DNA of 64,000 bases, from contig NZ_WLYK01000002.1 of the NCBI RefSeq assembly GCF_009707545.1, positions 62,001 through 126,000 on the forward strand. Direction: 5' to 3'. Below are positions 1-64,000 of this stretch, piece by piece. Made by a program: the position numbers and the translations under genes. How positions within the stretch are numbered: position 1 is the first letter of the stretch; every line of letters begins with the position of its first letter. The DNA is from Nakamurella alba (GTDB taxonomy: Bacteria; Actinomycetota; Actinomycetes; Mycobacteriales; Nakamurellaceae). The notes beneath the pieces are model-generated. The model made no database searches and had not been told where the DNA came from. It saw nothing but the letters and a program-made list of their open reading frames with translations.

Positions 1-402
1 GCGCACCACCCAGCCGGTGCCGTCCGGGTTGAGCCGGTTGTTGTCATCCTGGTGCAGGTTGTAGAGGCAGTCCGCATAGGTGTTGGGCTGCAGCTCGATG
101 ATCCGGCAGCGGCCGACGTTCGCGCCGGGCTCCTGCGCCCGGCGGGTCAGGTTCGGCGCCTTCTCGGTCTGCGCCGGGATCCACACGCCGTCCTTGTCGG
201 TGCGCGGCGGGGTGTGGTTCCAGAAGCCGTTGCACTCGATCTCGCCGAAGGCGCTGGCCAGCGGCGCGAACCGGGTGTCGCCCGAGGACTTCCAGTCGAC
301 GAACTCGATGTCCAGCCACTCCTTGGGGTCGAGTTCCTGCTGGTAGCTGTCGAGGACGACGTAGCCGGTTTCTTCCAGAGCGGCCGACTTGATGTAACCC
401 AT
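1..402 (-). CDS. Partial protein with an HxD motif, possible 2-oxoglutarate/Fe(II) oxygenase-like
   Basis: Reading leftward from an ATG at 402, the frame stays open to the window edge (134 codons), so the C-terminus is missing. Coding looks real: regular G/C third positions and an ordinary soluble composition. The peptide starts MGYIKSAALEETGYVVLDSY and holds the segment YADCLYNLHQDDNNRLNPDG near residues 109-128. The H-x-D there resembles the first two metal ligands of 2-oxoglutarate/Fe(II) oxygenases or of aspartyl hydroxylase-like cupins. I do not recognise the family with certainty, and the distal His cannot be seen. A half-conserved iron-box lies about 90 bases upstream (495-513), which would suit an iron-dependent enzyme. 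Function is inference only. Confidence 0.6.
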   Translation of the reverse strand, partial: MGYIKSAALEETGYVVLDSYQQELDPKEWLDIEFVDWKSSGDTRFAPLASAFGEIECNGFWNHTPPRTDKDGVWIPAQTEKAPNLTRRAQEPGANVGRCRIIELQPNTYADCLYNLHQDDNNRLNPDGTGWVVR

Positions 403-494
403 GGTGTGACTCTCAATCCCTTCGTGTGGGTCACGGATGACCCGTTCGTCCGGGCCCGGTGTTCGGGCCGCATGAGGCGCCTGACCGTGCCGAG

Positions 495-513
495 TTAGGT
501 AAGCCTACGCCCG
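495..513. promoter_or_regulatory. Candidate DtxR/IdeR iron box
   Basis: The 19 bases TTAGGTAAGCCTACGCCCG match the DtxR/IdeR consensus (TWAGGTWAGSCTWACCTWA) at every position of the left half and centre, about 13 of 19 in all; the right half is degenerate. It lies between the leftward gene starting at 402 and the rightward gene starting at 561, so it could act on either. Iron repression of the leftward oxygenase-like gene is the simplest reading. Confidence 0.35.
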
Positions 514-546
514 GGTGTCATGGCCCGGGCACCACCGACATCCGCC

Positions 547-552
547 TAGGGT
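547..552 (+). promoter_or_regulatory. -10 element of a probable leaderless promoter
   Basis: TAGGGT fits the actinobacterial -10 pattern TANNNT and ends 8 bases before the ATG at 561. No ribosome binding site precedes that ATG, so transcription probably begins at or next to it. This supports 561 rather than the in-frame TTG at 555 as the start. Confidence 0.45.
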
Positions 553-560
553 AGTTGCCG

Positions 561-2639
561 ATGAGCGCCCAGATCAGCACCGGAACCGATGCCGCCGCCA
601 ACGTGGACGCACGAGCGGTCAACACCGTTGCGTGGCTCTCCGCGGCGGACACGTCGATCGTGGTCCCGGTCTACCAGCGCCAGTACCGGTGGGACATCGG
701 CCGCTGCGAGCAATTGCTCACCGACGTCCGGGCCGTCGCGGACTTCGAGGACCGGCACACCCACTTCATCGGTTCGATCCTGTCGGCGGGGGCGGGTGCA
801 GGTGAGGAGACGGGTGCGGGCGGGGAAACGGGGGCCGACCCGGCGGAACTGGTGCTGATCGACGGTCAGCAGCGGATCACCACGTTGATGCTGCTGGCCG
901 CCGCCGTGCAGCACACCCTGCGGGCCGCCCACCCGGAGGTCGCCGCGGAGATCGACGGCCTCCTGGTCCGGCCCGGCACGGGTCGCACCAAGTTGCGGCC
1001 GCACCATGCCTGGGCCGAGGTGTTCGAGGACGTCGTGCTGGACAGGCGTGCGGCCGGTGACGGGACGGCGGACTCCCGGTTCGCGGACAACTACGCCTTC
1101 TTCCGGAGCCAGGTGTCCGCGGACGAGGCGCCGCGGATCTGGCGCGGGCTGTGCAAGCTCGAGCACGTCGCGATCAGTCTCGGCGCTGACGCCAATGCCC
1201 AGCAGATCTTCGAGAGCCTGAACTCGACCGGTGAGCCGCTGCGCGACGACGAGCTGATCCACAACTACGTGCTGATGGGGCTGTCGCACGCCGAGCAGAA
1301 CCGGATCGAGGACACCTTCTGGGCGCCGATCGAGCGGGCGACCGGAGAGGCGATCGGCCGCTTCTGGCGGCACTACCTGGTGATGACCACCGGGCGAGAG
1401 GTGGTGGCGGCCGGCGAGCGCGGGGTCTACGACGCCTTCCACCAGCGCTTCCCGCGGCTGGACCGCGGCACCCTGCCGGACCTCGCCGCCGAGTGGGTCG
1501 GCTACGCCGAGGTCTACCAGGTGCTGCTCGGTCCGGAACTCGAACCGGACCCGCGGATCGCCCGACACCTGGCCCACCTCAACGTGTTCGGCCACGGCAC
1601 GTACCCGCTGGTGATGCGCGCCTATCACGGCTACCGGACCGGGCTGGTGGACGCCGACACCCTGGTGACCGTGCTCACCGACATCCAGTCGCTGCTGCTG
1701 CGGCGGACGATCGTCGAGATCGGCACGGACCGACTGGTGGCCCGGCTGTGCCGCGCGGCCCTGGACGGCCCGGCGGCCCTGGTGGTGGCGATGGCCCGGA
1801 TCACGCCATCCGACGAGCGGGTGCGGATCGCGCTGAAGTACCGGCCGCTGCCGCACCCGCGGTACGTGCTGAGCCGACTGGCCGGCGGCGAGGTGATCGG
1901 TGCGGCCGGCCCGCTCGACCTCGAGCACGTGTTCCCGCTCGCCCCGGCGGACACCTGGACCGGCGACGGGCGGCGGATCTGGGCCGACTACTCCGAGGAC
2001 GAGCAGAACAGCCACCGGGCGCTCGCCGACACCCTCGGCAACCTCACCCTGCTGGAGCGCCCGCTCGCCGACCGGGCGCTGGAGCTGTCCTTCCCGGACA
2101 AGCGCGACTCCGTCTACCCGGGCAGCACCGTCCCGCTGACCTCCGCACTGGCCGGCGTGCCCGCCTGGGGCACCGCGGCGATCGCGGCCCGGACGGCGTC
2201 GTTGACCACGGAGCTGCTACGGATCTGGGCGCGGCCGGGCTCCGGCCCCATCGACGACGACGGGCTCACCCCGATCCTCGACGCGAAGCGTCGGCGGGGT
2301 TGGCCCCGGGGGTGGGAGCGTGAGTTCGACTACGTCGAGTACCGCGGGGAGCACTGGGAGGTGCACGACATCCGGTACCTGTTCAACCGGATCTTCAAGC
2401 GCCTGTGGGCCGACTCCCGCGGTGCCGTCGAGGATTTCGTCGCGCTGCGCGGCGGCCCGATCTTCGCCGAGCCGGCCTGGAACGGGCACTGGGACGAGAT
2501 CGCCGACGGCCGCCACCTGTACATGGGGTGGGACTCCAAGTACATGCTCACCGCCGTGCAGGGTGTCCTCGAGCAGGCCGGTCACGCGCCCGACGTCTAC
2601 GTGAAGTACTCCTACATCGGCGACGCGATGCAGCAGTGA
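561..2639 (+). CDS. GmrSD-type restriction/defence protein (DUF262 + DUF1524)
   Basis: Predicted 692 residues. An N-terminal DUF262 domain (ParB/Srx-like nucleotidase fold) carries VPVYQRQYRW at about 35-44 and the signature IDGQQR at about 100-105. A DUF1524 HNH-like nuclease domain follows with LEHVFP at 454-459 and a downstream LGNLTLLE segment near 490. In GmrSD and related type IV systems DUF262 hydrolyses nucleotides and DUF1524 cuts modified DNA; that activity is inferred here from family. The last 110 residues (from about GWPRGWEREFDYVEY) form an extra domain I do not recognise. An acidic, Gly-rich insert (GAGAGEETGAGGETGAD) lies between the two DUF262 motifs. No modification gene or partner adjoins it, so it looks like a solo defence gene. 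It is convergent with the tsnR gene. Confidence 0.85.
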   Translation: MSAQISTGTDAAANVDARAVNTVAWLSAADTSIVVPVYQRQYRWDIGRCEQLLTDVRAVADFEDRHTHFIGSILSAGAGAGEETGAGGETGADPAELVLIDGQQRITTLMLLAAAVQHTLRAAHPEVAAEIDGLLVRPGTGRTKLRPHHAWAEVFEDVVLDRRAAGDGTADSRFADNYAFFRSQVSADEAPRIWRGLCKLEHVAISLGADANAQQIFESLNSTGEPLRDDELIHNYVLMGLSHAEQNRIEDTFWAPIERATGEAIGRFWRHYLVMTTGREVVAAGERGVYDAFHQRFPRLDRGTLPDLAAEWVGYAEVYQVLLGPELEPDPRIARHLAHLNVFGHGTYPLVMRAYHGYRTGLVDADTLVTVLTDIQSLLLRRTIVEIGTDRLVARLCRAALDGPAALVVAMARITPSDERVRIALKYRPLPHPRYVLSRLAGGEVIGAAGPLDLEHVFPLAPADTWTGDGRRIWADYSEDEQNSHRALADTLGNLTLLERPLADRALELSFPDKRDSVYPGSTVPLTSALAGVPAWGTAAIAARTASLTTELLRIWARPGSGPIDDDGLTPILDAKRRRGWPRGWEREFDYVEYRGEHWEVHDIRYLFNRIFKRLWADSRGAVEDFVALRGGPIFAEPAWNGHWDEIADGRHLYMGWDSKYMLTAVQGVLEQAGHAPDVYVKYSYIGDAMQQ

Positions 2640-2720
2640 GGACCCTGCGGCGTCCACGTGACTTTCGTGGCCCGGCTGCCGGGCAGGTCGACGTCCGTGA
2701 CGCGGCCGGGGCTACGATCG

Positions 2721-2757
2721 GGGACCGAATCCCTTGCACAGCAGGGGAAGTGGTCCC
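2721..2757. repeat. 37-bp palindromic element, copy 1 (GGGACC-N25-GGTCCC)
   Basis: GGGACC at 2721-2726 and GGTCCC at 2752-2757 enclose exactly 25 bases containing CCCTTGCACAGCA. Copy 2 is 166 bases away and shares that core. The copy lies in the 455-base gap between the convergent DUF262 gene and tsnR, where I see no gene. The same 6-25-6 layout recurs at 18900 and 40848. Confidence 0.8.
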
Positions 2758-2886
2758 GGATTCAGAGCGATCCGGCGACCCGCACCGTTCGGCCGCGACT
2801 GACACGCAGGAGTGGGTCCTCGATGCCGACAGGCGTTCCCGCTGGATCGTTCGACCGGACCACCCGCTCGGCCCGACCACGAATCG

Positions 2887-2923
2887 GGGACCGAAACCCT
2901 TGCACAGCAACGGAAAAGGTCCC
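2887..2923. repeat. 37-bp palindromic element, copy 2
   Basis: GGGACC at 2887-2892 and GGTCCC at 2918-2923 flank 25 bases (CCCTTGCACAGCAACGG and more), nearly the same as copy 1. Both copies are preceded by a similar ACGA(A)TCG. A stem-loop read on either strand is possible, so a bidirectional terminator is one explanation. Confidence 0.8.
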
Positions 2924-3001
2924 GGATCCGGGGAGACGAGTGCCCGGGGACCGGCAGGCTGATCGGCGAACCTGGCACCCGCCCCGGCGAGAACCCTTGC
3001 G

Positions 3002-3082
3002 CGCGTAGGAAGTTGCCACCGTCGGGACGGGTGGGACAGGAGTCGCCGACTTCCTACGCGTTGACGATGATGATCCTCGCGC
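3002..3082. repeat. 81-bp interspersed element, copy A
   Basis: A perfect 12-bp inverted repeat, CGCGTAGGAAGT (3002-3013) and ACTTCCTACGCG (3049-3060), is followed by a tail ending GATCCTCGCGC at 3082. A second copy with identical length and spacing is at 21994-22074. Copy A ends 12 bases before the stop of the leftward tsnR gene. Confidence 0.7.
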
Positions 3083-3094
3083 CGGGTGGGGGCG

Positions 3095-3979
3095 TCAGGG
3101 GGTGGGGCGGCGGCGGGCGGCGCGGGCGGCGGCGTAGAGGCAGACGGCGGCGGCGGTGGCGAGGTTGAGGGACTCGGCGCGGCCGTAGATCGGCACCGAC
3201 ACCACGGCATCGGCGGCGGTCATCACGGCCTCCGGCAGCCCGTGCGCCTCGGACCCGAACAGCCAGGCGGTCGGCAGTTCCAGCAGGCCCTGCTCCTCCA
3301 CCTGGTCCAGGTCGAGATCGCCGGCACCGGAGGTCGCCATCACGGCCAGACCGGCGGACGACAGCTCGGCCATCAGCTGCGCGGTGTCCGGCACCCGGAC
3401 GACGGGCAGGTGGAACAGGCTCCCGGTGGTGGCGCGGACGGCCTTAGGGTTGAACGGGTCCACCGCGTCCCCGGCGAAGACCACCGCGTCGCAGCCGGTG
3501 GCGTCGGCCAGCCGGACGATGGTGCCGGCGTTACCCGGATCTCCGGTCTCGACCAGCACCGCCAGCATCCGCGGCCCGGCGGCGAGGACGTCGGCCAGCG
3601 GGGTCTCGTGGATCCGGCACCGGGCGACCAGGCCCTGCGGGTGCACGGCGTCGGACAGCGCGGCCGCCGCCCGGTCGGTCACCTGGGTGACGGTCAGGCC
3701 GGCAGCGAACGCGGCACGCAGCAGGTCGCGGTTGCGGTTGCCGGCGGTCTCGGTGACGTAGACCTCGAGCACGGTCCCCGGCCGGTCGGCCTCGGCGGCG
3801 ATCGCCTCACGGACGGCCTGCGCCCCGTCGGCGAGGAACTCACCGGTCTCGGTGCGCCGGCTGCGGCGGAGCAGCTTGTGCGCAGCGACGATCCGGCCGG
3901 CCTTCTCGGTGAGCACGGCGGCGGAGTCGGCGGAGCGGTCGCCGTCGCCCTCGACGGACGGGCTGGCGGGACGGTTCAC
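3095..3979 (-). CDS. tsnR: SPOUT-class (TrmH/SpoU) rRNA 2'-O-methyltransferase
   Basis: Predicted 294 residues. A GTG at 3979 is chosen because GGAGG lies 5 bases upstream; an upstream in-frame start would add 20 residues without a ribosome site. SPOUT motifs are clear: NAGTIVRLADATGCDAVVF near 150 (motif 1), LFGSEAHGL near 240 (motif 2) and VPIYGRAESLNLA near 262 (motif 3), which form the knotted S-adenosylmethionine site. The N-terminal part (about 15-60) resembles the substrate-binding domain of TsnR/RlmB-type enzymes that methylate a ribose of 23S rRNA. Position directly after rplT is the standard actinobacterial context. The exact target nucleotide is not deducible. Confidence 0.9.
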   Translation of the reverse strand: MNRPASPSVEGDGDRSADSAAVLTEKAGRIVAAHKLLRRSRRTETGEFLADGAQAVREAIAAEADRPGTVLEVYVTETAGNRNRDLLRAAFAAGLTVTQVTDRAAAALSDAVHPQGLVARCRIHETPLADVLAAGPRMLAVLVETGDPGNAGTIVRLADATGCDAVVFAGDAVDPFNPKAVRATTGSLFHLPVVRVPDTAQLMAELSSAGLAVMATSGAGDLDLDQVEEQGLLELPTAWLFGSEAHGLPEAVMTAADAVVSVPIYGRAESLNLATAAAVCLYAAARAARRRPTP

Positions 3980-4110
3980 GGGTACCTCCGGGCGTGCGCG
4001 GAACAGGAGGCGGCGGCGGTCGCCGGCTCCGGGAGACACCGACGCCCGGACCTGCCGAGGCGGGTCCGGGCGTCGGGTGGTGCTGGTCTCTGCGGGGCAG
4101 AGCCGATGGA

Positions 4111-4485
4111 TCAGGCGGCGTCGGCCTCGGCGGGCAGCGCGGCCTTGGCGATCTCGACGAGCGCGGTGAACGCGGCGGCGTCACGCACGGCCAGGTCGGC
4201 GAGCACCTTGCGGTCCACCTCGACGCCGGCGACCTTGAGGCCCTGGACGAAGCGGTTGTAGGTCATGCCGTTCTGGCGGGCGGCGGCGTTGATACGCGCG
4301 ATCCACAGCTTGCGGAAGTCGTTCTTGCGCTTGCGGCGGTCGTTGTAGGCGTAGTTGAGCGAGTGCAGCACCTGCTCCTTGGCCTTGCGGTACAGCCGGG
4401 AGCGCTGGCCGCGGTAGCCGGAGGCGTGCTCGAGGATCGTGCGGCGCTTCTTCTGGGCGTTCACTGCGCGCTTCACGCGGGCCAT
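4111..4485 (-). CDS. rplT: 50S ribosomal protein L20
   Basis: 124 residues beginning [20 protein letters not shown], the highly basic L20 N-terminus, followed by the conserved [21 protein letters not shown]20 binds 23S rRNA early in 50S assembly. It is third in infC-rpmI-rplT-tsnR, about 80 bases after rpmI. In many bacteria L20 also represses its own operon by binding the leader; no such site is provable here. Confidence 0.98.
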
Positions 4486-4564
4486 GACGACACCTGTCTT
4501 TCTGGTCTGGCACCGGTCCGGGCGTTCGTGCCCGGTCCGGCAGGGGGTGGAATGGGGGGTGTCG

Positions 4565-4759
4565 TCAGATGCCGAGCATGCGGCGGACGCGCGGGACGTC
4601 GACGGCGGCGATCTCCTTGGCGCCGTCCATCCGGCGGGTCTGCCGGCTGGACTTCTTCTCCAGGTTGTGCCGCTTGCCGGAGCCGGCGTGGGTGATCTTG
4701 CCGGAGCCGGTGACCTTGACCCGCTTGGAGATCCCGGAGTGGGTCTTGTTCTTGGGCAT
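4565..4759 (-). CDS. rpmI: 50S ribosomal protein L35
   Basis: 64 residues starting at the ATG at 4759 ([20 protein letters not shown]) and ending RVRRMLGI, the full L35 length. The frame continues upstream to 4858 but the extra part is not L35-like. It lies between infC and rplT in the usual order. Confidence 0.97.
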
Positions 4760-4909
4760 GTCGATGTCCTGTCGTGTTCGTCTGGAACTGGGTTCTTCGT
4801 GCCGGGTCGGCCACCGGCCGTTCACCTCGCGGGCCGGGTGGCCCACCGGTGACGGCACGGCGTTGCCGCCGCCCGTTCCCGGGCGGCGGCGGGAGCCGTA
4901 CCCGGGTGC

Positions 4910-5458
4910 CTAGCTCGCGGCTGCTGCCGGAACCGGGCGGGTCTTGTTCGACTTGTGCGGGGCCAGGACCATGATCATGTTGCGGCCGTCCTGCTTGGGC
5001 GCGCTCTCGATGACGCCGAGCTCGGCGACATCCTGGGCGAGCCGCTGCAGCAGCCGGAACCCCAGCTCGGGGCGGGACTGCTCGCGTCCGCGGAACATGA
5101 TGGTGACCTTGACCTTGTCCCCGGCCTGAAGGAAACGCACGACGTGACCCTTCTTGGTCTCGTAGTCGTGGTTGTCGATCTTCGGCCGGAGCTTCATCTC
5201 CTTGATGACCGTCAGGACCTGGTTGCGGCGTGCCTCACGGGCCTTCTGCGCGCTCTCGTACTTGAACTTGCCGTAGTCCATGAGCTTGCAGACCGGCGGC
5301 CGGGCGTCGGGCGCGACCTCGACGAGGTCGAGGTCGGCGTCCTGCGCCATGCGCAGCGCCTCGGTGACGGAGACGATGCCGATCTGCTCGCCCTCCGCTC
5401 CGACCAGGCGCACCTCGGGAACGCGGATCCTGTCGTTGATGCGTGGTTCGACGCTGAT
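4910..5458 (-). CDS. infC: Translation initiation factor IF-3, probable AUC start
   Basis: 182 residues from 5458. The reading [20 protein letters not shown] is the conserved IF-3 N-terminus, followed by [22 protein letters not shown], then the C-terminal domain with [21 protein letters not shown] at 5464-5469 lies 5 bases before an ATC codon. No ATG, GTG or TTG occurs at a suitable place, so ATC is the most likely initiator. IF-3 discriminates against non-AUG starts, and a rare initiator in infC lets it limit its own synthesis, as established for AUU in E. coli. Upstream in-frame codons back to 5626 overlap the leader hairpin and look non-coding. First gene of infC-rpmI-rplT-tsnR. Confidence 0.93.
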
Positions 5459-5550
5459 TGAGTCCTCCTGGGAACGATGACGTGGGATGCTGCCGACGAT
5501 CGGTACCTCTCCGCGCCAACCGGACCCCGACGGTCCCCCGGAATGCGAAA

Positions 5551-5582
5551 GGTCCCGGATGCCTTTCAGGCACCACGGGACC
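5551..5582 (-). promoter_or_regulatory. Leader hairpin of the infC operon (possible attenuator)
   Basis: On the minus strand the RNA folds as GGTCCCG...TGCCT-GAA-AGGCA...CGGGACC, a two-part stem followed by UUU at 5548-5550. It lies 93 bases upstream of infC in a roughly 350-base leader. The shape suits a partial terminator or an autoregulatory site. The rest of 5459-6053 holds only leader and the divergent promoter region; I see no gene there. Confidence 0.5.
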
Positions 5583-5817
5583 CGACACGACCGGTCGCCA
5601 CCACCCGGTGAAGGGCGGCGACGCACGCCGGGGATCTAGGAAGATCCCCGGACCGGAGACCCGTCCGCCGGTGGCGGTACGGGTGGGAGTCGGGCTCCAC
5701 TTGGACGCCCCGGGGCCCGATCGTCTCGGTCCCGGAGCGAGGCCCGTGGCGAGTCCTGTCCGGGATTCGGTGGTCCGATCCGTCCGGGACGCAGCACACA
5801 GGCCGGTCGCAGGGAAC

Positions 5818-5823
5818 AGTCTA
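5818..5823 (-). promoter_or_regulatory. Candidate -10 element for the infC operon
   Basis: TAGACT on the minus strand fits TANNNT. No good -35 is visible 16-18 bases upstream. If used, the transcript carries about 350 bases of leader before infC. The same TAGACT hexamer precedes fmt. Confidence 0.35.
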
Positions 5824-6053
5824 CACGGACATCGCCGCAGTTCCGACCGCTCCGGATCGGGCCGGGACCGGTGGGGCGCGCCGGCCGGCACCGGGCGAGC
5901 ACCCGGTCGGCGGCCGGTCGGCGGCCGGTCGGCGGTCCGGCCCAGGGTCGCATCCGGGCGTCGACACCGACGCGGCGGAGATCACCGTGCTCCGCGTGCA
6001 CCCGTCGGCGATCCGGGCTCCGCTCGCGGCGGGCTCGCGTAGAGAATGTACGC

Positions 6054-6926
6054 ATGGTGACCGGTCTGCTGCTGGTGGTGCTGGCCTCGGTGCTCAGCGG
6101 CAGCGCATCGGTGATGGAGGCGCGGGGTGCGCACCGGGCCACCGCCGCCGGCCGACCGGGGGTGGCCGGCATGGCCCGGCAGCCGTTCTACGTGATCGGC
6201 CTGCTGATCGACCTGCTCGGGTTCCTGGCCGCGGCCGCGGCGATGCAGTACCTCCCGCTGTTCCTGGTGCAGGCCGGGGTGGCGACCAGTGTCGGCGTCA
6301 GCGCGGTGCTGGCCCGGATCCTCGGCACCCCCCTCGGCCGCCGGTCGGCCTGTGCGCTGGTGGCGATGCTGGTCGGGCTGGTGCTGATCTCGCTCGCCGC
6401 GCGGCCCGGCCAGGTGCCTCCGCTCTCGGTGTGGTGGAGCTGGGCGCCGCTGTTCTGGGCCGCGCCGACCGCCCTGCTGCTGGTGCTCGGGCTGCGGACG
6501 AAGGGCGCGCGGTCGGCCGTGCTGCTGGCCCTCGCCGCCGGTTCCGGATTCACCGCGGTGGCGGTCGCCGCCCGCACCCTGGCGATCCCGGCAGGCGGCT
6601 GGGCGGCACTGATCGACCCGGGTGTGCTGGCGGTCGCGATCAACGGGGTGCTGGCCACCGTCTCGTTCGCCGCCGCCCTGGAACGCGGGACGGTCACCAT
6701 GGTGGCCTCCATCACCTACGCCACCGAAACGGTCCTGCCGTCCGCTGTCGGTCTGCTCTTCCTCGGCGACGCGGTCCGGTCCGGGCTGGCCGGCGTGGCC
6801 GCCGCCGGATTCGTGCTGGCCGTCGGCGGCGCGATGACGTTGGCCGGGTTCCGGCCCTCGGTGAAGCCGATCGTGCCTCCGGCCACTGCCGGGGCGCAGG
6901 CGGCGGGTTCGGCCGCTCCGGCATGA
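6054..6926 (+). CDS. DMT/EamA-like integral membrane protein
   Basis: 290 residues from the ATG at 6054. About nine hydrophobic segments run through the protein, starting with VTGLLLVVLASVLSGSASVM. The pattern of short loops and a repeat of about four to five helices resembles drug/metabolite transporter superfamily proteins of the type often annotated as an EamA-like or multidrug permease in actinobacteria. The last 25 residues are an Ala/Pro tail. It is divergent from infC, and the DUF1844 gene starts 13 bases after it. Substrate unknown. Confidence 0.8.
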   Translation: MVTGLLLVVLASVLSGSASVMEARGAHRATAAGRPGVAGMARQPFYVIGLLIDLLGFLAAAAAMQYLPLFLVQAGVATSVGVSAVLARILGTPLGRRSACALVAMLVGLVLISLAARPGQVPPLSVWWSWAPLFWAAPTALLLVLGLRTKGARSAVLLALAAGSGFTAVAVAARTLAIPAGGWAALIDPGVLAVAINGVLATVSFAAALERGTVTMVASITYATETVLPSAVGLLFLGDAVRSGLAGVAAAGFVLAVGGAMTLAGFRPSVKPIVPPATAGAQAAGSAAPA

Positions 6927-6939
6927 CAAGCTGACCGGC

Positions 6940-7299
6940 GTGAGCCTTCCCCCGATCGATCCCGCCCGCGACACCCCGGCCCCGCGGAACGCGGCACCCG
7001 ACCGGGATCTCGTGGACATCCCCGCGGTCGAGGTGATCAGCCGGGCCGCGGTGATGCTGATGTCGGCGGCCGCCGAGCAACTGGGGCTGGCCTCCGACGA
7101 CCCGACCGACCCCGAGCATCGCGACCTGGACCAGGCCCGCCAACTGATCACCGCGCTGGCCGGGCTGCTCCGCGCGTCGCTGCCGGACCTCGGCCCGCAC
7201 GCGGCGGCGTTCCGGGACGGGCTCGGCGCGCTGCAGAAGGCCTTCCGCGAGTACTCCCTGGTGCCCGACGAGCCGGGCCAGGGTCCGGGCGAGAGCTGA
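6940..7299 (+). CDS. DUF1844 family protein
   Basis: 119 residues from a GTG at 6940. The core VEVISRAAVMLMSAAAEQLGL (about 24-44), then HRDLDQARQLITALAGLL, matches the small helical DUF1844 family often found beside infC in actinobacteria. No catalytic motif or signal peptide is seen, and its role is unknown. It follows the membrane protein by 13 bases and is probably co-transcribed. Only 42 bases separate it from the convergent helicase gene, and these contain a GC-rich inverted repeat (CCCGGCAGGTGCCGGG) that could end transcription. Confidence 0.8.
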   Translation: MSLPPIDPARDTPAPRNAAPDRDLVDIPAVEVISRAAVMLMSAAAEQLGLASDDPTDPEHRDLDQARQLITALAGLLRASLPDLGPHAAAFRDGLGALQKAFREYSLVPDEPGQGPGES

Positions 7300-7341
7300 G
7301 GCCCGGCAGGTGCCGGGTCCGGGCGAGAACCCCGGCGCTGC

Positions 7342-10300
7342 TCAGTCCAGGAGGGCGCGGAGGTCCTCGGCGGTGAGGGCGGCGGACGCGGTGCCCTCAC
7401 CGGACATCACGCTCTCCACCAGCGAGGCCTTGGCGGCCTTGAGCTGCATGACCTTCTCCTCGATGGTGTCCTTCGAGACGAGCCGGTAGACCATCACCGG
7501 CCGGGTCTGGCCGATCCGGTGCGCCCGGTCCACCGCCTGCGCCTCGGTCGCCGGGTTCCACCACGGGTCGGTGAGGATGCAGTAGTCGGCCTCGGCCAGG
7601 TTGAGCCCGACGCCGCCGGCCTTGAGGCTGATCAGGAAGACCGGCTGCTCCCCCGTCTTGAACCCCTGCACCACGCCGACCCGGTCGCGGGTGGCGCCGT
7701 CCAGGTAGGAGTACTCGATGCCGGCCGCCTCCAGCCGCTCCCGGATCCGGCCGAGGAAGCGGGTGAACTGACTGAACACCAGCACCCGGTGGCCCTCCTG
7801 GGCGATCTCGCCGAGCAGGTCCATCAGCTCGTTCAGCTTCGTCGACGGGACGTCGGCCTCCGGGTCGACCAGGAAGGGATCGATCGCCAGCTGCCGCAGC
7901 ACCGTCAGCGAGCGCAGGATCTCGAACCGGTTCGTGTCCACGTCCTCGATCAGCCGCAGCACCTTCTGCCGCTCCCGGTTGAGGTGCTTCTGGTAGAGCC
8001 GGCGGTGCGCCGGTTCGAGTTCCAGCTCCAGCACCTGCTCCTGCTTGGGCGGGAGGTCCTTGGCGACGAGATCCTTGGTGCGGCGCAGCATCAGCGGTTC
8101 GATGCGGCGGCGGAGCCGGGCCAGCGCATCGTTGTCGCCGCCGCGTTCGATGGGCGTGCGGTAGCCCTCGGTGAACCGGGTCGGGTTGCCCAGCAGCCCG
8201 GGGGCGACGACGGAGAACAGCGACCAGAGTTCCATCAGGTTGTTCTCCACCGGGGTGCCGGTGATGGCCAGCTTGATGGGGGCGGGCAGCCGCTTGCAGC
8301 AGCCGAACGCCTTCGACTGGTGGTTCTTGATCGCCTGCGCCTCGTCCAGCACCAGCCCGGCGACGCCGATCTCCGCGTACTGCTCGTACTCGAGCCGGAA
8401 CAGCGTGTACGAGGTGATCACGATGTCCGCGCCGGCGGCGGCGCCGGCCAGGTCGTACCCGCGGCGGGCCGAGGTCTCGGTCACCACCAGGGTTCTCAGC
8501 TCCGGCGCGAACTTCTTCGCCTCCGACTGCCAGTTGCCGACCACGCTGGTCGGCGCCACCACCAGCCACGGGCCGTCGGCCGTCGTGGCATCCCGGTCCG
8601 GATCGGTGCGGGCCGCCAGGATCATCGCCAGCGTCTGCACCGTCTTGCCCAGACCCATGTCGTCGGCGAGGATCCCGCCCAGCCGGTGCCGGCGCAGCAG
8701 GTCCAGCCAGCGGAACCCGTCGAGCTGGTAGGGCCGCAGGGTGGCCGCCAGACCGGTGGGCACCTCGGCGGGATCCAGGTCGGCGTCGGTGATCTCGCGC
8801 ATCCGGGCGGACCACTCCCGCGACTGCGCGTCCACCACGCCGAGCTCCTCGAGCTCGGCGAACCAGGACACCTGGAACCGGCTGACCCGCACCCCGGTGG
8901 TGCCGCGCTCCTGCAGCCCGCGGGCCTCCTCGATCAGCGACCGCAGCCGCTGCAACTCCGGCCGGTCCAGCGTGGTCCAGCTGCCGTCCGGCAGGATCAG
9001 CACCTCCTCGCCGGCGGCCAGCGCCCGGAAGAGCTGGTCGAACGGCACGGCGGTGCCGTCCAGGGTGACGGTCACGGCCAGGTCGAACCAGTCGGTGGCA
9101 TCTCCGGCCGGCGCCAGCCCGATCTCGATGTCCGGGCCGTCCACCACCTCGCGGTAGTCGGCCAGGTCACCGGTGACCTCGACCCGGACGTGCTCGATCG
9201 CGGCCAGCGCCGGCAGCACCTCGCTGACCAGTCGCACGGTGGCGAGACCGTTGCCCTCGGCGTCGTTCTCGGACCATCCCGCGGCCGCCAGCACCGGCCG
9301 GACCGCGGCCAGCACCTCGGCCTCGGTGACCGGATCGCGCAGCACGGCGCGGTTCTGCTCGTGCAGCGGCACCCGCTGCACCCCGGATCCCTTGCGGTAG
9401 GCCCAGTGCCACTCGGTGTGCACCCGGTGCGGACCGGAGGTGCGGACCACCAGCACCAGGTCCGGCGGGGTCACGGTGGCCAGTTCGCGGGCCCTGCCGG
9501 TGGTCCGGACGCCCGCCCCGGCGAGGCCGGGAAGGTAGCGCTCGACGAACATCTCGTGGTCGCCGGCGGGAATGCGCAGCAGCCCGTCCTCCACCAGCCG
9601 GGTCCAGGTGCGGTCGGCCCGCTCGGCCAGCCGGACCAGTACCAGACCGCCGTCCGGCCCGTGGGTGACCGCGCCCTGCGCCGGCGCGCCGATCGGCACC
9701 AGGTCGTTCTCCAGCACCCCGTCGGCGGTCGGCAGCACCGCGACCAGCTCGACATCCTTGCCGGCGCCGCGGAGTTCGACCTGGGCGACCGGGCGGTCGG
9801 GGGCGACCGTGACCGGGAGGTTCGGCTTGCGCGCACCGATCAGCGCGACGCCCACCTGCTGCGCCCGCTCGAGCACGTCCCAGAGTGCCGGCGAGTCGAC
9901 GTGGCGCAGGTCGACCGTGTCGGTGCTGCCGTACGACTGCGCGCCCAGGCCGCAGACCAGGGCCAGATCACCGACCACGTCGAGATGATCGGGCAGGTAG
10001 TCGGCGGCGGCCGAGGAGGTGCGCAGGCTGCCCCAGCGTGATCCGAGCTGGACCCAGCCGCGTTTGCCGGGCCGGAGCGGTCGCACCTCCACGTGCGGCG
10101 GCACCCGGTAGCCGGAGAACCGGCCCTGCTGCGCGCCGACCAGCTCGAACCCGATCGCCAACGGCTTGTGCTCCACGCTGATCAACGCCGGCACCAGGCC
10201 CTGCATCCGGCGTTCCCACTCGGGGGTCCGGCGCACCTCGGGCAGGCCGAACGCCCCGGTGGGCACCGGGTTGGCCGCGGTGAGCAGCAGGGCGACGGCG

Positions 10301-10542
10301 TGCTTGCAGTCCAGGCCCATCGGGCAGGAGCACCGGCCGTAGAAGTCGTTGTAGGAACCGTTGCCGGTCACCGAGTACTCGACGCTGGTCCGGTAGATGC
10401 GGCCGCCGCTGCCCCGGACCTGGCCGGCGACGGTGCCCTCGCTCTCCTCCAGCACCCGGGCCATACCGGACCGCGTGTACTCGACACCGCGCCGGTAGGT
10501 GGCCATCTCGACCAGGGCGGCGAGTTCGGGATGTGTGTTCAC
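7342..10542 (-). CDS. SWIM zinc-finger SNF2/DEAD-box helicase
   Basis: 1066 residues from a GTG at 10542. An N-terminal SWIM zinc finger reads CSC-x5-CKH (Cys71, Cys73, Cys79, His81). A long middle region precedes the SNF2 core: DDMGLGKT (Walker A) near 630, DEAQAIKNH (Walker B) near 733, GTPVENNLMELWSLF (motif III area), and the C-terminal helicase half with VFSQFTRFL, LKAGGVGLNLAEAD and DRAHRIGQTRPV (motif VI). These proteins are ATP-driven double-stranded DNA translocases; the HepA/RapA-like actinobacterial members have no proven substrate. Its GTG overlaps the lrgB stop by 4 bases (GTGA), so its translation is coupled to the lrgAB genes. Confidence 0.93.
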   Translation of the reverse strand: MNTHPELAALVEMATYRRGVEYTRSGMARVLEESEGTVAGQVRGSGGRIYRTSVEYSVTGNGSYNDFYGRCSCPMGLDCKHAVALLLTAANPVPTGAFGLPEVRRTPEWERRMQGLVPALISVEHKPLAIGFELVGAQQGRFSGYRVPPHVEVRPLRPGKRGWVQLGSRWGSLRTSSAAADYLPDHLDVVGDLALVCGLGAQSYGSTDTVDLRHVDSPALWDVLERAQQVGVALIGARKPNLPVTVAPDRPVAQVELRGAGKDVELVAVLPTADGVLENDLVPIGAPAQGAVTHGPDGGLVLVRLAERADRTWTRLVEDGLLRIPAGDHEMFVERYLPGLAGAGVRTTGRARELATVTPPDLVLVVRTSGPHRVHTEWHWAYRKGSGVQRVPLHEQNRAVLRDPVTEAEVLAAVRPVLAAAGWSENDAEGNGLATVRLVSEVLPALAAIEHVRVEVTGDLADYREVVDGPDIEIGLAPAGDATDWFDLAVTVTLDGTAVPFDQLFRALAAGEEVLILPDGSWTTLDRPELQRLRSLIEEARGLQERGTTGVRVSRFQVSWFAELEELGVVDAQSREWSARMREITDADLDPAEVPTGLAATLRPYQLDGFRWLDLLRRHRLGGILADDMGLGKTVQTLAMILAARTDPDRDATTADGPWLVVAPTSVVGNWQSEAKKFAPELRTLVVTETSARRGYDLAGAAAGADIVITSYTLFRLEYEQYAEIGVAGLVLDEAQAIKNHQSKAFGCCKRLPAPIKLAITGTPVENNLMELWSLFSVVAPGLLGNPTRFTEGYRTPIERGGDNDALARLRRRIEPLMLRRTKDLVAKDLPPKQEQVLELELEPAHRRLYQKHLNRERQKVLRLIEDVDTNRFEILRSLTVLRQLAIDPFLVDPEADVPSTKLNELMDLLGEIAQEGHRVLVFSQFTRFLGRIRERLEAAGIEYSYLDGATRDRVGVVQGFKTGEQPVFLISLKAGGVGLNLAEADYCILTDPWWNPATEAQAVDRAHRIGQTRPVMVYRLVSKDTIEEKVMQLKAAKASLVESVMSGEGTASAALTAEDLRALLD

Positions 10543-11267
10543 CGGCCGAGCAACCCCGCGGAGTCGGCCAGTGGCACCACCACCGGCAGCAGTGCCGTCG
10601 TGAGCAGTGCGGACAGCACCATGCCGGCCCCGGACCAGCCGCCGGCCTTCTCGCTCTCGGCCAGGATCGCGGCGGTGCCGATGCCGTGCGCCGCCACCCC
10701 GACGGCGAGCCCGCGGGCCCGCTCGTCCCGGATCCGGGCGAGCCGCAGCAGGGACGGCCCGGCCACGGCACCGATGATGCCGGTGACGATGGAGAACACG
10801 GCGGCCAGCGGGGCGGTGCCGCCGATCTCGGCCGAGACACCCAGCGCCACCGGTGTCGTCACCGACTTGGTGAGCATCGAGAGCAGCAGGTCCTTGTCCA
10901 CCCCGAACAACCGGAGCACGCCCCAGGTGGTCAGCAGCGCGGTCAGGCAGCCGGCGACGACGGCAACCAGCACCGGGACCGCGGCGTCCCGGAGGCCGCG
11001 GGCGGCGACCACCAGCGGCACCGCCAGCGCGACGGTCGCGGGGCCGAGCAGCAGCGAGATCGGTTGCACCGAGGTCAGGTAGTCGGCGTAGTCGATGCCC
11101 AGCAGCTCCAGCACCCCGGCGACGATCACGATGGTCACGAACACCGGTGTCAGCAAAGGGTTCCGACCGAGCCGGCGGTGCAGTCCGACGGCACCCCAGT
11201 AGGTGCCGGCGGTCAGGCCGACACCGAAGACCGGGTTCTGCACGATGGCCGTGCCGAGCACGCTCAC
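10539..11267 (-). CDS. lrgB: LrgB/CidB family membrane protein
   Basis: 242 residues from a GTG at 11267 that overlaps the lrgA stop (GTGA). Typical LrgB features are PVFGVGLTAGTYWGA at the N-terminus, SVTTPVALGVSAEIGG in the middle and GLAVGVAAHGIGTA near the end, with about seven hydrophobic segments. LrgA and LrgB modulate murein hydrolase activity or export small metabolites (glycolate in plant PLGG1). Pairing with lrgA is the family norm; the downstream helicase is not. Confidence 0.9.
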   Translation of the reverse strand: MSVLGTAIVQNPVFGVGLTAGTYWGAVGLHRRLGRNPLLTPVFVTIVIVAGVLELLGIDYADYLTSVQPISLLLGPATVALAVPLVVAARGLRDAAVPVLVAVVAGCLTALLTTWGVLRLFGVDKDLLLSMLTKSVTTPVALGVSAEIGGTAPLAAVFSIVTGIIGAVAGPSLLRLARIRDERARGLAVGVAAHGIGTAAILAESEKAGGWSGAGMVLSALLTTALLPVVVPLADSAGLLGR

Positions 11268-11644
11268 GCGCGGGCCCGCCGACGCAGCAGGGAGTTGAGC
11301 AGCAGCGCGGTGACCAGCAGGGTGGCCGCGGCGGAGATCAGCAGCGCGGCGGCCAGCGCGCCGATGTGCGCCCACAACACCGGCAGGTAGGCGATCACAC
11401 CGACACCGGCCGGGACGAACAGCAGCGGCAGCAGCACCAGCAGGCCGTCGGCGCTGGGCTGCAGCCGTTCCCGCCGCCACTGCCGCCCCTTCGGCCCGAT
11501 CACCAGTGCGAGCGCGAGCAGCACCAGACCCACCACCGGGCCCGGCAGCGGGAGGTGCGTCACGGCCACCAGCACCCCGCCGGCGATCTGGAAGACCACC
11601 AGCACCACCAGGGATCCGATCACCGCGATCGGGCCGCGGTTCAC
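11264..11644 (-). CDS. lrgA: LrgA/CidA family holin-like protein
   Basis: 126 residues from a GTG at 11644, overlapping the previous stop by 4 bases. Four hydrophobic stretches are present, and the CidA/LrgA signature is seen in LPLPGPVVGLVLLALALV followed by LLVLLPLLFVPAGVGVI. It ends with a basic tail (LLRRRARA). It forms a coupled pair with lrgB. Confidence 0.9.
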   Translation of the reverse strand: MNRGPIAVIGSLVVLVVFQIAGGVLVAVTHLPLPGPVVGLVLLALALVIGPKGRQWRRERLQPSADGLLVLLPLLFVPAGVGVIAYLPVLWAHIGALAAALLISAAATLLVTALLLNSLLRRRARA

Positions 11645-12222
11645 CTGCCGGGGCGGGAGTCGCGCTGCTGCGCGCCCTGGGCAGCCTTGATCCGGTCGAT
11701 CTTCTCGAGCCGGCCGAGCGGGCGGGAGGACTCCGCGGCGAACAGTGCCTCGTCCCGGGCCGGCGGGGCCGGCGGCGGACCCGCGAACCGCTCGCGCAGC
11801 TCCCGGGCGGCCTGCAGGGCCGTGACGGCCCGCTGCCGGTCCATCGCCTGGATCGCCATCACGGCGTGCACCTCGTCGTCGGGCAGCTGCAGCTGTGCCC
11901 AGTTCGCACCCTCGGGGAACGCGATGCGGTGGGCCAGCTCCCACTCGAAGAACCGCTCCCCCAGCACGTTCCGCACCCACAGGCCCTGTTCGGTGACCTG
12001 CAGCCGGGGCCGGGCCATCAGCAGGATGCCGGCACCGATCAGCACACCGAGCCCGACCAGCGCGATCTGGTCGGCGACCCGGAAACTGATCCCGGCCTCG
12101 GAGTTCCGCAGCGCGATACCGACGATCACCATCGCGATCACCACCACCGCGGCGGAGATGCTCGCGTAGATCGTCATGCGGCGCGGCCGCACCGTCAGCA
12201 GGACCCCCTGGTGCCGGCTCAT
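11641..12222 (-). CDS. PH-domain-containing membrane protein (bacterial PH6-type)
   Basis: 193 residues from the ATG at 12222. Two hydrophobic helices (IYASISAAVVVIAMVIVGIAL and IALVGLGVLIGAGILLMA) are followed by a domain starting RPRLQVTEQGLWVRNVLGER. It contains LQLPDDEVHAVMAIQAMDRQRA, the pattern of the small actinobacterial PH proteins usually found next to ribH. The C-terminal 40 residues are charged and Pro/Ala-rich. Start and stop both overlap neighbours by 4 bases, placing it firmly in the rib-lrg operon. Molecular role unknown. Confidence 0.85.
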   Translation of the reverse strand: MSRHQGVLLTVRPRRMTIYASISAAVVVIAMVIVGIALRNSEAGISFRVADQIALVGLGVLIGAGILLMARPRLQVTEQGLWVRNVLGERFFEWELAHRIAFPEGANWAQLQLPDDEVHAVMAIQAMDRQRAVTALQAARELRERFAGPPPAPPARDEALFAAESSRPLGRLEKIDRIKAAQGAQQRDSRPGR

Positions 12223-12719
12223 CGGGCGAATCCCATGGCCGTCGCCGGGGCGCGCAGCTGCCGGAGCACCAGCGCCGTCCGCAGCGCGGCGGCCGCGGTC
12301 TCGCCGCCCTTGTCCTCGAGGGATCCGGGGACGCCGCTGCGCTCGACCGCCTGCTCGTGGGTGTTGCAGGTGAGCACGCCGTTGCCGACCGGGGTCCCGG
12401 CGTCCAGCGACACCCGGGTCAGGCCCTGGGTCACCGAGTCGCAGACGTAGTCGAAGTGCGGGGTGGCGCCACGGATCACCGCGCCGAGGGCGATGACCGC
12501 CTCGTTGTCGGCGGCGAGTTGCTGTGCCACTACGGGGATCTCGACGCAGCCCGGGACCCGGACGACGGTCGGGGTGGCGGTGCCCGCCTGCCGGCAGACG
12601 TCCAGCGCCCGCTCCAGCATCAGGTCGGTGAGGTCGGCGTTCCAACTGGCCGCGACGACGCCCACCCGCATCCCGGCGGCGGCCGGGATCTCCAGCGGCG
12701 GTCGCCCGTCGCCGCTCAT
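12219..12719 (-). CDS. ribH: 6,7-dimethyl-8-ribityllumazine synthase
   Basis: 166 residues. Conserved features include VGVVAASWNADLTDLML (substrate loop, Trp27 area), VRVPGCVEIPVVAQQLA, LGAVIRGATPHFDYVCD with the catalytic-site His, and TPVGNGVLTCNTHEQAVER. It joins 3,4-dihydroxy-2-butanone 4-phosphate with the ribitylamino pyrimidine, the penultimate step of riboflavin synthesis. It starts 33 bases after ribBA and overlaps the PH-protein gene by ATGA. Confidence 0.96.
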   Translation of the reverse strand: MSGDGRPPLEIPAAAGMRVGVVAASWNADLTDLMLERALDVCRQAGTATPTVVRVPGCVEIPVVAQQLAADNEAVIALGAVIRGATPHFDYVCDSVTQGLTRVSLDAGTPVGNGVLTCNTHEQAVERSGVPGSLEDKGGETAAAALRTALVLRQLRAPATAMGFAR

Positions 12720-12752
12720 CGGTCGGTCCCCGGTGTTTCCGGTGCGGGTCGG

Positions 12753-14042
12753 TCAGGCATGGCCGGCTCCGTTCAGCTGGTTCAGGTCGAGGTCGGTGAA
12801 CTCGTGGCCCATCCGGTCCCGCTTGGTGGTCAGGTACTTCAGGTTCTCCGGATTCACCGATGCCGGCAACGGCACCCGGCCGACGATGTGCAGCCCGTAG
12901 CCCTCCAGCCCGGCCCGCTTCTGCGGGTTGTTGGTGAGCAGCCGCATCGAGGTGATGCCGAGGTCGGCGAGCACCTGGGCCCCGGTGCCGTACTCCCGGG
13001 CATCGGCGGGCAGGCCGAGCATCAGGTTGGCGTCGACCGTGTCGGCGCCGGAGTCCTGCAGTTCGTAGGCGCGGAGCTTCTCCAGCAGGCCGATCCCCCT
13101 ACCCTCGTGCCCCCGGATGTAGAGCACGACGCCGCGGCCCTCGGCGACCACCGCGTCCAGCGCGGCGTGCAGCTGCGGGCCGCAGTCGCAGCGCAGCGAG
13201 CCGAGCACGTCGCCGGTCAGGCACTCGGAGTGCACCCGCACCAGCACGTCCGACCCGTCACCCAGGTCGCCGTGCACCAGGGCGATCAGCTCCCGGCCGG
13301 TCACCGTGGAGAGGTAGCCGACGGCGCGGAACTCGCCCTGCGGCAGCGGCAGCCGGGCATCGGCGACCTTGCGGATCTGCACCTCCTTGGCCCTGCGGTA
13401 GGCCACCAGGTCGGCGATGGAGATCAGTGCCAGGTCGTGGTCGTCGGCGAAGACCCGGAGCTCGTCGGTGCGGGCCATGCCCAGCGGGTCCTTCTCGCTG
13501 ACGATCTCGCAGAGCACGGCGGCCGGGGACAGCCCGGCCAGCTCGGTGAGGTCGACGGCGGCCTCGGTGTGGCCGGGACGGACCAGCACCCCGCCGGCCC
13601 GGGCCCGCAGCGGCACGACGTGACCCGGTCGGGAGAAGTCGGCGGCGGTGGAGGTCGGGTCGGCGAGCAACCGGATGGTGTGCGCGCGGTCGGCGGCCGA
13701 GATGCCGGTCTGGATGCCCGACCGGGCGTCGACGGTGACCGTGTAGGCAGTGCCGCGCGGGTCCTGGTTGACCCGGGACATCGGCGGCAGGTCGAGCCGG
13801 TCGGCCTCGTCCTCGGTGATCGGCACGCAGACGTAGCCGGAGGTGTAGCGGACCATGAACGCGATGAGCTCCGGCGTGGCCAGCTCCGCGGCGAAGATCA
13901 GGTCGCCCTCGTTCTCCCGGTCCTCGTCGTCGACGACCACGATCGGCCGGCCGGCCGCGATCTCCGCGACGGCGAACTCGATGGTGTCGAAGCCGTTGTC
14001 CTGCCGGACCCTGGTGCGCTGCTGCTGCTTGCTCTCGGTCAT
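12753..14042 (-). CDS. ribBA: Bifunctional DHBP synthase / GTP cyclohydrolase II
   Basis: 429 residues from the ATG at 14042; GGGAGG lies 4 bases upstream, while the in-frame GTG at 14045 is too close to it. The N-terminal RibB half has the acidic [10 protein letters not shown] loop near 38-47 and [10 protein letters not shown]. The C-terminal RibA half has [20 protein letters not shown] with the zinc cysteines, [10 protein letters not shown] and [11 protein letters not shown]. It makes both branch precursors of riboflavin from ribulose 5-phosphate and GTP. The stop of ribE overlaps its start (TGATG). No ribD is present in the cluster. Confidence 0.96.
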
Positions 14043-14662
14043 CACGCCTCCCGCGACCTGAACGTCAGCAGCCGCTCGACATATTTCGCCATGACGTCCG
14101 CCTCGATGTTCACCGTGGTCCCGACCTGCGCGACGCCGAGGGTGGTGGCGGACCGGGTCTCCGGGATGATGCCCAGGGTGAACTCGGCGCCCGACGGGGT
14201 GTCCTGCACGTCGATCACGGTCAGCGAGATGCCGTCGACGGCGACGGCACCCTTGCCGGCGATGTACGGGGCGAGTTCGTTGCCGACCGCGATCCGGAAC
14301 TCGTCGTAACCGGGGTGCGGAGTGCGGGCGACGACGGTGCCGACCCCGTCCACGTGGCCCTGGACGACATGGCCGCCCATCCGGCCCTCCGGGGTCATCG
14401 ACCGCTCCAGGTTGACCTCGCGGCCCGGCGCCCAGTCGCGGGCGGTGGTCCGGACCAGCGTCTCGGACATGACATCCGCGGTGAAGGTGTCGGCGGTGGA
14501 CGCGACGACGGTGAGACAGACCCCGGAGACCGCGATGGAGTCGCCGTGGTGCACGTCGCCGGTGACCTTCGGCCCGCGCACGGTCACCCGCGCGTCCGCG
14601 CCGTCGGCGGCCAGATCCAGCGCGACGACCTCGCCGCGCTCCTCCACGATCCCGGTGAACAT
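14042..14662 (-). CDS. ribE: Riboflavin synthase alpha subunit
   Basis: 206 residues from the ATG at 14662 ([15 protein letters not shown]); the frame extends 10 codons upstream but MFTGIVEE is the universal start. The two homologous beta-barrels are visible: [14 protein letters not shown] in the first and [15 protein letters not shown] in the second, with [14 protein letters not shown] at the junction. It dismutates lumazine to riboflavin. No FMN riboswitch is recognisable in the 198 bases up to rpe. Confidence 0.96.
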
Positions 14663-14860
14663 GGTCCCGCCTTCTGCATCTCGGCCGGCCACCGGAGCGA
14701 ACGCCGGCCGCTCGGCGCCGGTCTACGACCGGTCACCGGCCGCGTGCCCACGTCGGCCGGTCGGTCCATTGTCCTCTGTGCCGGATGGCGGCGCGTCACC
14801 GGTGGCGTCGGGTCCGCCCGCTCATGCCGATCCCGACCCTGTGACCTGCGGTGACCCCGA

Positions 14861-15535
14861 TCAGTCGGATTCCGGTGTGACCGCCGTCTCGGCCAGTCGG
14901 CGGAGTTCGGCGACGGCGTGCGCCCGATCGGCACTCCCGTAGACGGCGGATCCGGCCACGAAGCAGTCCGCGCCGGCCTCGGCGGCCTCGGCGATGGTGT
15001 CCGGTGCGATGCCGCCGTCGACCTGCACCACCAGCCGCAGGTGGCCGGTCTGCACCATGCGGCGGGCCCGGCGCACCTTGTCCATCATCTCCGGCATGAA
15101 CGACTGCCCGCCGAACCCGGGCTCCACCGTCATCACCAGCAAGGTGTCGTAGTGCGGGAGCACGTCGATCCAGTCGTCGAGATCGGTGCCCGGCTTGAGC
15201 GACAGCCCGGCCTTCGCCCCGGCGGCCCGCAGGTCGACGGCGGTGGTGATCGGGTCGCGCACGGCCTCGGCGTGCACGGTGACGTTGTACGCGCCGGCCT
15301 CGGCGTAGCCGATCGCCCAGCGGTCCGGGTCCTCGATCATCAGGTGGCAGTCCAGCGGGATGTCGGTGGCGGCGCGCAGCGACTGCACCACCGGCAGGCC
15401 CAGGGTCAGGTTCGGCACGAAGTGGTTGTCCATCACGTCCACGTGCAGCCAGTCGGCGCCACGCACCGACGCCGCCTCGTCGGCGAGCCGGGCGAAGTCG
15501 GCGGACAGGATGCTGGGGGCGATGAGGAACGACAC
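14861..15535 (-). CDS. rpe: Ribulose-phosphate 3-epimerase
   Basis: 224 residues from a GTG at 15535. Metal and catalytic motifs are intact: [56 protein letters not shown] and [11 protein letters not shown]. It interconverts ribulose 5-phosphate and xylulose 5-phosphate, and ribulose 5-phosphate is the substrate of RibB encoded downstream. It follows rsmB by 78 bases in the same direction. Confidence 0.96.
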
Positions 15536-15613
15536 GCGGCCAGACTAGTGGTGCGGCGGCCGGTGCTCGGTGACGGCGGAGCAGGGGTGCTCGCGCGCGA
15601 CGGAGCAGCGCGC

Positions 15614-17041
15614 TCAGGCGCGGCGCAGCAGTGCCAGGAACATCGCGTCGGTGCCGTGCCGGTGCGGCCAGAGCTGCACCGTCGGCCCGTCGCCGAGCTG
15701 CGGTACCCCTGGCAGCAATGGGCGGGCGTCGATCAGCTCGAGATCCCTTGGCCGGCGCCCGATCACGCCCTCGGTCTCGGACAGGTGCGGCGAGCAGGTC
15801 ACATACGCCACGATCCCGCCGGGCCGCACCATCCGGGCCGCGGAGTCGAGCAGTTCGCGCTGCAGCCGGACCAGGCCGGCCACGTCGCCGCGGTCGCGGC
15901 GCCAGCGGGCCTCCGGCCGACGGCGGAGCGCCCCCAGCCCGGTGCACGGGGCGTCCAGCAGCACCCGGTCGTACTCCCCCTCGGGCAGTCCCGGGTCGCG
16001 GCCGTCGGCGGTGTGCACCCGCACCGGCAGGCCACGCACGGTGCGCCGGACGAGATCCGCACGGTGGGGCGTGATCTCGACCGCATCCAGCTCGCCACCA
16101 CGCTCGGCCAGCAGGGCGCCGAGAAGGGCGGCCTTGCCACCGGGACCGGCCGCCAGGTCCATCCAGCGCTCGTCCCGGCCGTCCAGCGGGGCGGTCGCCG
16201 CGGCCACCGCCATCAGCTGGGACCCCTCGTCCTGCACCGCCGCCCGGCCGTCCCGGACCGCCTCGATGCGCCCGGGATCGCCCTGCGGGAGGTAAACCCC
16301 GTACGGCGACCAGCGCGCCGGGGTGCCGTCCACCTCCGCGGCCAGCTCGTCGCGGTCGATGCCGCCCGGCCGGGCCACCAGGTGCACGCCGGCGGGCCTG
16401 TCATCGGCGGCCAGCGCGGGTTCGAGATCATTTGCGTCGCCGAGGGAGTCGGCCAGTGCGGTGGTGATCCAGCGCGGGTGCGCGGTGGCCAGGGACAGGT
16501 ATCCGATGAGGTCCTCGTCCCGGGCCGGAGCCAGCCGCTCGACCCAGCCCGCAAGGTCGGCGGCACCCACCTTGCGCAGTACGGCGTTGGTGAAACCCGC
16601 TGCCCCGGGCCGGCTCCCGGCCCGCACCAGGTCGACGGTGACCGAGACTGCCGCGTGCGACGGGATCCTGGTGTGCAGCAGCTGGTAAGCACCGAGGCGC
16701 AGGGCGTCCAGCACCGGACCGTCCAGGTCGGCGAGCTCCCGGTCGGAGCAGGCCTGCAGCACCGCGTCCAGCTGGCCGAGCATCCGGCAGCTGCCGTAGG
16801 CGAGCTCGGTGGCCAGCGCCGCGTCCCGGCCGCTGAGCCGGGCCTCGGCCAGCAGTCCGGGCAGCGTCAGGTTGGCATAGGCGGACCGTTCGCGGACGGC
16901 GGCGAGCAGGTCGAGTGCCACCTGCCGGGACGGGTCCACCTCCGGCGGGCGGGTCGTCGACGGACGGCGCGGCGGCCCGGTCGGGCCCTTGCGTCCGGTG
17001 TGCTTCGGTCCGCGGTCGGGGCGGTGGCGGGGGCCGGTCAT
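15614..17041 (-). CDS. rsmB: 16S rRNA (cytosine-967-C5)-methyltransferase
   Basis: 475 residues from an ATG at 17041 that overlaps the fmt stop (ATGA). After a basic, Pro-rich 40-residue leader comes a NusB-like RNA-binding domain (about 40-170). The Sun/Nop2 methyltransferase follows with WMDLAAGPGGKAALL (AdoMet loop), LLDAPCTGLGALRRRPEARW (motif IV Pro-Cys) and AYVTCSPHLSETEGV (motif VI catalytic Thr-Cys). It forms m5C967 in 16S rRNA. The fmt-rsmB pairing is widely conserved. Confidence 0.95.
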   Translation of the reverse strand: MTGPRHRPDRGPKHTGRKGPTGPPRRPSTTRPPEVDPSRQVALDLLAAVRERSAYANLTLPGLLAEARLSGRDAALATELAYGSCRMLGQLDAVLQACSDRELADLDGPVLDALRLGAYQLLHTRIPSHAAVSVTVDLVRAGSRPGAAGFTNAVLRKVGAADLAGWVERLAPARDEDLIGYLSLATAHPRWITTALADSLGDANDLEPALAADDRPAGVHLVARPGGIDRDELAAEVDGTPARWSPYGVYLPQGDPGRIEAVRDGRAAVQDEGSQLMAVAAATAPLDGRDERWMDLAAGPGGKAALLGALLAERGGELDAVEITPHRADLVRRTVRGLPVRVHTADGRDPGLPEGEYDRVLLDAPCTGLGALRRRPEARWRRDRGDVAGLVRLQRELLDSAARMVRPGGIVAYVTCSPHLSETEGVIGRRPRDLELIDARPLLPGVPQLGDGPTVQLWPHRHGTDAMFLALLRRA

Positions 17042-18003
17042 CCGGTGGCCTCCTCGACGGTTGCGGTGGTGGCGCCGAGCAGGGTGCCGCTTTCCGGGCG
17101 GCGCCCGCGGGCCCAGTCCGCCGCCGGCATCGGGCGGCTGCCCGGCGCCTTCAGCTCGCCGAGCCGGACCGGACCGGAGGCGGTGCCGACCAGCAGCCGG
17201 TTGCGCTGCACCAGCAGTTCTCCGGCCGCCAGCCGCGGCAGCCCGTCCTCCTGGACGGCTGTCACCGGCCCGAGTTGGAGCGGGCCCCACGGCGAGTCGG
17301 TCCAGGCGCCGGGCTCCGGGGTGACCGAGCGGATCAGCCGATCGACAGCGAGAGCCGGTGCGGCCCAGTCGATCCTGGCCTGGTCGCGGTCGATCTTGCC
17401 GGCCGTCGACACACCGTCGGCCGGTTGCGGGACCGGGTGCAGGCTGCCGTCGGCGATGCCGTCGATAGTCGCCACCAGCAGGGCGGCACCGGAGACGGAG
17501 AGTCGCTGCAGCAGGGCACCGGAGGTGTCGTCGGGCCGGACCTGCTCGGTGATCGTGCCGAAGACGGGTCCGGTGTCCATGCCCTCCTCCAGCAGGAAGG
17601 TGCTGGCGCCGGTGATCTCGTCGCCGGCGCGCACCGCCGCCTGGACCGGGGCGGCACCGCGCCAGGCCGGCAGCAGCGAGAAGTGCAGGTTGACCCAGCC
17701 GTGAGTCGGGACGTCGAGCACCGGCCGGGGCAGGATCTTCCCGTAGGCGACCACGGCGGCGACGTCCGGTCGCAGCGCCTGCAGCTCTGCCAGGAACTCC
17801 GGGGTGCGCACCGAGACCGGTTGGAGCAGCGGGACTCCGGCCTCCGCGGCGAGAGCGGCGACCGGGGAGGGCAGCAACTTGCGGCCCCGTCCGGTCGGCG
17901 CGTCGGGTCGGCTGATCACCGCTGCGACCTCGTGCGGAGAGGACAGCAGCGCCTGCAGGGACGGAACGGCGGCAGCGGGCGTGCCGGCGAAGACGATGCG
18001 CAG
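17038..18003 (-). CDS. fmt: Methionyl-tRNA formyltransferase, probable CUG start
   Basis: 321 residues if initiated at the CTG at 18003. The conserved beginning RIVFAGTPAAAVPSLQALL is read only from there: AGGAGG (18011-18016) lies 7 bases upstream and no ATG, GTG or TTG occurs in frame before GTG 17919, which would remove 28 conserved residues. Catalytic-site motifs follow: VVAYGKILP, VNLHFSLLPAWRGAAPVQ (Asn-His region) and LEEGMDTGPVF (Asp). It formylates initiator Met-tRNA using 10-formyltetrahydrofolate. It leads the fmt-rsmB-rpe-rib run and is divergent from the GNAT gene. Confidence 0.93.
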   Translation of the reverse strand: MRIVFAGTPAAAVPSLQALLSSPHEVAAVISRPDAPTGRGRKLLPSPVAALAAEAGVPLLQPVSVRTPEFLAELQALRPDVAAVVAYGKILPRPVLDVPTHGWVNLHFSLLPAWRGAAPVQAAVRAGDEITGASTFLLEEGMDTGPVFGTITEQVRPDDTSGALLQRLSVSGAALLVATIDGIADGSLHPVPQPADGVSTAGKIDRDQARIDWAAPALAVDRLIRSVTPEPGAWTDSPWGPLQLGPVTAVQEDGLPRLAAGELLVQRNRLLVGTASGPVRLGELKAPGSRPMPAADWARGRRPESGTLLGATTATVEEATG

Positions 18004-18032
18004 TGTGATGCCTCCTGACGGTGTGCCGGAGC

Positions 18033-18038
18033 AGTCTA
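18033..18038 (-). promoter_or_regulatory. Candidate -10 element for fmt
   Basis: TAGACT on the minus strand fits TANNNT and lies 30 bases before the fmt CTG. A transcript from here would start near 18026, leaving about 23 bases containing only the AGGAGG site. That leaves no room for an upstream start codon. Confidence 0.4.
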
Positions 18039-18154
18039 TGTCCCGGGCGGGGGCGGGCCGGCCCGTCGGCGTACGCCATCATGGTCCGGCAGCACCCTGC
18101 CCGACACCACTGCCCGACCCTGCACTGCTCGCCCACCGAACCCGGAGGTACTCC

Positions 18155-18769
18155 ATGACCGCACTGGCACCCGACGGACGACCGCTCGTGGGACGGTTCG
18201 TGCGCCTGGACCGCGCGGTGCTCTCCGACGCCGGGCCGCTCTTCCGGGCCCTGGACGACGAGCGGGTCTACGCCGGCAACTACGCGGGCGGACCCGCCGG
18301 CCGGCCGCGCTCGGTCGACGCGATGGCCGCGAGCCTGGGCGCCGCGCTCTCCACGCCCGGCCGCACGCCGTACACGGTGCGCCTGGTGCAGGACTCGGCC
18401 GCCGGCTCGGCCGGCGACGTCGTCGGCACCAGCAGCCTGTTCGACCTGTTCCTGGTGGACGAGCGACTGCACCTCGGCTGGACCGCGTACGCGCCGGCCG
18501 CCTGGGGTTCGCAGGTCAACCCGGAGTGCAAGCTGCTGCTGCTGGGCCACGCCTTCGACGACTGCGGGTTCGGCCGGGTCAAGATCCAGACCGACGCCGT
18601 GAACACCCGCTCGCAGGAGGCGATCGAGCGCCTGGGCGCCGTCCGCGAGGGCGTCCTGCGCCGCCACAAGAAGCGCGCCGACGGCACTTTCCGCGACACG
18701 GTCGTCTACTCGATCCTCAAGGACGAATGGCCGGCCGTGCAGGCGGGCCTGCAGGAGCGCCTGGGCTGA
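18155..18769 (+). CDS. GNAT-family acetyltransferase (RimJ/RimL type)
   Basis: 204 residues from the ATG at 18155, with GGAGG 6 bases upstream. The layout is that of the RimJ/RimL N-acetyltransferase group: LVGRFVRLDRAVLSDAGPLF at the N-terminus, LHLGWTAYAPAAWGSQVNPECK (Q/RxxGxG-like region replaced by WGSQVN) and VKIQTDAVNTRSQEAIERLG, the acetyl-CoA helix. Likely substrates are protein N-termini or small amines, unproven. Its stop codon is followed within 5 bases by the first hairpin of the repeat region. Confidence 0.88.
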   Translation: MTALAPDGRPLVGRFVRLDRAVLSDAGPLFRALDDERVYAGNYAGGPAGRPRSVDAMAASLGAALSTPGRTPYTVRLVQDSAAGSAGDVVGTSSLFDLFLVDERLHLGWTAYAPAAWGSQVNPECKLLLLGHAFDDCGFGRVKIQTDAVNTRSQEAIERLGAVREGVLRRHKKRADGTFRDTVVYSILKDEWPAVQAGLQERLG

Positions 18770-18773
18770 ACAT

Positions 18774-18821
18774 TGCGAGCTGGCGCTCGCGGGTCGCTGC
18801 GAGCTGGCGCTCGCGGGTCGC
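18774..18821. repeat. Two tandem 24-bp hairpin repeats after the GNAT stop
   Basis: TGCGAGCTGGCGCTCGCGGG and four more bases are repeated exactly at 18774-18797 and 18798-18821. Each contains GCGAGC-TGGC-GCTCGC, a 6-bp stem with a 4-base loop. The same hairpin in the opposite orientation recurs through 19072-19410. Confidence 0.85.
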
Positions 18822-18899
18822 CCGTCTTGTAGGGGATCGGCGACCATCTTTCGTGTTGGCCTGGCGACCCACCGTGTCTCGCTGGCTGGCCGTGAATAG

Positions 18900-18936
18900 G
18901 GGACCGTTTACCTCGGTGGCCGATGGTTTCGGTCCC
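18900..18936. repeat. 37-bp palindromic element, copy 3
   Basis: GGGACC (18900-18905) and GGTCCC (18931-18936) again enclose exactly 25 bases. The interior agrees with the reverse complement of copies 1 and 2 at scattered positions (TTT near the start, GTTTC at the end). It lies between the convergent GNAT and priA genes. Confidence 0.75.
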
Positions 18937-18952
18937 AGATGTGGCTTTGTCG

Positions 18953-19415
18953 ACCGGCTGCCATGTCCGGTCGCTCGTCGGGATCGTGCGGTCGAGCATC
19001 GCAGCCGGAGAGAGGCACGAACGAAGGGCGAGAAGCGCAGAACGCGCGATCCCATCACAGACGAGCGACCCGCGAGCGCCAGCTCGCCATGTCCGGAGGC
19101 GAGAAGCGCAGAACGCGGGATCCCTTCCAGGACCGAAGACCCGCGGCCGCCAGGCCGCCATGTCCGGTCTGAGGTCCGGGATCGTGCGGTCGAGCATCGC
19201 AGCCGTCGCGAGGCACGAGCAAAGGCGAGAAGCGCAGAACGCGGGATCCCTCTGAGGACCGAAGACCCGCGGCCGCCAGGCCGCCATGTCCGGTCTGAGG
19301 TCCGGGATCGTGCGGTTGAGCATCGCAGCCGTCGCGAGGCACGAGCAGAGGCGAGAAGCGCAGAACGCGGGATCCCTCTAAGGGCCGAAGACCCGCGAGC
19401 CCCGGCTCGCCGTGT
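18953..19415. repeat. Tandem array with 126-bp period and covarying hairpins
   Basis: The marker GGCGAGAAGCGCAGAACGCG starts at 19027, 19098, 19224 and 19350 (steps of 71, 126, 126; the first unit lacks 55 bases). Every unit holds a 16-base hairpin: GCGAGC-GCCA-GCTCGC (19072), GCGGCC-GCCA-GGCCGC (19143, 19269) and GCGAGC-CCCG-GCTCGC (19395). Two stem pairs change together between copies. The array fills the gap between GNAT and priA. Frames through it stay open because 126 is a multiple of three, but nothing suggests a protein. Confidence 0.85.
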
Positions 19416-21956
19416 TCAGAAGAGGGCGTCGGGGTCGATCTGGACGCGGACGGTGGCGGTGCCCTTGCGGGCGGAGCGCAGGGCGGTCAGTCGGGTGAGG
19501 TCGGCGGCGACGGCTTTGCGGTCGCGCTGGGGTGAGCGGATCAGCGCGCGGACACGACCGGCCGATTCCGGGCCGGGCATCCCGCCGCCGACGGCGGAGG
19601 GCAGGTCCTCGACGGGCACCGGACCGAGCACCTCGGCGGTGTCCGGCAGCCGCAGCTCGGTGAGCGCCTCGGCCACGGCGGCGTCCTCACCCTCCAGCGC
19701 GGCCATCGCCGCCGCGGGCGGGAACCCGAGTTCGCGACGGGCGGCGAGCTCGGCCGCGGCATGACCGGCCGGGTCCCAGCGGATCAGCGCCTGCACGGTC
19801 GGCAACGAACTGTCGGCGCCGACGACCACCCGGCCACCGTCCCGCGCGGGGCGGACCAGTGCGGCGGCGATCATCCACCGGCGCAGCGCCTCCTCGGCGG
19901 CGCGCAGGTCGGGACGGATCAGCAACGTCGAGCCGTCCAGCAGCAGCGCGGCCCCGTACCCGCCGTCAGCGACAGGTTCCGCGCCTGGTGTGGCAACCAC
20001 CAACTGCGGCGAGGCCGGGACGTCGCTGCGGATGGTGTCGCCGGCCGAGGTCAGCGCGGGCACGTTCGGGAAGGCCCGGCCCAGTTCCTCCGCGGTCCGT
20101 CGGGTGCCGACCACCGTCGAGCGCAGCGCGGTGGAACCACAGGCGCCGCAGACGAAGTGGGCCTCGGCGATGCCGCACCAGCGGCAGGCGGGCGGTTGGT
20201 CCGGGCCCCGCAGGGCGAGCGGACCGTGGCAGTGCCGGCAACGCGCCGGGCGACGGCACCGGGCGCAGCCGAGCGACGGCAGGTAGCCGCGGCGGGGTAC
20301 CTGGACCAGGACCGGCGCACCGGACTCCAGCGCGGTGCGGGCCGCCTGGAACGCAGCGGGCGAGATGCGGGCGCGGGCAGCGGCCGAGTCGGCGCCGCGG
20401 GCGAACTCGTCGCCGGCCGCCTCGATCCGCGGCGCCCGGGTCCGGACAGTGGCCCGGTCGGCGACGATCTCCCGCGCCCAGCCACTCTCCACCAGCAGGG
20501 CTGCTTCAGCGGTGCGGGCGAAACCGCCGACCAGCAAAGCACTCCCGGTCTGCGCGGAGCGCAGCATCAGCACCTCGCGCGCGTGCGGGTACGGCGCCCG
20601 CGGCTCGGCGTGGTGGTCGTCGCCGTCGTCGATGATCACCGCCAACCCGAGGTCGGCCACCGGCGCGAAGGCCGCGGCCCGGGTGCCCGCCACGACCTTC
20701 ACCTCGCCGCGGCGGATCTGCACGAAGCGCCGGTAGCGGGTCTCCGGGCCCAGGTCGGCAGTGAGGGTGACATGGGAACGCGCGGGCAGCACCGCGGTCA
20801 GCGCCGCATCCACCCGGGCCAGCTCGCCGACATCGGGCAGCACCAGCACCGTGCCACGACCGGCTGCGAGCGCCGCGGCGGCGGCTTCGGCGAGCCGGGT
20901 CGGCCAGTCCTCCCCCGGCAGCATCTGCCACACGGCCCGCGCCGTCCGGCCGGTGCGCAGCGCCGTCAGGAATGCCGGTCCTGCCGGGTATCGGTCCCAG
21001 CCCGGCGTCTGCTCCCGCTGAATCGGTCCGTCGGGAACCCTGTCCGGTTCGGCAGTGGCGACCGGATCGTCAGCAACTTCGTCCTGGGCGGGGGCGCTGT
21101 GCGTGGTGGACCCTCCGCCGGTGGCAGCGCCCTCGTCGTCCGTGACCGCGGCCTCATCGGCGGCCGCTCCTCCGTCAGGAGTGCTGCCGGTGTCGGAGGT
21201 GCCGCCCTCGTCGCCACCTTCACGCTTGTCCGGTCCGGCGTTCCCGTCGGCACCGGTGCTGTCGTCGGCACCAGTACGGCGGTCCGGACCGGTGCTGTCG
21301 TCGGAACCGATGCTGTCGTCGGGACCAGGGCTCCCGTCGGCACCGGTGCTGCGGTCCGCACCGGTGCTGTCGGCCGCTGCCCGCTCCGAGGCGCCCAGCG
21401 CGCTCTTCTCGCCCCTGGCATGCCGCGGCGGGACAGCGAGCCGGATCACGTCCGCCAGGGTGCCGGCGTAGCGGTCGGCGACGGTGCGGGCCAGCACGGC
21501 GATCTCGGGCGCCAGCGCAGGTTCGGCGGAGACCACCTTCTGCAGCAGGCCGAGCTTGCCGGTGTGCTCGGTGGACTCCTTGCGCGCCAACACGAATCCG
21601 TCGATCAGCCGACCGGCGAAACGGACGCGCACCCGGACCCCGGGCTGCGCCTCGGCCGACAGGTTCTCCGGGACCAGGTAGTCGAACAGCCGGTCCAGGT
21701 GCGGCAGTGAGACGTCGACCGCGACCACGGCGACGGGCAACTCCGTGCTCACCGGGGAGGCGCCGGCGGTGGACGTCGACCTGCGGGGTGATGTGCGGGC
21801 GGCCCGCCGGTCCTGCTCCCGCGCGGGCGGGGCCACAGGTTCGGGAGTCTCGAGTCCCGGCAGCGCGGCTGCGTGCGCCGACACGGAAGGACCCATGACG
21901 TCGTGGATACCAGACAGCGCCGTCAGCCCCGGAATCCTCCTGGTCCGGCTGTGCAC
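19416..21956 (-). CDS. priA: PriA-like primosomal protein N' (ATPase motifs lost)
   Basis: Up to 846 residues; GTG 21956 is the longest start and ATG 21896 is an alternative. The conserved 3'-DNA-binding domain begins only near residue 73 (VAVDVSLPHLDRLFDYLVP). The zinc region is intact (CARC-x5-CRHCHG...CRWC...CGAC). Walker A is absent where GxGKT is expected (LAAGRGTVLVLPDVGEL), and Walker B reads DDGDDHH instead of DEEH, as in other actinobacterial PriA proteins thought not to be helicases. An acidic low-complexity insert (about 190-310) includes eight hexapeptide repeats at 21225-21368. Its stop is followed at 5 bases by hairpin 19395-19410. Confidence 0.9.
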   Translation of the reverse strand: MHSRTRRIPGLTALSGIHDVMGPSVSAHAAALPGLETPEPVAPPAREQDRRAARTSPRRSTSTAGASPVSTELPVAVVAVDVSLPHLDRLFDYLVPENLSAEAQPGVRVRVRFAGRLIDGFVLARKESTEHTGKLGLLQKVVSAEPALAPEIAVLARTVADRYAGTLADVIRLAVPPRHARGEKSALGASERAAADSTGADRSTGADGSPGPDDSIGSDDSTGPDRRTGADDSTGADGNAGPDKREGGDEGGTSDTGSTPDGGAAADEAAVTDDEGAATGGGSTTHSAPAQDEVADDPVATAEPDRVPDGPIQREQTPGWDRYPAGPAFLTALRTGRTARAVWQMLPGEDWPTRLAEAAAAALAAGRGTVLVLPDVGELARVDAALTAVLPARSHVTLTADLGPETRYRRFVQIRRGEVKVVAGTRAAAFAPVADLGLAVIIDDGDDHHAEPRAPYPHAREVLMLRSAQTGSALLVGGFARTAEAALLVESGWAREIVADRATVRTRAPRIEAAGDEFARGADSAAARARISPAAFQAARTALESGAPVLVQVPRRGYLPSLGCARCRRPARCRHCHGPLALRGPDQPPACRWCGIAEAHFVCGACGSTALRSTVVGTRRTAEELGRAFPNVPALTSAGDTIRSDVPASPQLVVATPGAEPVADGGYGAALLLDGSTLLIRPDLRAAEEALRRWMIAAALVRPARDGGRVVVGADSSLPTVQALIRWDPAGHAAAELAARRELGFPPAAAMAALEGEDAAVAEALTELRLPDTAEVLGPVPVEDLPSAVGGGMPGPESAGRVRALIRSPQRDRKAVAADLTRLTALRSARKGTATVRVQIDPDALF
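21225..21368 (-). repeat. Eight in-frame 18-bp repeats within priA
   Basis: The codons read STGADR, STGADG, SPGPDD, SIGSDD, STGPDR, RTGADD, STGADG, NAGPDK: a hexapeptide with consensus S-T-G-A-D-x, eight times in a row. It lies in the linker between the DNA-binding and helicase-like domains and is probably disordered. Copy number could vary between strains by slippage. Confidence 0.9.
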
Positions 21957-21993
21957 AACTCCCCCACCGACCCGCGAGGACCCAGGTCCTCGA

Positions 21994-22074
21994 CGCGTGC
22001 GAAGTTGTCGTGTTTGGGACTGATGTGATGGGAGTCAACACTTTTCCACGCGTCGTCGATCTTGATCCTCGCGC
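21994..22074. repeat. 81-bp interspersed element, copy B
   Basis: It starts CGCGTGCGAAGTTGTC, continues to ACTTTTCCACGCG and ends GATCCTCGCGC at 22074: 81 bases, exactly the layout of copy A at 3002-3082. The stems have diverged but still pair imperfectly. It sits in the 214-base gap between metK and priA, both leftward. Confidence 0.65.
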
Positions 22075-22170
22075 GGGCGGGGGCTGGGGGCGGGTGGAGA
22101 CGCAGCAGCGCCCGGTCCCGCGGGTGCGGGGCCGGGCGCTGTGCCTGGAGCCGGTGTGCAGCAGGGCGGG

Positions 22171-23379
<1,209 letters not shown>

Positions 23380-23515
23380 GTCGGCGTGCTCCTGTAGGCG
23401 TTCGGCCGGGTGCAGGCCCGGCGCGGCTCTGGGTGTGTTGCGGGTGGTGCCCGGGTGGATCAGCTGGTGATCACCCGCAGGTCCGGCCGCTGATCGGAGC
23501 CGGTCCCGACGCACG

Positions 23516-23544
23516 ACTTTATCGGTCCGTGACCTCGCACCCAA
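23516..23544 (-). promoter_or_regulatory. Candidate metK promoter
   Basis: On the minus strand TTGGGT (23544-23539), a 17-base spacer and TAAAGT (23521-23516) form a plausible sigma-70-type promoter. It would give a leader of about 130 bases before metK. I recognise no S-adenosylmethionine riboswitch in that leader. Confidence 0.4.
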
Positions 23545-23584
23545 ACCGGGCGCGCGGGTGGGAGCGGGCCCGGAACAGGACCGA

Positions 23585-24841
23585 TCAAGGCAAGAGCGGG
23601 GTGACGGCGTCCCAGATCCGGGCGGCGAGGGCGTGCTTGCCGGTCAGTGCCACCTCGACGGCCGAGCCGTCGGCACCCAGCAGCACGGCCTCGTTGTCCT
23701 CGGTGCCGAAGGCGCGGCCGGCGTCGACCGGGTTGACGACCAGCAGGTCGCAGCCCTTGCGGGCGAGCTTGGCCCGGCCGTGCTCGAGCACGGTGCCGTC
23801 GGCGTCCCCGGTCTCCGCGGCGAACCCGACGATCACCGGGTTCCGCGCGCCGGCCCGGTCCCGGACGAGGCCGGCCAGGATGTCCGGGTTGGTGGTGAGC
23901 GCGATCGGGTCCGGGGTGGTGCCCGGGGTCTTCTTGATCTTGTCGCCGCGCACGTCGACCGGCCGGAAGTCGGCGACCGCGGCGGCCATCACGACCACGT
24001 CCGACCCCGGCAGGTGGAACTGCACGGCCGCCTGCAGTTCGCGGGCGTCGCCGACCGGCACGACGTCCACGGCCGGCGGTGTCGGCAGCGAGGTGTTCGC
24101 GGCGACCAGGGTGACGGCCGCGCCACGGGCCGCGGCCACCAGGGCCAGTGCGAAACCCTGCTTCCCGGACGACCGATTACCCAGGTAGCGGACCGGGTCC
24201 AACGGCTCGCGGGTGCCCCCGGCAGTGATCAGCACCCGGCGGCCGGCCAGGTCCTGCGGCAGGGCGTCCGGCCGTTGCAGCAGCAGCTCCGCCAGCGCGG
24301 CGATGTGCTCGGGATCGGGCAGCCGGCCGGGGCCGGAGTCGGCGCCGGTAAGCCGGCCGACCGCCGGGTCCAGCACCACGGTGCCGCGCCGGCGCAAGGT
24401 CGCCACGTTGTCGACGGTGGCCGGGTGGGTCCACATCTCGGTGTGCATGGCCGGGGCCATCAGCACCGGAGCCCGGGTGACCAGCAAGGTCGCGGTGAGC
24501 AGGTCGTCGGCCCGGCCGGTGGCGGCCCGGGCCATCAGGTCGGCGGTCGCCGGGGCGATGACCACCAGGTCGGTGTGCTGCCCGGTGTGCACGTGCTGCA
24601 CCGCCGGGATCTCGGTCCACACGTCGGTGGCCACCGGTCGCCCGGACAGTGCCTCGAAGGTCGCGGCGCCGACGAACTCCAGCGCGGCCGGGGTCGGCAC
24701 GACGGTCACCTCGGCGCCACCGGAGCGCAGCCGCCGGATCAGCTCGGCGGCCTTGTAGGCAGCGATGCCGCCCCCCACCCCGACGACGACGCGCGGAGCG
24801 CCGACATCCCGGGTCACGGGAGCGGCCGCGGGTTCAGCCAC
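23585..24841 (-). CDS. coaBC: Phosphopantothenoylcysteine decarboxylase/synthetase
   Basis: 418 residues from a GTG at 24841. The flavin-binding CoaC half has [44 protein letters not shown] and the [11 protein letters not shown] loop. The CoaB half starts near 205 with [21 protein letters not shown] and [10 protein letters not shown], with AAVADFRPV and the lysine motif DKIKK. Together they convert 4'-phosphopantothenate plus cysteine to 4'-phosphopantetheine for coenzyme A. It follows rpoZ by 15 bases. Confidence 0.95.
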
Positions 24842-24856
24842 AGCAGGACCCTCGGG

Positions 24857-25150
24857 TCACTCGCCTTCGGTGTGCTCGAGCATGCCGGCGTTGATCTCGC
24901 GCAGCGCGATCGACAGCGGCTTCTCCTTGGGCAGCGGCTCGACGAGCGGGCCCACGTACTCCAGCAGGCCCTCGCCGAGCTGTGCGTAGTAGTCGTTGAT
25001 CTGCCGGGCGCGCTTCGCCGCGTAGATCGACAGGCCGTACTTCGAGCTGGTGCGGGAGAGCAGCTCGTCGATCGGCGGGTAGGTGATGCCCAGGGTCGCC
25101 ATCTGCGACGGGCTCGGGGTGGCACCGGAGGTCGGGACTGCCTGGGACAC
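24857..25150 (-). CDS. rpoZ: RNA polymerase omega subunit
   Basis: 97 residues from a GTG at 25150, with GAGGAG 4 bases upstream. The core [20 protein letters not shown] and [20 protein letters not shown] is diagnostic. It assists beta-prime folding and RNA polymerase assembly. It sits between gmk and coaBC in the standard order, and a separate upstream in-frame GTG was not used because it lacks a ribosome site. Confidence 0.95.
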
Positions 25151-25255
25151 TGGACTCCTCGGATCGCTGCCCCGCCCGCGAGGGTGGAGCGCTGGTGGTT
25201 TCTCGCCGGATCGCGTTCGTCGTCCCACCGATGTCCGGAGGAACGGTCGAGCGGT

Positions 25256-25888
25256 TCAGGCCGTGCTGGTGATGCTGCCCGGACGCGGGCCGACCATCAA
25301 TCCTACCAAGCCATCGGTGGCGGCCCCGATGTCCGTGTTGACGACGGTGTGGTCGAACTCGGTCTCGGCGGCCAGTTCGTCACGGGCGGCGGCCAGCCGG
25401 GCGGCGATCACCGGCTCCGGCTCGGTGCCGCGGCCGATCAGCCGGCGGGCCAGTTCGTCGAACGACGGCGGGGCCAGGAAGACCAGCACCGCCTCGCCGC
25501 CGAGCGCCGAGGACCGCACCTGCCGGGCGCCCTGGACGTCGATCTCCAGCAGCACGTCCTGGCCGGCGGCCAGCCGCTGCTCGACCGCGTCCCGCGGGGT
25601 GCCGTACCGGTTCCCGGCGAACTCGGCCCACTCGAGCATCCGGCCGTCCTCGACCAGCCCGGTGAACTCCTCGCCGTCGACGAAGAAGTACTGGACGCCG
25701 TGCTCCTCGCCCGGCCGTGGTCCGCGGGTGGTCGCCGAGACCGAGTACCAGAGCTCCGGTAGCGCGGCCCGCAGATGGCCGAGCACGGTGCTCTTGCCGA
25801 CCCCGGACGGGCCGGAGAGCACGAAGAGCCGGCCACGCCGGACGGACTCCTGGGCGGTGCCGTCGGCACCGGGTGGGACGTCCGTCAT
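25256..25888 (-). CDS. gmk: Guanylate kinase
   Basis: 210 residues from the ATG at 25888. P-loop GPSGVGKST is at 26-34; the GMP-binding segment has [13 protein letters not shown] and [11 protein letters not shown], followed by [24 protein letters not shown] and the lid LIGRGTE complete the fold. It phosphorylates GMP to GDP. It is 39 bases downstream of mihF. Confidence 0.97.
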
Positions 25889-25927
25889 CCGACGTGACCG
25901 GCTCGGGGTTCGTGCACCAGCTGAGTG

Positions 25928-26242
25928 TCAGTCGCCGAACTCGGTCAGCAGGGCCTGGCGCTGACGCTCGCCGAGACCACGCACGCGGCGGCTCGGGGCG
26001 ATCTCGAACTGCTCCATCAGGGCGGCCGCACGGACCTTGCCGACACCCGGCAGGGACTCGAGCAGGGCGGACACCTTCAGCTTGGCCAGGGCCTCGTCGC
26101 TCTCGGCGTCGGTGAGCACCTGCGCGAGGGTGGTGCCGCCGCGCTTGAGGCGCTCCTTCAGCTCGGCGCGGACCCGGCGGGCCGCGGCGGCCTTCTCCAG
26201 GGCTGCGGCGCGCTGCTCGTCGGTCAACTGGGGCAGAGCCAC
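25928..26242 (-). CDS. mihF: Actinobacterial integration host factor
   Basis: 104 residues: a long basic helix (AAALEKAAAARRVRAELKERLKRG) then a helix-two-turns-helix DNA-binding unit ending in LLESLPGVGKVRAAALMEQFEI, the sIHF/mIHF signature. It binds duplex DNA non-specifically and shapes the nucleoid and recombination in mycobacteria and Streptomyces. It leads the mihF-gmk-rpoZ-coaBC group. Confidence 0.95.
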   Translation of the reverse strand: MALPQLTDEQRAAALEKAAAARRVRAELKERLKRGGTTLAQVLTDAESDEALAKLKVSALLESLPGVGKVRAAALMEQFEIAPSRRVRGLGERQRQALLTEFGD

Positions 26243-26573
26243 GTGATCCTCACTTCTGTTGTTCGGTACTTCGGTCGAATCTCCTCCGGCGCCGGCGGGG
26301 TGCCGGAGCGGAGCGGGAGCCGGCCCGCGGGGGTCGGTGCGGGACGCAGGACGGGCTGCGACCGTACTCCCGGGGGAGCTCGGTCCGGTACCTCGCTGCG
26401 GGCCGCACCGAACCTACCCACACCGTCTGCCATGCACAAACAGGTCCGGCGAGCGTGTTCCACCGGTCCCCCGGCACGGCGGCGACGGTGACGGTGTCAC
26501 GGCCTCGTCACGGCCGGGCGGTCCGGTCACCGCCGTATCCGGCGGCGACCGGAACCCGGACCCGGGGGACCGG
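26243..26573. other. Intergenic gap upstream of mihF
   Basis: 331 bases between the mihF start and the stop of the biotin carboxylase gene. No supported gene is seen on either strand. The only recognisable signal is the mihF promoter at 26411-26439. The end near accC is GC-rich without a clear terminator. Confidence 0.7.
26411..26439 (-). promoter_or_regulatory. Promoter of the mihF-gmk-rpoZ-coaBC group
   Basis: On the minus strand TTGTGC (26439-26434), exactly 17 bases, then TAGGTT (26416-26411) fit a housekeeping sigma promoter. Transcription would start near 26404, giving a leader of about 160 bases to mihF. Confidence 0.5.
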
Positions 26574-27926
26574 TCAGCCACGCATCCGGCCGACGATCCC
26601 GGTGTCGTACTCCCCCGAGACGAACTCCGGGTGATCGAGCAGCTCGGCGTGGAACGGCAGGTTGGACTTCGGGCCGACGACGGTGAACCCGGCCACGGCG
26701 GCGCGCGCCCGCTCCAGTGCCTGCGCCCGATCGGCGCCGTGCACCACGAGTTTGGCCATCAGCGAGTCGTACGCGGGGGTGACCGTGGTGCCGGCGGCGT
26801 AGCCGGCGTCCACCCGGACGCCGGGGCCGGACGGTTCCACCCACTCCCGGATCGCGCCCGGGCCGGGCAGGAACCGCTTCGGGTCCTCGGCGTTGATCCG
26901 CAGTTCGATCGCGTGCCCGGTCACCTGCAGCGCCGCCGGATCGAAGCCAGGGTCCTCACCGGCGGCGACCCGCAGCTGGGCCTCGACCAGGTCGATGCCG
27001 AGCACCTCCTCGGTGATCGGGTGCTCGACCTGCAGCCGGGTGTTCATCTCGAGAAAGAAGAACTCCGCGGGCCGGTCGCCGTCGGCAGGGCTGAACAGGA
27101 ACTCGACGGTTCCGGCTCCCTGGTAGGAGACCGCCTCGCCGGCCAGCCGCGCGGCGGCCAGCATCCGCTCGCGCATCGGGGCGTCCAGGGCCGGCGACGG
27201 GGTCTCCTCGGCGACCTTCTGGTTGCGCCGCTGCACCGAGCAGTCCCGCTCCCCCAGCGCCAGCACGGTGCCGTCCGCCAGCCCCAGGATCTGCACCTCG
27301 ACGTGCCGGACCCGCGGGTAGTAGCGCTCGACGAACACCGACGGGTCACCGAACAGCCGACCGGCGAACCCGGTGACCTTCTCGTACTCGACGGCCATCT
27401 GCCCCGGGTCGGTGACCACCGCCATGCCCATCCCGCCGCCGCCGGCGGAGGCCTTGATGATCACCGGGTAGCCGAACTCCGCCGCAGCCGCGGACGCCGC
27501 CTCCGCGCTGGTCACCGGGTCCTCGGTACCCGGCGCGACGGGGACCCCGGCCGCGGACATCAGGTTGCGGGCGGCGATCTTGTCGCCCATCGCGGTGATC
27601 GCCTCCGGCGACGGGCCCACCCAGACCAGCCCGGCCTCCACCACCCGGCGGGCGAAGTCGGTGTTCTCGGAGAGAAAGCCGTACCCGGGATGCACTGCGG
27701 CGGCACCGGTCTCGCGGGCGGCGGCCAGCACGGCGTCGACGTTGCGGTAGCTCTCGGCCGGGTTCGCCGGGCCGATCAGCACGGCCTCGTCCGCCTCGGT
27801 GACGAACGGCAGGTCGGCATCGACGTCGGAGTGCACGGCGATCGTGCGCAGTCCCATCGCCTTCGCCGTGCGGATCACCCGCCGGGCGATCTCCCCGCGG
27901 TTGGCCACCAACAGTGAATCGAACAC
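26574..27926 (-). CDS. accC: Biotin carboxylase (acetyl-CoA carboxylase subunit)
   Basis: 450 residues from a GTG at 27926, with GAGAGGAC upstream; the extra upstream frame is not conserved. Motifs: LLVANRGEIARRVIRTA, HPGYGFLSEN, the ATP-grasp loop KASAGGGGMGM, ERDCSVQRRNQKVAEE, and EMNTRLQVEHPITEEV with FLPGPG. Length shows a stand-alone carboxylase without a biotin carrier or transferase domain. Those partners are not in the window, so this may serve fatty-acid, propionyl-CoA or other acyl-CoA carboxylation. It is downstream of the APC permease by 72 bases. Confidence 0.93.
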   Translation of the reverse strand: MFDSLLVANRGEIARRVIRTAKAMGLRTIAVHSDVDADLPFVTEADEAVLIGPANPAESYRNVDAVLAAARETGAAAVHPGYGFLSENTDFARRVVEAGLVWVGPSPEAITAMGDKIAARNLMSAAGVPVAPGTEDPVTSAEAASAAAAEFGYPVIIKASAGGGGMGMAVVTDPGQMAVEYEKVTGFAGRLFGDPSVFVERYYPRVRHVEVQILGLADGTVLALGERDCSVQRRNQKVAEETPSPALDAPMRERMLAAARLAGEAVSYQGAGTVEFLFSPADGDRPAEFFFLEMNTRLQVEHPITEEVLGIDLVEAQLRVAAGEDPGFDPAALQVTGHAIELRINAEDPKRFLPGPGAIREWVEPSGPGVRVDAGYAAGTTVTPAYDSLMAKLVVHGADRAQALERARAAVAGFTVVGPKSNLPFHAELLDHPEFVSGEYDTGIVGRMRG

Positions 27927-27998
27927 GCCCGTCCTCTCGTTCGGCCCGGGACGCCCCGGTGCGTCCCGGGTTCGCCCGGGCCCAGCCACGATAGGCGG

Positions 27999-29573
27999 TC
28001 AGTCCCGTTCGCGCCGGTCGCCGAATCCCGGATCGAGGTCGCGCTGCGCAGCCAGGTTCGCGTCGAGCTCCTGGCCGGCGAGGACGGAGCCACCCTGCTT
28101 GCCGAGCCTGGAGTGCCGTCGGCCGTACAGGAAGTAGACGATGACGCCGATGGCCATCCAGATCAGGAACCGGATCCAGGTGATGGCGGTCAGGTTGATC
28201 ATCAGCCAGAGGCAGGCGATCACCGCCAGGATCGGGATGACCGGCATCAGCGGCACCTTGAAGCTGCGCGGCAGGTCGGGCCGGGTACGGCGGAGCACGA
28301 TCACGCCGATGGACACGAGCACGAAGGCGAAGAGGGTGCCCACGTTGACCATCTCCTCCAGCACCCCGATGTCCGAGACCCCGGCGATGATCGCGACGAC
28401 CACCCCGACACCGACCGTGATCCGCACCGGCACACCACTTCTCGGACTGACCGACCCGATCCCCCTGGGCAGCAACCCGTCCCGGCTCATCGCGAAGATG
28501 ATGCGGCTCTGGCCGAGCATCAGCACCAGCACCACGGTGGTCAGGCCGGCCAGCGCCCCGATCGCGATCACCTTTGCCGCCCAACCGTTCCCGACCAGGG
28601 AGAAGGCACTGGACAGGGTGGCGTCGTCGCCGGGCAGCTCGGTGTAGCTGACCATCCCGGTCAGCACCACGGTGACCAGCACGTACAGCACGGTGACGAT
28701 CACCAGCGAGCCGAGGATGCCGCGCGGGACGTCCTTGCCGGGGTTGCGGGTCTCCTCCGCGGCGGTGGCGACGACGTCGAACCCGATGAAGGCGAAGAAC
28801 ACCAGGGATGCCGCCGACAGCACACCGAACACGCCGAAGCTGGACGGCGCGCCACCGGTGATCAGCTGCAGCAACGGCTGTTCCAGGGTGCCGGCGGCGG
28901 TCCCGCCGTCGGCACCGCCGTCCGCGGGGACGGCCGGCGGGATGAACGGCGACAGGTTGTCGGCCTTGAAGTAGAAGAAGCCGACCACGATCACCAGCAG
29001 CACCACGGCGACCTTGATCGCGGTGATGATCGCGTTCGCCCGGGCCGAGACCTTCGCGCCGGTGGTCAGCAGGCCGGTGATCACCAGGACGATGAGCATC
29101 GCGCCCCAGTCGAGGTCGAACCCGATGTCGACGGTGGTGGTCAACGACCCGCCGAACTCGGCGAACAGGTCCGACAGGTAGAGCGACCAGCCCTTGGCCA
29201 CCACCGACGCGCCCAGGGCGAGCTCCAGCACCAGGTCCCAGCCGATGATCCAGGCGATCAGCTCGCCGAGGGTGGCGTAGGAGAAGGTGTAGGCGGACCC
29301 GGCCACCGGGACGGTGGAGGCGAACTCGGCGTAGCAGACGGCCGCCAGGCCGCAGGCGATCGCGGCGATGACGAAACCGAGGGACACCGACGGCCCGGCG
29401 GTGGTGGCAGCGACCCGGGCGGTCAGCGTGAAGATGCCCGCGCCGATGACGACGGCGACGCCGAAGACGGTGAGATCCCAGGCACCCAGCGACCGCTTGA
29501 GCTTGTGCCCCGGTTCGTCGGTGTCCTGGATGGACTGCTCGACGGTCTTGGTGCGCCAGACACCCCTGCCCAC
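27999..29573 (-). CDS. APC-family amino acid permease
   Basis: 524 residues from a GTG at 29573, with GGAGGGAG upstream. Twelve or more membrane helices are visible. The helix-1 substrate loop GVAVVIGAGIFTLTARVAA and helix-6 region FFAFIGFDVVATAAEETRNPGKDVPRG (split at lines) are characteristic of the cationic amino acid transporter (CAT/YfnA) branch of the APC superfamily. The substrate is likely an amino acid, unspecified. The N-terminal 40 and C-terminal 35 residues are polar and cytoplasmic. Confidence 0.92.
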   Translation of the reverse strand: MGRGVWRTKTVEQSIQDTDEPGHKLKRSLGAWDLTVFGVAVVIGAGIFTLTARVAATTAGPSVSLGFVIAAIACGLAAVCYAEFASTVPVAGSAYTFSYATLGELIAWIIGWDLVLELALGASVVAKGWSLYLSDLFAEFGGSLTTTVDIGFDLDWGAMLIVLVITGLLTTGAKVSARANAIITAIKVAVVLLVIVVGFFYFKADNLSPFIPPAVPADGGADGGTAAGTLEQPLLQLITGGAPSSFGVFGVLSAASLVFFAFIGFDVVATAAEETRNPGKDVPRGILGSLVIVTVLYVLVTVVLTGMVSYTELPGDDATLSSAFSLVGNGWAAKVIAIGALAGLTTVVLVLMLGQSRIIFAMSRDGLLPRGIGSVSPRSGVPVRITVGVGVVVAIIAGVSDIGVLEEMVNVGTLFAFVLVSIGVIVLRRTRPDLPRSFKVPLMPVIPILAVIACLWLMINLTAITWIRFLIWMAIGVIVYFLYGRRHSRLGKQGGSVLAGQELDANLAAQRDLDPGFGDRRERD

Positions 29574-29770
29574 GACGGTCTCCCTCCGGCCGGAACTGTG
29601 CAGCACGGCACCGGTCGGCGCCGTCGCGGTGGTCGGAGTTCCCGGCCGGGGCAGGGTTCAAGCGGACCCGGGCAGGGTCCGGGCCGACCGGACGATCGCC
29701 GGCGCCCGCCGGTCCGGGAGCCGCCGCCGGGCAACGGCACTCGAGGTCGGCACTCGGAGCCGGCACCACC

Positions 29771-29809
29771 GGTGCGGGAACCCGGTGCGGGAACCCGGTG
29801 CGGGAACCC
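29771..29809. repeat. Three tandem copies of a 13-bp repeat
   Basis: GGTGCGGGAACCC is repeated three times without interruption, just downstream of the manA stop codon in the 241-base gap before the permease gene. It may be a slippage product or part of a terminator (GGGAACCC is nearly self-complementary). Confidence 0.85.
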
Positions 29810-29814
29810 GCCGG

Positions 29815-30993
29815 TCAGAGCCCGTCGGTGGCCCGGTACACGGTGCCGTGGCCGCCGAGCACCACGTCGTGGTCACGCGCCGGCACCCACACCGACTGCC
29901 CCTTGGGGACGTCGAGGGTGCTGCCCCCGGAGGCCAGGGTGACGGCGCCGTCGACCACCAGCACCATCTGCGGGCCGTCGTGCCGTACCGGGACGGGGGC
30001 TCCGTCGACGGTGATCCGGGACAGCCGGAACTCGGGGACCGGCGTCGGGTACACGACCTCGGCGCCGGCCGACTCGCCACCCAGGATCTCCACCGGGCCG
30101 GCCGAGAAGTCCAGCACCTTCATTAGTTCCGGCACGTCGACGTGCTTGGGGGTGAGGCCGCCGCGCAGCACGTTGTCGGAGTTGGCCATCAGCTCGACAC
30201 CGACACCGGACAGGTAGGCGTGCAGGTTCCCGGCGGACAGGAACAGTGCCTGCCCCGGGGCCAGCACCACCCGGTTGAGCAGCAGCGAGGCCAGCACCCC
30301 CGGGTCGCCGGGGTAGCGCTCGCCCAGCTCCAGCGCGGTGCGGTACTCGTCGGCGAACGTGCTGCCCTGCTGCACCCGCGCGACGCAGGCCGAGAGCACC
30401 GCGCCCAGCATCGGTTCCATCAGCGAGGACGGGATGGTCAGGATCGAGGAGAACAGCGCCCGCACCCCGTCGCTGTCCGGCTGGCCGGACAACAGGGACA
30501 GGTAATGGTCGAGCTGCGGCACACCGAGCTCGGCGAGCAACTCGACGGTGACCGCGGGGTCACGGAACCCGCAGAGCGCGTGGAACTCGGTGAGCGCGCA
30601 GATCAGCTCGGGCTTGTGGTTGCGGTCGCGGTAGTTGCGGTGCGAGGAGGACAGCGGCACCTGCGCCTTCTCCTCGGCGTCGTAGCCGAGCCGGGCCTGC
30701 GCGATCGAGGGGTGCGCCTGCAACGAGAGCGGTTCCGCCGCCGCCAGCACCTTGAGCAGGAAAGGCAGCTGCCCGAACCGCTCGGCGACCCGGGACCCCA
30801 ACTCCCCCACCGGGTCCGCCTCGATCGCGGCCAGCAGGGTGATCTGCTCGGAGCGCAGCAACGCGGACGGATCGCCGGGGTGGGCGCCCATCCAGAGCTC
30901 CGCCTGCGGATGCGGCGCCGGGCTCGGTGCCCCGAGCAGCTCGGCGATCGCCGTCCGGGATCCCCACGCGTACGGGCGGATCCGGTTGGACAT
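29815..30993 (-). CDS. manA: Mannose-6-phosphate isomerase, class I
   Basis: 392 residues from the ATG at 30993, one base overlapping the previous stop (TGATG). Zinc-site motifs: LSLQAHPS (Gln-His), RDRNHKPELICAL (His-Glu) and SAGNLHAYLSGVGVELMANSDNVLRGGLT (His, split). It converts fructose 6-phosphate to mannose 6-phosphate, the entry to GDP-mannose. It is last in manB-Trm112-tobH-manA. Confidence 0.95.
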   Translation of the reverse strand: MSNRIRPYAWGSRTAIAELLGAPSPAPHPQAELWMGAHPGDPSALLRSEQITLLAAIEADPVGELGSRVAERFGQLPFLLKVLAAAEPLSLQAHPSIAQARLGYDAEEKAQVPLSSSHRNYRDRNHKPELICALTEFHALCGFRDPAVTVELLAELGVPQLDHYLSLLSGQPDSDGVRALFSSILTIPSSLMEPMLGAVLSACVARVQQGSTFADEYRTALELGERYPGDPGVLASLLLNRVVLAPGQALFLSAGNLHAYLSGVGVELMANSDNVLRGGLTPKHVDVPELMKVLDFSAGPVEILGGESAGAEVVYPTPVPEFRLSRITVDGAPVPVRHDGPQMVLVVDGAVTLASGGSTLDVPKGQSVWVPARDHDVVLGGHGTVYRATDGL

Positions 30994-32225
30994 CACATCC
31001 ACGTCTGGTCGCTCTCTCTCGTGCTCCCGTCCGGGTCGGCGGGCGCGGGTACCGGGCGCAGGTCCCAGCGGGTGCCGGCGGACCGGCCGAGGCCCGCCGG
31101 GTGGTCGTCGGGCCAGGGCGCTCCCGTGGCGACGGCCAGGTAGGCCGCGGTCGCGTCCAGCACGCGTCCGGCGGTGAACACCCGGGCCCACGGATCCTCC
31201 GGTCCGGCGGTGCGGGGCGGGGCTGCTTCCGCGAATCCCTGACCGGCCGGTGGGAGCACCGTACCGTCCGGCACCGCCTGGGCCGTCGCCCAGCCGTCGA
31301 GGTGGTAGGCCGACGGGACGGCCCGGCGCAGTCCGGAGACGAGCGCCGCCGCGGCCCGGTCCGGACCGGTCGGATCGGCGGTGGACACCAGCACCGGCTG
31401 CACCCGCTGCGCCGCGTCGTCGTCGAACGGGTCGGCGAAGATGTCGCGCTCCGACCCGATCCGGGCGAGTACCGGGGGCCGGCCGACCGCGCGCGCGGAG
31501 GGCAGCACCCCGCCGACGATCCCGGCCAGGCCGGTCAGCACCGCCGCGCCGTGCGCCAGCAGGGCATCGGCCGCGGCGTCGGCGCCGACCAGCAACGGCG
31601 TCCCGCCACCGAGGTGCTCGGCGAGATTGGCGGCCGGGTTGAGGAAGGACTCGGCGGAGGGATGCAGGGCCGGGGCCCCGGCGTCCAGCAGGTCGGCCAG
31701 GGCGTCCAGGTCGGGCTGCGCGCCGAGACCGGCCGCGGCGGCGACCGCGGCGAGCAGCGCCCACCGGGACGGCGCGGCGAGGAGTTCGGGCAGGGCGAGC
31801 TCGGACGGCAGCAGGGCGGGCCGGGTGGCGTCCGCGACCGGGCCCTCGGCGGCGGCGCGGACCACCGTCGTCGCGCCACGACGCAGCGCGACGGCGCCGG
31901 CCGCCGCACTGCGGGCGTCGTCCACCGACCCGGCGAGCACCACCACGACGTCCAGGGCGCCCACCCAGGCCGGCAGGTCGGCGGCCGCGACGACCGGCGC
32001 GGGCGCCGGGCCGAGCACCGCGGACAGCAGCGCCACGTCGATCGGGGCGGACGGGCCGATCACCACCAGGGAACGCGGCCGGTCGACGGTGGGCAGCCGG
32101 TCCCGCTGGCCCGAGACGACCCGGACCTGCGCACCGGCGTAGCCCAGGGCGGCGAGCAGCCGGCCGTGGTCGGCCTGCTGCAGGGCCTCCGGGTCGCGCA
32201 GGGCGGAGAGCCCGGGACCGCTCAC
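30993..32225 (-). CDS. TobH-like SIS/phosphomannose isomerase-type protein
   Basis: 410 residues from a GTG at 32225 (GTGA overlap with the preceding stop). It has the layout of the Rv3256c/TobH family, a divergent phosphoglucose/phosphomannose isomerase-like SIS protein. Residues 40-160 contain SLVVIGPSAPIDVALLSAV and ALDVVVVLAGSVDDARS (sugar-phosphate Rossmann part). A second domain ends in the conserved FADPFDDDA area. Catalytic residues of true isomerases are not evident, so activity is uncertain. The mycobacterial homologue occupies the same place between manA and manB. Confidence 0.8.
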   Translation of the reverse strand: MSGPGLSALRDPEALQQADHGRLLAALGYAGAQVRVVSGQRDRLPTVDRPRSLVVIGPSAPIDVALLSAVLGPAPAPVVAAADLPAWVGALDVVVVLAGSVDDARSAAAGAVALRRGATTVVRAAAEGPVADATRPALLPSELALPELLAAPSRWALLAAVAAAAGLGAQPDLDALADLLDAGAPALHPSAESFLNPAANLAEHLGGGTPLLVGADAAADALLAHGAAVLTGLAGIVGGVLPSARAVGRPPVLARIGSERDIFADPFDDDAAQRVQPVLVSTADPTGPDRAAAALVSGLRRAVPSAYHLDGWATAQAVPDGTVLPPAGQGFAEAAPPRTAGPEDPWARVFTAGRVLDATAAYLAVATGAPWPDDHPAGLGRSAGTRWDLRPVPAPADPDGSTRESDQTWM

Positions 32226-32425
32226 GACGCGCCCCGGTCGGGTGTGATCGCGTCCTCGAGCAGCAGCACCGGGATGCCGTCCCGGACCGGGAAGATCCGG
32301 CCGCACTCGGTGCAGGTCAGCGCCTGCGCGTCCGGGTCGTCCGGGGAGCCCTCGACCAGCGGGGCATGATGCTCCGCCGGGCAGGCGAGCACCGACAGCA
32401 GCACCGGATCCAGCTGCAGGGCCAT
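32222..32425 (-). CDS. Trm112/UPF0434-like small zinc protein
   Basis: 67 residues from the ATG at 32425. It has the pattern LLSVLACPAEHHAPL (one Cys, where Cys-x2-Cys is usual), LTCTECGRIFPVRDGIPVLL (Cys-x2-Cys) and a short acidic end. Trm112-family proteins partner methyltransferases. The stop overlaps the tobH start by 4 bases. The loss of one N-terminal cysteine leaves three rather than four likely zinc ligands. Confidence 0.88.
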   Translation of the reverse strand: MALQLDPVLLSVLACPAEHHAPLVEGSPDDPDAQALTCTECGRIFPVRDGIPVLLLEDAITPDRGAS

Positions 32426-32448
32426 AAGACAACCACCTCTTCCGTGTA

Positions 32449-32554
32449 CGGAACCGGGTGGAGCTGCCCGATCGGGCACGTGTCCGACCGGCGCGGCGAC
32501 ACGACCGGGCACCTGCCCGACGGTCGGCCGCTCGATCGTGCACCACCGGTTCCG
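32449..32554. repeat. Long imperfect inverted repeat upstream of the Trm112-like gene
   Basis: CGGAACCGGGTGG (32449-32461) pairs with CCACCGGTTCCG (32543-32554). Inside lie two related segments beginning GGGCACGTGTCCGACCGG and GGGCACCTGCCCGACGG. The structure could be a leader fold or the manB terminator; 32426-32625 holds no gene. Confidence 0.5.
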
Positions 32555-32625
32555 CGTCCAGTCTGGCATTCCCCGGGCGTCGTGCGCGTCGGGGATGCCA
32601 CCGGGAAACAGCGTTCCGGGCCGGG

Positions 32626-34008
32626 TCAGGACCGGATGAGGGCCAGGATCTCGTCGCGCAGCTGCGCCATCTGCGCGGCGTCCGCGGCCTCGACGTTGAG
32701 CCGGAGCAGCGGCTCGGTGTTGCTGGCGCGGACGTTGAACCAGTTGCCGTCCGGCAGGCTCACCGTGACGCCGTCCATGTCGTCGACATCTGCGTCGTGC
32801 GCGGCAGCCCACTCCCGTACCGCGGCCACCCGGCCCGGCACGTCGGCCACCTCCGAGTTGATCTCGCCGGAGGCCGCGTACCGGGCGTACTCGGCCACCA
32901 GCCCGGACAGCGGACCCTGCTGGCCACCCAGCGCCGCCAGCACGTGCAGCGCGGCGAGCATGCCGGTGTCGGCGCGGAAGAAGTCCTCGAAGTAGTAGTG
33001 CGCGGAGTGCTCACCACCGAAAACCGCTCCGGTGCGGGCCATCTCGGCCTTGATGAAGGAGTGGCCGACACGGGTCCGGACCGGGTTGCCGCCGAGCGCG
33101 GTGACCAGCTCGGGGACCGCCCGGGACGTGATCAGGTTGTACAGGATGGTGGCGCCGGGGGCCTTCGCCAGCTCCCGGCTCGCCACCAGCGCGGTGATCG
33201 CACTCGGCGAGACCGCCTCACCGCGCTCGTCGATCACGAAGCAGCGGTCGGCGTCGCCGTCGAAGGCCAGGCCGATGTCGGCGCCGGTGCGGCGCACCTC
33301 GGCCTGCAGGTCGACCAGGTTGGCCGGCTCCAGCGGGTTCGCCTCGTGGTTGGGGAAGCTGCCGTCGAGCTCGAAGTACAGCTCGTCGACCTGCAGCGGC
33401 AGACCGTCGAAGACGGCCGGCACGGTGTACCCGGCCATCCCGTTGCCGGCATCGACGACCACGCGGAGCGGCCGGATCCCGGACAGATCGACGAGGGAGC
33501 GGAGATAGGCGGCGTAGTCGCCGAGCAGGTTGCGCTCGGACACGGTGCCGGGCACGTCCGCCTCGGGGGCCGGGGCCCCGTCGAGCACCGCCTGGGCGCC
33601 GTCGCGGATCTGCGCGAGCCCCGAGTCCAGGCTCAGCGGCACGGCTCCGGCCAGGCACATCTTGATCCCGTTGTAGCGGGCCGGGTTGTGCGAGGCGGTG
33701 AACATCGCACCGGGCAGCTCGAGCACGCCGGACGCGAAGTACAGCAGGTCGGTGGAACCGAGCCCGGCCATCACCACGTCGAGTCCGGCAGCGGTGGCAC
33801 CGTCGGCGAACGCAGCCGAGAGCTCGGGCGAGGAGTCGCGCATGTCGTGCGCCACCACGACGACCTTCGCCTCGCCGGCGACCAACGTCGCGAATGCGCC
33901 GCCGAGGGCACGGGCGGCGTCGACGGTCAGCTGGCTGCCGACCAGACCGCGCACGTCGTAGGCCTTGACGATCTGCGACAGGTCGACCCTGCCCGGTGCG
34001 TCCAGCAC
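32626..34008 (-). CDS. manB: Phosphomannomutase/phosphoglucomutase
   Basis: 460 residues from a GTG at 34008, with AGGAG 7 bases upstream. Four signature loops are intact: AYDVRGLVGSQL, the phosphoserine loop MFTASHNPARYNGIK, metal loop AFDGDADRCFVID, sugar loop FGGEHSAHYYFEDF and phosphate loop VRASNTEPLLRL. It makes mannose 1-phosphate (and possibly glucose 1-phosphate), feeding the manC-like enzyme at 57.3 kb. Confidence 0.95.
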   Translation of the reverse strand: MLDAPGRVDLSQIVKAYDVRGLVGSQLTVDAARALGGAFATLVAGEAKVVVVAHDMRDSSPELSAAFADGATAAGLDVVMAGLGSTDLLYFASGVLELPGAMFTASHNPARYNGIKMCLAGAVPLSLDSGLAQIRDGAQAVLDGAPAPEADVPGTVSERNLLGDYAAYLRSLVDLSGIRPLRVVVDAGNGMAGYTVPAVFDGLPLQVDELYFELDGSFPNHEANPLEPANLVDLQAEVRRTGADIGLAFDGDADRCFVIDERGEAVSPSAITALVASRELAKAPGATILYNLITSRAVPELVTALGGNPVRTRVGHSFIKAEMARTGAVFGGEHSAHYYFEDFFRADTGMLAALHVLAALGGQQGPLSGLVAEYARYAASGEINSEVADVPGRVAAVREWAAAHDADVDDMDGVTVSLPDGNWFNVRASNTEPLLRLNVEAADAAQMAQLRDEILALIRS

Positions 34009-34552
34009 GCCTCTGCTCCTTCTGTCCGGATCCCTTGTCGGGACGGCCTTCTCGCGGATCTTCCCGCCGTTGACTGTCGGTACTGCTTCTCGGTACTGCC
34101 GGCGATCGATGCCCCCGGTGATCCGGCACCGCGTCGGTGTCCCGTGGTGCTTCGGAACGTCAACGTCTTCGGATGCCGGAACGTCGCTGTGATGTTCGCG
34201 GTGGTGCGATGCCGTTGCGATCGACACCACTGCCGGGCCGCACCGCGGTTGACAGGTGCGGCTTCGCAATCGCACTGAGCCTATCGGGCGAACGCCGTCC
34301 GCAGCACAGTTCTCGCTCACACCCGGTCGGGTGAACCCTTTCGGGAACGGGCTCGCTCCGCGTCACCGGGACGCCCCGGAGCAGTCCGGGTGCGTCGCGC
34401 CCCGGGTGTGCCGCGAACGGGTCGGCCCGGCGCCGGACGTCCGACTGGAGTTCAGTCGGAATTCGGCGGTAGGAAGAGCAGCGGCAAGAACAGAAGCAGC
34501 AAGAAGTGCGGAAGCAAGGAAGCCGGCAGCGAGGAGTGCAGCGGCGAGGTGC
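34009..34552. other. Gap between manB and the DUF3499 gene
   Basis: 544 bases with no convincing gene. The manB side has irregular third positions and lower G+C, with repeated CGGTACTGC and GGAACGTC segments around 34079-34190. A purine-rich stretch at about 34471-34540 is built of AAG/GCA-type triplets on the plus strand. TAGGCT on the minus strand (34278-34283) could be a -10 for manB but no -35 is clear. Confidence 0.6.
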
Positions 34553-34891
34553 TCAGTCGCGGACGACGCGCAGGTGTCCGCGACGGCCGGTGACCTGGTG
34601 CTCGTTCTCCGCCGGGCGCTCGATGCGGCCGGCCTCGCGGACGGCGTTGGCCAGCGCCTCGAGATCGTCCGGGCCGGGGCCGACCGGGCCGAGCTCGGCG
34701 TCCGGACGCACGACCTCCCAGCCCTTGGGCGCGGTGAGCCGGAGCGCATGCCGCGAGCAGAGGTCGTAGGAGTGCGGTTCGGCCGCTGTCGCCAGCGGAC
34801 CCACCACGGCGGTCGAGTCGGCGTAGGCGTAGGTCAGGGTCGCGACAGCGGGCTCCATGCACCCGGTCCTGGAACAACGTCGCGATCTCAC
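34553..34891 (-). CDS. DUF3499 zinc-ribbon-like protein
   Basis: 112 residues from a GTG at 34891; GTG 34900 is an alternative. The start RRCSRTGCMEPAVATLTYAY, then ADSTAVVGPLATAAEPHSYD and LCSRHALRLTAP are the conserved DUF3499 core, with three cysteines and a histidine as probable metal ligands. The family accompanies whiB2 and manB in mycobacteria (Rv3258c). TAACGT at 34899-34904 lies 7 bases before the start, suggesting a leaderless message. Function unknown. Confidence 0.88.
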   Translation of the reverse strand: MRSRRCSRTGCMEPAVATLTYAYADSTAVVGPLATAAEPHSYDLCSRHALRLTAPKGWEVVRPDAELGPVGPGPDDLEALANAVREAGRIERPAENEHQVTGRRGHLRVVRD

Positions 34892-34898
34892 CCGCCGC

Positions 34899-34904
34899 AC
34901 GTTA
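34899..34904 (-). promoter_or_regulatory. -10 element for the DUF3499 gene
   Basis: TAACGT (minus strand) fits TANNNT and ends 7 bases before GTG 34891, with no ribosome site between. Confidence 0.4.
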
Positions 34905-34946
34905 GTGCACCTGTGTGCCGCGCCCGTTCGCGGCACGCCGGACTCG

Positions 34947-34952
34947 TACACT
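34947..34952 (+). promoter_or_regulatory. -10 element for the zincin-like gene
   Basis: TACACT lies 8 bases before ATG 34961. The stretch TACACTTCGC also precedes the GT2 gene at 43524, where spacing is 6. Confidence 0.4.
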
Positions 34953-34960
34953 TCGCTCCC

Positions 34961-35707
34961 ATGCCCCCGCCTGCCGCACCCGGACCCGACGCCACCGGGC
35001 CTGACGGGACCGGGCGCCCGAACGGTGGGGCCGACGGTCCCGAGGCCACAGCGGCCGGCGGTTCCGAATTGTCGGGTGCCCCCGCGGGACGTTCCGTCGG
35101 GCGGGCTGCCGGTGCCGATCGTTCCGTCGGGTCGGCAACCGGTGCCCTCGGACCCGGCGCGTCCGAGACCGGTGGTGCCGCACGTGATCGGGTGGTCGCG
35201 GCCCCGGCCGGTACCTCGGGAACCGAGGCGGCCGCAGCGGAGCGGGATCCCGAGCGGGCCCGCGAGCACGCCGCCGGCCGGCGGGCCCGGGTGCGACGGG
35301 ACCGGCACGGCCGCGGGCTGCGCACTCCTTTGATGCGGGCGGACCTGCCCGGCGCCCGCACCCGGGCCGAGCAGTTCGACCAGGCCGTGCTCGATGCCGC
35401 CGCGGAGATGGAACTGCGCTGGCCCAAGGACATCGCATCGATCGACTTCGCCGTCGACGACGTGCCGCCGGTCCCGGCCGGGCCGATCGTGCCGCACCAG
35501 GACATCGTGCTCGACGGCGGCGTGCCGCTCACCCGGTTCACCCCGCCGGGCGTCGACTCCCGGGGACGTGCCACCCGGGCCCGGATCGTCGTCTACCGAC
35601 GTCCGCTGGAACTGCGGGCCGGGGATTCCGGTGACCTGGCCGACCTGGTGGCCGAGGTGCTGGCCGAGCAGATCTCGGCAGTGCTCGGCGGCGGCGACGC
35701 GGGTTAG
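34961..35707 (+). CDS. Zincin-like (DUF1025/Rv3259-type) protein without HExxH
   Basis: 248 residues from the ATG at 34961. The first 120 residues are a low-complexity Gly/Ala/Pro/Thr-rich region ending in a very basic patch (RARVRRDRHGRGLRTPL). The C-terminal 125 residues match the family around whiB2 in actinobacteria: RAEQFDQAVLDAAAEMELRW, IDFAVDDVPPVP, GVDSRGRATRARIVVYRRPLE (split). Where zincin relatives have HExxH, the sequence is LVAEVLAEQISAVLG, so both histidines are missing. It is therefore probably not an active metalloprotease. Confidence 0.8.
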   Translation: MPPPAAPGPDATGPDGTGRPNGGADGPEATAAGGSELSGAPAGRSVGRAAGADRSVGSATGALGPGASETGGAARDRVVAAPAGTSGTEAAAAERDPERAREHAAGRRARVRRDRHGRGLRTPLMRADLPGARTRAEQFDQAVLDAAAEMELRWPKDIASIDFAVDDVPPVPAGPIVPHQDIVLDGGVPLTRFTPPGVDSRGRATRARIVVYRRPLELRAGDSGDLADLVAEVLAEQISAVLGGGDAG

Positions 35708-35720
35708 GGCTGCGGGAGTC

Positions 35721-36055
35721 CTGCAGATCCGTTGCCGTCAACCTCACGGGACGTGGCGCAGCGCACCGGATCAGGCAAGCCCCTCGGACCGATGGTGGGC
35801 CCCACCGGGGATGTCGGCAGATCTGTTGCTGTCAGCCACGCCGAACGTGGCGCAACGCAACGGATCAGGCAAGGCCCCCGGCAGACGTGGGCGCAGCCGC
35901 GGGCTTCCGGCAGACCTGTTGCTGTGGGCCCCGTGGGACGTGGCGCAATGCACCGGATCAGGCAAGCCCCTCGGACTGATGGTGGGCCCACCCGGTGATG
36001 TCGGCAGATCCGTTGCTGTCAGCCACGCGACACGTGGCGCAACGCACCGGATCGC
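35721..36055. repeat. Tandem array with about 94-bp period, four units
   Basis: Units begin with GTTGC(T/C)GT at 35731, 35825, 35918 and 36012 (steps 94, 93, 94). Shared parts are CGTGGCGCAACGCACCGGAT, CAGGCAAGCCCCTCGGAC and GATGTCGGCAGATC. Units 2 and 4 can fold: GTTGC and GCCACG pair with CGTGGC and GCAAC. It fills most of the 479-base gap between the convergent zincin and whiB genes. No gene is supported there. Confidence 0.85.
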
Positions 36056-36186
36056 TCGTGGTCGACAGGCCCGTCAGCACATCCCGGTCACTGGTGATCC
36101 GTCCGCCGGTCGCAACGCGGCGGTCTGAACCCGGCTCGGAAGGCTCGGTCCGGCCCCACCCGCCGCGCGGATCAGACGGCGCCGGA

Positions 36187-36468
36187 TCAGACGGCGCGGC
36201 GCTTCAGCTTCCGACGCTCGCGCTCGGACATCCCGCCCCAGATGCCGAACCGCTCGTCGTTGGCCAGCGCATAGGACAGGCACTCGGCCCGGACCTCGCA
36301 GCCGGTGCAGATCTTCTTCGCCTCGCGGGTCGATCCGCCCTTCTCCGGGAAGAAGGCCTCGGGATCGGTCTGCGAGCACAGTGCCCGTTCGTGCCATTCG
36401 TTCTCGTCCGGTTCCTGGGCGTCGGGCAGGCCGAGGAAGTGGACCGTGGCATCCCCCAGGTTCGACAC
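36187..36468 (-). CDS. whiB2: WhiB-family iron-sulfur regulator (WhiB2/WhmD type)
   Basis: 93 residues from a GTG at 36468. The four cluster-binding cysteines are Cys31, Cys54, Cys57 and Cys63 (C-x22-C-x2-C-x5-C). The G(I/V)WGG turn (GIWGGM) precedes a basic DNA-binding tail SERERRKLKRRAV. It binds a [4Fe-4S] cluster and acts with sigma factor region 4; WhiB2/WhmD governs septation in mycobacteria. Synteny (manB, DUF3499, zincin, fbiA) supports the WhiB2 assignment. A 15-bp duplication covers its stop region (36172-36200). Confidence 0.92.
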   Translation of the reverse strand: MSNLGDATVHFLGLPDAQEPDENEWHERALCSQTDPEAFFPEKGGSTREAKKICTGCEVRAECLSYALANDERFGIWGGMSERERRKLKRRAV

Positions 36469-37088
36469 GCGTCGAGTCCTTTCGCCATGGTGGGCCGGTG
36501 GTCGTCCAGGAGCGTTCCCCACGCCGGTCCCTCGGGATCGGGCTCGGGACGCTCCTGTCGTGAAAGCCGCGGCCAGCTCGCGCCGGACACCCGTGAATCA
36601 CATCGATGTGATTACACAGGTGTGTCCCGCAGCGAGTCAAGCCGGTCTCGTGCTATTTCCGGCTTTCCCCTGATCGTGCGGACAAGATGACCGCGAGCAA
36701 TCGGGTGAACACGCTACGTGGATCGATGGCACGAAACCGGCGGCCGAACGCCGTACAGCGCAACCGGCGGCAGCCGAATCATCGGAACGCGATCCACCCG
36801 GCACACGACCGGCCCACCGCCGACCCACCGACGCCGCGCTGCGGATGCCTCGATCGGCGGTCGCGGTTCGTTCCGGGTCCTTCTGGCCACACGGGCCGTC
36901 GCTTTTTCGGCCCGGGAGCGGGCCAGCGGGCCGACGTGAACCCTTCGCAGGTCCGGATACGTTCGGGCAGGACTCTGCCGGCCGGCTCACTGCGCGGGCC
37001 GTCCTTCTCCGGGCGCATTGTGTCGACCGCTGCCCGGGCCGCGGCCCCGCCTGACGGCAGGGAGCCCACCGCACGGGACACTGGCCGG
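36469..37088. other. Divergent control region between whiB2 and the site-2 protease gene
   Basis: 620 bases without a supported gene. The frame open upstream of 37089 (from 36687) has poor third-position bias and repetitive Arg/Pro/His content, so it is taken as non-coding. The clearest signal is the 18-bp palindrome at 36596-36613. GACACT (37077-37082), 6 bases before ATG 37089, may be a weak leaderless -10. Confidence 0.6.
36596..36613. promoter_or_regulatory. Perfect 18-bp palindrome upstream of whiB2
   Basis: AATCACATCGATGTGATT is fully self-complementary and is followed by ACACAGGTGTGT, a second partial dyad. It lies about 130 bases before whiB2 and stands out as A+T-rich in a G+C-rich setting. 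It is a strong candidate operator. The arms TCACA and TGTGA are those of CRP-type sites but in inverted order. Confidence 0.6.
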
Positions 37089-37856
37089 ATGACCGGAGCT
37101 CTCCGCCGCCCCGCCGTGGGCGCCCTGATCTTCCCCGGCGTCCTGCTCGTGGGCATCGTCGCCGGCCTGTTGGCCGACGGCGGGAACACGCCGCTGGGGG
37201 TGTGGGTCTTCCTCACCGTCATCGCCGGCTGGGTGGTCAGCCTGTGCCTGCACGAGTTCGCACACTCGGTGGTCGCACTGGCCGGCGGGGACACCAGCGT
37301 CCGGGCCCGCGGCTACCTCACCCTCAACCCGCTGCGTTACACCGACCCGGTCTTCAGCCTGATCATCCCGCTGGTGCTGCTGGCCGTCGGCGGCATCCCG
37401 CTGCCCGGCGGCGCCGTGCTGATCGAGAGCCACCGGCTGCGGTCGCGGGCCTGGTCGTCGCTGGTGTCCGCGGCCGGACCGCTGACCAACTTCGTCCTCG
37501 GGGTGATCTGCACGCTGGCCGCCGGTTCCATGGTGGGCAGCAACTCCTTCACCGGGCTGGCCGCCGCGCTGTCCTTCCTCGCGGTGCTGCAGTTCGTCAC
37601 GGCGATCCTGAACGTGCTGCCGATCCCCGGCTTCGACGGGTTCGGCATCCTCTCCCCCTACCTCTCGCCGCAGTTCAACCGGCGGATCGCACCGATCCGC
37701 CCGTGGGCACCGCTGATCCTCTTCGCGCTGATCTGGACGGTCCCGCAGATCAGTGCCGCACTGTTCAGCCCGGCCTTCGGGCTGTTCGAGCTCTTCGGCG
37801 GCGACGAGTACGCAGCGGCGGTCGGGCAGAGCCTGTTCCAGTTCTGGCGGTTCTGA
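37089..37856 (+). CDS. Site-2 protease family (M50) membrane metalloprotease
   Basis: 255 residues from the ATG at 37089. About six hydrophobic helices are seen. The zinc motif HEFAH is at 55-59 inside helix 2, and the third ligand is in NVLPIPGFDGFG near 178-189. This is the short, PDZ-free M50 form that cleaves membrane substrates within the bilayer. Substrate unknown. It starts the rightward run to fbiA, which begins 85 bases later. Confidence 0.9.
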   Translation: MTGALRRPAVGALIFPGVLLVGIVAGLLADGGNTPLGVWVFLTVIAGWVVSLCLHEFAHSVVALAGGDTSVRARGYLTLNPLRYTDPVFSLIIPLVLLAVGGIPLPGGAVLIESHRLRSRAWSSLVSAAGPLTNFVLGVICTLAAGSMVGSNSFTGLAAALSFLAVLQFVTAILNVLPIPGFDGFGILSPYLSPQFNRRIAPIRPWAPLILFALIWTVPQISAALFSPAFGLFELFGGDEYAAAVGQSLFQFWRF

Positions 37857-37941
37857 CACCGGAGGTTCTGAGCCCGCGGACGGGGCCGCCCGGTCGCCGC
37901 CGGGACCGGGCCGCATCCCGGGTCTGGCAGGATCGGACGCC

Positions 37942-38940
37942 GTGAACATCACCGTGCTGACCGGAGGGGTCGGCGGCGCCCGTTTCCTGCTGGGGGTCAA
38001 GGAGTTCGTCGGACTGCCCGCGTTCGGCGGCCCCGACTCGCCACCCGCGCCGGAGGGTTCCGGCACCGTCACCGCGGTGGTCAACACCGCCGACGACATC
38101 CGGCTGCACGGCCTGCAGGTCTGCACCGACCTCGACTCCTGCCTCTACACGCTGGCCGGCATCTCCGACCTGGAGCGCGGCTGGGGCCGCAAGGGCGAGA
38201 CCTGGTCGGTGTCGGAGGAACTCGCCGGGTACGGCGCGGAAGCGCCCTGGTTCTCGCTGGGTGACCGGGACATCGCCACTCACCTGATCCGCACCCGGAT
38301 GCTGGACGCCGGCTACCCGCTCGGCCAGGTCACGGCGGCCCTGGCCGCCCGCTGGCGACCGGGCGCGACCCTGCTGCCGATGACCGAGGACCGGGTCGAG
38401 ACCCACGTGGTGGTCGACGATCCCGAGGCGCAGGACGGTTCGCTGGTGGCCCTGCACTTCCAGGAGTGGTGGATCCGGTACGGCGCCGCCCTGCCCGCGC
38501 ACTCCATCACCCCGATCGGCGCGGAGGAGTCGCGCCCGGCACCCGGGGTGCTGGACGCCATCGCCGGGGCCGACCTGGTGCTCTTCGCCCCGTCCAACCC
38601 GGTGGTGTCGATCGGCACCGTGCTCGCCGTGCCCGGGATCGCCGACGCCGTGCGGGCGACATCCGCTCCGGTGGTGGGGGTCTCACCGTTGATCGGCGGG
38701 GCGCCGGTGCGTGGTCACGCAGATTCCTGCCTGGCCGCGATCAAGGTGGACAGCACCGCGGAGGCCGTCGGGCGGCACTACGGCGGGCGATCCGAGGGCG
38801 GCCTGCTCGACGGCTGGCTGATCGCCGAATCGGACTCCGCGACCATCCCCGGGGTGAAGGTCGGCCGCGCACCGCTGCTGATGACCGACCCGTCCGCGAC
38901 CGCCGCCATGGTCGCCGCCTGCCTGGAGCTGACCCGATGA
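37942..38940 (+). CDS. fbiA: 2-phospho-L-lactate (or phosphoenolpyruvate) transferase of F420 synthesis
   Basis: 332 residues from a GTG at 37942. The CofD/FbiA signature [19 protein letters not shown] starts the protein. [35 protein letters not shown] and [20 protein letters not shown] follow. It joins the lactyl/enolpyruvyl phosphate donor to FO, giving (dehydro-)F420-0. Its stop overlaps the fbiB start (ATGA). Confidence 0.95.
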
Positions 38941-40280
38941 CCGGACCCGGTCCCGCCCCCGCCGCCGACGGCCTGCAGGTGCTGCCCGTCCGCGGGCTGC
39001 CCGACTTCCGGCCGGGCGACGACCTCGCCGGAGCCCTGGCGGAGGCCGCACCGTGGCTTCAGGACGGCGACGTGCTGGTCGTCACCTCGAAGGTGCTGTC
39101 CAAGGTGGAGGGCCGGCTGGTCCCGGCCCCGTCCGACCCGGAGGCGCGGGATGCGTTCCGCCGGGAGCTGATCGACGAGCACACCGTGCGCCTGGTGGCG
39201 CAGATGGGCCGCACCAAGATCGTCGAGAACAGCCTCGGCATCGTCGCCGCCGCGGCCGGCATCGACGCGAGCAACGTCCGGACGGACGAGATCGCCCTGC
39301 TGCCGGTGGATCCCGACGCCTCGGCCGCCGCGCTGGTCGCCGCGTTCGCCGACCGCGGCCTGCGGGTGGGCGTGGTCGTCACCGACACCCAGGGTCGGGC
39401 GTGGCGCAACGGCGTGACCGATGTCGCCATCGGCGCCGCCGGACTGCCGATCCTGGACGACCACCGGGGTGGGGTGGACGAGTTCGGCAACGAGCTGGTG
39501 GTGACCCAGGTCGCGATCGGCGACGAGCTCGCCGCCGCCGGAGACCTGGTCAAGGGCAAGCTGTCCGGGGTGCCGGTGGCCGTGCTGCGGGGGCTGGACG
39601 CGCCGGGCGGCGTGTTCGACGGTGCCCGCAGCCTGATCCGCGGGCCGGAGGAGGACCTGTTCCGGCTGGGCACGGACCTGGCGATCGAGCGCGGCCGCCG
39701 GGAGGCGGTGCTGCTGCGCCGGACCGTCCGGTTCTTCACCGGGGAGCCGGTCGACGACGAGGTGCTGGCCCGGTGTGTCGGGATCGCGCTGACGGCGCCG
39801 GCGCCGCACCACACCCGGCCCGTCCGGTTCGTGCACGTGCGGGAGAAGCGGCAGGAGCTGCTCGACGCGATGGCGCAGCAGTGGCGCACCGATCTGGCGG
39901 CGGACGGCTGGGATCACGAGCGCATCGAGCGGCGGACCGCGCGCGGCCGGGTGCTGGCCGATGCGACCGAGATCGTGGTCCCGTTCGTCACCGGCGACGG
40001 CCGGCACGACTACCCGGACGACCGCCGCCGGTCCGCGGAACGCACCATGTTCACCGTCGCCGGCGGTGCCGCGGTGCAGGCGTTGCTGATCGCGCTGGCC
40101 GCGGAAGGCCTTGGCTCTGCCTGGATCTCGTCGACCATCTTCGTCCCGGACGTGGTCCGGCGGGTACTCGACCTGCCGGACGACTGGGAACCGTTGGGCG
40201 GCATCGGGATCGGGCAACCGGAGGACGGCTTCGCACCGCGTCCGCCGGTGGTGCCGGGCGATGCCTGGGTGCAGCGATGA
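38937..40280 (+). CDS. fbiB: Coenzyme F420:gamma-glutamyl ligase, bifunctional
   Basis: 447 residues. The N-terminal CofE-like ligase domain (1 to about 245) has [31 protein letters not shown] and [20 protein letters not shown]. The C-terminal nitroreductase-like domain (about 250-447), typical of actinobacterial FbiB, has [18 protein letters not shown] and [18 protein letters not shown]. It adds the polyglutamate tail and reduces dehydro-F420. It is coupled to fbiA and the Nudix gene by 4-base overlaps. Confidence 0.95.
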
Positions 40281-40825
40281 CCCACGCCGAGCTGCACGCC
40301 GACGCCTTCGCGACGCTGTCCGCCTGGACACCGCCGTCGCACGGCCAGTTCTCGCTGCGGGAGGCCTATCTCGGGTTCCTCGCCGCCCGGCCGGACGCCA
40401 CCGCGCGATCCTGCGCGCCGGGGCACCTGACCGCCAGCGCGGTGGTGATGTCGGCCGACCGCCGCTCGGTGCTGCTGACCCTGCACCCGCGGGTCGGCCG
40501 CTGGCTGCAGCTGGGCGGGCACTGCGAGGACGGCGACTCCTCGCTGGCCGCCGCAGCCTTCCGGGAGGCCACCGAGGAATCCGGGATCGACGGCCTGGTC
40601 ATGGATCCCGCGCCGCTCGACCTGGACGTGCACCCGATCACCTGCTCGCTGGGCATCCCCACCCGGCACTTCGACGTCCGGTTCCTGGTCACCGCACCGC
40701 CCGGCGCGGTCGCGGTGATCAGCGACGAGTCCGACGACCTCCGCTTCTGGCCGGTCGACGCCCTCCCGCCGGGAACCGACGCCTCCGTCACCACCCTGGT
40801 CGCCGCCGCCGTCGCCCGCGGCTGA
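40277..40825 (+). CDS. Nudix hydrolase
   Basis: 182 residues from the ATG at 40277, overlapping the fbiB stop. The Nudix box reads [20 protein letters not shown] then ESGI: the REATEESGI end is canonical, but the first Glu of GX5E is Asp. It probably hydrolyses a nucleoside diphosphate derivative; the substrate is unknown. Co-translation with fbiAB suggests a housekeeping role near F420 or GTP-sugar chemistry, which is speculative. Confidence 0.9.
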
Positions 40826-40847
40826 GGCACCTTCGGGCACCGGATCC

Positions 40848-40884
40848 GGGACCTTTCCCGTCGCCCACCGATGCCTTCGGTCCC
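40848..40884. repeat. 37-bp palindromic element, copy 4
   Basis: GGGACC (40848-40853) and GGTCCC (40879-40884) enclose 25 bases. Here the arms extend outward as GGATCC-GGGACC and GGTCCC-GGATCC, giving a longer stem. It lies 23 bases after the Nudix stop and 60 before the convergent hydroxylase-family stop. Confidence 0.8.
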
Positions 40885-40943
40885 GGATCCGCACCGGGAT
40901 CCGGGCACCGTACCGGGTCACCGGTCCGGTGCCCGGTCGTGGA

Positions 40944-42329
40944 TCAGTGATCGCCCTCCAGCAGGCCGGCGGCCTTGAGGCCGCGGTGACGGGCCGCCTC
41001 GAAGTCGTACTTCCCCCGGGCCACGATCCGCTGCGCGAACAGCCCGCCGCCGCTCTGCAGCATCGCCACCAGGCGCCAGCCGCCGAAGTCGTCGGAGGTC
41101 AGGTTGCGGATGGTGGCGAACAACCGCGCACGGTAGAGGCCGTCCGGCGATGCGTTGCCGGTGGCCATGTACTTGCGGAGGTTGTCGCCGACGTCCGGGT
41201 TGTCGAAGTCGGCCATGGCCGGGACGGTGAACACGCTGCCACCGGCGATGTCGAGCAGGTGGCGGATCATGGTGCCGTACATCGTCGCGCCCTGGTACTT
41301 CGCGGCGTTGGTGTACAGCTCGTCCGGATAGAAGTAGCCCTCCGGCGTGGAGTGCGCATTGGTCACCGCCGCTTCCAGCCCGGCCCGCAGCATCGTCGCG
41401 TGGATCGCCAGCTCGTCGATCTTCTCCCGCACGTGCGAGATCTTCGCCAGACCGTTCGCCTCGGCGATCAGCAGTGCCAGACCGACGACCTCGTCGGCCT
41501 GGTCGGCCATGTAGGTGACGCCACCGAGTCGCTCCCAGAGCCCCAGCGAGTGGGCGAAGATCGCCGCCAGTTCGGGTTTTCCGTCCAGCAGGATCCGCTC
41601 GTTGGGCACGAAGACGTCGTCGAAGATCACGAACCCGTCGAACATGTTGTGCGCCCAGGTCGCCGGCTGGTCGCGCGGGTCGTCGGTCTTCGGCGGGAAG
41701 CCGACATTGACGATCTTCACCCCGGGCGAGTTCACCGGCACCATGCAGGCGATCGAGTACTCGTCCTCACCGGGACGCATGCGCTTTGTGGGAATCGCCA
41801 TCAGGTCGTGCCCGAACGAGGCCCCGGTGATGTGCAGCTTGGCCCCGCGGACCACCACCCCGTCGGCCTGCCGGTCGACCACGTGCAGGTACTGGTCGGG
41901 ATCCACCTGCGCCGAGGGCTTCAGACTGCGATCACCCTTGGAATCGGTGATGCACTCGGTGATGCGGATGTCCTTCGCCTGCGCCGAGTCGACGTAGGCC
42001 AGGATCCGGTCGGCGATGTCCGGGTTGTCCGCCCGCAGCCGCCCGGCGGCCGTGACCAGCGTGGAGAAGCTCTGGTAGCTGGCGTCCGTCATGACGTCCA
42101 GGGTCTCGAAGACGGGGATGCGCTCGCGCATCTCCTCGACCGAGCGCGGCGGGCTCATCAGCGGGTGCCGGGCAGCATCCGGGTCGTACCAGCGGTCGTA
42201 GCCGGCCGCGACGAGGTCCACCACCGAGCTCATCTCGGGCTCGAGGGTGATGTCGTCGATCCGCTTGCCCTTGTAGTAGGTCGCACGGCCGTCGCGGATC
42301 GACTGCCGGTACTCCTCGCCGGTCATCAT
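40944..42329 (-). CDS. 4-hydroxyphenylacetate 3-hydroxylase family flavoprotein
   Basis: 461 residues from the ATG at 42329 (ATG 42326 is equally possible). The fold signatures are MTGEEYRQSIRDGRATYYKG, KGDRSLKPSAQVDPDQYLHV, DGVVVRGAKLHITGASFGHD and FVIFDDVFVPNERILL. These are shared by HpaB/HpaH flavin hydroxylases and by 4-hydroxybutyryl-CoA dehydratase (AbfD). The AbfD cluster ligands are missing: no Cys in the VFETLDVMTDASYQSF segment, and no His/Cys in LWERLGGVTYMADQADEV. A reduced-flavin-dependent oxygenase is therefore more likely; no reductase partner adjoins it. Confidence 0.85.
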   Translation of the reverse strand: MMTGEEYRQSIRDGRATYYKGKRIDDITLEPEMSSVVDLVAAGYDRWYDPDAARHPLMSPPRSVEEMRERIPVFETLDVMTDASYQSFSTLVTAAGRLRADNPDIADRILAYVDSAQAKDIRITECITDSKGDRSLKPSAQVDPDQYLHVVDRQADGVVVRGAKLHITGASFGHDLMAIPTKRMRPGEDEYSIACMVPVNSPGVKIVNVGFPPKTDDPRDQPATWAHNMFDGFVIFDDVFVPNERILLDGKPELAAIFAHSLGLWERLGGVTYMADQADEVVGLALLIAEANGLAKISHVREKIDELAIHATMLRAGLEAAVTNAHSTPEGYFYPDELYTNAAKYQGATMYGTMIRHLLDIAGGSVFTVPAMADFDNPDVGDNLRKYMATGNASPDGLYRARLFATIRNLTSDDFGGWRLVAMLQSGGGLFAQRIVARGKYDFEAARHRGLKAAGLLEGDH

Positions 42330-42562
42330 GATGGGTTGCCTCGCTTCGGGAGTGGATCGTCGCTGATCGGTGTCCGGGCGGCGGTGCAGGGCGGCCGACT
42401 CCCAGGGCACATCGCAGTGCCGATCCGACTACAGCAGAACGATCGCGAACGCAGGAGGCCCGGTTCCGGGGCGTTTGTGGGAATGCCACATCGCCGCATG
42501 CCTGGTGTTCCACCGCGACTGGCGGAATCCGCAGGAGACGGCTCCCGCACCGCGGTCGCACT

Positions 42563-42598
42563 TCACCTCCGCGCCTGCTCGGCGACGTGATTCAACTC
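42563..42598 (-). repeat. Third copy of the methyltransferase 3' end
   Basis: Reading leftward, 36 bases encode ELNHVAEQARR and a TGA, closely matching the end of the methyltransferase gene (EFNHVAEQPRV, TGA). It is detached from any longer frame. It lies in the 495-base gap 42330-42824, which has no other supported gene. Confidence 0.75.
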
Positions 42599-42746
42599 CG
42601 TGAGAGTCGCAGGCCGGCAGTCCCGACCGCTGAGTCCGATCGGACTCGACTTCCCGGTCCTTTCAACCACATTCGCTGTCGCTGAAGGGACCGCGAAGGC
42701 AGTGAGGTGCGGGTGGCAACGGGCGGCCACCGGTTCTCGCTACCGC

Positions 42747-42782
42747 TCAGCCTCTCGGCTGCTCGGCGACGTGGTTGAACTC
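42747..42782 (-). repeat. Second copy of the methyltransferase 3' end
   Basis: 36 bases encode EFNHVAEQPRG and TGA, 78 bases downstream of the real end. The similarity continues for about 35 bases past the stop (GAGCGG...CCGGTGGC), so the unit is about 78 bp and is a tandem duplication. Confidence 0.85.
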
Positions 42783-42824
42783 GGATCCACGTCGACGGGC
42801 AGCCACCGGGTTGTCGCCTGCCGC

Positions 42825-43442
42825 TCAGACCCGCGGCTGCTCGGCGACGTGGTTGAACTCGTTGTAGATGAAGGCCTTGCCCAGGCGGCGGGGGAAGGGG
42901 AAGGAGTACTGCTTGACGGTGCGCAGGCCCAGGTCGTCGGAGATCGCGGCGAGGGCGGTGAAGTCGGTGAAGACCAGGTGCGTCGGGTCGGAGGCGTAGC
43001 CACGCTCCTGCGGGGTGACGAACAGGATGCGCCCGCCCGGCCGGACCAGCGGGAGGTAGGAGCCGAGGACCTCGCGAGCCTGCTCGACCTCGAGATGCTC
43101 GATCAGGTGCGCGGCCAGCAGCGAGTCGTAGTTGCGGGGCGCCGACAGCACCGGATCGGCGAAGAACTCCTCGGTGGTGTACGCCCGCAGCCCCAGTGCC
43201 CGGCAGTCCTGCACCAGGTGCGGGTTGTGGTCCACCCCGACCGACCCGGGCCCGAGGGCGGCCAGGTTCCGGCCGTTCCCGCAGCCGACGTCGAGGGTGC
43301 GGCCGCCGAGCCGGCGGCGCATGTTCCAGTGGTACGGCGCCTGGACCGGCAGCAGCTTCTTCCACCACTTGCCCTGCAGCTTGTTGAGCCGCTCGGCGTA
43401 GTCCTCGCCGGCGGTGCCCGGTCCCCGTTCGCTGGCGTCCAT
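42825..43442 (-). CDS. Class I SAM-dependent methyltransferase
   Basis: 205 residues from the ATG at 43442, with GGAGG 9 bases upstream; ATG 43451 abuts that site. AdoMet loop TLDVGCGNGRNLAAL is near residue 48, acidic end of beta-2 VGVDHNPHL, then LLAAHLIEHLEVEQAREVL and RPGGRILFVTPQERGY. It resembles the methyltransferases found in glycan clusters next to GtrB-like genes. Substrate unknown. It is divergent from the GT2 at 43524, and its last 12 codons are repeated twice downstream. Confidence 0.88.
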   Translation of the reverse strand: MDASERGPGTAGEDYAERLNKLQGKWWKKLLPVQAPYHWNMRRRLGGRTLDVGCGNGRNLAALGPGSVGVDHNPHLVQDCRALGLRAYTTEEFFADPVLSAPRNYDSLLAAHLIEHLEVEQAREVLGSYLPLVRPGGRILFVTPQERGYASDPTHLVFTDFTALAAISDDLGLRTVKQYSFPFPRRLGKAFIYNEFNHVAEQPRV

Positions 43443-43511
43443 GCCCGGCATCCTCCCAGAACCACGGAACCTCCCCGACCGGAAGCGCGGGAGCAGGCCC
43501 GACCTGCCGGT

Positions 43512-43517
43512 TACACT
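43512..43517 (+). promoter_or_regulatory. -10 element of a leaderless promoter for the glycan operon
   Basis: TACACT ends 6 bases before ATG 43524, the spacing expected when transcription starts at the A of the start codon. No ribosome site is present. Confidence 0.5.
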
Positions 43518-43523
43518 TCGCCC

Positions 43524-44612
43524 ATGCCGGAGGAGAACGCGGCACCGGCGCAAGGGGTGCACACGCTCTCCGTGGTCGTCCCGGTGTACCAGGGTGAGAA
43601 GACCCTCGCCGCGCTGGTCGACGAGCTGCTGCCGTGGACCACCGAGTTCACCACCCCCGACGGGCACCGCGCCGTGGTCGAGGAGATCCTGCTGGTCGAC
43701 GACAACGGGCCGGACCGGTCCGGGTCGGTCATCCGCACCCTGTCCGACCGGCACGAGGTGGTCCGCCCGGTCTGGCTGAGCCGGAACTACGGCCAGCACC
43801 CAGCCACCCTGGCCGGCATGGCCTCCTCCGGCGGCGACTGGATCATCACCATGGACGAGGACGGTCAGCACGATCCGTCCGCCGTCCCCGGGATGCTCGA
43901 CGTCGCGATGCGGGAGCGGGCCGACGTGGTCTACGGCCGCCCGGTGAACGCTCCCCCGCACGGCCTGGTCCGGAACGTGCAGAGCCGGGCCGCCAAGCGG
44001 CTGGTCCACCTGAGTTCCGGCAGCACCCACGCCGGGGACTACCAGTCGTTCCGGTTGGTGCTCGGCGGGATCGGCCGCAGTGTGGCCGCCTACGCCGGCG
44101 CCGGCGTCTACCTGGACGTGGCGCTGGGCTGGGTGGCGCGCCGGGTGGTCACCGCTCCGGTGACGTTGCGCGCCGAGGGCGACCGGCCGTCCGGCTACCG
44201 CTTCCGCACCCTGATGTCGCACTTCTGGCGCATGGTGATCACCAGCGGCACCGGCGCCCTCCGGCTGGTCAGCATCCTGGGCGGCGTGTTCGCCGTCGGC
44301 GGCGGCCTGCTGGCGATCTACCTGCTGGCCGCGCGGCTGTTCTGGGACAGCACCACCCCGGCCGGCTGGCCGTCGCTGATGGTGGTGCTGCTGGTCTGCA
44401 GCGGCGCGATCCTGTTCTCCCTCGGGGTGATCGCCGAGTACATCGGCACCTCGGTCAACATGGCGATGGGCAAACCGCTGTACCTGATCGTCACCGACCC
44501 GGACGACGGACCGCTCGGCCGGACCCTGCCGCCCGTCCCGCCGGCGGCCCCGGCGCCGCCCACCGCGGACCGCACCGGGGCCCGGACGACGAGCGGCTCG
44601 GGACGCCCGTGA
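43524..44612 (+). CDS. GtrB-like polyprenyl-phosphate glycosyltransferase (GT2)
   Basis: 362 residues. A GT-A domain has LSVVVPVYQGEKTLAALVDE, ILLVDDNGPDRS, WLSRNYGQHPATLAGM and the acceptor/metal motif MDEDGQHDP near 110. Two membrane helices follow (VSILGGVFAVGGGLLAIYLL and SLMVVLLVCSGAILFSLGVI). This is the DPM1/GtrB layout, which loads one sugar onto undecaprenyl phosphate on the cytoplasmic face. It starts a run of seven rightward genes with overlapping ends. Confidence 0.92.
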   Translation: MPEENAAPAQGVHTLSVVVPVYQGEKTLAALVDELLPWTTEFTTPDGHRAVVEEILLVDDNGPDRSGSVIRTLSDRHEVVRPVWLSRNYGQHPATLAGMASSGGDWIITMDEDGQHDPSAVPGMLDVAMRERADVVYGRPVNAPPHGLVRNVQSRAAKRLVHLSSGSTHAGDYQSFRLVLGGIGRSVAAYAGAGVYLDVALGWVARRVVTAPVTLRAEGDRPSGYRFRTLMSHFWRMVITSGTGALRLVSILGGVFAVGGGLLAIYLLAARLFWDSTTPAGWPSLMVVLLVCSGAILFSLGVIAEYIGTSVNMAMGKPLYLIVTDPDDGPLGRTLPPVPPAAPAPPTADRTGARTTSGSGRP

Positions 44613-45586
44613 CCACCCGGCCGACCTGGATCCTCGGTGCCGGCGGACTTCTCGGCGGCGCGGTGCGCCGTGCCGCGCTCGCGCGCCGGCTGCCGGTGCT
44701 CACCTCCGAGGTGCCGTGGACCGAGGCCGACCCGACCCGCCGGGTGCTGACCGGCGACATCGACCGGATGCTGGACGCCGGTGACGGCGGTTGGCGGATC
44801 GCCTGGTGCGCCGGCGGCGGGGTCACCGGTAGCACCGCGGAAGCGCTGCGACAGGAGGTGCGGGTCTTCCGGACCTTCCTGGACGACCTGGCCGCCCGCT
44901 CCGTCGGCACCCGGGGCAGCGTCTTCGTGGCCTCCTCCGCCGGAGCGCTCTACGCCGGCGCCGCCGGCGCGCCGTTCACCGAGCGGTCCGCGGTCGCCCC
45001 GCTGGCCCCCTACGGCCGGGCGAAGGTGGAGATGGAGCAGGCGGCCGACGACTTCGCCCGGCGCACCGGTCACCGGGTGGTGCTGGGCCGGATCGCGAAC
45101 CTCTACGGGCCGGGCCAGGACATGAACAAGGGCCAGGGCCTGGTGTCCCACCTGTGCCGGGCGCACCTGGAGCGCCGCCCGCTGTCGGTGTTCGTCCCGC
45201 TGGACACCGTGCGCGACTACCTCTTCGTCGACGACTGCGCCCGGATGGTGCTCGACCTGCTCGACCGGTGCGACACCGTCGCCGACAGCACCGTCACGAG
45301 CACAGTCGGCACCGACACCGGGAACCCTGGCGCCGTGGTGAAGATCCTCGCGTCCGGCCAGGGCACGACCATCGGCGCGCTGCTCGGGGAGTGCCGGCGG
45401 CTGTTCAAGCGCACCCCCAAGGTCGTTCTCGGGTCCTCGGACACCGCGCGGTTCCAGGCCCGCGACCTGCGTCTGCGGTCGGTGGTGTGGCCGGAGATCG
45501 ACCGGCGGCCGCTCACCACGCTGCCCGCCGGGATCGACGCGACCATCCGTGGCCTGCACCTGGCGACCTTCGCCGGCAGATGCTGA
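44609..45586 (+). CDS. NAD-dependent epimerase/dehydratase family protein
   Basis: 325 residues from a GTG at 44609 (GTGA overlap). Cofactor loop GAGGLLGGAV is at 9-18, catalytic SSAGALYAG (Ser) near 110-118, and YGRAK (Tyr-x3-Lys) near 136-140. RDYLFVDDCARMVLDLLD is typical of sugar epimerases of the SDR extended class. The short N-terminal Rossmann part and the WCAGGGVTGS segment differ from GalE/RmlD. It likely modifies the nucleotide sugar used by the neighbouring glycosyltransferase. Confidence 0.85.
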   Translation: MTTRPTWILGAGGLLGGAVRRAALARRLPVLTSEVPWTEADPTRRVLTGDIDRMLDAGDGGWRIAWCAGGGVTGSTAEALRQEVRVFRTFLDDLAARSVGTRGSVFVASSAGALYAGAAGAPFTERSAVAPLAPYGRAKVEMEQAADDFARRTGHRVVLGRIANLYGPGQDMNKGQGLVSHLCRAHLERRPLSVFVPLDTVRDYLFVDDCARMVLDLLDRCDTVADSTVTSTVGTDTGNPGAVVKILASGQGTTIGALLGECRRLFKRTPKVVLGSSDTARFQARDLRLRSVVWPEIDRRPLTTLPAGIDATIRGLHLATFAGRC

Positions 45587-47517
45587 CCCCCGACACCGAG
45601 CTCCGGCAGCCCACCGCCGGAGCCGATCCCTGGCGCGCGCGGTGGGCACGCTCCGACCTCCGCCACTACCTCGCCGCCGGCGCGATCGCCACCGCGGTGG
45701 CGATCGTCTACCTGCGCCTGTGGGAGGCGCGCTGGTCGGTGCCGTTCTACTACTCCGGCGACGCGGTGGCCTCGCTCGCCCACGTGAAGACCACCCTGCA
45801 GACCGGGTGGTACGAGTACCAGCCGGATCTCGGCGCCCCCTACGGCCAGCACTACTCCGACTACCCGCTCTCCGACGACCTGCACCCGGCGCTGTTCAAG
45901 GTGTTCGGGCTGTTCACCGGCAACGCCCCGGTGGTCTTCAACCTGTACTACGTCATCGGTTTCCCGCTGGCGGCGCTGACCGCCCTGTGGTTCCTGCGCC
46001 GGTGCGGGCTGCGCGGGTTCACCGCCGTCGCGCTGGCCACCCTGTTCGCGGTGGCGCCGTACCACTTCGTCCGCAACGAGAACCACCTGTACCTGGCGTC
46101 ATACTGGGCGGTCCCGCTCGGCCTCGGCGTGGTGCTGGACGCGCTGCGCGGGCGGCCGCTGTGGGGCCGGCGGGCCGGGGCACCCCGGGTGCTCGACGTG
46201 CTGACCGGCCGCGGTGCCGGCACGGTCCTGATGCTCGTCCTGGTCACCCTGTCGTCGGCCTACTACGGGCTGTTCACCGTGGTGCTGCTGATCCCCGCGG
46301 TGATCGCCGGTGCCATCCGCACCCGGGACCTGCGGCGCACCCTCGGCGGGGTGGCGGCCGTGGTGCTGATCGGCGTGGTCGAGTTCCTGGCGATGCTGCC
46401 GGACCGGATCTACGCCGCGGCCAACGGTGCCGACACCGGGGCCCTCACCCGGCAGCCGTCCGAGGCGATGACGCTGGCGTTCAAGATCATCGCGCTGGTG
46501 CTGCCCGCGCCCGGCCACCCGGTCGACTCGCTCGCGGCACTGCGCGAGAAGTACATCACCAACTTCCCGTACAGCTCCGAGCTGCCGGCGCTGGGCACCA
46601 TCGCCTCCGTCGGGTTCGTCGCACTGCTGCTGCTGCCGCTGGTCCGGGCCGCCGGGCCGCGGCCGGCGGGCGAACGCCGGACGTCCCCGCGCCGCCGCAC
46701 CCTCACCGACCTGGCGCTGCTCACCTGGGTCGGGGTGCTGGCCGGCACCTTCGGCGGGCTGGGCACGCTGATCGCCGTCTTCGTCACCGACAACATCCGC
46801 GGCTGGAACCGGCTGTCCATCTTCCTGATGCTGCTCGGGCTGGCCGCGGCCGGCCTGGCGTCGGACGCGGTGGCCGACCGGTGGGCACGCCGCGTCCGGG
46901 CCGACGATCCCGGTCCCGGCCGTCAGGCCACCCGGCGGATCACCGCCGCCGGCCTGGCCGCTGCCCTGCTCATCGTTGGCGTCGGCGACCAGGACCTCAC
47001 GATCACCGTGCCGCCGTACGCGCAGGCACAGACCGCCTGGGACAACGATGCGCAGTTCGTCGCCGCCCTGGAACAGCGGCTGCCCGAGGGGGCGATGATC
47101 TTCCAGCTGCCGTACCGGGCCTTCCCGGAATCGGAGCCGCTGAACGGGATCCCGGAGGCCGACCAGCTCCGGCTGTGGCTGCACTCGGACACGCTGCGCT
47201 GGTCGGCGGGCGGCATCAAGGGCCGGCCGCAGACCGACTGGCCGTCGATGGTCGTGTCCGAGGGCACCTCGACGATGACGACGGACCTGGTGTCCCTCGG
47301 CTTCGCCGGGATCGTGGTGGACCGCTTCTCCTACCAGGACGGCGCCGCCGCGCTGGAACGCGGGCTGCAGCAGGTGCTCGGCGATCCGGTCCTGAACAGC
47401 CCGGACAACCGGTACGCCTTCTACGATCTCGCTCCCGTCGCGGGACCGGGCGGACCGGCCGGCGATGCCGCGCAGCGGGCCGCCCGCGCCGCCGAGATCC
47501 TGGGCAGCGGCCGATGA
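45580..47517 (+). CDS. GT-C-like polytopic membrane protein, paralogue 1
   Basis: 645 residues from an ATG overlapping the previous stop by 7 bases. About 10-12 membrane helices occupy 30-500, followed by a roughly 150-residue soluble domain. First periplasmic loop: FYYSGDAVASLAHVKTTLQT, then DYPLSDDLHPALFK; an acidic pair in this loop is the usual GT-C catalytic site. The end region HSDTLRWSAGGIKGRPQTDW is nearly the same in the next gene. Expected role: transfer of a sugar from a polyprenyl-phosphate carrier to an outer glycan or protein. Confidence 0.8.
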   Translation: MLTPDTELRQPTAGADPWRARWARSDLRHYLAAGAIATAVAIVYLRLWEARWSVPFYYSGDAVASLAHVKTTLQTGWYEYQPDLGAPYGQHYSDYPLSDDLHPALFKVFGLFTGNAPVVFNLYYVIGFPLAALTALWFLRRCGLRGFTAVALATLFAVAPYHFVRNENHLYLASYWAVPLGLGVVLDALRGRPLWGRRAGAPRVLDVLTGRGAGTVLMLVLVTLSSAYYGLFTVVLLIPAVIAGAIRTRDLRRTLGGVAAVVLIGVVEFLAMLPDRIYAAANGADTGALTRQPSEAMTLAFKIIALVLPAPGHPVDSLAALREKYITNFPYSSELPALGTIASVGFVALLLLPLVRAAGPRPAGERRTSPRRRTLTDLALLTWVGVLAGTFGGLGTLIAVFVTDNIRGWNRLSIFLMLLGLAAAGLASDAVADRWARRVRADDPGPGRQATRRITAAGLAAALLIVGVGDQDLTITVPPYAQAQTAWDNDAQFVAALEQRLPEGAMIFQLPYRAFPESEPLNGIPEADQLRLWLHSDTLRWSAGGIKGRPQTDWPSMVVSEGTSTMTTDLVSLGFAGIVVDRFSYQDGAAALERGLQQVLGDPVLNSPDNRYAFYDLAPVAGPGGPAGDAAQRAARAAEILGSGR

Positions 47518-49472
47518 GCGCGACCGCGATCCCGGAGCGGGTGGACCTGCCGGCGGAGAACCGCTGGGTGCGGCTGCTCCGCCGGGCGATGCCCTACCTG
47601 ACCTCGGCGGTGCTGAGCACGGCCGCCTTCGCGATCATCACCCGCTGGTGGCGGGGCGACTGGTCGATCCCCTACTACTACGGGCTCGACTCGGTCAGCA
47701 GCGCCGGCCACTTCCGCACGGTGCTGGAGACCGGCTGGTACGAGTTCCAGCCCCGGCTGGGCTGGCCGTACGGCCAGCGGTACCACGACTACCCGTTCTC
47801 CGACGACCTGCAGCCGTTCATCATCAAGATGTTCGGCTGGATCGGGTTCTCCGCCGACTCCTGGCCGCTGGTCTTCAACATCTACTACGTGCTCGGCTAC
47901 CCGCTGGCCGGCATGGCCGCGGTGTTCTTCTTCCGCCGCTGCGGGATGGCCGTGCCGCTCGCCGTGGCGCTGTCGGTGCTGTTCTCCGTCTCGCCGTACC
48001 ACTTCTACCGCAACGAGACCCACTTCTTCCTCGGCGAGTACTGGCTGCTGCCACCGGCGATGTGGATCGTGCTGAGAGTGCTGCAGGGCCGGCCGATCTG
48101 GGGCCTGCGCCGCTTCCGCACCCCGCCCCGCTGGGACGGCCGGGCACCCTGGCTGACCCCGGTGGCCGGGGCGGTCACCGGCCGGGGCGCGGTCACCACG
48201 GCCATCCTGGTGCTGGTGGTGCTGTCCGGCGCCTACTACGCGGTGTTCACCGGTTTCCTGCTCGGCGCGGCCACCGTGTTCGCCCTGCTGCGGCGACGGG
48301 ACATGCGCCGGTTCGGCGGCGCGGTGGTGGCCGGGGTGCTGGTGGTCATCACCACCGCGGCGCCGATGGTGCCGGACTTCCTGCACCTGGCCGCCTTCGG
48401 CAACAACCCGGGCGCGCTGGGCCGCGACCCCTACGGCGCCGAGCTGTACGCGCTGACGCTGTCCGAGCTGCTGCTGCCGGCGACCGGCCACCCGATCAGC
48501 TCCTGGGCCGAGCTGCGGGACAACTTCAACACCGACTTCCCGTACGGCGACGAGGCCCCCGCCCTCGGCACGGTGGCCGCGATCGGTTTCCTGCTGCTGC
48601 TCGGAGTGCTGGCGCTGATCCTGATCGGCCGCTGGAACCGGGCGCCGAAGGACTCCGCCCAGCGCCGCCGTGGGGTGGTGCTCGGCCAGCTCGCCGTGCT
48701 CGCCTGGTCCGGCTTCCTGATGGCCACCACCGGCGGCCTCGGGTCCTTCATCGAGCTGGCCGGCACCGACAGCATCCGCGGCTGGAACCGGATGTCGATC
48801 TTCATCATGCTGTTCTCGCTGGCCGCGGTCGGGCTGCTGCTGCAGGGTCTGGCCACCCGGGTCCGCCGGCGCACCGGTCGGGCGCTGGTGCCGCTGCTGG
48901 CCACCGTGGTGCTGGTGGCCGGCACCGCCGACCAGTCGCTGGACTCGGCGATCCCGCAGTACGAGGCGGCGCAGAGCAACTGGCTTGCCGAGCAGTCCTT
49001 CGTCGACGCGATCGAGGCGCTGCAGCCCGGCGGCGCGATCTTCCAGGTGCCGTACATGGCCTGGCCGGAGTCCAACGCCCTGCACTGGGCGACCACCAAC
49101 GACGTGCTGCGGCTGTACCTGCACAGCTCGACGCTGCGCTGGTCCGAGGGCGGCATCAAGGGCCGGCCGGAGACGGAGTGGTCCTGGTTCGTCAGCCAGG
49201 AGCAGCCCGAGGACATGGTCCGGGACATCGCGATCGTCGGGTTCACCGGCATCGTCGTCGACCGGTACGCCACCCCGGACAACGGGGCGGAGATCGAGAA
49301 CGGGCTCGAGCCGCTGCTCGGCGCGCCGACCCTGGTCTCGTCCAACGGCCGGTACTCGTTCATCCCGCTGGGCACCGCCGGGCAGCAGGTGCTGCTGTCG
49401 ATGACCGAGCAGGAGCGGGCGGCCGAGGCCGACCGCATCACCCGCGGCGCGAGCACCGCTCCCCCGGGCTGA
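47514..49472 (+). CDS. GT-C-like polytopic membrane protein, paralogue 2
   Basis: 652 residues from an ATG overlapping paralogue 1 (ATGA). Same architecture: PYYYGLDSVSSAGHFRTVLE, HDYPFSDDLQPFIIKMFG, many helices and HSSTLRWSEGGIKGRPETEW in the soluble tail. The pair arose by tandem duplication and has diverged greatly, so the two may use different acceptors. The stop codon lies in a 16-bp motif (CCGGGCTGAG...) repeated three times to 49505. Confidence 0.8.
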   Translation: MSATAIPERVDLPAENRWVRLLRRAMPYLTSAVLSTAAFAIITRWWRGDWSIPYYYGLDSVSSAGHFRTVLETGWYEFQPRLGWPYGQRYHDYPFSDDLQPFIIKMFGWIGFSADSWPLVFNIYYVLGYPLAGMAAVFFFRRCGMAVPLAVALSVLFSVSPYHFYRNETHFFLGEYWLLPPAMWIVLRVLQGRPIWGLRRFRTPPRWDGRAPWLTPVAGAVTGRGAVTTAILVLVVLSGAYYAVFTGFLLGAATVFALLRRRDMRRFGGAVVAGVLVVITTAAPMVPDFLHLAAFGNNPGALGRDPYGAELYALTLSELLLPATGHPISSWAELRDNFNTDFPYGDEAPALGTVAAIGFLLLLGVLALILIGRWNRAPKDSAQRRRGVVLGQLAVLAWSGFLMATTGGLGSFIELAGTDSIRGWNRMSIFIMLFSLAAVGLLLQGLATRVRRRTGRALVPLLATVVLVAGTADQSLDSAIPQYEAAQSNWLAEQSFVDAIEALQPGGAIFQVPYMAWPESNALHWATTNDVLRLYLHSSTLRWSEGGIKGRPETEWSWFVSQEQPEDMVRDIAIVGFTGIVVDRYATPDNGAEIENGLEPLLGAPTLVSSNGRYSFIPLGTAGQQVLLSMTEQERAAEADRITRGASTAPPG

Positions 49473-49505
49473 GTGCGGCCGGGCTGAGCGCGGCCGGGCT
49501 GAGCG
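49466..49505. repeat. Short tandem repeat spanning a stop codon
   Basis: CCGGGCTGAGTGCGG, CCGGGCTGAGCGCGG and CCGGGCTGAGCGGGA follow one another. The first contains the stop of the second GT-C-like gene, and each later unit repeats an in-frame-looking TGA. Confidence 0.7.
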
Positions 49506-49539
49506 GGACGAGAACTGCTGGACGAGGAACGGAGTGTGC

Positions 49540-50118
49540 ATGGCGGAGCCGGAGCGCGGGCCGCTGCTGCTGCTGCTCGACCAGCGGGTGGCGTTCGTCC
49601 TCGTCGGGGCCTTCAACACGGCGTTCAGCTTCGCCGTCTTCACCGCGCTGGATCTCTGGTGGCACACCTGGGTGCAGCTGGAACTGCTGATCGCGCAACA
49701 GTCCTCGCTGGTGACGGCGTTCGTGCTGCACCGCCGCTTCGTGTTCCGGGTGCGCGGTCACGTGGCGCGGGACTTCCTGCGGTTCGAACTGGTGCAGATC
49801 ACCTCGCTGCTGCTGAACCTGGCACTGATCACCGTGCTGGTCGACCTCGCCGGGCTGCCCGCGCTGCCGTCGCAGGCCGGGGTGACCGTGCTGCTGGTGC
49901 TGCTCAGCTTCTTCGGCCACCGGGACTTCTCCTTCCGCCGGACCGACCAGGAGAAGGCCGCCCAGCACAACGCGGCTCAGCCGGAGGGCGCGGAGGACAC
50001 GCACCGGGCGGCGGTGCCCGGTGCGCAGCACCACGAGGACTCCCCCTCGCTCCCGACCACCGCCGAGATGCCCACCACGCTCGGCGATCCGCAGCGCCTG
50101 CCGGGTGAGCGGCCATGA
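49540..50118 (+). CDS. GtrA family membrane protein
   Basis: 192 residues from the ATG at 49540 (GGAG 5 bases upstream; GTG 49534 is less likely). Four helices: FVLVGAFNTAFSFAVFTAL, ELLIAQQSSLVTAFVLHRRF, VQITSLLLNLALITVLVDLA and VLLVLLSFFGHRDFSFRR, with the family's conserved R(F/Y)xFR-type ends. GtrA proteins are proposed to move polyprenyl-phosphate-linked sugars across the membrane. A 50-residue polar tail is unusual. With the GtrB-like and GT-C-like genes it completes a three-part set. Confidence 0.9.
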   Translation: MAEPERGPLLLLLDQRVAFVLVGAFNTAFSFAVFTALDLWWHTWVQLELLIAQQSSLVTAFVLHRRFVFRVRGHVARDFLRFELVQITSLLLNLALITVLVDLAGLPALPSQAGVTVLLVLLSFFGHRDFSFRRTDQEKAAQHNAAQPEGAEDTHRAAVPGAQHHEDSPSLPTTAEMPTTLGDPQRLPGERP

Positions 50119-51116
50119 GCCCGCCGATCCCGGAGGAGCCCACAGTGCCGGAGGATCCCGCAGTGCCGGAGGAGCCCGCAGTGCCGGAGGTGCACAACGG
50201 ACCGGACGTGCCGCAGGTGACCGGCACGGGGCAGGGGCCGGACGAGCGTCGGGACGCAGCACCGGACACGGCGGGGTCGGCCGCGGCGCCCGTCACGGTG
50301 TCCGTGGTGGTGCCGACGTACAACAACGCCGCGCACGTGCAGGCGGCGATCGACTCGATCCTGGCGCAGACCTTCACCGACTTCGAGCTGATCATCTCCG
50401 ACCACAGCTCCACCGACGGCACCTGGGACCTGCTGCAGGACTACACCGCCGACGCCCGGGTCCGGCTGCAGCAGGTGCCGCAGGGCGGCGGCGCCCCGGC
50501 GAACTGGAAGGCCGTGACGGAGCCGGCCACCGGGGAGTACCTGAAGCTGGTCTGCGGCGACGACCTGATCCATCCGGACGCGCTGCAGGAACAGGTGGCC
50601 GCGCTGGCCGCGCACCCGTCCGCGGTGCTGTCCGCGTCGCTGCGCGACATCGTCGACGAGGCCGGCCGCCCGGTGGTCCGCGCCCGCGGCCTCCAGGGGC
50701 TGGACGGGCTGGTCGACGGCCGGGAGGCGGTGCGGCGCACGGTACGGGCCGGCACCAACGTGTTCGGCGAGCCCGGCTGCGTGCTGTTCCGCCGGTCGGT
50801 GCTGATGGAGTCCGGCGGCTGGGACGACCGCTCCCCCTACCTGATCGACCAGGCCACCTGCGCCCGGGTGGCGCTGCGCGGGTCGATGGTCGCGGTGCGG
50901 CGGTCGCTCGCCGGGTTCCGGATCAGCGCCCAGCAGTGGAGTGTCGCGCTGGCCGCCACCCAGGCCGAGCACGCGGCCGCCTTCCACCACCGGATCGCGG
51001 CGGAGAACCCGGGCCTGCTGACCCGCGGGGACGTGCTGCTCGGCGATGCCCGGGCCTGGTTGATGGCCGTGAAGCGCCGTGCCGCCTACCTCTGGCTGCG
51101 CCGCCGGATGGGCTGA
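50115..51116 (+). CDS. Family 2 glycosyltransferase
   Basis: 333 residues from an ATG overlapping gtrA's stop. The first 60 residues are a Pro/Glu-rich repeat (PEEPTVPEDPAVPEEPAVPE) encoded by near-identical 18-bp units. The GT-A domain follows: VSVVVPTYNNAAHVQAAIDS, LIISDHSSTDGTWDLL (the usual Asp-Asp is replaced by Ser-Asp-His) and YLKLVCGDDLIHPDAL with the metal-binding Asp pair. No membrane helices. It should extend a lipid-linked glycan in the cytoplasm. Confidence 0.9.
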   Translation: MSPPIPEEPTVPEDPAVPEEPAVPEVHNGPDVPQVTGTGQGPDERRDAAPDTAGSAAAPVTVSVVVPTYNNAAHVQAAIDSILAQTFTDFELIISDHSSTDGTWDLLQDYTADARVRLQQVPQGGGAPANWKAVTEPATGEYLKLVCGDDLIHPDALQEQVAALAAHPSAVLSASLRDIVDEAGRPVVRARGLQGLDGLVDGREAVRRTVRAGTNVFGEPGCVLFRRSVLMESGGWDDRSPYLIDQATCARVALRGSMVAVRRSLAGFRISAQQWSVALAATQAEHAAAFHHRIAAENPGLLTRGDVLLGDARAWLMAVKRRAAYLWLRRRMG

Positions 51117-51286
51117 CGGCGGCCGCGAACGAGCCGGGAACGGGACATCGGCAGCGAACCGGACTTCCGTCCCACCGGTCCCACGCGACACACCGGTCAC
51201 GTCCGACCTGCCCTGTCACCACCGGGTTACGGTCGGGCACCGGCGGCGCACCGGACACGTCGCCTTCGCCAGGACGGACTTTCCCG

Positions 51287-51493
51287 ATGGGTCGCATCGA
51301 CGTCGCCAAGATCCTCGACCGGGCGTTGTCCCGGAACCCCGCCTGCCACGTCCCGGGGGCGGTGCGCTCGCCGATGGACGACCTGGGCACCCAGGTGATC
51401 CCCCGCCGGGTCATCGACCAGTGCGAGAAGTCGGCGGCCCGGCTCGTCGGCCACCCGTGCCGGAGCGTCGCCCCGCATCGCACTCCCGCCTGA
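51287..51493 (+). CDS. Possible small protein of 68 residues
   Basis: A reading frame from ATG 51287 starts MGRIDVAKILDRALSRNPAC and contains VIPRRVIDQCEKSAARLVGH. Third positions are almost all G or C for the first 55 codons, unlike a random frame, and the peptide is a normal basic soluble one with three cysteines. AGGACGGA lies 9 bases upstream as a weak ribosome site. I recognise no family. The rest of 51117-51530 holds no other signal than a GGGAC/GTCCC dyad at 51142-51173. Confidence 0.45.
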   Translation: MGRIDVAKILDRALSRNPACHVPGAVRSPMDDLGTQVIPRRVIDQCEKSAARLVGHPCRSVAPHRTPA

Positions 51494-51530
51494 GAGAGCG
51501 CGACGGACCGCCCGATCGGACCGCCCGGAC

Positions 51531-52604
51531 TCAGGTCGCGGCCGGTTCCGGCGCGGCCTCCCGCGGCCGCCGGATCCACCGGCGCGGCCGGTCGATGATC
51601 AGCGCCAGCACCAGCAACGCGGCGTGGAACACCTGCGACGCATACGATGTCACGTTCGCCAGCGACATCCCGTTGTCGACGATCGAGATCGTCAGCAGCG
51701 CCAGCATGGTGCCGGGCACCGAGGCCCAGCCACCCGACATCCGGGCTCCGCCGAGCAGCACCGCGGTGACCACGGTCAGCTCGATACCCAGGGCCGCGGT
51801 CGGCAGACCGGTCCCGAGCTGCGAGGTGCGGATCAACCCGACCAGCGCCGCGGCCAGACCGGACACCACGAACAGCCCGATCACCCAGCGCCGCTCGGGC
51901 CAACGGTCCAGCCGCCCGACCGCCGGCATCATCCCGATCCGGCGGCTGCGCCGGCCGACCGCGGACCTGGCCAGCAGCAGCCCGGCCACCAGCACCACCA
52001 CGAAGATCAGCGTGGGCAGCCCGATGCCGAGGAACGGCCGGGTGTTGCCCAGGGCCCGGAACCCCGGCAGCGAGATGGCCAGCCCGCTCGGGATCAGGTA
52101 GGCGAGCCCACGCAACAGGGACATCGCGGCGAAGGTCATCGCAATGCTGTTCACCTCGGCGACCGTCACCAGCAGGCCGTTGATCAACCCGATGAGCAGG
52201 CCGGTGAGCACGGCCAGCAGCACCGCGACCACCATCCCGGATCCCGGCGCGGTGCCGGCCAGCACGATCCCGGTGAACGCGGCGGCGGCCCCGACCGACA
52301 GGTCGACGTGCCCGCTCATCATCAGGAAGGTGGCCGGCACGGCCAGCAGCCCGGCCAGCGCGACGTCCTCCATCAGGTTGACCAGGTTGTCGCCCGACAG
52401 GAAGTACGGGCTGGAGAACGAGAAGGCGACGGCGGCGAGCACGGCGCTGGCGGCGAGCAGCATCGTGGTCAGCGAGCGGCGCCGGCGGCGCACCCGACCG
52501 GCCGCGGAGGTCACCGCGGCACCGGCACCCGGTGTGCCGACGGTCGTGCCGGCTGCGTCGGACTCCGCGGTGGGCAGGGTGGGAACGGCGGTGCGGTCGG
52601 TCAT
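51531..52604 (-). CDS. RbsC-type sugar ABC transporter permease
   Basis: 357 residues from an ATG overlapping the binding-protein stop (ATGA). After a 45-residue Arg-rich start come about nine helices. Family marks are LSGDNLVNLMEDVALAGLLA, ATFLMMSGHVDLSVGAAAAF (conserved GxDLSVG) and ALGIELTVVTAVLLGGARMSGG (GIELxxIAAVVLGG-type loop contacting the ATPase). It belongs to the ribose/xylose/inositol importer permeases. No ATPase gene adjoins it. Confidence 0.92.
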   Translation of the reverse strand: MTDRTAVPTLPTAESDAAGTTVGTPGAGAAVTSAAGRVRRRRRSLTTMLLAASAVLAAVAFSFSSPYFLSGDNLVNLMEDVALAGLLAVPATFLMMSGHVDLSVGAAAAFTGIVLAGTAPGSGMVVAVLLAVLTGLLIGLINGLLVTVAEVNSIAMTFAAMSLLRGLAYLIPSGLAISLPGFRALGNTRPFLGIGLPTLIFVVVLVAGLLLARSAVGRRSRRIGMMPAVGRLDRWPERRWVIGLFVVSGLAAALVGLIRTSQLGTGLPTAALGIELTVVTAVLLGGARMSGGWASVPGTMLALLTISIVDNGMSLANVTSYASQVFHAALLVLALIIDRPRRWIRRPREAAPEPAAT

Positions 52605-53788
52605 GGTCCGGCACACTCCTGCACGTCGTAGACCTTCCGGAGGGAACCCGCCGACAGCAGTGCGGTGTCGACGAGGATCCGTTCCGGCACCGACTCCCCG
52701 TGCAGCAGGTCGAGCACGGTCGGCACCACCACCTCGCCGTAGCGCTCCGGGAAGAGCGCGGCGTCGCCGATCCAGTCCGGGTCGGTGGTGATGGCGCACC
52801 AGGCGCGCTGGTCGGCGCCGATCGCCCCGATCACCACGTGGTCGTCGCCACCCTCCGGGATCGCGGCGACCGCGCCCAGGGCGGCACCGTCGTTGACCGC
52901 CGCCACGATCACGTCGGCGTCGGCCGGCACCCCGGTGAGCACGGTGGCGAAGGCCTCGTAGGCGACGTCCTGGGTGCCGGCGTCCAGCACGGTCGGGGTG
53001 ATCCCCACCCCCGGGCACTGGGCCTGCCAGCCGTCCAGCACCCCGGCGATCCGGGCCGCGGTGGAACCGGGGGACGCCGGGTCGGCGAGCAGCACCCAGG
53101 CCGCCGGCCGGCAGCCGGCGGCCACCCGCGCGCGGAGCCCGAGGGCCACCCCGAGCAGCCGGCCGGCCCGCACGTCGTCGGCGCCCACCGCGGTGCTCTG
53201 GCAGGGCAACGGGTCGGACCCGATGACCACCAGCGGGACCTCCTGGGGACCCGCGTCGCACAGCACGTCGCGGAGGTCGCCCGGCGGCCGCAGCACGATC
53301 CACCCGTCCACCTGCTGGGTGGCGAGCCGGCGGGCGCAGTCCAGCACCAGGCCCGGGTCGGCGCCGGCGTCGCAGACCGTCAGTTCCGCGCCGGCCAGGT
53401 CCGCCTGCTCGATCACCGAGTCGGTGACCGCCCGGTCGAAGGCGTCGGAGCCGGCCGACGAGATCAGCCCCAGCCGGACACCGGTGGCCGAGTCCGGGTC
53501 CGGGGTGCGGAACGGCACCGTGCTGCCCGGTGCCGACCACCAGGTGGTCGGCGTCGGCGTCGTCGTCCCGGTGGTCTCTCCCGTGGTCGCAGTGGGTCCT
53601 GCGGTGCCGTCCGTTCCGTCCGTGGCGGTGGTGGATGTGGTCCCCGTGCTGCCCGGGCCGGTCGACGGATCGGCACCGGTGCCCGTGGTGCACGCGGCCG
53701 ACAGCATGGCGACGACCACCGCGCAGCCGATCAGCCGGGTGCGACGGCGCTCACCGCGGCGGTAGGCCGGGCGGCCGATCGGGAACAC
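52601..53788 (-). CDS. Sugar-binding lipoprotein of the ABC importer
   Basis: 395 residues from a GTG at 53788, chosen because GGAGG lies 8 bases upstream. The signal peptide has an Arg-rich start, a hydrophobic LIGCAVVVAMLSAAC and lipid-modified Cys33. A Thr/Gly/Ser-rich linker (about 34-85) would cross the wall. The periplasmic-binding-protein I fold follows: VRLGLISSAGSDAFDRAVTD, LATQQVDGWIVLRP, VPLVVIGSDPLPCQSTAVGA and DVIVAAVNDGAALGAVAAIP. It is coupled to the permease and divergent from the GH76 gene. Confidence 0.9.
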   Translation of the reverse strand: MFPIGRPAYRRGERRRTRLIGCAVVVAMLSAACTTGTGADPSTGPGSTGTTSTTATDGTDGTAGPTATTGETTGTTTPTPTTWWSAPGSTVPFRTPDPDSATGVRLGLISSAGSDAFDRAVTDSVIEQADLAGAELTVCDAGADPGLVLDCARRLATQQVDGWIVLRPPGDLRDVLCDAGPQEVPLVVIGSDPLPCQSTAVGADDVRAGRLLGVALGLRARVAAGCRPAAWVLLADPASPGSTAARIAGVLDGWQAQCPGVGITPTVLDAGTQDVAYEAFATVLTGVPADADVIVAAVNDGAALGAVAAIPEGGDDHVVIGAIGADQRAWCAITTDPDWIGDAALFPERYGEVVVPTVLDLLHGESVPERILVDTALLSAGSLRKVYDVQECAGP

Positions 53789-53925
53789 TGGGATCACCTC
53801 CGTGTGCGGTGCGGTCCAGTCTTCCGTACCCGACGGGGCCGCCGCTGCACCCCCGAGAGACCAGCACGACACCTGCCCGAGAGACCTGACAACACCTGCG
53901 AGAGCCGCCGGAGGATCGAGATCAC

Positions 53926-55056
53926 GTGCGTCACCGCCGCCTGAGCCGCACCGTCGCCGCGGTGACCGCCGGGCTGCTCGCACTGACCGGGTGCGGCGGC
54001 CAGGCGCCCTCCGACGTGCCCGCGGTCGACGCCCTGGTCGGCTTCTACGACCAGGGCAGCGGGCTGTGGCCGACGACCGGCTGGTGGAACAGCGCGAACG
54101 CGCTCACCGCGCTGATCGACTACATGATCGCGACCGGGGACCGCCGCTATGCGTGGGTGGTCGAGAACACCTACGAGCAGAAGCGGAACGCCGCCCGCGG
54201 CAACTTCGTCAACGACCTGATCGACGACACCGGCTGGTGGGCACTGGCCTGGATCCGCGCCTACGACCTCACCGGCGAGCAGCGCTACCTGTCCACCGCG
54301 CGCACCGCGATCGACTTCATGGGCGGTTTCGAGGACGACCACTGCGGCGGCGGCATCTGGTGGACGGTGGCCAGGACCTACAAGAACGCCATCGCCAGCG
54401 AGCTGTACATCAAGGCAGCGGCCGAGCTGGACGTCCGGCTCGGCGGCGGCACGCCGTACCGGGACAGCGCGGTGCGGGTGTGGGACTGGTTCGAAGCCTC
54501 CGGGATGATCAACGAGGACCTGCTGGTCAACGACGGCCTGAACAACGGCACCTGCGAGAACAACGGGCAGACCACCTGGACCTACAACCAGGGCGTGGTG
54601 CTCGGCGCGCTGGTCGCGCTGCACGAGAGCACCGGCGACACGGCCTATCTCGAGCGCGCGGAGGAACTGGCGGACGCCTCCACCGACTCCGACGCGATCA
54701 ACGTGGACGGCATCCTCACCGAACCGTGCGAGCAGACCGGTTGCGGCGTGGACGGTCCCAGCTTCAAGGGCATCTACGTGCGCAATCTCGGCGAGCTCGA
54801 CCGGGCACTGGAGGACCGCCCGTACCACGACTACCTGGTGGACCAGGCGACCTCGGCCTACGAGAACAACCGCACCGAGGACAGCCAGTACGGCGTGCAC
54901 TGGGCCGGTCCGATCGCCGGGATCACCGGCGCCACCCAGCAGAGCGCGGTGGATGCGCTGGTGGCGGCGCTGGTCCCGCCGGGCGAGGAGGAGACGGACA
55001 CCGACGCCACCACCGACGGATCCACCGGGGCCCCGGCACCGGCGTCGACCGGCTGA
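53926..55056 (+). CDS. Secreted GH76-family lipoprotein (alpha-1,6-mannanase-like)
   Basis: 376 residues from a GTG at 53926. Signal peptide with lipobox LALTGC (Cys23). The alpha/alpha-barrel shows the GH76 catalytic Asp-Asp in DDTGWWALAWIRAYD (Asp100-Asp101). TWTYNQGVVLGALVALHEST and a conserved NNxxTEDSQYG(V)HWAGP end are also present. GH76 enzymes cleave alpha-1,6-mannan, as found in yeast mannan and actinobacterial lipomannan. Being divergent from a sugar importer suggests either mannan feeding or remodelling of the cell's own glycan. A Thr/Ala/Pro tail ends the protein. Confidence 0.9.
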   Translation: MRHRRLSRTVAAVTAGLLALTGCGGQAPSDVPAVDALVGFYDQGSGLWPTTGWWNSANALTALIDYMIATGDRRYAWVVENTYEQKRNAARGNFVNDLIDDTGWWALAWIRAYDLTGEQRYLSTARTAIDFMGGFEDDHCGGGIWWTVARTYKNAIASELYIKAAAELDVRLGGGTPYRDSAVRVWDWFEASGMINEDLLVNDGLNNGTCENNGQTTWTYNQGVVLGALVALHESTGDTAYLERAEELADASTDSDAINVDGILTEPCEQTGCGVDGPSFKGIYVRNLGELDRALEDRPYHDYLVDQATSAYENNRTEDSQYGVHWAGPIAGITGATQQSAVDALVAALVPPGEEETDTDATTDGSTGAPAPASTG

Positions 55057-55070
55057 GATCCCAGCGGCTG

Positions 55071-56204
55071 TCAGCGGGTGGCGGCGGCTCGGCGGTAGGC
55101 CTGCTCGTGCTTCTCGGCGCAGGCGTCCCAGGTGAACCCGGCGGCCCGCTCGACGGCCAGGTCCGCCAGCTCGGTGCGCCGCGCCGGGTAGTCCAGCAGA
55201 CCGGCCAGTGCGTCGCCGATGTCGCCGGCCCCGGTCCCGGTGTAGGCGACCGCGTCGCCGCCCACCTCCGGCAGCGAGAGCCGGCGCGTGGTCAGCACTG
55301 TCGCGCGGCAGGCCATCGCCTCCAGCACCGGCAGCCCGAACCCCTCGCCCAGGCTCGGATAGGCCACCACGGTCGCGCCACCCAGGAGGGCCGGCAATCG
55401 GTCGAGCGGCAGGTGGCCGGTGCGCAGCACCCGCACACCCGGCGGGACCGCAGCGATGGCCGGGTCGACCGCGTGGTCCCAGCCCGGCGACCCGGCGAGC
55501 ACCAGGGCGGGCGGGTCGGTGCGGCCGGCCACCGCGCGGACGAACCCGCGGATCAGCGCCGGGACGTTCTTGCGCGGTTCGACGGTGCCGAGGAAGGCGA
55601 CCCAACCCGTGGGCAGGTCGAGGTCGTCGGCGAAGGCCTGCACGTCGGCGGCGGCAGGCGGGTGGAACAGCCCGGTGTCCACGCCGTGGTGCGCCACCAC
55701 CAGCCGGCCGGTCCGGGCGCCGGCCAACCGCACCAGCTCGTCCGCGGTGGCCCGGCTGGGCACGACGCAGACGGCCGCCCGTCGCAGCGAGACCCGGGTC
55801 CAGCTGCGGAAGAACCGGCCCTTCACGCCGAGATGCAGGTTGCGGTCGGAGAAGAAGGTGGCGTCGTGCAGCGTGCTGACCACCGGCAGCCCGGCGGCCA
55901 GCGGCATCGTGTAGTGCGGGGAGTGGATGACCTGTGCCGCCACCCTTCTCGCCAGCCGGGGCAGGGTGGTCTGTTCCCAGGCGAGCCGGGCCGGGCGGTT
56001 CCGCAGCTCCTCGGCGACCGGCACGATCCGGCTGTGCGGGGCGAGCGCCTGCATGATCTCCGCGTCGCCGTGCTGGCAGGCGATCGCCAGGTCGGCGCCG
56101 CGGGCGTCCAGGGCGGCGGCGAGCTGGTCGACGTAGCGGCCGACCCCGCCACGCTCGGCGGGAATGGCGGTGGCGTCCAACAGGATCCGTGGCGGCGTCA
56201 GCAC
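55071..56204 (-). CDS. Family 4 glycosyltransferase, second of a pair
   Basis: 377 residues from a GTG at 56204 overlapping the previous stop by 7 bases. The GT-B fold has ILLDATAIPAERGGVGRYVD at the N-terminus, HSPHYTMPLAAGLPVVSTLHD, VAFLGTVEPRKNVPALIRGF and the nucleotide-sugar motif PSLGEGFGLPVLEAMACRAT (E-x7-E). It resembles mannosyltransferases such as the MtfB/WbaZ group. Donor probably GDP-mannose, judging from the adjacent manC-like gene. Confidence 0.93.
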   Translation of the reverse strand: MLTPPRILLDATAIPAERGGVGRYVDQLAAALDARGADLAIACQHGDAEIMQALAPHSRIVPVAEELRNRPARLAWEQTTLPRLARRVAAQVIHSPHYTMPLAAGLPVVSTLHDATFFSDRNLHLGVKGRFFRSWTRVSLRRAAVCVVPSRATADELVRLAGARTGRLVVAHHGVDTGLFHPPAAADVQAFADDLDLPTGWVAFLGTVEPRKNVPALIRGFVRAVAGRTDPPALVLAGSPGWDHAVDPAIAAVPPGVRVLRTGHLPLDRLPALLGGATVVAYPSLGEGFGLPVLEAMACRATVLTTRRLSLPEVGGDAVAYTGTGAGDIGDALAGLLDYPARRTELADLAVERAAGFTWDACAEKHEQAYRRAAATR

Positions 56205-57292
56205 GAGGTGTAGACCTCCCAGGTCGCCCGGGCGGTGCGGTCCCAGCCGAAGTCGGCGGCGCGGGCGAGTCCGGCGGCGGACCGGTCGGCGGCCAGGGCG
56301 TCGTCGGTCCAGATCTCCCGGACCGCGTCGGCCAGCGCGCCGATGGACCCCACCGGCACCGGGATCCCGGCGCCACCGGCCACCTCGACGAGCGCGGGGA
56401 TGTCGGAGTGCAGCGCCGGCACGCCGGCCGCCATCGCCTCGATCACCGGCAGGCCGAAACCCTCGGCCCGGCTGGGCATCACCAGCGCCCGGGCACCGGC
56501 CAGCACGGCGGCCAGGTCCTCGTCCGGGATCCGGCCGAGCAGATGCACACGGTCGGCGCGCACCCCGGAGCGGGCCGCCAGCCGGACGGGATCGACGTCG
56601 CCCCAACCGCTCTGGCCGACGACCACCAGGGCCGCGTCCCCGGACTCGGGCTTGGCCAGCGCGGCGAGCAGCACGTCGAGCCCCTTGCGGGGTTCCAGGG
56701 TTGCCAGACTGATCAGGTACTTCTCCGGCAGCCGCAGGGCGGCCCGGCGCGCGGCGGCGTCCGGCGGTGCGGGCAGCCGGGTGGCGCCCATGTGCACCAC
56801 CCGGAGCCGCCCGGCGATCCCCGGCAGCACGCCTGAGAGTTCCTCCGCCACCGCCGCTGTCGGCACGATCACCGCGGCGGCCCGGTCGGCGGCCCGGCCG
56901 ATCATGGTGCGGTGCCAGGACACCCCGCGCGGGGTCAGCGTCTCCGGGTGCGTCCACGGCACCGCATCGTGCACGGTGACCACCAGCGGGCCGCGGTGCC
57001 GGGCCGGGGCCAGCGGGGTGGTGGCGTGCACCACGTCACCGGCGACGGACGGTGGCAGGCCGCGTTCCCAGAGCCGGTTGAGCACCCGGTGTCCGACCGG
57101 CAGCCGGCGCGGGCCGCGGACGCCCGGCACCCGGGCCGCAGCCGTGTCCCGGTGGAACGCGGTCACCGCACGCACCGACCAGCCCACGGGGGCCGCGGCC
57201 GGCAGGTGCTCCAGCAGCGCCCGGGTGTACCGGCCGGTGCCGCCGGGGACCGGCGCCAGCACCTGCTCGGCCAGCACGGAGACGACGGGCAC
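56198..57292 (-). CDS. Family 4 glycosyltransferase, first of a pair
   Basis: 364 residues from a GTG at 57292. Motifs: EQVLAPVPGGTGRYTRALLE, VVHATTPLAPAR, SLATLEPRKGLDVLLAALAK and PSRAEGFGLPVIEAMAAGVP (E-x7-E). It is a paralogue of the next gene at low identity. It starts 11 bases after the manC-like stop, so the three form one unit: pyrophosphorylase, GT4, GT4. Confidence 0.93.
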   Translation of the reverse strand: MPVVSVLAEQVLAPVPGGTGRYTRALLEHLPAAAPVGWSVRAVTAFHRDTAAARVPGVRGPRRLPVGHRVLNRLWERGLPPSVAGDVVHATTPLAPARHRGPLVVTVHDAVPWTHPETLTPRGVSWHRTMIGRAADRAAAVIVPTAAVAEELSGVLPGIAGRLRVVHMGATRLPAPPDAAARRAALRLPEKYLISLATLEPRKGLDVLLAALAKPESGDAALVVVGQSGWGDVDPVRLAARSGVRADRVHLLGRIPDEDLAAVLAGARALVMPSRAEGFGLPVIEAMAAGVPALHSDIPALVEVAGGAGIPVPVGSIGALADAVREIWTDDALAADRSAAGLARAADFGWDRTARATWEVYTSC

Positions 57293-57303
57293 GACGATCC
57301 GGG

Positions 57304-58452
57304 TCAGGCCGGGGCGGAGAAGCGGACGGCGCCGTCGGCGATGACCGCGTCCGGCCAGACCCGGGCCCCGGCACGCAGTTCGCAGCCGGCGCCGAGCTGT
57401 GCCCGGTCGCCGATCACCGTGTCGGCCAGGTCGGTACCCGCGCCGATCGTGGCGCCGGCCCCGATCACCGAGCGGGCGATCACCGCGCCGGCCCCGATCA
57501 CCGCGCCGTCGAAGACGACGGAACCGTCCACCACCGCATCCTCGCCGACCACCACGTCACGACCGATGGTGCTGCCACCGGAGATCCGGGCGGTCGGTGC
57601 GACGGCGGCTCCGGGAAGCACCAGGGCGTCACCGATCTCGCCGGGCAGCGCGCCGGTGGGGGCGAGACCGGTGACCAGGTCGGCGGATCCGGCCACGAAG
57701 GCCGCCGGCGTCCCGAGATCCCGCCAGTAGGTGGCGTCGACGTGTCCGTAGACGGGCGCACCGGCGGCGAGCAACCCCGGGAAGGTCTCCCGCTCCACCG
57801 ACACCGGACGGTCGTCGGGGATCGACTCGATGACCTCGCGGCGGAAGACGTAGCAGCCCGCGTTGATCTGGTTCGTCGGCGGATTCTCGGTCTTCTCCAG
57901 GAAGGCCTCCACCCGGCCGTCCGGGTCGGTCGGCACGCAGCCGAACGCCCGCGGGTCCGGCACCTGCACGAGATGCAGTGTCACGTCGGCGTTCCGGCTG
58001 CGGTGGGTGTCCAGGATGGCCCGCAGGTCGAGGCCGGACAGCACGTCGCCGTTGAACACCATCACCGTCGGCGCGGTGAGCTCCGACAGCACGTTGCGGA
58101 TCGCCCCGCCGGTGCCCATCGGGGACTCCTCGACGGCGTAGGTGATCGACATGCCCATCGCGGAGCCGTCACCGAAGTACTCGGTGAAGGTCTCGGCCTT
58201 GTAGGAGGTGCCCAGCACCACCTTCGTGATGCCGGCCTCCTTGATCCGGGAGAGCATGTGCTCCAGGAACGGCACGCCCGCGGTGGGCAGCATCGGCTTG
58301 GCCGCGGACAACGTCAGCGGGCGCAGCCGGGTGCCCTGGCCGCCGACCAGGATGGCGGCCTGCACCTCGTCGGTACCGGGAGTGCTTGCGGCGCCGTCGG
58401 TCCCGTCCGTCGCTGTGGCAGGGGGCGCTGGGGGCCCAGAAGGCACGGCCAT
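57304..58452 (-). CDS. Mannose-1-phosphate guanylyltransferase-like NDP-sugar pyrophosphorylase
   Basis: 382 residues. A polar 28-residue leader precedes the pyrophosphorylase signature AAILVGGQGTRLRPLTLSAA. GTGGAIRNVLSEL, VMVFNGDVLSGLDL and YWRDLGTPAAFVAGS follow. From about 270 the sequence is a left-handed beta-helix of hexapeptide repeats (VVVGEDAVVDGSVVFDGAVI), as in the actinobacterial ManC/RmlA2 form (Rv3264c). GTP and mannose 1-phosphate are the likely substrates, completing the manA-manB path. It starts 16 bases after rmlA's stop. Confidence 0.88.
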   Translation of the reverse strand: MAVPSGPPAPPATATDGTDGAASTPGTDEVQAAILVGGQGTRLRPLTLSAAKPMLPTAGVPFLEHMLSRIKEAGITKVVLGTSYKAETFTEYFGDGSAMGMSITYAVEESPMGTGGAIRNVLSELTAPTVMVFNGDVLSGLDLRAILDTHRSRNADVTLHLVQVPDPRAFGCVPTDPDGRVEAFLEKTENPPTNQINAGCYVFRREVIESIPDDRPVSVERETFPGLLAAGAPVYGHVDATYWRDLGTPAAFVAGSADLVTGLAPTGALPGEIGDALVLPGAAVAPTARISGGSTIGRDVVVGEDAVVDGSVVFDGAVIGAGAVIARSVIGAGATIGAGTDLADTVIGDRAQLGAGCELRAGARVWPDAVIADGAVRFSAPA

Positions 58453-58468
58453 GGTGTCCCGTCCCCGC

Positions 58469-59350
58469 TCAGCCGGTGGCGCCGGCCGCGCGGGCGACCG
58501 CCATCACGTACTGGCCGTAGGGCGACTTCGCCAGCGACCGGCCGAGCTCCAGGCAGGCATCGGCGTCGATGAAACCCTTGACCAGCGCGATCTCCTCGAG
58601 GCAGGCCACCCGGATGCCCTGGCGGTGCTCGAGCACCTGCACGAACTCACCGGCCTCGAGCAGCGAGTCGTGGGTGCCGGTGTCCAGCCAGGCGAAGCCG
58701 CGGCCGAGGTCGATCAGCGAGGCCTTGCCCTGCTGCAGGTACAGGTTGTTGAGATCGGTGATCTCCAGCTCGCCGCGGGCGCTCGGCGCCAGGTCGGCGG
58801 CCAGATCGACGACGTGGTTGTCGTAGAGGTACAGCCCGGTGATCGCCAGGTTCGACTTCGGCTTCTCCGGCTTCTCCTCGATCGAGAGCAGCTTGCCGGA
58901 GGCGTCCTTCTCCCCCACGCCGTACCGCTCCGGGTCGCGCACCGGGTAGCCGAACAGGACGCACCCGTCGACGTCGGTGGCCGCGCGGGTGAGCGTCTGC
59001 GAGAAACCCTGGCCGTAGAAGATGTTGTCGCCCAGCACCAGAGCGACCGAGTCGTCGCCGACGTGCTCGCGGCCGATGATGAACGCCTCGGCGAGACCGT
59101 TGGGCTGCGGCTGCTCGGCGTAGCTGAGGTTCAGGCCCCACTCGGAGCCGTCGCCCAGCAGGCGGCGGAACCCGGCGTTGTCCTCCGGGGTGGTGATGAC
59201 CAGGATGTCCTTGATACCGGCCAGCATCAGCACCGACAGCGGGTAGTAGATCATCGGCTTGTCGAACACGGGCAGCAGCTGCTTCGACACCGCTCGGGTG
59301 ATCGGATGCAGCCGGGTGCCGGCCCCGCCCGCCAGGATGATGCCCTTCAC
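58469..59350 (-). CDS. rmlA: Glucose-1-phosphate thymidylyltransferase
   Basis: 293 residues from a GTG at 59350. [68 protein letters not shown] and [20 protein letters not shown] are diagnostic of RmlA. It makes dTDP-glucose, the first step to dTDP-rhamnose. No rmlB, rmlC or rmlD lies in the window. The frame upstream of 59350 is non-coding shadow of the next gene. Confidence 0.96.
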
Positions 59351-59408
59351 CGGTGCTCGCTCTCTGCTCTGCGGATCCCGGCGGGTTTCCGCCAGGACGC
59401 CACAGACC

Positions 59409-60359
59409 CTACCGGGGCGCCTCCGCCGGGACGTCCCTGGGCAACGCCGCACCACCCGCAATGTGCGGGGACCGGCGGGCGAGCGCGGCCCGCACGGCGA
59501 GCCCGGCGCGGAGCGCCCCGCGCAGCGGCGCCTGGTACCAGCGGTGGTAGCGGCGGGAGAGGTAGCGGTAGGCGCTGCGGTGGTGGGCGTCGACCATCGG
59601 CCCCGGATCCCGGCCCGTCGCGTGGCCGCCGGTGTGCACCGCCCGGGCCGTCGGGACGTAGACGTTCGCCCACCCGGCCCTCCCCAGCCGCTCCCCCAGG
59701 TCCACGTCCTCGAAGTACATGAAATAGCCCGGGTCGAACCCACTGACCTGCTCGAACGCCGGCCGCCGCAGCAGCAGGCAGGCGCCGGACAACCAGCCGG
59801 CGGTGCGCTCGACCGGGGTGTCGTGGTCGCGGCGGTAGGCCCGGGTCCACGGGTTGCCCGGCCAGCACCAGCCCAGCAGCGCATGACCGAGACCGGTGGT
59901 GATCGACGGCAGCATCCTGGCGGAGGGGTAGACGACCCCGTCGGCGGTGGTCAGCAGCGGCCCGACCGCACCGGCCTGCGGGTGCCGGTCCAGGGCCGCG
60001 CAGAGTTCGGTGATCGCACCGGGCGCGAGCACCACGTCCGGATTGACCACCAGCACGGCCGGGATCCGCCGGTCCAGCACGGCGACACCGGCATTGGCCG
60101 CGGACCCGTAGCCGAGGTTGCCGCCCATCGCCAGCAGGGTCACGTCCGGCGCGGCCGCCGCGGCCTGCACCGATCCGTCGGTGGACCCGTTGTCGGCCAG
60201 CACCACCGGGGTGCCGGCAGCGGCCCCGGCGGCCGGCAGGCAGGACAGCAGGGAGGTGAGGGCATCGCCCGGCGAGTAGGTGACGACCACCACCGCGAGG
60301 GCCGGTGCGGGGTGCTCCGGGCCGGATCCGGCGTCATGGTCCGGCAGCGGGGTGGTCAC
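59409..60359 (-). CDS. WbbL-like rhamnosyltransferase (GT2)
   Basis: 316 residues from a GTG at 60359. [60 protein letters not shown] and the acceptor motif [20 protein letters not shown] define the WbbL/RfbF group. In mycobacteria WbbL1 (Rv3265c, next to manC) adds rhamnose to the arabinogalactan linker. Position next to rmlA and the manC-like gene supports the same or a related activity. Confidence 0.92.
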
Positions 60360-60482
60360 GGTCGCACCTTTCGTCCGGACGGTCCCGGCTGCACCAGTTC
60401 TGGGTCATCGCCGCTGGTCCGGGGCCTGCGAAACGGGCACCGGACAGGCTCGCGGCACACCGGGAACGACGTCCCGGACTGC

Positions 60483-60488
60483 TATCTT
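60483..60488 (+). promoter_or_regulatory. -10 element of a leaderless promoter for the DUF2142 gene
   Basis: TATCTT ends exactly 6 bases before GTG 60495, and no ribosome site is present. It fits TANNNT and marks 60495 as the start rather than upstream in-frame codons. Confidence 0.5.
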
Positions 60489-60494
60489 CACCTC

Positions 60495-62837
60495 GTGCCA
60501 AGCCAGCCCAGCGACGACAGTACCGACGATATCGCCACTGCCCACTCGGACCGTACTGCCGGGCAGGGCGACCCGCAGACCGCCGGGACCACCGGCCCCG
60601 GGCCGGCCGAACTGCCCACTGCAGAGCTCCCGGTGACCCCGGTGCAGCCCGGCGGGACCGCCGACAGCGCCGGGACTGTCGAGAACGCCGGTACCGGCGG
60701 AACCGCCGAGGACACCGGCACCCCGGCCCCGTCGCCCGACCGGCCGGCGGACGGCGCCGGCGAACAGCCGCCGATGCCGTTGCCGACGCCGTTGCCCCGG
60801 CTGACCCCGCCCGCGCCGCTGCCCGGGCCGGATCTGCAGAAGTCCGACCGGCAGGTGTCGGAGCAGCCCACCGCACAGTTGCCGGTCGTCCCTGCCGGGG
60901 TCGACGGACCCGGCACCGCGGCCGGACGGACGGACGACCGGTCGGCCACCCAGGTGCTCCCCGCGGTGTCCGGCAGCTCCGCCCCGGGGGCGAACCCGGA
61001 TCCCGCCGCCACGACGGTGCTGTCGCCGGCGCTGCCCACCACGGTGGCGGCCAGCCCGGCCGACACCGCACCGACGACCGAGATGCGCCTCGGCCACCGC
61101 GAGTTCATGGCCGGCACCGCAGCAGGCGCGCCGGCCCCGGTGAAGGAGCGCAAGGCCGTCACCGGCCGGCTGTTCGCCTGGGCCGCGACGTTCCTGATGG
61201 CCGCGCTCTCGCTGGCGTTCCTGGTGAACACCCCGCCGTTCTACGCGGCGGACGAGGCCTACCAGTTCGACCGGGTGATGGCCGCCGAGCACGGCGACAT
61301 CCTGGTCACGCCGGGCGAGTTCCGGATCAGCGTCGGCGGGGCGTCGATCCAGCCGGTGCTGCTGTCCGGCCTGGTCAACCTGGGCCGCACCAACATGGCC
61401 GACTACACCCCGATGATCCGGTCGGAGCGGCCGTCGTACAACGAGGCCGGCGGCAACGACCGCAAGGCCGACGCCCCGACCAACTACATGTCGCAGCACC
61501 CGCCGCTCTACTACGCGCTGATGGGTGCGGTCACCTACCTGATCCCTGGCGCCGACGACCAGCCCGCCGACCTGGTGCTGTTCATCCTGCGTGGCTTCAA
61601 CATCCTGCTGCTGCTGCCGCTGCCGTTCCTGTTCCACCTCGCCGCCCGGCGGTTCGTCGGACCCGGGGCGGCGGCCAACGCCGCGGCCTTCCTGCCGCTG
61701 CTGGTCCCCGGCCTGCTGCGCGGGGCGGCCACCCTGAACAACGACAACCTGGCGATCCTGGTCGGCGCGGCCGCGGCCTACTGCTGCGTGCGGATCATGC
61801 TCGGCGACCGTTCGGTGAAGATCGCGGTCTGGGTCTCGCTGCTCTGCGTCGCGGCATCGCTGACCAAGGGCACCGTCGTGTTCGCGATGCTGATCGTGCC
61901 GATCGCCTACATCGTGCAGTTGATCCGGCTGCGCCGCTGGCCGCCGGCGAAGACCCTGGTGACCCTGGTCATCGGGGCCGTGCTCACCGGGGCGTGGTGG
62001 ATCACCAACTACATCCGGTTCGGCGTGGTGCAGCCCGAGGGCGCGTCCGCCGAGCAGGCCCTGGCCTTCGGCCCGCCGCGGCCGGACGGCGTGCCGATGG
62101 ACATGGACCGGTTCTGGACCAAGGTCTTCGAGGTGATGACCGCGCGGTTCTGGGGGTCCCTCGGCGTGCTGGAGCCGCCGGCGCCGCCGCTCTGGGGCAC
62201 CATCACGCTGTGCGCGATCGTCGTGGTGTCGGCGATCCTCGTCACGGCCCTGCTGGCGCAGCGCCGGTTGCTGCTGTTCGCCTTCTACCTGCAGTTCGTG
62301 CTGCTGGCGGCGTCGATCGTCTACGAGAGCTACTCGAGGTACCGCACCTCGCTGGGTATCGCGGGTCTGCAGGGGCGCTACTACTACCCGCTGCTGTTCG
62401 CCGTCGTCTTCCCGGTCGCCGTGGCGATCGCCTGGCTGCTGCGGGGCGGCGCCCGGTGGACGCCGGTGGTGACGGCCGTGCTCGGCACCGCGGTGTCGAT
62501 CTGGTTCCTGCTGATCATGGCGTTCTGGCTGTGGATCCCGTTCGAGGACGCGGTCACCCCGGGCACCATCAGCGCCGGCGTCCGCCGGTTGATCGCCTTC
62601 GGTCCGCTGCCCGGCGTGCTCACCGCCGGGCTGCTGGTGCTGATCGCCGTGCTGCTCGTGCTCGGTCTGTTCCTGACGATCCGCGGGGCGATCCGCAGCG
62701 CGCCCACCCGCTTCTCGACCGAGTACCGGGCCGAGCTGGACCGGGCGGCGGCCGAGAAGGACGCGCAGCGCACGGACGAGACCCCGGACGGCCCCGGCCC
62801 GGCCGGTGCGCCCGCGCAGGTGCCCGCGGCGCTCTGA
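60495..62837 (+). CDS. DUF2142 family membrane protein with long disordered N-terminus
   Basis: 780 residues. The first 215 are Pro/Thr/Ala/Asp-rich with repeated (T/A)xxLP motifs and no predicted fold. A membrane domain follows with about 11 helices, starting LFAWAATFLMAALSLAFLVN. Its first outer loop has NTPPFYAADEAYQFDRVMAA (acidic pair as in GT-C enzymes), then NYMSQHPPLYYALMGAVTY and ATLNNDNLAILVGAAAAY, the DUF2142 hallmarks. Probably a GT-C-type transferase or polymerase for a surface glycan. Confidence 0.88.
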   Translation: MPSQPSDDSTDDIATAHSDRTAGQGDPQTAGTTGPGPAELPTAELPVTPVQPGGTADSAGTVENAGTGGTAEDTGTPAPSPDRPADGAGEQPPMPLPTPLPRLTPPAPLPGPDLQKSDRQVSEQPTAQLPVVPAGVDGPGTAAGRTDDRSATQVLPAVSGSSAPGANPDPAATTVLSPALPTTVAASPADTAPTTEMRLGHREFMAGTAAGAPAPVKERKAVTGRLFAWAATFLMAALSLAFLVNTPPFYAADEAYQFDRVMAAEHGDILVTPGEFRISVGGASIQPVLLSGLVNLGRTNMADYTPMIRSERPSYNEAGGNDRKADAPTNYMSQHPPLYYALMGAVTYLIPGADDQPADLVLFILRGFNILLLLPLPFLFHLAARRFVGPGAAANAAAFLPLLVPGLLRGAATLNNDNLAILVGAAAAYCCVRIMLGDRSVKIAVWVSLLCVAASLTKGTVVFAMLIVPIAYIVQLIRLRRWPPAKTLVTLVIGAVLTGAWWITNYIRFGVVQPEGASAEQALAFGPPRPDGVPMDMDRFWTKVFEVMTARFWGSLGVLEPPAPPLWGTITLCAIVVVSAILVTALLAQRRLLLFAFYLQFVLLAASIVYESYSRYRTSLGIAGLQGRYYYPLLFAVVFPVAVAIAWLLRGGARWTPVVTAVLGTAVSIWFLLIMAFWLWIPFEDAVTPGTISAGVRRLIAFGPLPGVLTAGLLVLIAVLLVLGLFLTIRGAIRSAPTRFSTEYRAELDRAAAEKDAQRTDETPDGPGPAGAPAQVPAAL

Positions 62838-62907
62838 GGTCGGTGGCGGGACGTCGGTGGCGGCCGGTGCGGACCTCGCTGTCGGGGCCTCCTGCGATGC
62901 TGCCGGC

Positions 62908-63612
62908 ATGAGCGACGCCGACCGCAGCGACACGGACCGCAGCGACGCGGACCGCGGCGATATGGACCGCGGCCACGCCGCCCGCACCCGGCAGTCCTAC
63001 GACACCGTGGCGGAGGCGTACGCCTCACTCACCCGGGACGCGGTCACCGAGCAACCGGTGCTGGCCGCGGTGCTCGGGATGTTCGCGCACCTGTCCCGGG
63101 CGGCCTGGCAGTCGGACGGCCCGCCGCCGGTGCTCGACATCGGCTGCGGTCCCGGTCATTTCGCCGGTCACCTGGACGGTCTGGGACTGGCGGTCACCGG
63201 CATCGACCTCTCCCCCGGGATGATCGGCATCGCCCGGCGGGACCACCCCGGGCCGCGGTACGCGGTCGGATCGATGACGGCGCTGCCGTGCCCCGACGCC
63301 GCCGCGATCGGCGCACTGGTGTCCTGGTCGATCATCCACGTGCCGGACCAGCAGCTGGATCCGGTCGCCGGCGAGCTGCGTCGGGTGGTGCAGCCGGGCG
63401 GGATCGTGGCCGTGGGCTTCCATGTCGGGGACCGGACGAACCACAGGACCGAGGGGTACGGTGGCCTGCCGATGGATCTGGATGTGCACCTGCGTCCGGT
63501 CGAGGTGATGTCGGATCTGTTGCAGCGCCACCACTTCCACATCGAGGCGACGATGCTGCTCGACCCCGGGCGAGCCACGCCCGGCGGCGTGGTGCTGGCC
63601 CGCCGGACCTGA
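62908..63612 (+). CDS. Class I SAM-dependent methyltransferase
   Basis: 234 residues from the ATG at 62908. It opens with a repeat of Asp-Arg units (SDADRSDTDRSDADRGDMDR) from 15-bp repeats, then RQSYDTVAEAYASLTRD. The AdoMet loop VLDIGCGPGHFAGHL is near 74; IDLSPGMIGIARRDHPG and VSWSIIHVPDQQLDPV follow. It resembles small-molecule methyltransferases of the UbiE/Methyltransf_11 group. Substrate unknown. It starts 70 bases after the DUF2142 gene. Confidence 0.88.
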   Translation: MSDADRSDTDRSDADRGDMDRGHAARTRQSYDTVAEAYASLTRDAVTEQPVLAAVLGMFAHLSRAAWQSDGPPPVLDIGCGPGHFAGHLDGLGLAVTGIDLSPGMIGIARRDHPGPRYAVGSMTALPCPDAAAIGALVSWSIIHVPDQQLDPVAGELRRVVQPGGIVAVGFHVGDRTNHRTEGYGGLPMDLDVHLRPVEVMSDLLQRHHFHIEATMLLDPGRATPGGVVLARRT

Positions 63613-63704
63613 TCCCCCGGACGACCCGGTCGGACCGACGTCGGCCGGGAACGATCGGACCGCCGCCGGCCGCCCTCGACATCCCGTCCGCCGGACCGCG
63701 CCGA

Positions 63705-64000
63705 TCAGGCCGGCACGGCACCGGTCTCCAGCAGGGTCTTGAGGTCGGAGAGCAGTTCCGGCCACCCGCCGCTGATCATCCCGCGCAGTTCGCCGTCGGC
63801 GTCCAGGTCGTCGTGCACGACCGTCAGCTTCACCTTGCCGTCCAGCTGCTCGATCTCGAAGGTGACCTTCGACCGCGGCTGTGCGAACAGCCGGGCCCGC
63901 TGGTCCTCGGGCATGTCGACCGTGGCGGCGAACTCGGGTGTCATCGTGTGGAAGGTGTACGAGAGCCGGTGCGGCGGTTCGGAGATCAGCACGACCTGCT
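63705..64000 (-). CDS. SRPBCC/AHSA1 domain protein (partial)
   Basis: The C-terminal 98 codons are present; the N-terminus lies beyond the right edge. VLISEPPHRLSYTFHTMTPE, RSKVTFEIEQLDGKVKLTVV and GMISGGWPELLSDLKTLLET match the end of AHSA1-type SRPBCC proteins, which bind hydrophobic ligands. They are often paired with an ArsR repressor, which would be outside the window. It is convergent with the methyltransferase gene. Confidence 0.88.
   Translation of the reverse strand, partial: QVVLISEPPHRLSYTFHTMTPEFAATVDMPEDQRARLFAQPRSKVTFEIEQLDGKVKLTVVHDDLDADGELRGMISGGWPELLSDLKTLLETGAVPA

Follow-up and report, generated by a model that had tools for sequence, protein, structure and literature searches.

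The window, a stretch of DNA of 64,000 nucleotides, holds two convergent genes whose stop codons enclose an array of hairpin-forming repeats. On the + strand lies the gene for a GNAT acetyltransferase (18188-18769, the start codon being approximate), whose TGA stop at 18767-18769 forms the left edge of the array, and on the - strand lies priA, coding for the replication restart helicase (19416-21752), with its TGA stop at 19416-19418. The first-pass annotation had described six hairpins between these genes, the first behind the GNAT stop and the last behind the priA stop, and all six were located: two on the + strand (18775-18790 and 18799-18814) and four on the - strand (19072-19087, 19143-19158, 19269-19284 and 19395-19410). 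Each has a loop of 4 nt and either GCGAGC/GCTCGC or GCGGCC/GGCCGC as its stem. The spacer from stop codon to nearest hairpin is 5 nt on both sides, ACATT behind GNAT and ACACG behind priA, and the copies of the array are spaced 71, 126 and 126 bp apart.

On the GNAT side, hairpin 1 (GCGAGC TGGC GCTCGC) lies in the first copy of a 24-bp sequence that is exactly duplicated in tandem at 18774-18821, and hairpin 2 belongs to a shortened unit (18799-18845, + strand) in which a basal stem, GGTCGCC/GGCGACC, is kept; a covariance model, built from 24 units of the family described below, finds a weak match over 18767-18845 (34.7 bits; C2:80767-80845). The remaining parts lie on the - strand. They comprise the decayed start of another unit (GGACATGGCAGCCGGTCG, 18951-18968), a full unit at 18969-19095 with the hairpin 19072-19087 and the basal stem GGTCGCTCGTC/GACGAGCGACC (141.7 bits), a truncated 71-bp unit at 19096-19165 that retains the hairpin 19143-19158 and is without its 3' half, a full 126-bp unit at 19166-19291 with the hairpin 19269-19284 (131.1 bits), and a full unit at 19292-19418 with the hairpin 19395-19410 (132.2 bits), the terminal TGA of which doubles as the priA stop codon. 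Another palindromic repeat family, about 45 bp in length and unrelated to the first (GGGGACCGTTTCC...GGTTTCGGTCCC), has one copy in the array, at 18896-18940 (GGGGACCGTTT...GGTTTCGGTCCC, without an assigned strand), and others near window positions 2880-2953 and 40840-40892, as placed from contig coordinates. It gives about 40 matches in the genome, among them those at L026, L027, L029, L030, L031 and L034, and none in 16 congeners; it is tandem in places (L027) and in several cases lies between convergent genes.

The hairpin makes up just the 5' end of a repeat unit that is 113-130 bp long, typically about 127 bp. A unit starts with ACATG or ACATT, followed by the 16-nt hairpin with its 6-bp stem and tetraloop, then by the arm GGTCGCTCGTC, an internal loop of 5-7 nt, GGGATC, a conserved core (CTGCGCTTCTCGC...GCTGCGATGCTCG), GATCCC and the arm GACGAGCGACC. 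The two arms with their inner GGGATC and GATCCC form a long imperfect stem that is both longer and more variable than the stem of the hairpin. A DNA search of the organism's own genome (6.05 Mb in 29 contigs) returned 75 matches, and the covariance model recovered 25 full units at E <= 3e-16 and at least 8 incomplete ones, grouped into about 20 clusters; with 25 full units in the genome, chance is excluded as the origin of the hairpins. Copies include mosaic, decaying and truncated forms. Some copies (L012 2308-2397, L019 2149-2302 and L025 2111-2165) show tandem repetition of their 3' part only (GCTGCGATGCTCGACCGCACGATCCCGACGAGCGACC), and the core motif occurs without the hairpin (CGTTCGTGCCTCTCTCCG...GCTGCGATGCTC) at two further loci (L033 1989-2075 and L036 2025-2095), which possibly represent a distantly related repeat family. 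The first-pass annotation had read the array as an amplified, structured 3'-end element. Amplification, compensating changes and sites behind stop codons bear this out, and further copies appeared in the genome as that reading anticipated; what it overlooked was the unit of about 127 bp with its long-range stem, the dispersal to about 20 loci and the confinement to a single species.

The same annotation had also proposed that the stems covary. The array alone is weak evidence for this, since its six copies contain only two stem alleles, and it is the genome-wide family that supplies the evidence. In an alignment of 24 distinct units fitted to the model, paired cells amount to 97.9%, against 91.6% in shuffles, and in 15 of 34 base pairs both partners have changed, where shuffles give 5.9; the fitting favours the structure, and these counts are to be read with that bias. 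None of 500 shuffles attained any of five pairing measures, so that the predicted excess of stem-compensating changes does exist, and sliding the partner by 1-3 columns lowers pairing to 29-42%. An unfitted MAFFT alignment likewise gives 34 pairs, 13 of them changed on both sides. Variation is greatest in the outer stem, with forms such as GGTCGCTCGATC/GATCGAGCGACC, GGCCGCTGGTCCC/GGGACCAGCGACC and GGCCGTTGTTCCC/GGGAACAACGACC, and on a tree drawn from the non-stem columns the stem states change repeatedly and the hairpin alleles reassort against the core.

Compensatory changes are no proof of RNA function, as template switching between the arms of a palindrome can also yield changes in blocks, and adjacent stem positions do change in blocks here, for example from CTCGTC to TTGTTCCC together with its partner. 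The covariation might on this account reflect template switching and not selection on RNA, with the element working as DNA, its cruciform or single-stranded palindromes serving as binding sites for a nucleoid protein or gyrase, an idea put forward for BIMEs. The reassortment of hairpin alleles agrees with such a DNA-level element, as does the balance of imperfect pairs: on the element strand, A-C mismatches outnumber G-T wobbles by about 13 to 3 in the variable pairs (a count that leaves out one almost invariant T-G pair and one column whose content depends on the alignment). This balance is a hint at folding of the opposite strand, or of DNA, and prevents either strand from being singled out as the folded RNA. 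Folding energies of single copies are modestly below shuffles at one locus (L018, z -2.7) and not clearly so for three units of the window (z 0.3, -0.9 and -1.6), while folding L018 as DNA gives z -3.9. The placement and direction of the copies behind stop codons are not explained by a DNA-level element by itself, and we consider it improbable as the whole account.

This placement is a pronounced property of the family. With gene calls from a home-made codon-bias caller trained on the window and applied to all fetched loci, 18 of 26 hairpins at cluster edges start 3-12 nt past a stop codon on the same strand and three more lie within 23 nt of one, whereas 2.5% of intergenic position-strand combinations in the window lie 3-12 nt past a stop. 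The corresponding binomial value of 2e-23 should be read as no more than "very unlikely", the edges having been listed by hand and the copies being related. Four of the 26 follow no stop, and at L023 a gene seems to extend into the element. Roughly half of the clusters are flanked by convergent genes and the remainder by co-directional genes, and at no locus did this caller place one between divergent genes. The flanking genes are diverse, among them PriA, a PcrA-like helicase, NusB and HelD/HelR-like, RibBA-like, MprF-like and asparagine synthase genes, although the names were given by resemblance and several score under curated cut-offs. MprF-like genes adjoin two of the clusters (L021 9-1982 and L025 2239-4101), which may be coincidence.

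From position and direction the element is very likely transcribed as part of the 3' UTR, and a hairpin starting 3-12 nt past the stop would act on the 3' ends of the RNAs from the two convergent genes. A stable hairpin no more than 15 nt past a stop might instead stall the terminating ribosome, as E. coli REPs at that distance are reported to do (PMC12306157). The distances of 3-12 nt fall inside that reported range, yet the flanking genes share no function, and we regard such translational control as unlikely. More probable than this, though still on balance not our choice, is a selfish or neutral repeat that has no role for the host, propagates itself as DNA and persists chiefly behind stop codons, insertions into genes and promoters being lost and integration favouring post-stop sites. 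The lack of sites between divergent genes and the existence of mosaic, decaying and truncated copies are in keeping with it, and the four exceptions that follow no stop call for no stop-linked role. Purifying selection alone, however, leaves both the start at 3-12 nt and the match in direction unexplained, and pairing has been kept despite sequence change.

The family appears to be restricted to one species, a point in favour of a selfish repeat. The first-pass annotation had suggested searching relatives too for further copies, and there the covariance model found none in 16 congeners. A DNA search of 40 relatives found no similar DNA apart from one match in a congener (G012), rejected as a weak chance match at a gene end, and no copy was detected in 394 other genomes of the class or by exact-pattern scans of bacterial and archaeal genome contigs. 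Viral contigs, scanned for the exact pattern, and plasmids likewise held none, so a phage or plasmid origin was set aside. The hairpin pattern as such occurs elsewhere in 112 stretches; 8 of the 80 examined pair fully, these are coding-like and none has the shared flank.

The convergent priA-GNAT pair is kept in several congeners, with roughly 20-170 bp from stop to stop and no element. PriA and GNAT end in an unchanged place there: the C-terminal GLxERL* of GNAT is kept (by inspection), and PDALF* of PriA aligns with PDELF* of the congeners. As the congeners keep this pair with short gaps and no element, the array was gained in this lineage, at ancestral stops and with both protein ends unchanged; loss in all the others is the less likely alternative. 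Judging by the tandem and inverted copies and the reassorting hairpin alleles, dispersal seems to have been followed by local duplication and gene conversion. One congener (G016) has a tandem hairpin repeat of another kind (about GGCGTAGCGGGGTTGTCCCGCCCGGG) directly past its priA stop (L205 2665-2780). That repeat has 55 matches in the G016 genome and none in the present one, and it starts at or near a stop in five of eight readable loci (L226-L235). In a second congener (G001) a tandem repeat of a CCCGG-type pentanucleotide occupies the priA-GNAT gap, starting directly past the priA stop (L202 2686-2850), and in a third (G015, L211) tandem repeats with GAGTGGACTGTCACGCCTCA begin shortly 3' of it.

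Among known repeats, the closest resemblance is to REP and BIME elements, with which the family shares a short hairpin, a conserved unpaired 5' tag, dispersal, species specificity, an occurrence as single, tandem and inverted copies, and a preference for convergent or co-directional sites less than 20 bp past stop codons (PMC3733652). The broad features of REP-like elements are all found here, namely a tagged palindrome of 20-40 nt, many intergenic copies, proximity to stops and avoidance of divergent gene pairs, and between convergent ORFs REPs are described as lying less than 20 bp from either 3' end (PMC3733652). The differences lie in the tag, conserved here as ACATG/ACATT whereas theirs is GTAG or CGTC, and in the extension of about 100 nt with its own long stem that is fused to the hairpin. 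The GTAG class thus does not fit by its tag, and mobilisation by a RAYT was rejected: no match to the RAYT-type transposase PF01797 exists in the 6.05 Mb genome, whereas five control genomes give one, and the usual RAYT route, with its gene inside this genome, is thereby ruled out. Nor does the CGTC class, with its CGTC tag, a stem of 8-9 bp starting with A-T pairs and a CCA tail (PMC3733652), correspond to a 6-bp G+C stem with another tag and tail.

In length (about 100-130 bp), the long stem formed by a single strand and intergenic location, the unit also recalls the MITE-like ERIC/IRU, RUP and Correia/NEMIS repeats (PMC2229807), unlike which it carries a hairpin outside the inverted repeat, at one end. 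The likeness to the 127-bp enterobacterial ERIC/IRU consensus is one of size and general form only, and repeats of this MITE-like group are co-transcribed with their neighbours in the cases studied (PMC2229807). An inverted repeat, GGTCGCTCGTC/GACGAGCGACC, is present, but its left copy lies inward of the hairpin and not at the outer end, where a MITE would have it. Inspection of the aligned unit flanks revealed no TA or other clear target duplication, and the genome matches inspected included no longer element or source insertion sequence with the same ends. MIRU elements, actinobacterial repeats that are likewise placed at stops and form tandem copies, are mainly known between co-directional, translationally coupled genes. 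Integron attC sites also follow stop codons; by inspection the present units have no GTTRRRY end and sit at dispersed single loci, and this identity was rejected.

That the hairpins are simply canonical intrinsic terminators, or members of a known structured RNA family, is very improbable. They are G+C-rich and lie past stops, as such terminators do, but no U-tract follows them and the array contains no U-tract terminator-like site; a terminator would, moreover, have no need of a conserved extension of about 100 nt, and Rfam returned no match even at E <= 1. Hairpin clusters past stop codons terminate without poly-U in many genomes (PMC8355165), and they share with the present family the location within 80 nt of stops and frequent clustering (PMC8355165), differing in that the hairpin here is part of a dispersed repeat family and termination is putative.

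We propose that the array was built from an interspersed repeat of REP/BIME/MITE type, non-autonomous and particular to this species. A single strand of it would fold into a small hairpin beside a long stem. The repeat has spread to about 20 intergenic sites, mostly immediately past a stop codon and oriented like the gene, with local expansion into tandem and inverted arrays. As a 3' UTR element it may cause pausing or termination without the help of a U-tract and also hold off 3'-5' exonucleases. We are highly confident that the repeat is a real, structured and species-specific new family of REP/MITE-like kind. A function at the RNA 3' end, taken separately, falls somewhat short of even odds; by analogy with REPs and hairpin-cluster terminators, a bidirectional 3'-end structure is the most likely reading. 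For the statement that combines the REP/MITE-like identity with an RNA 3'-end function, we would give a probability of roughly 0.6. A bolder version, which we think unlikely, would have an active mobile element, moved by a non-RAYT enzyme, integrate specifically just past stops, so that by spreading it provides the host genes with new 3' ends; every species of the genus would then have an unrelated post-stop hairpin family of its own in that place.

The repeat adds a previously undescribed family to a class that has mostly been catalogued in Proteobacteria, in an apparent high-G+C actinobacterium that is without a RAYT transposase. The occupation of the same post-stop place by different repeats in different species makes it possible to ask whether these elements are tolerated parasites or recruited 3' ends, a question that concerns hosts in which U-tract terminators are scarce.
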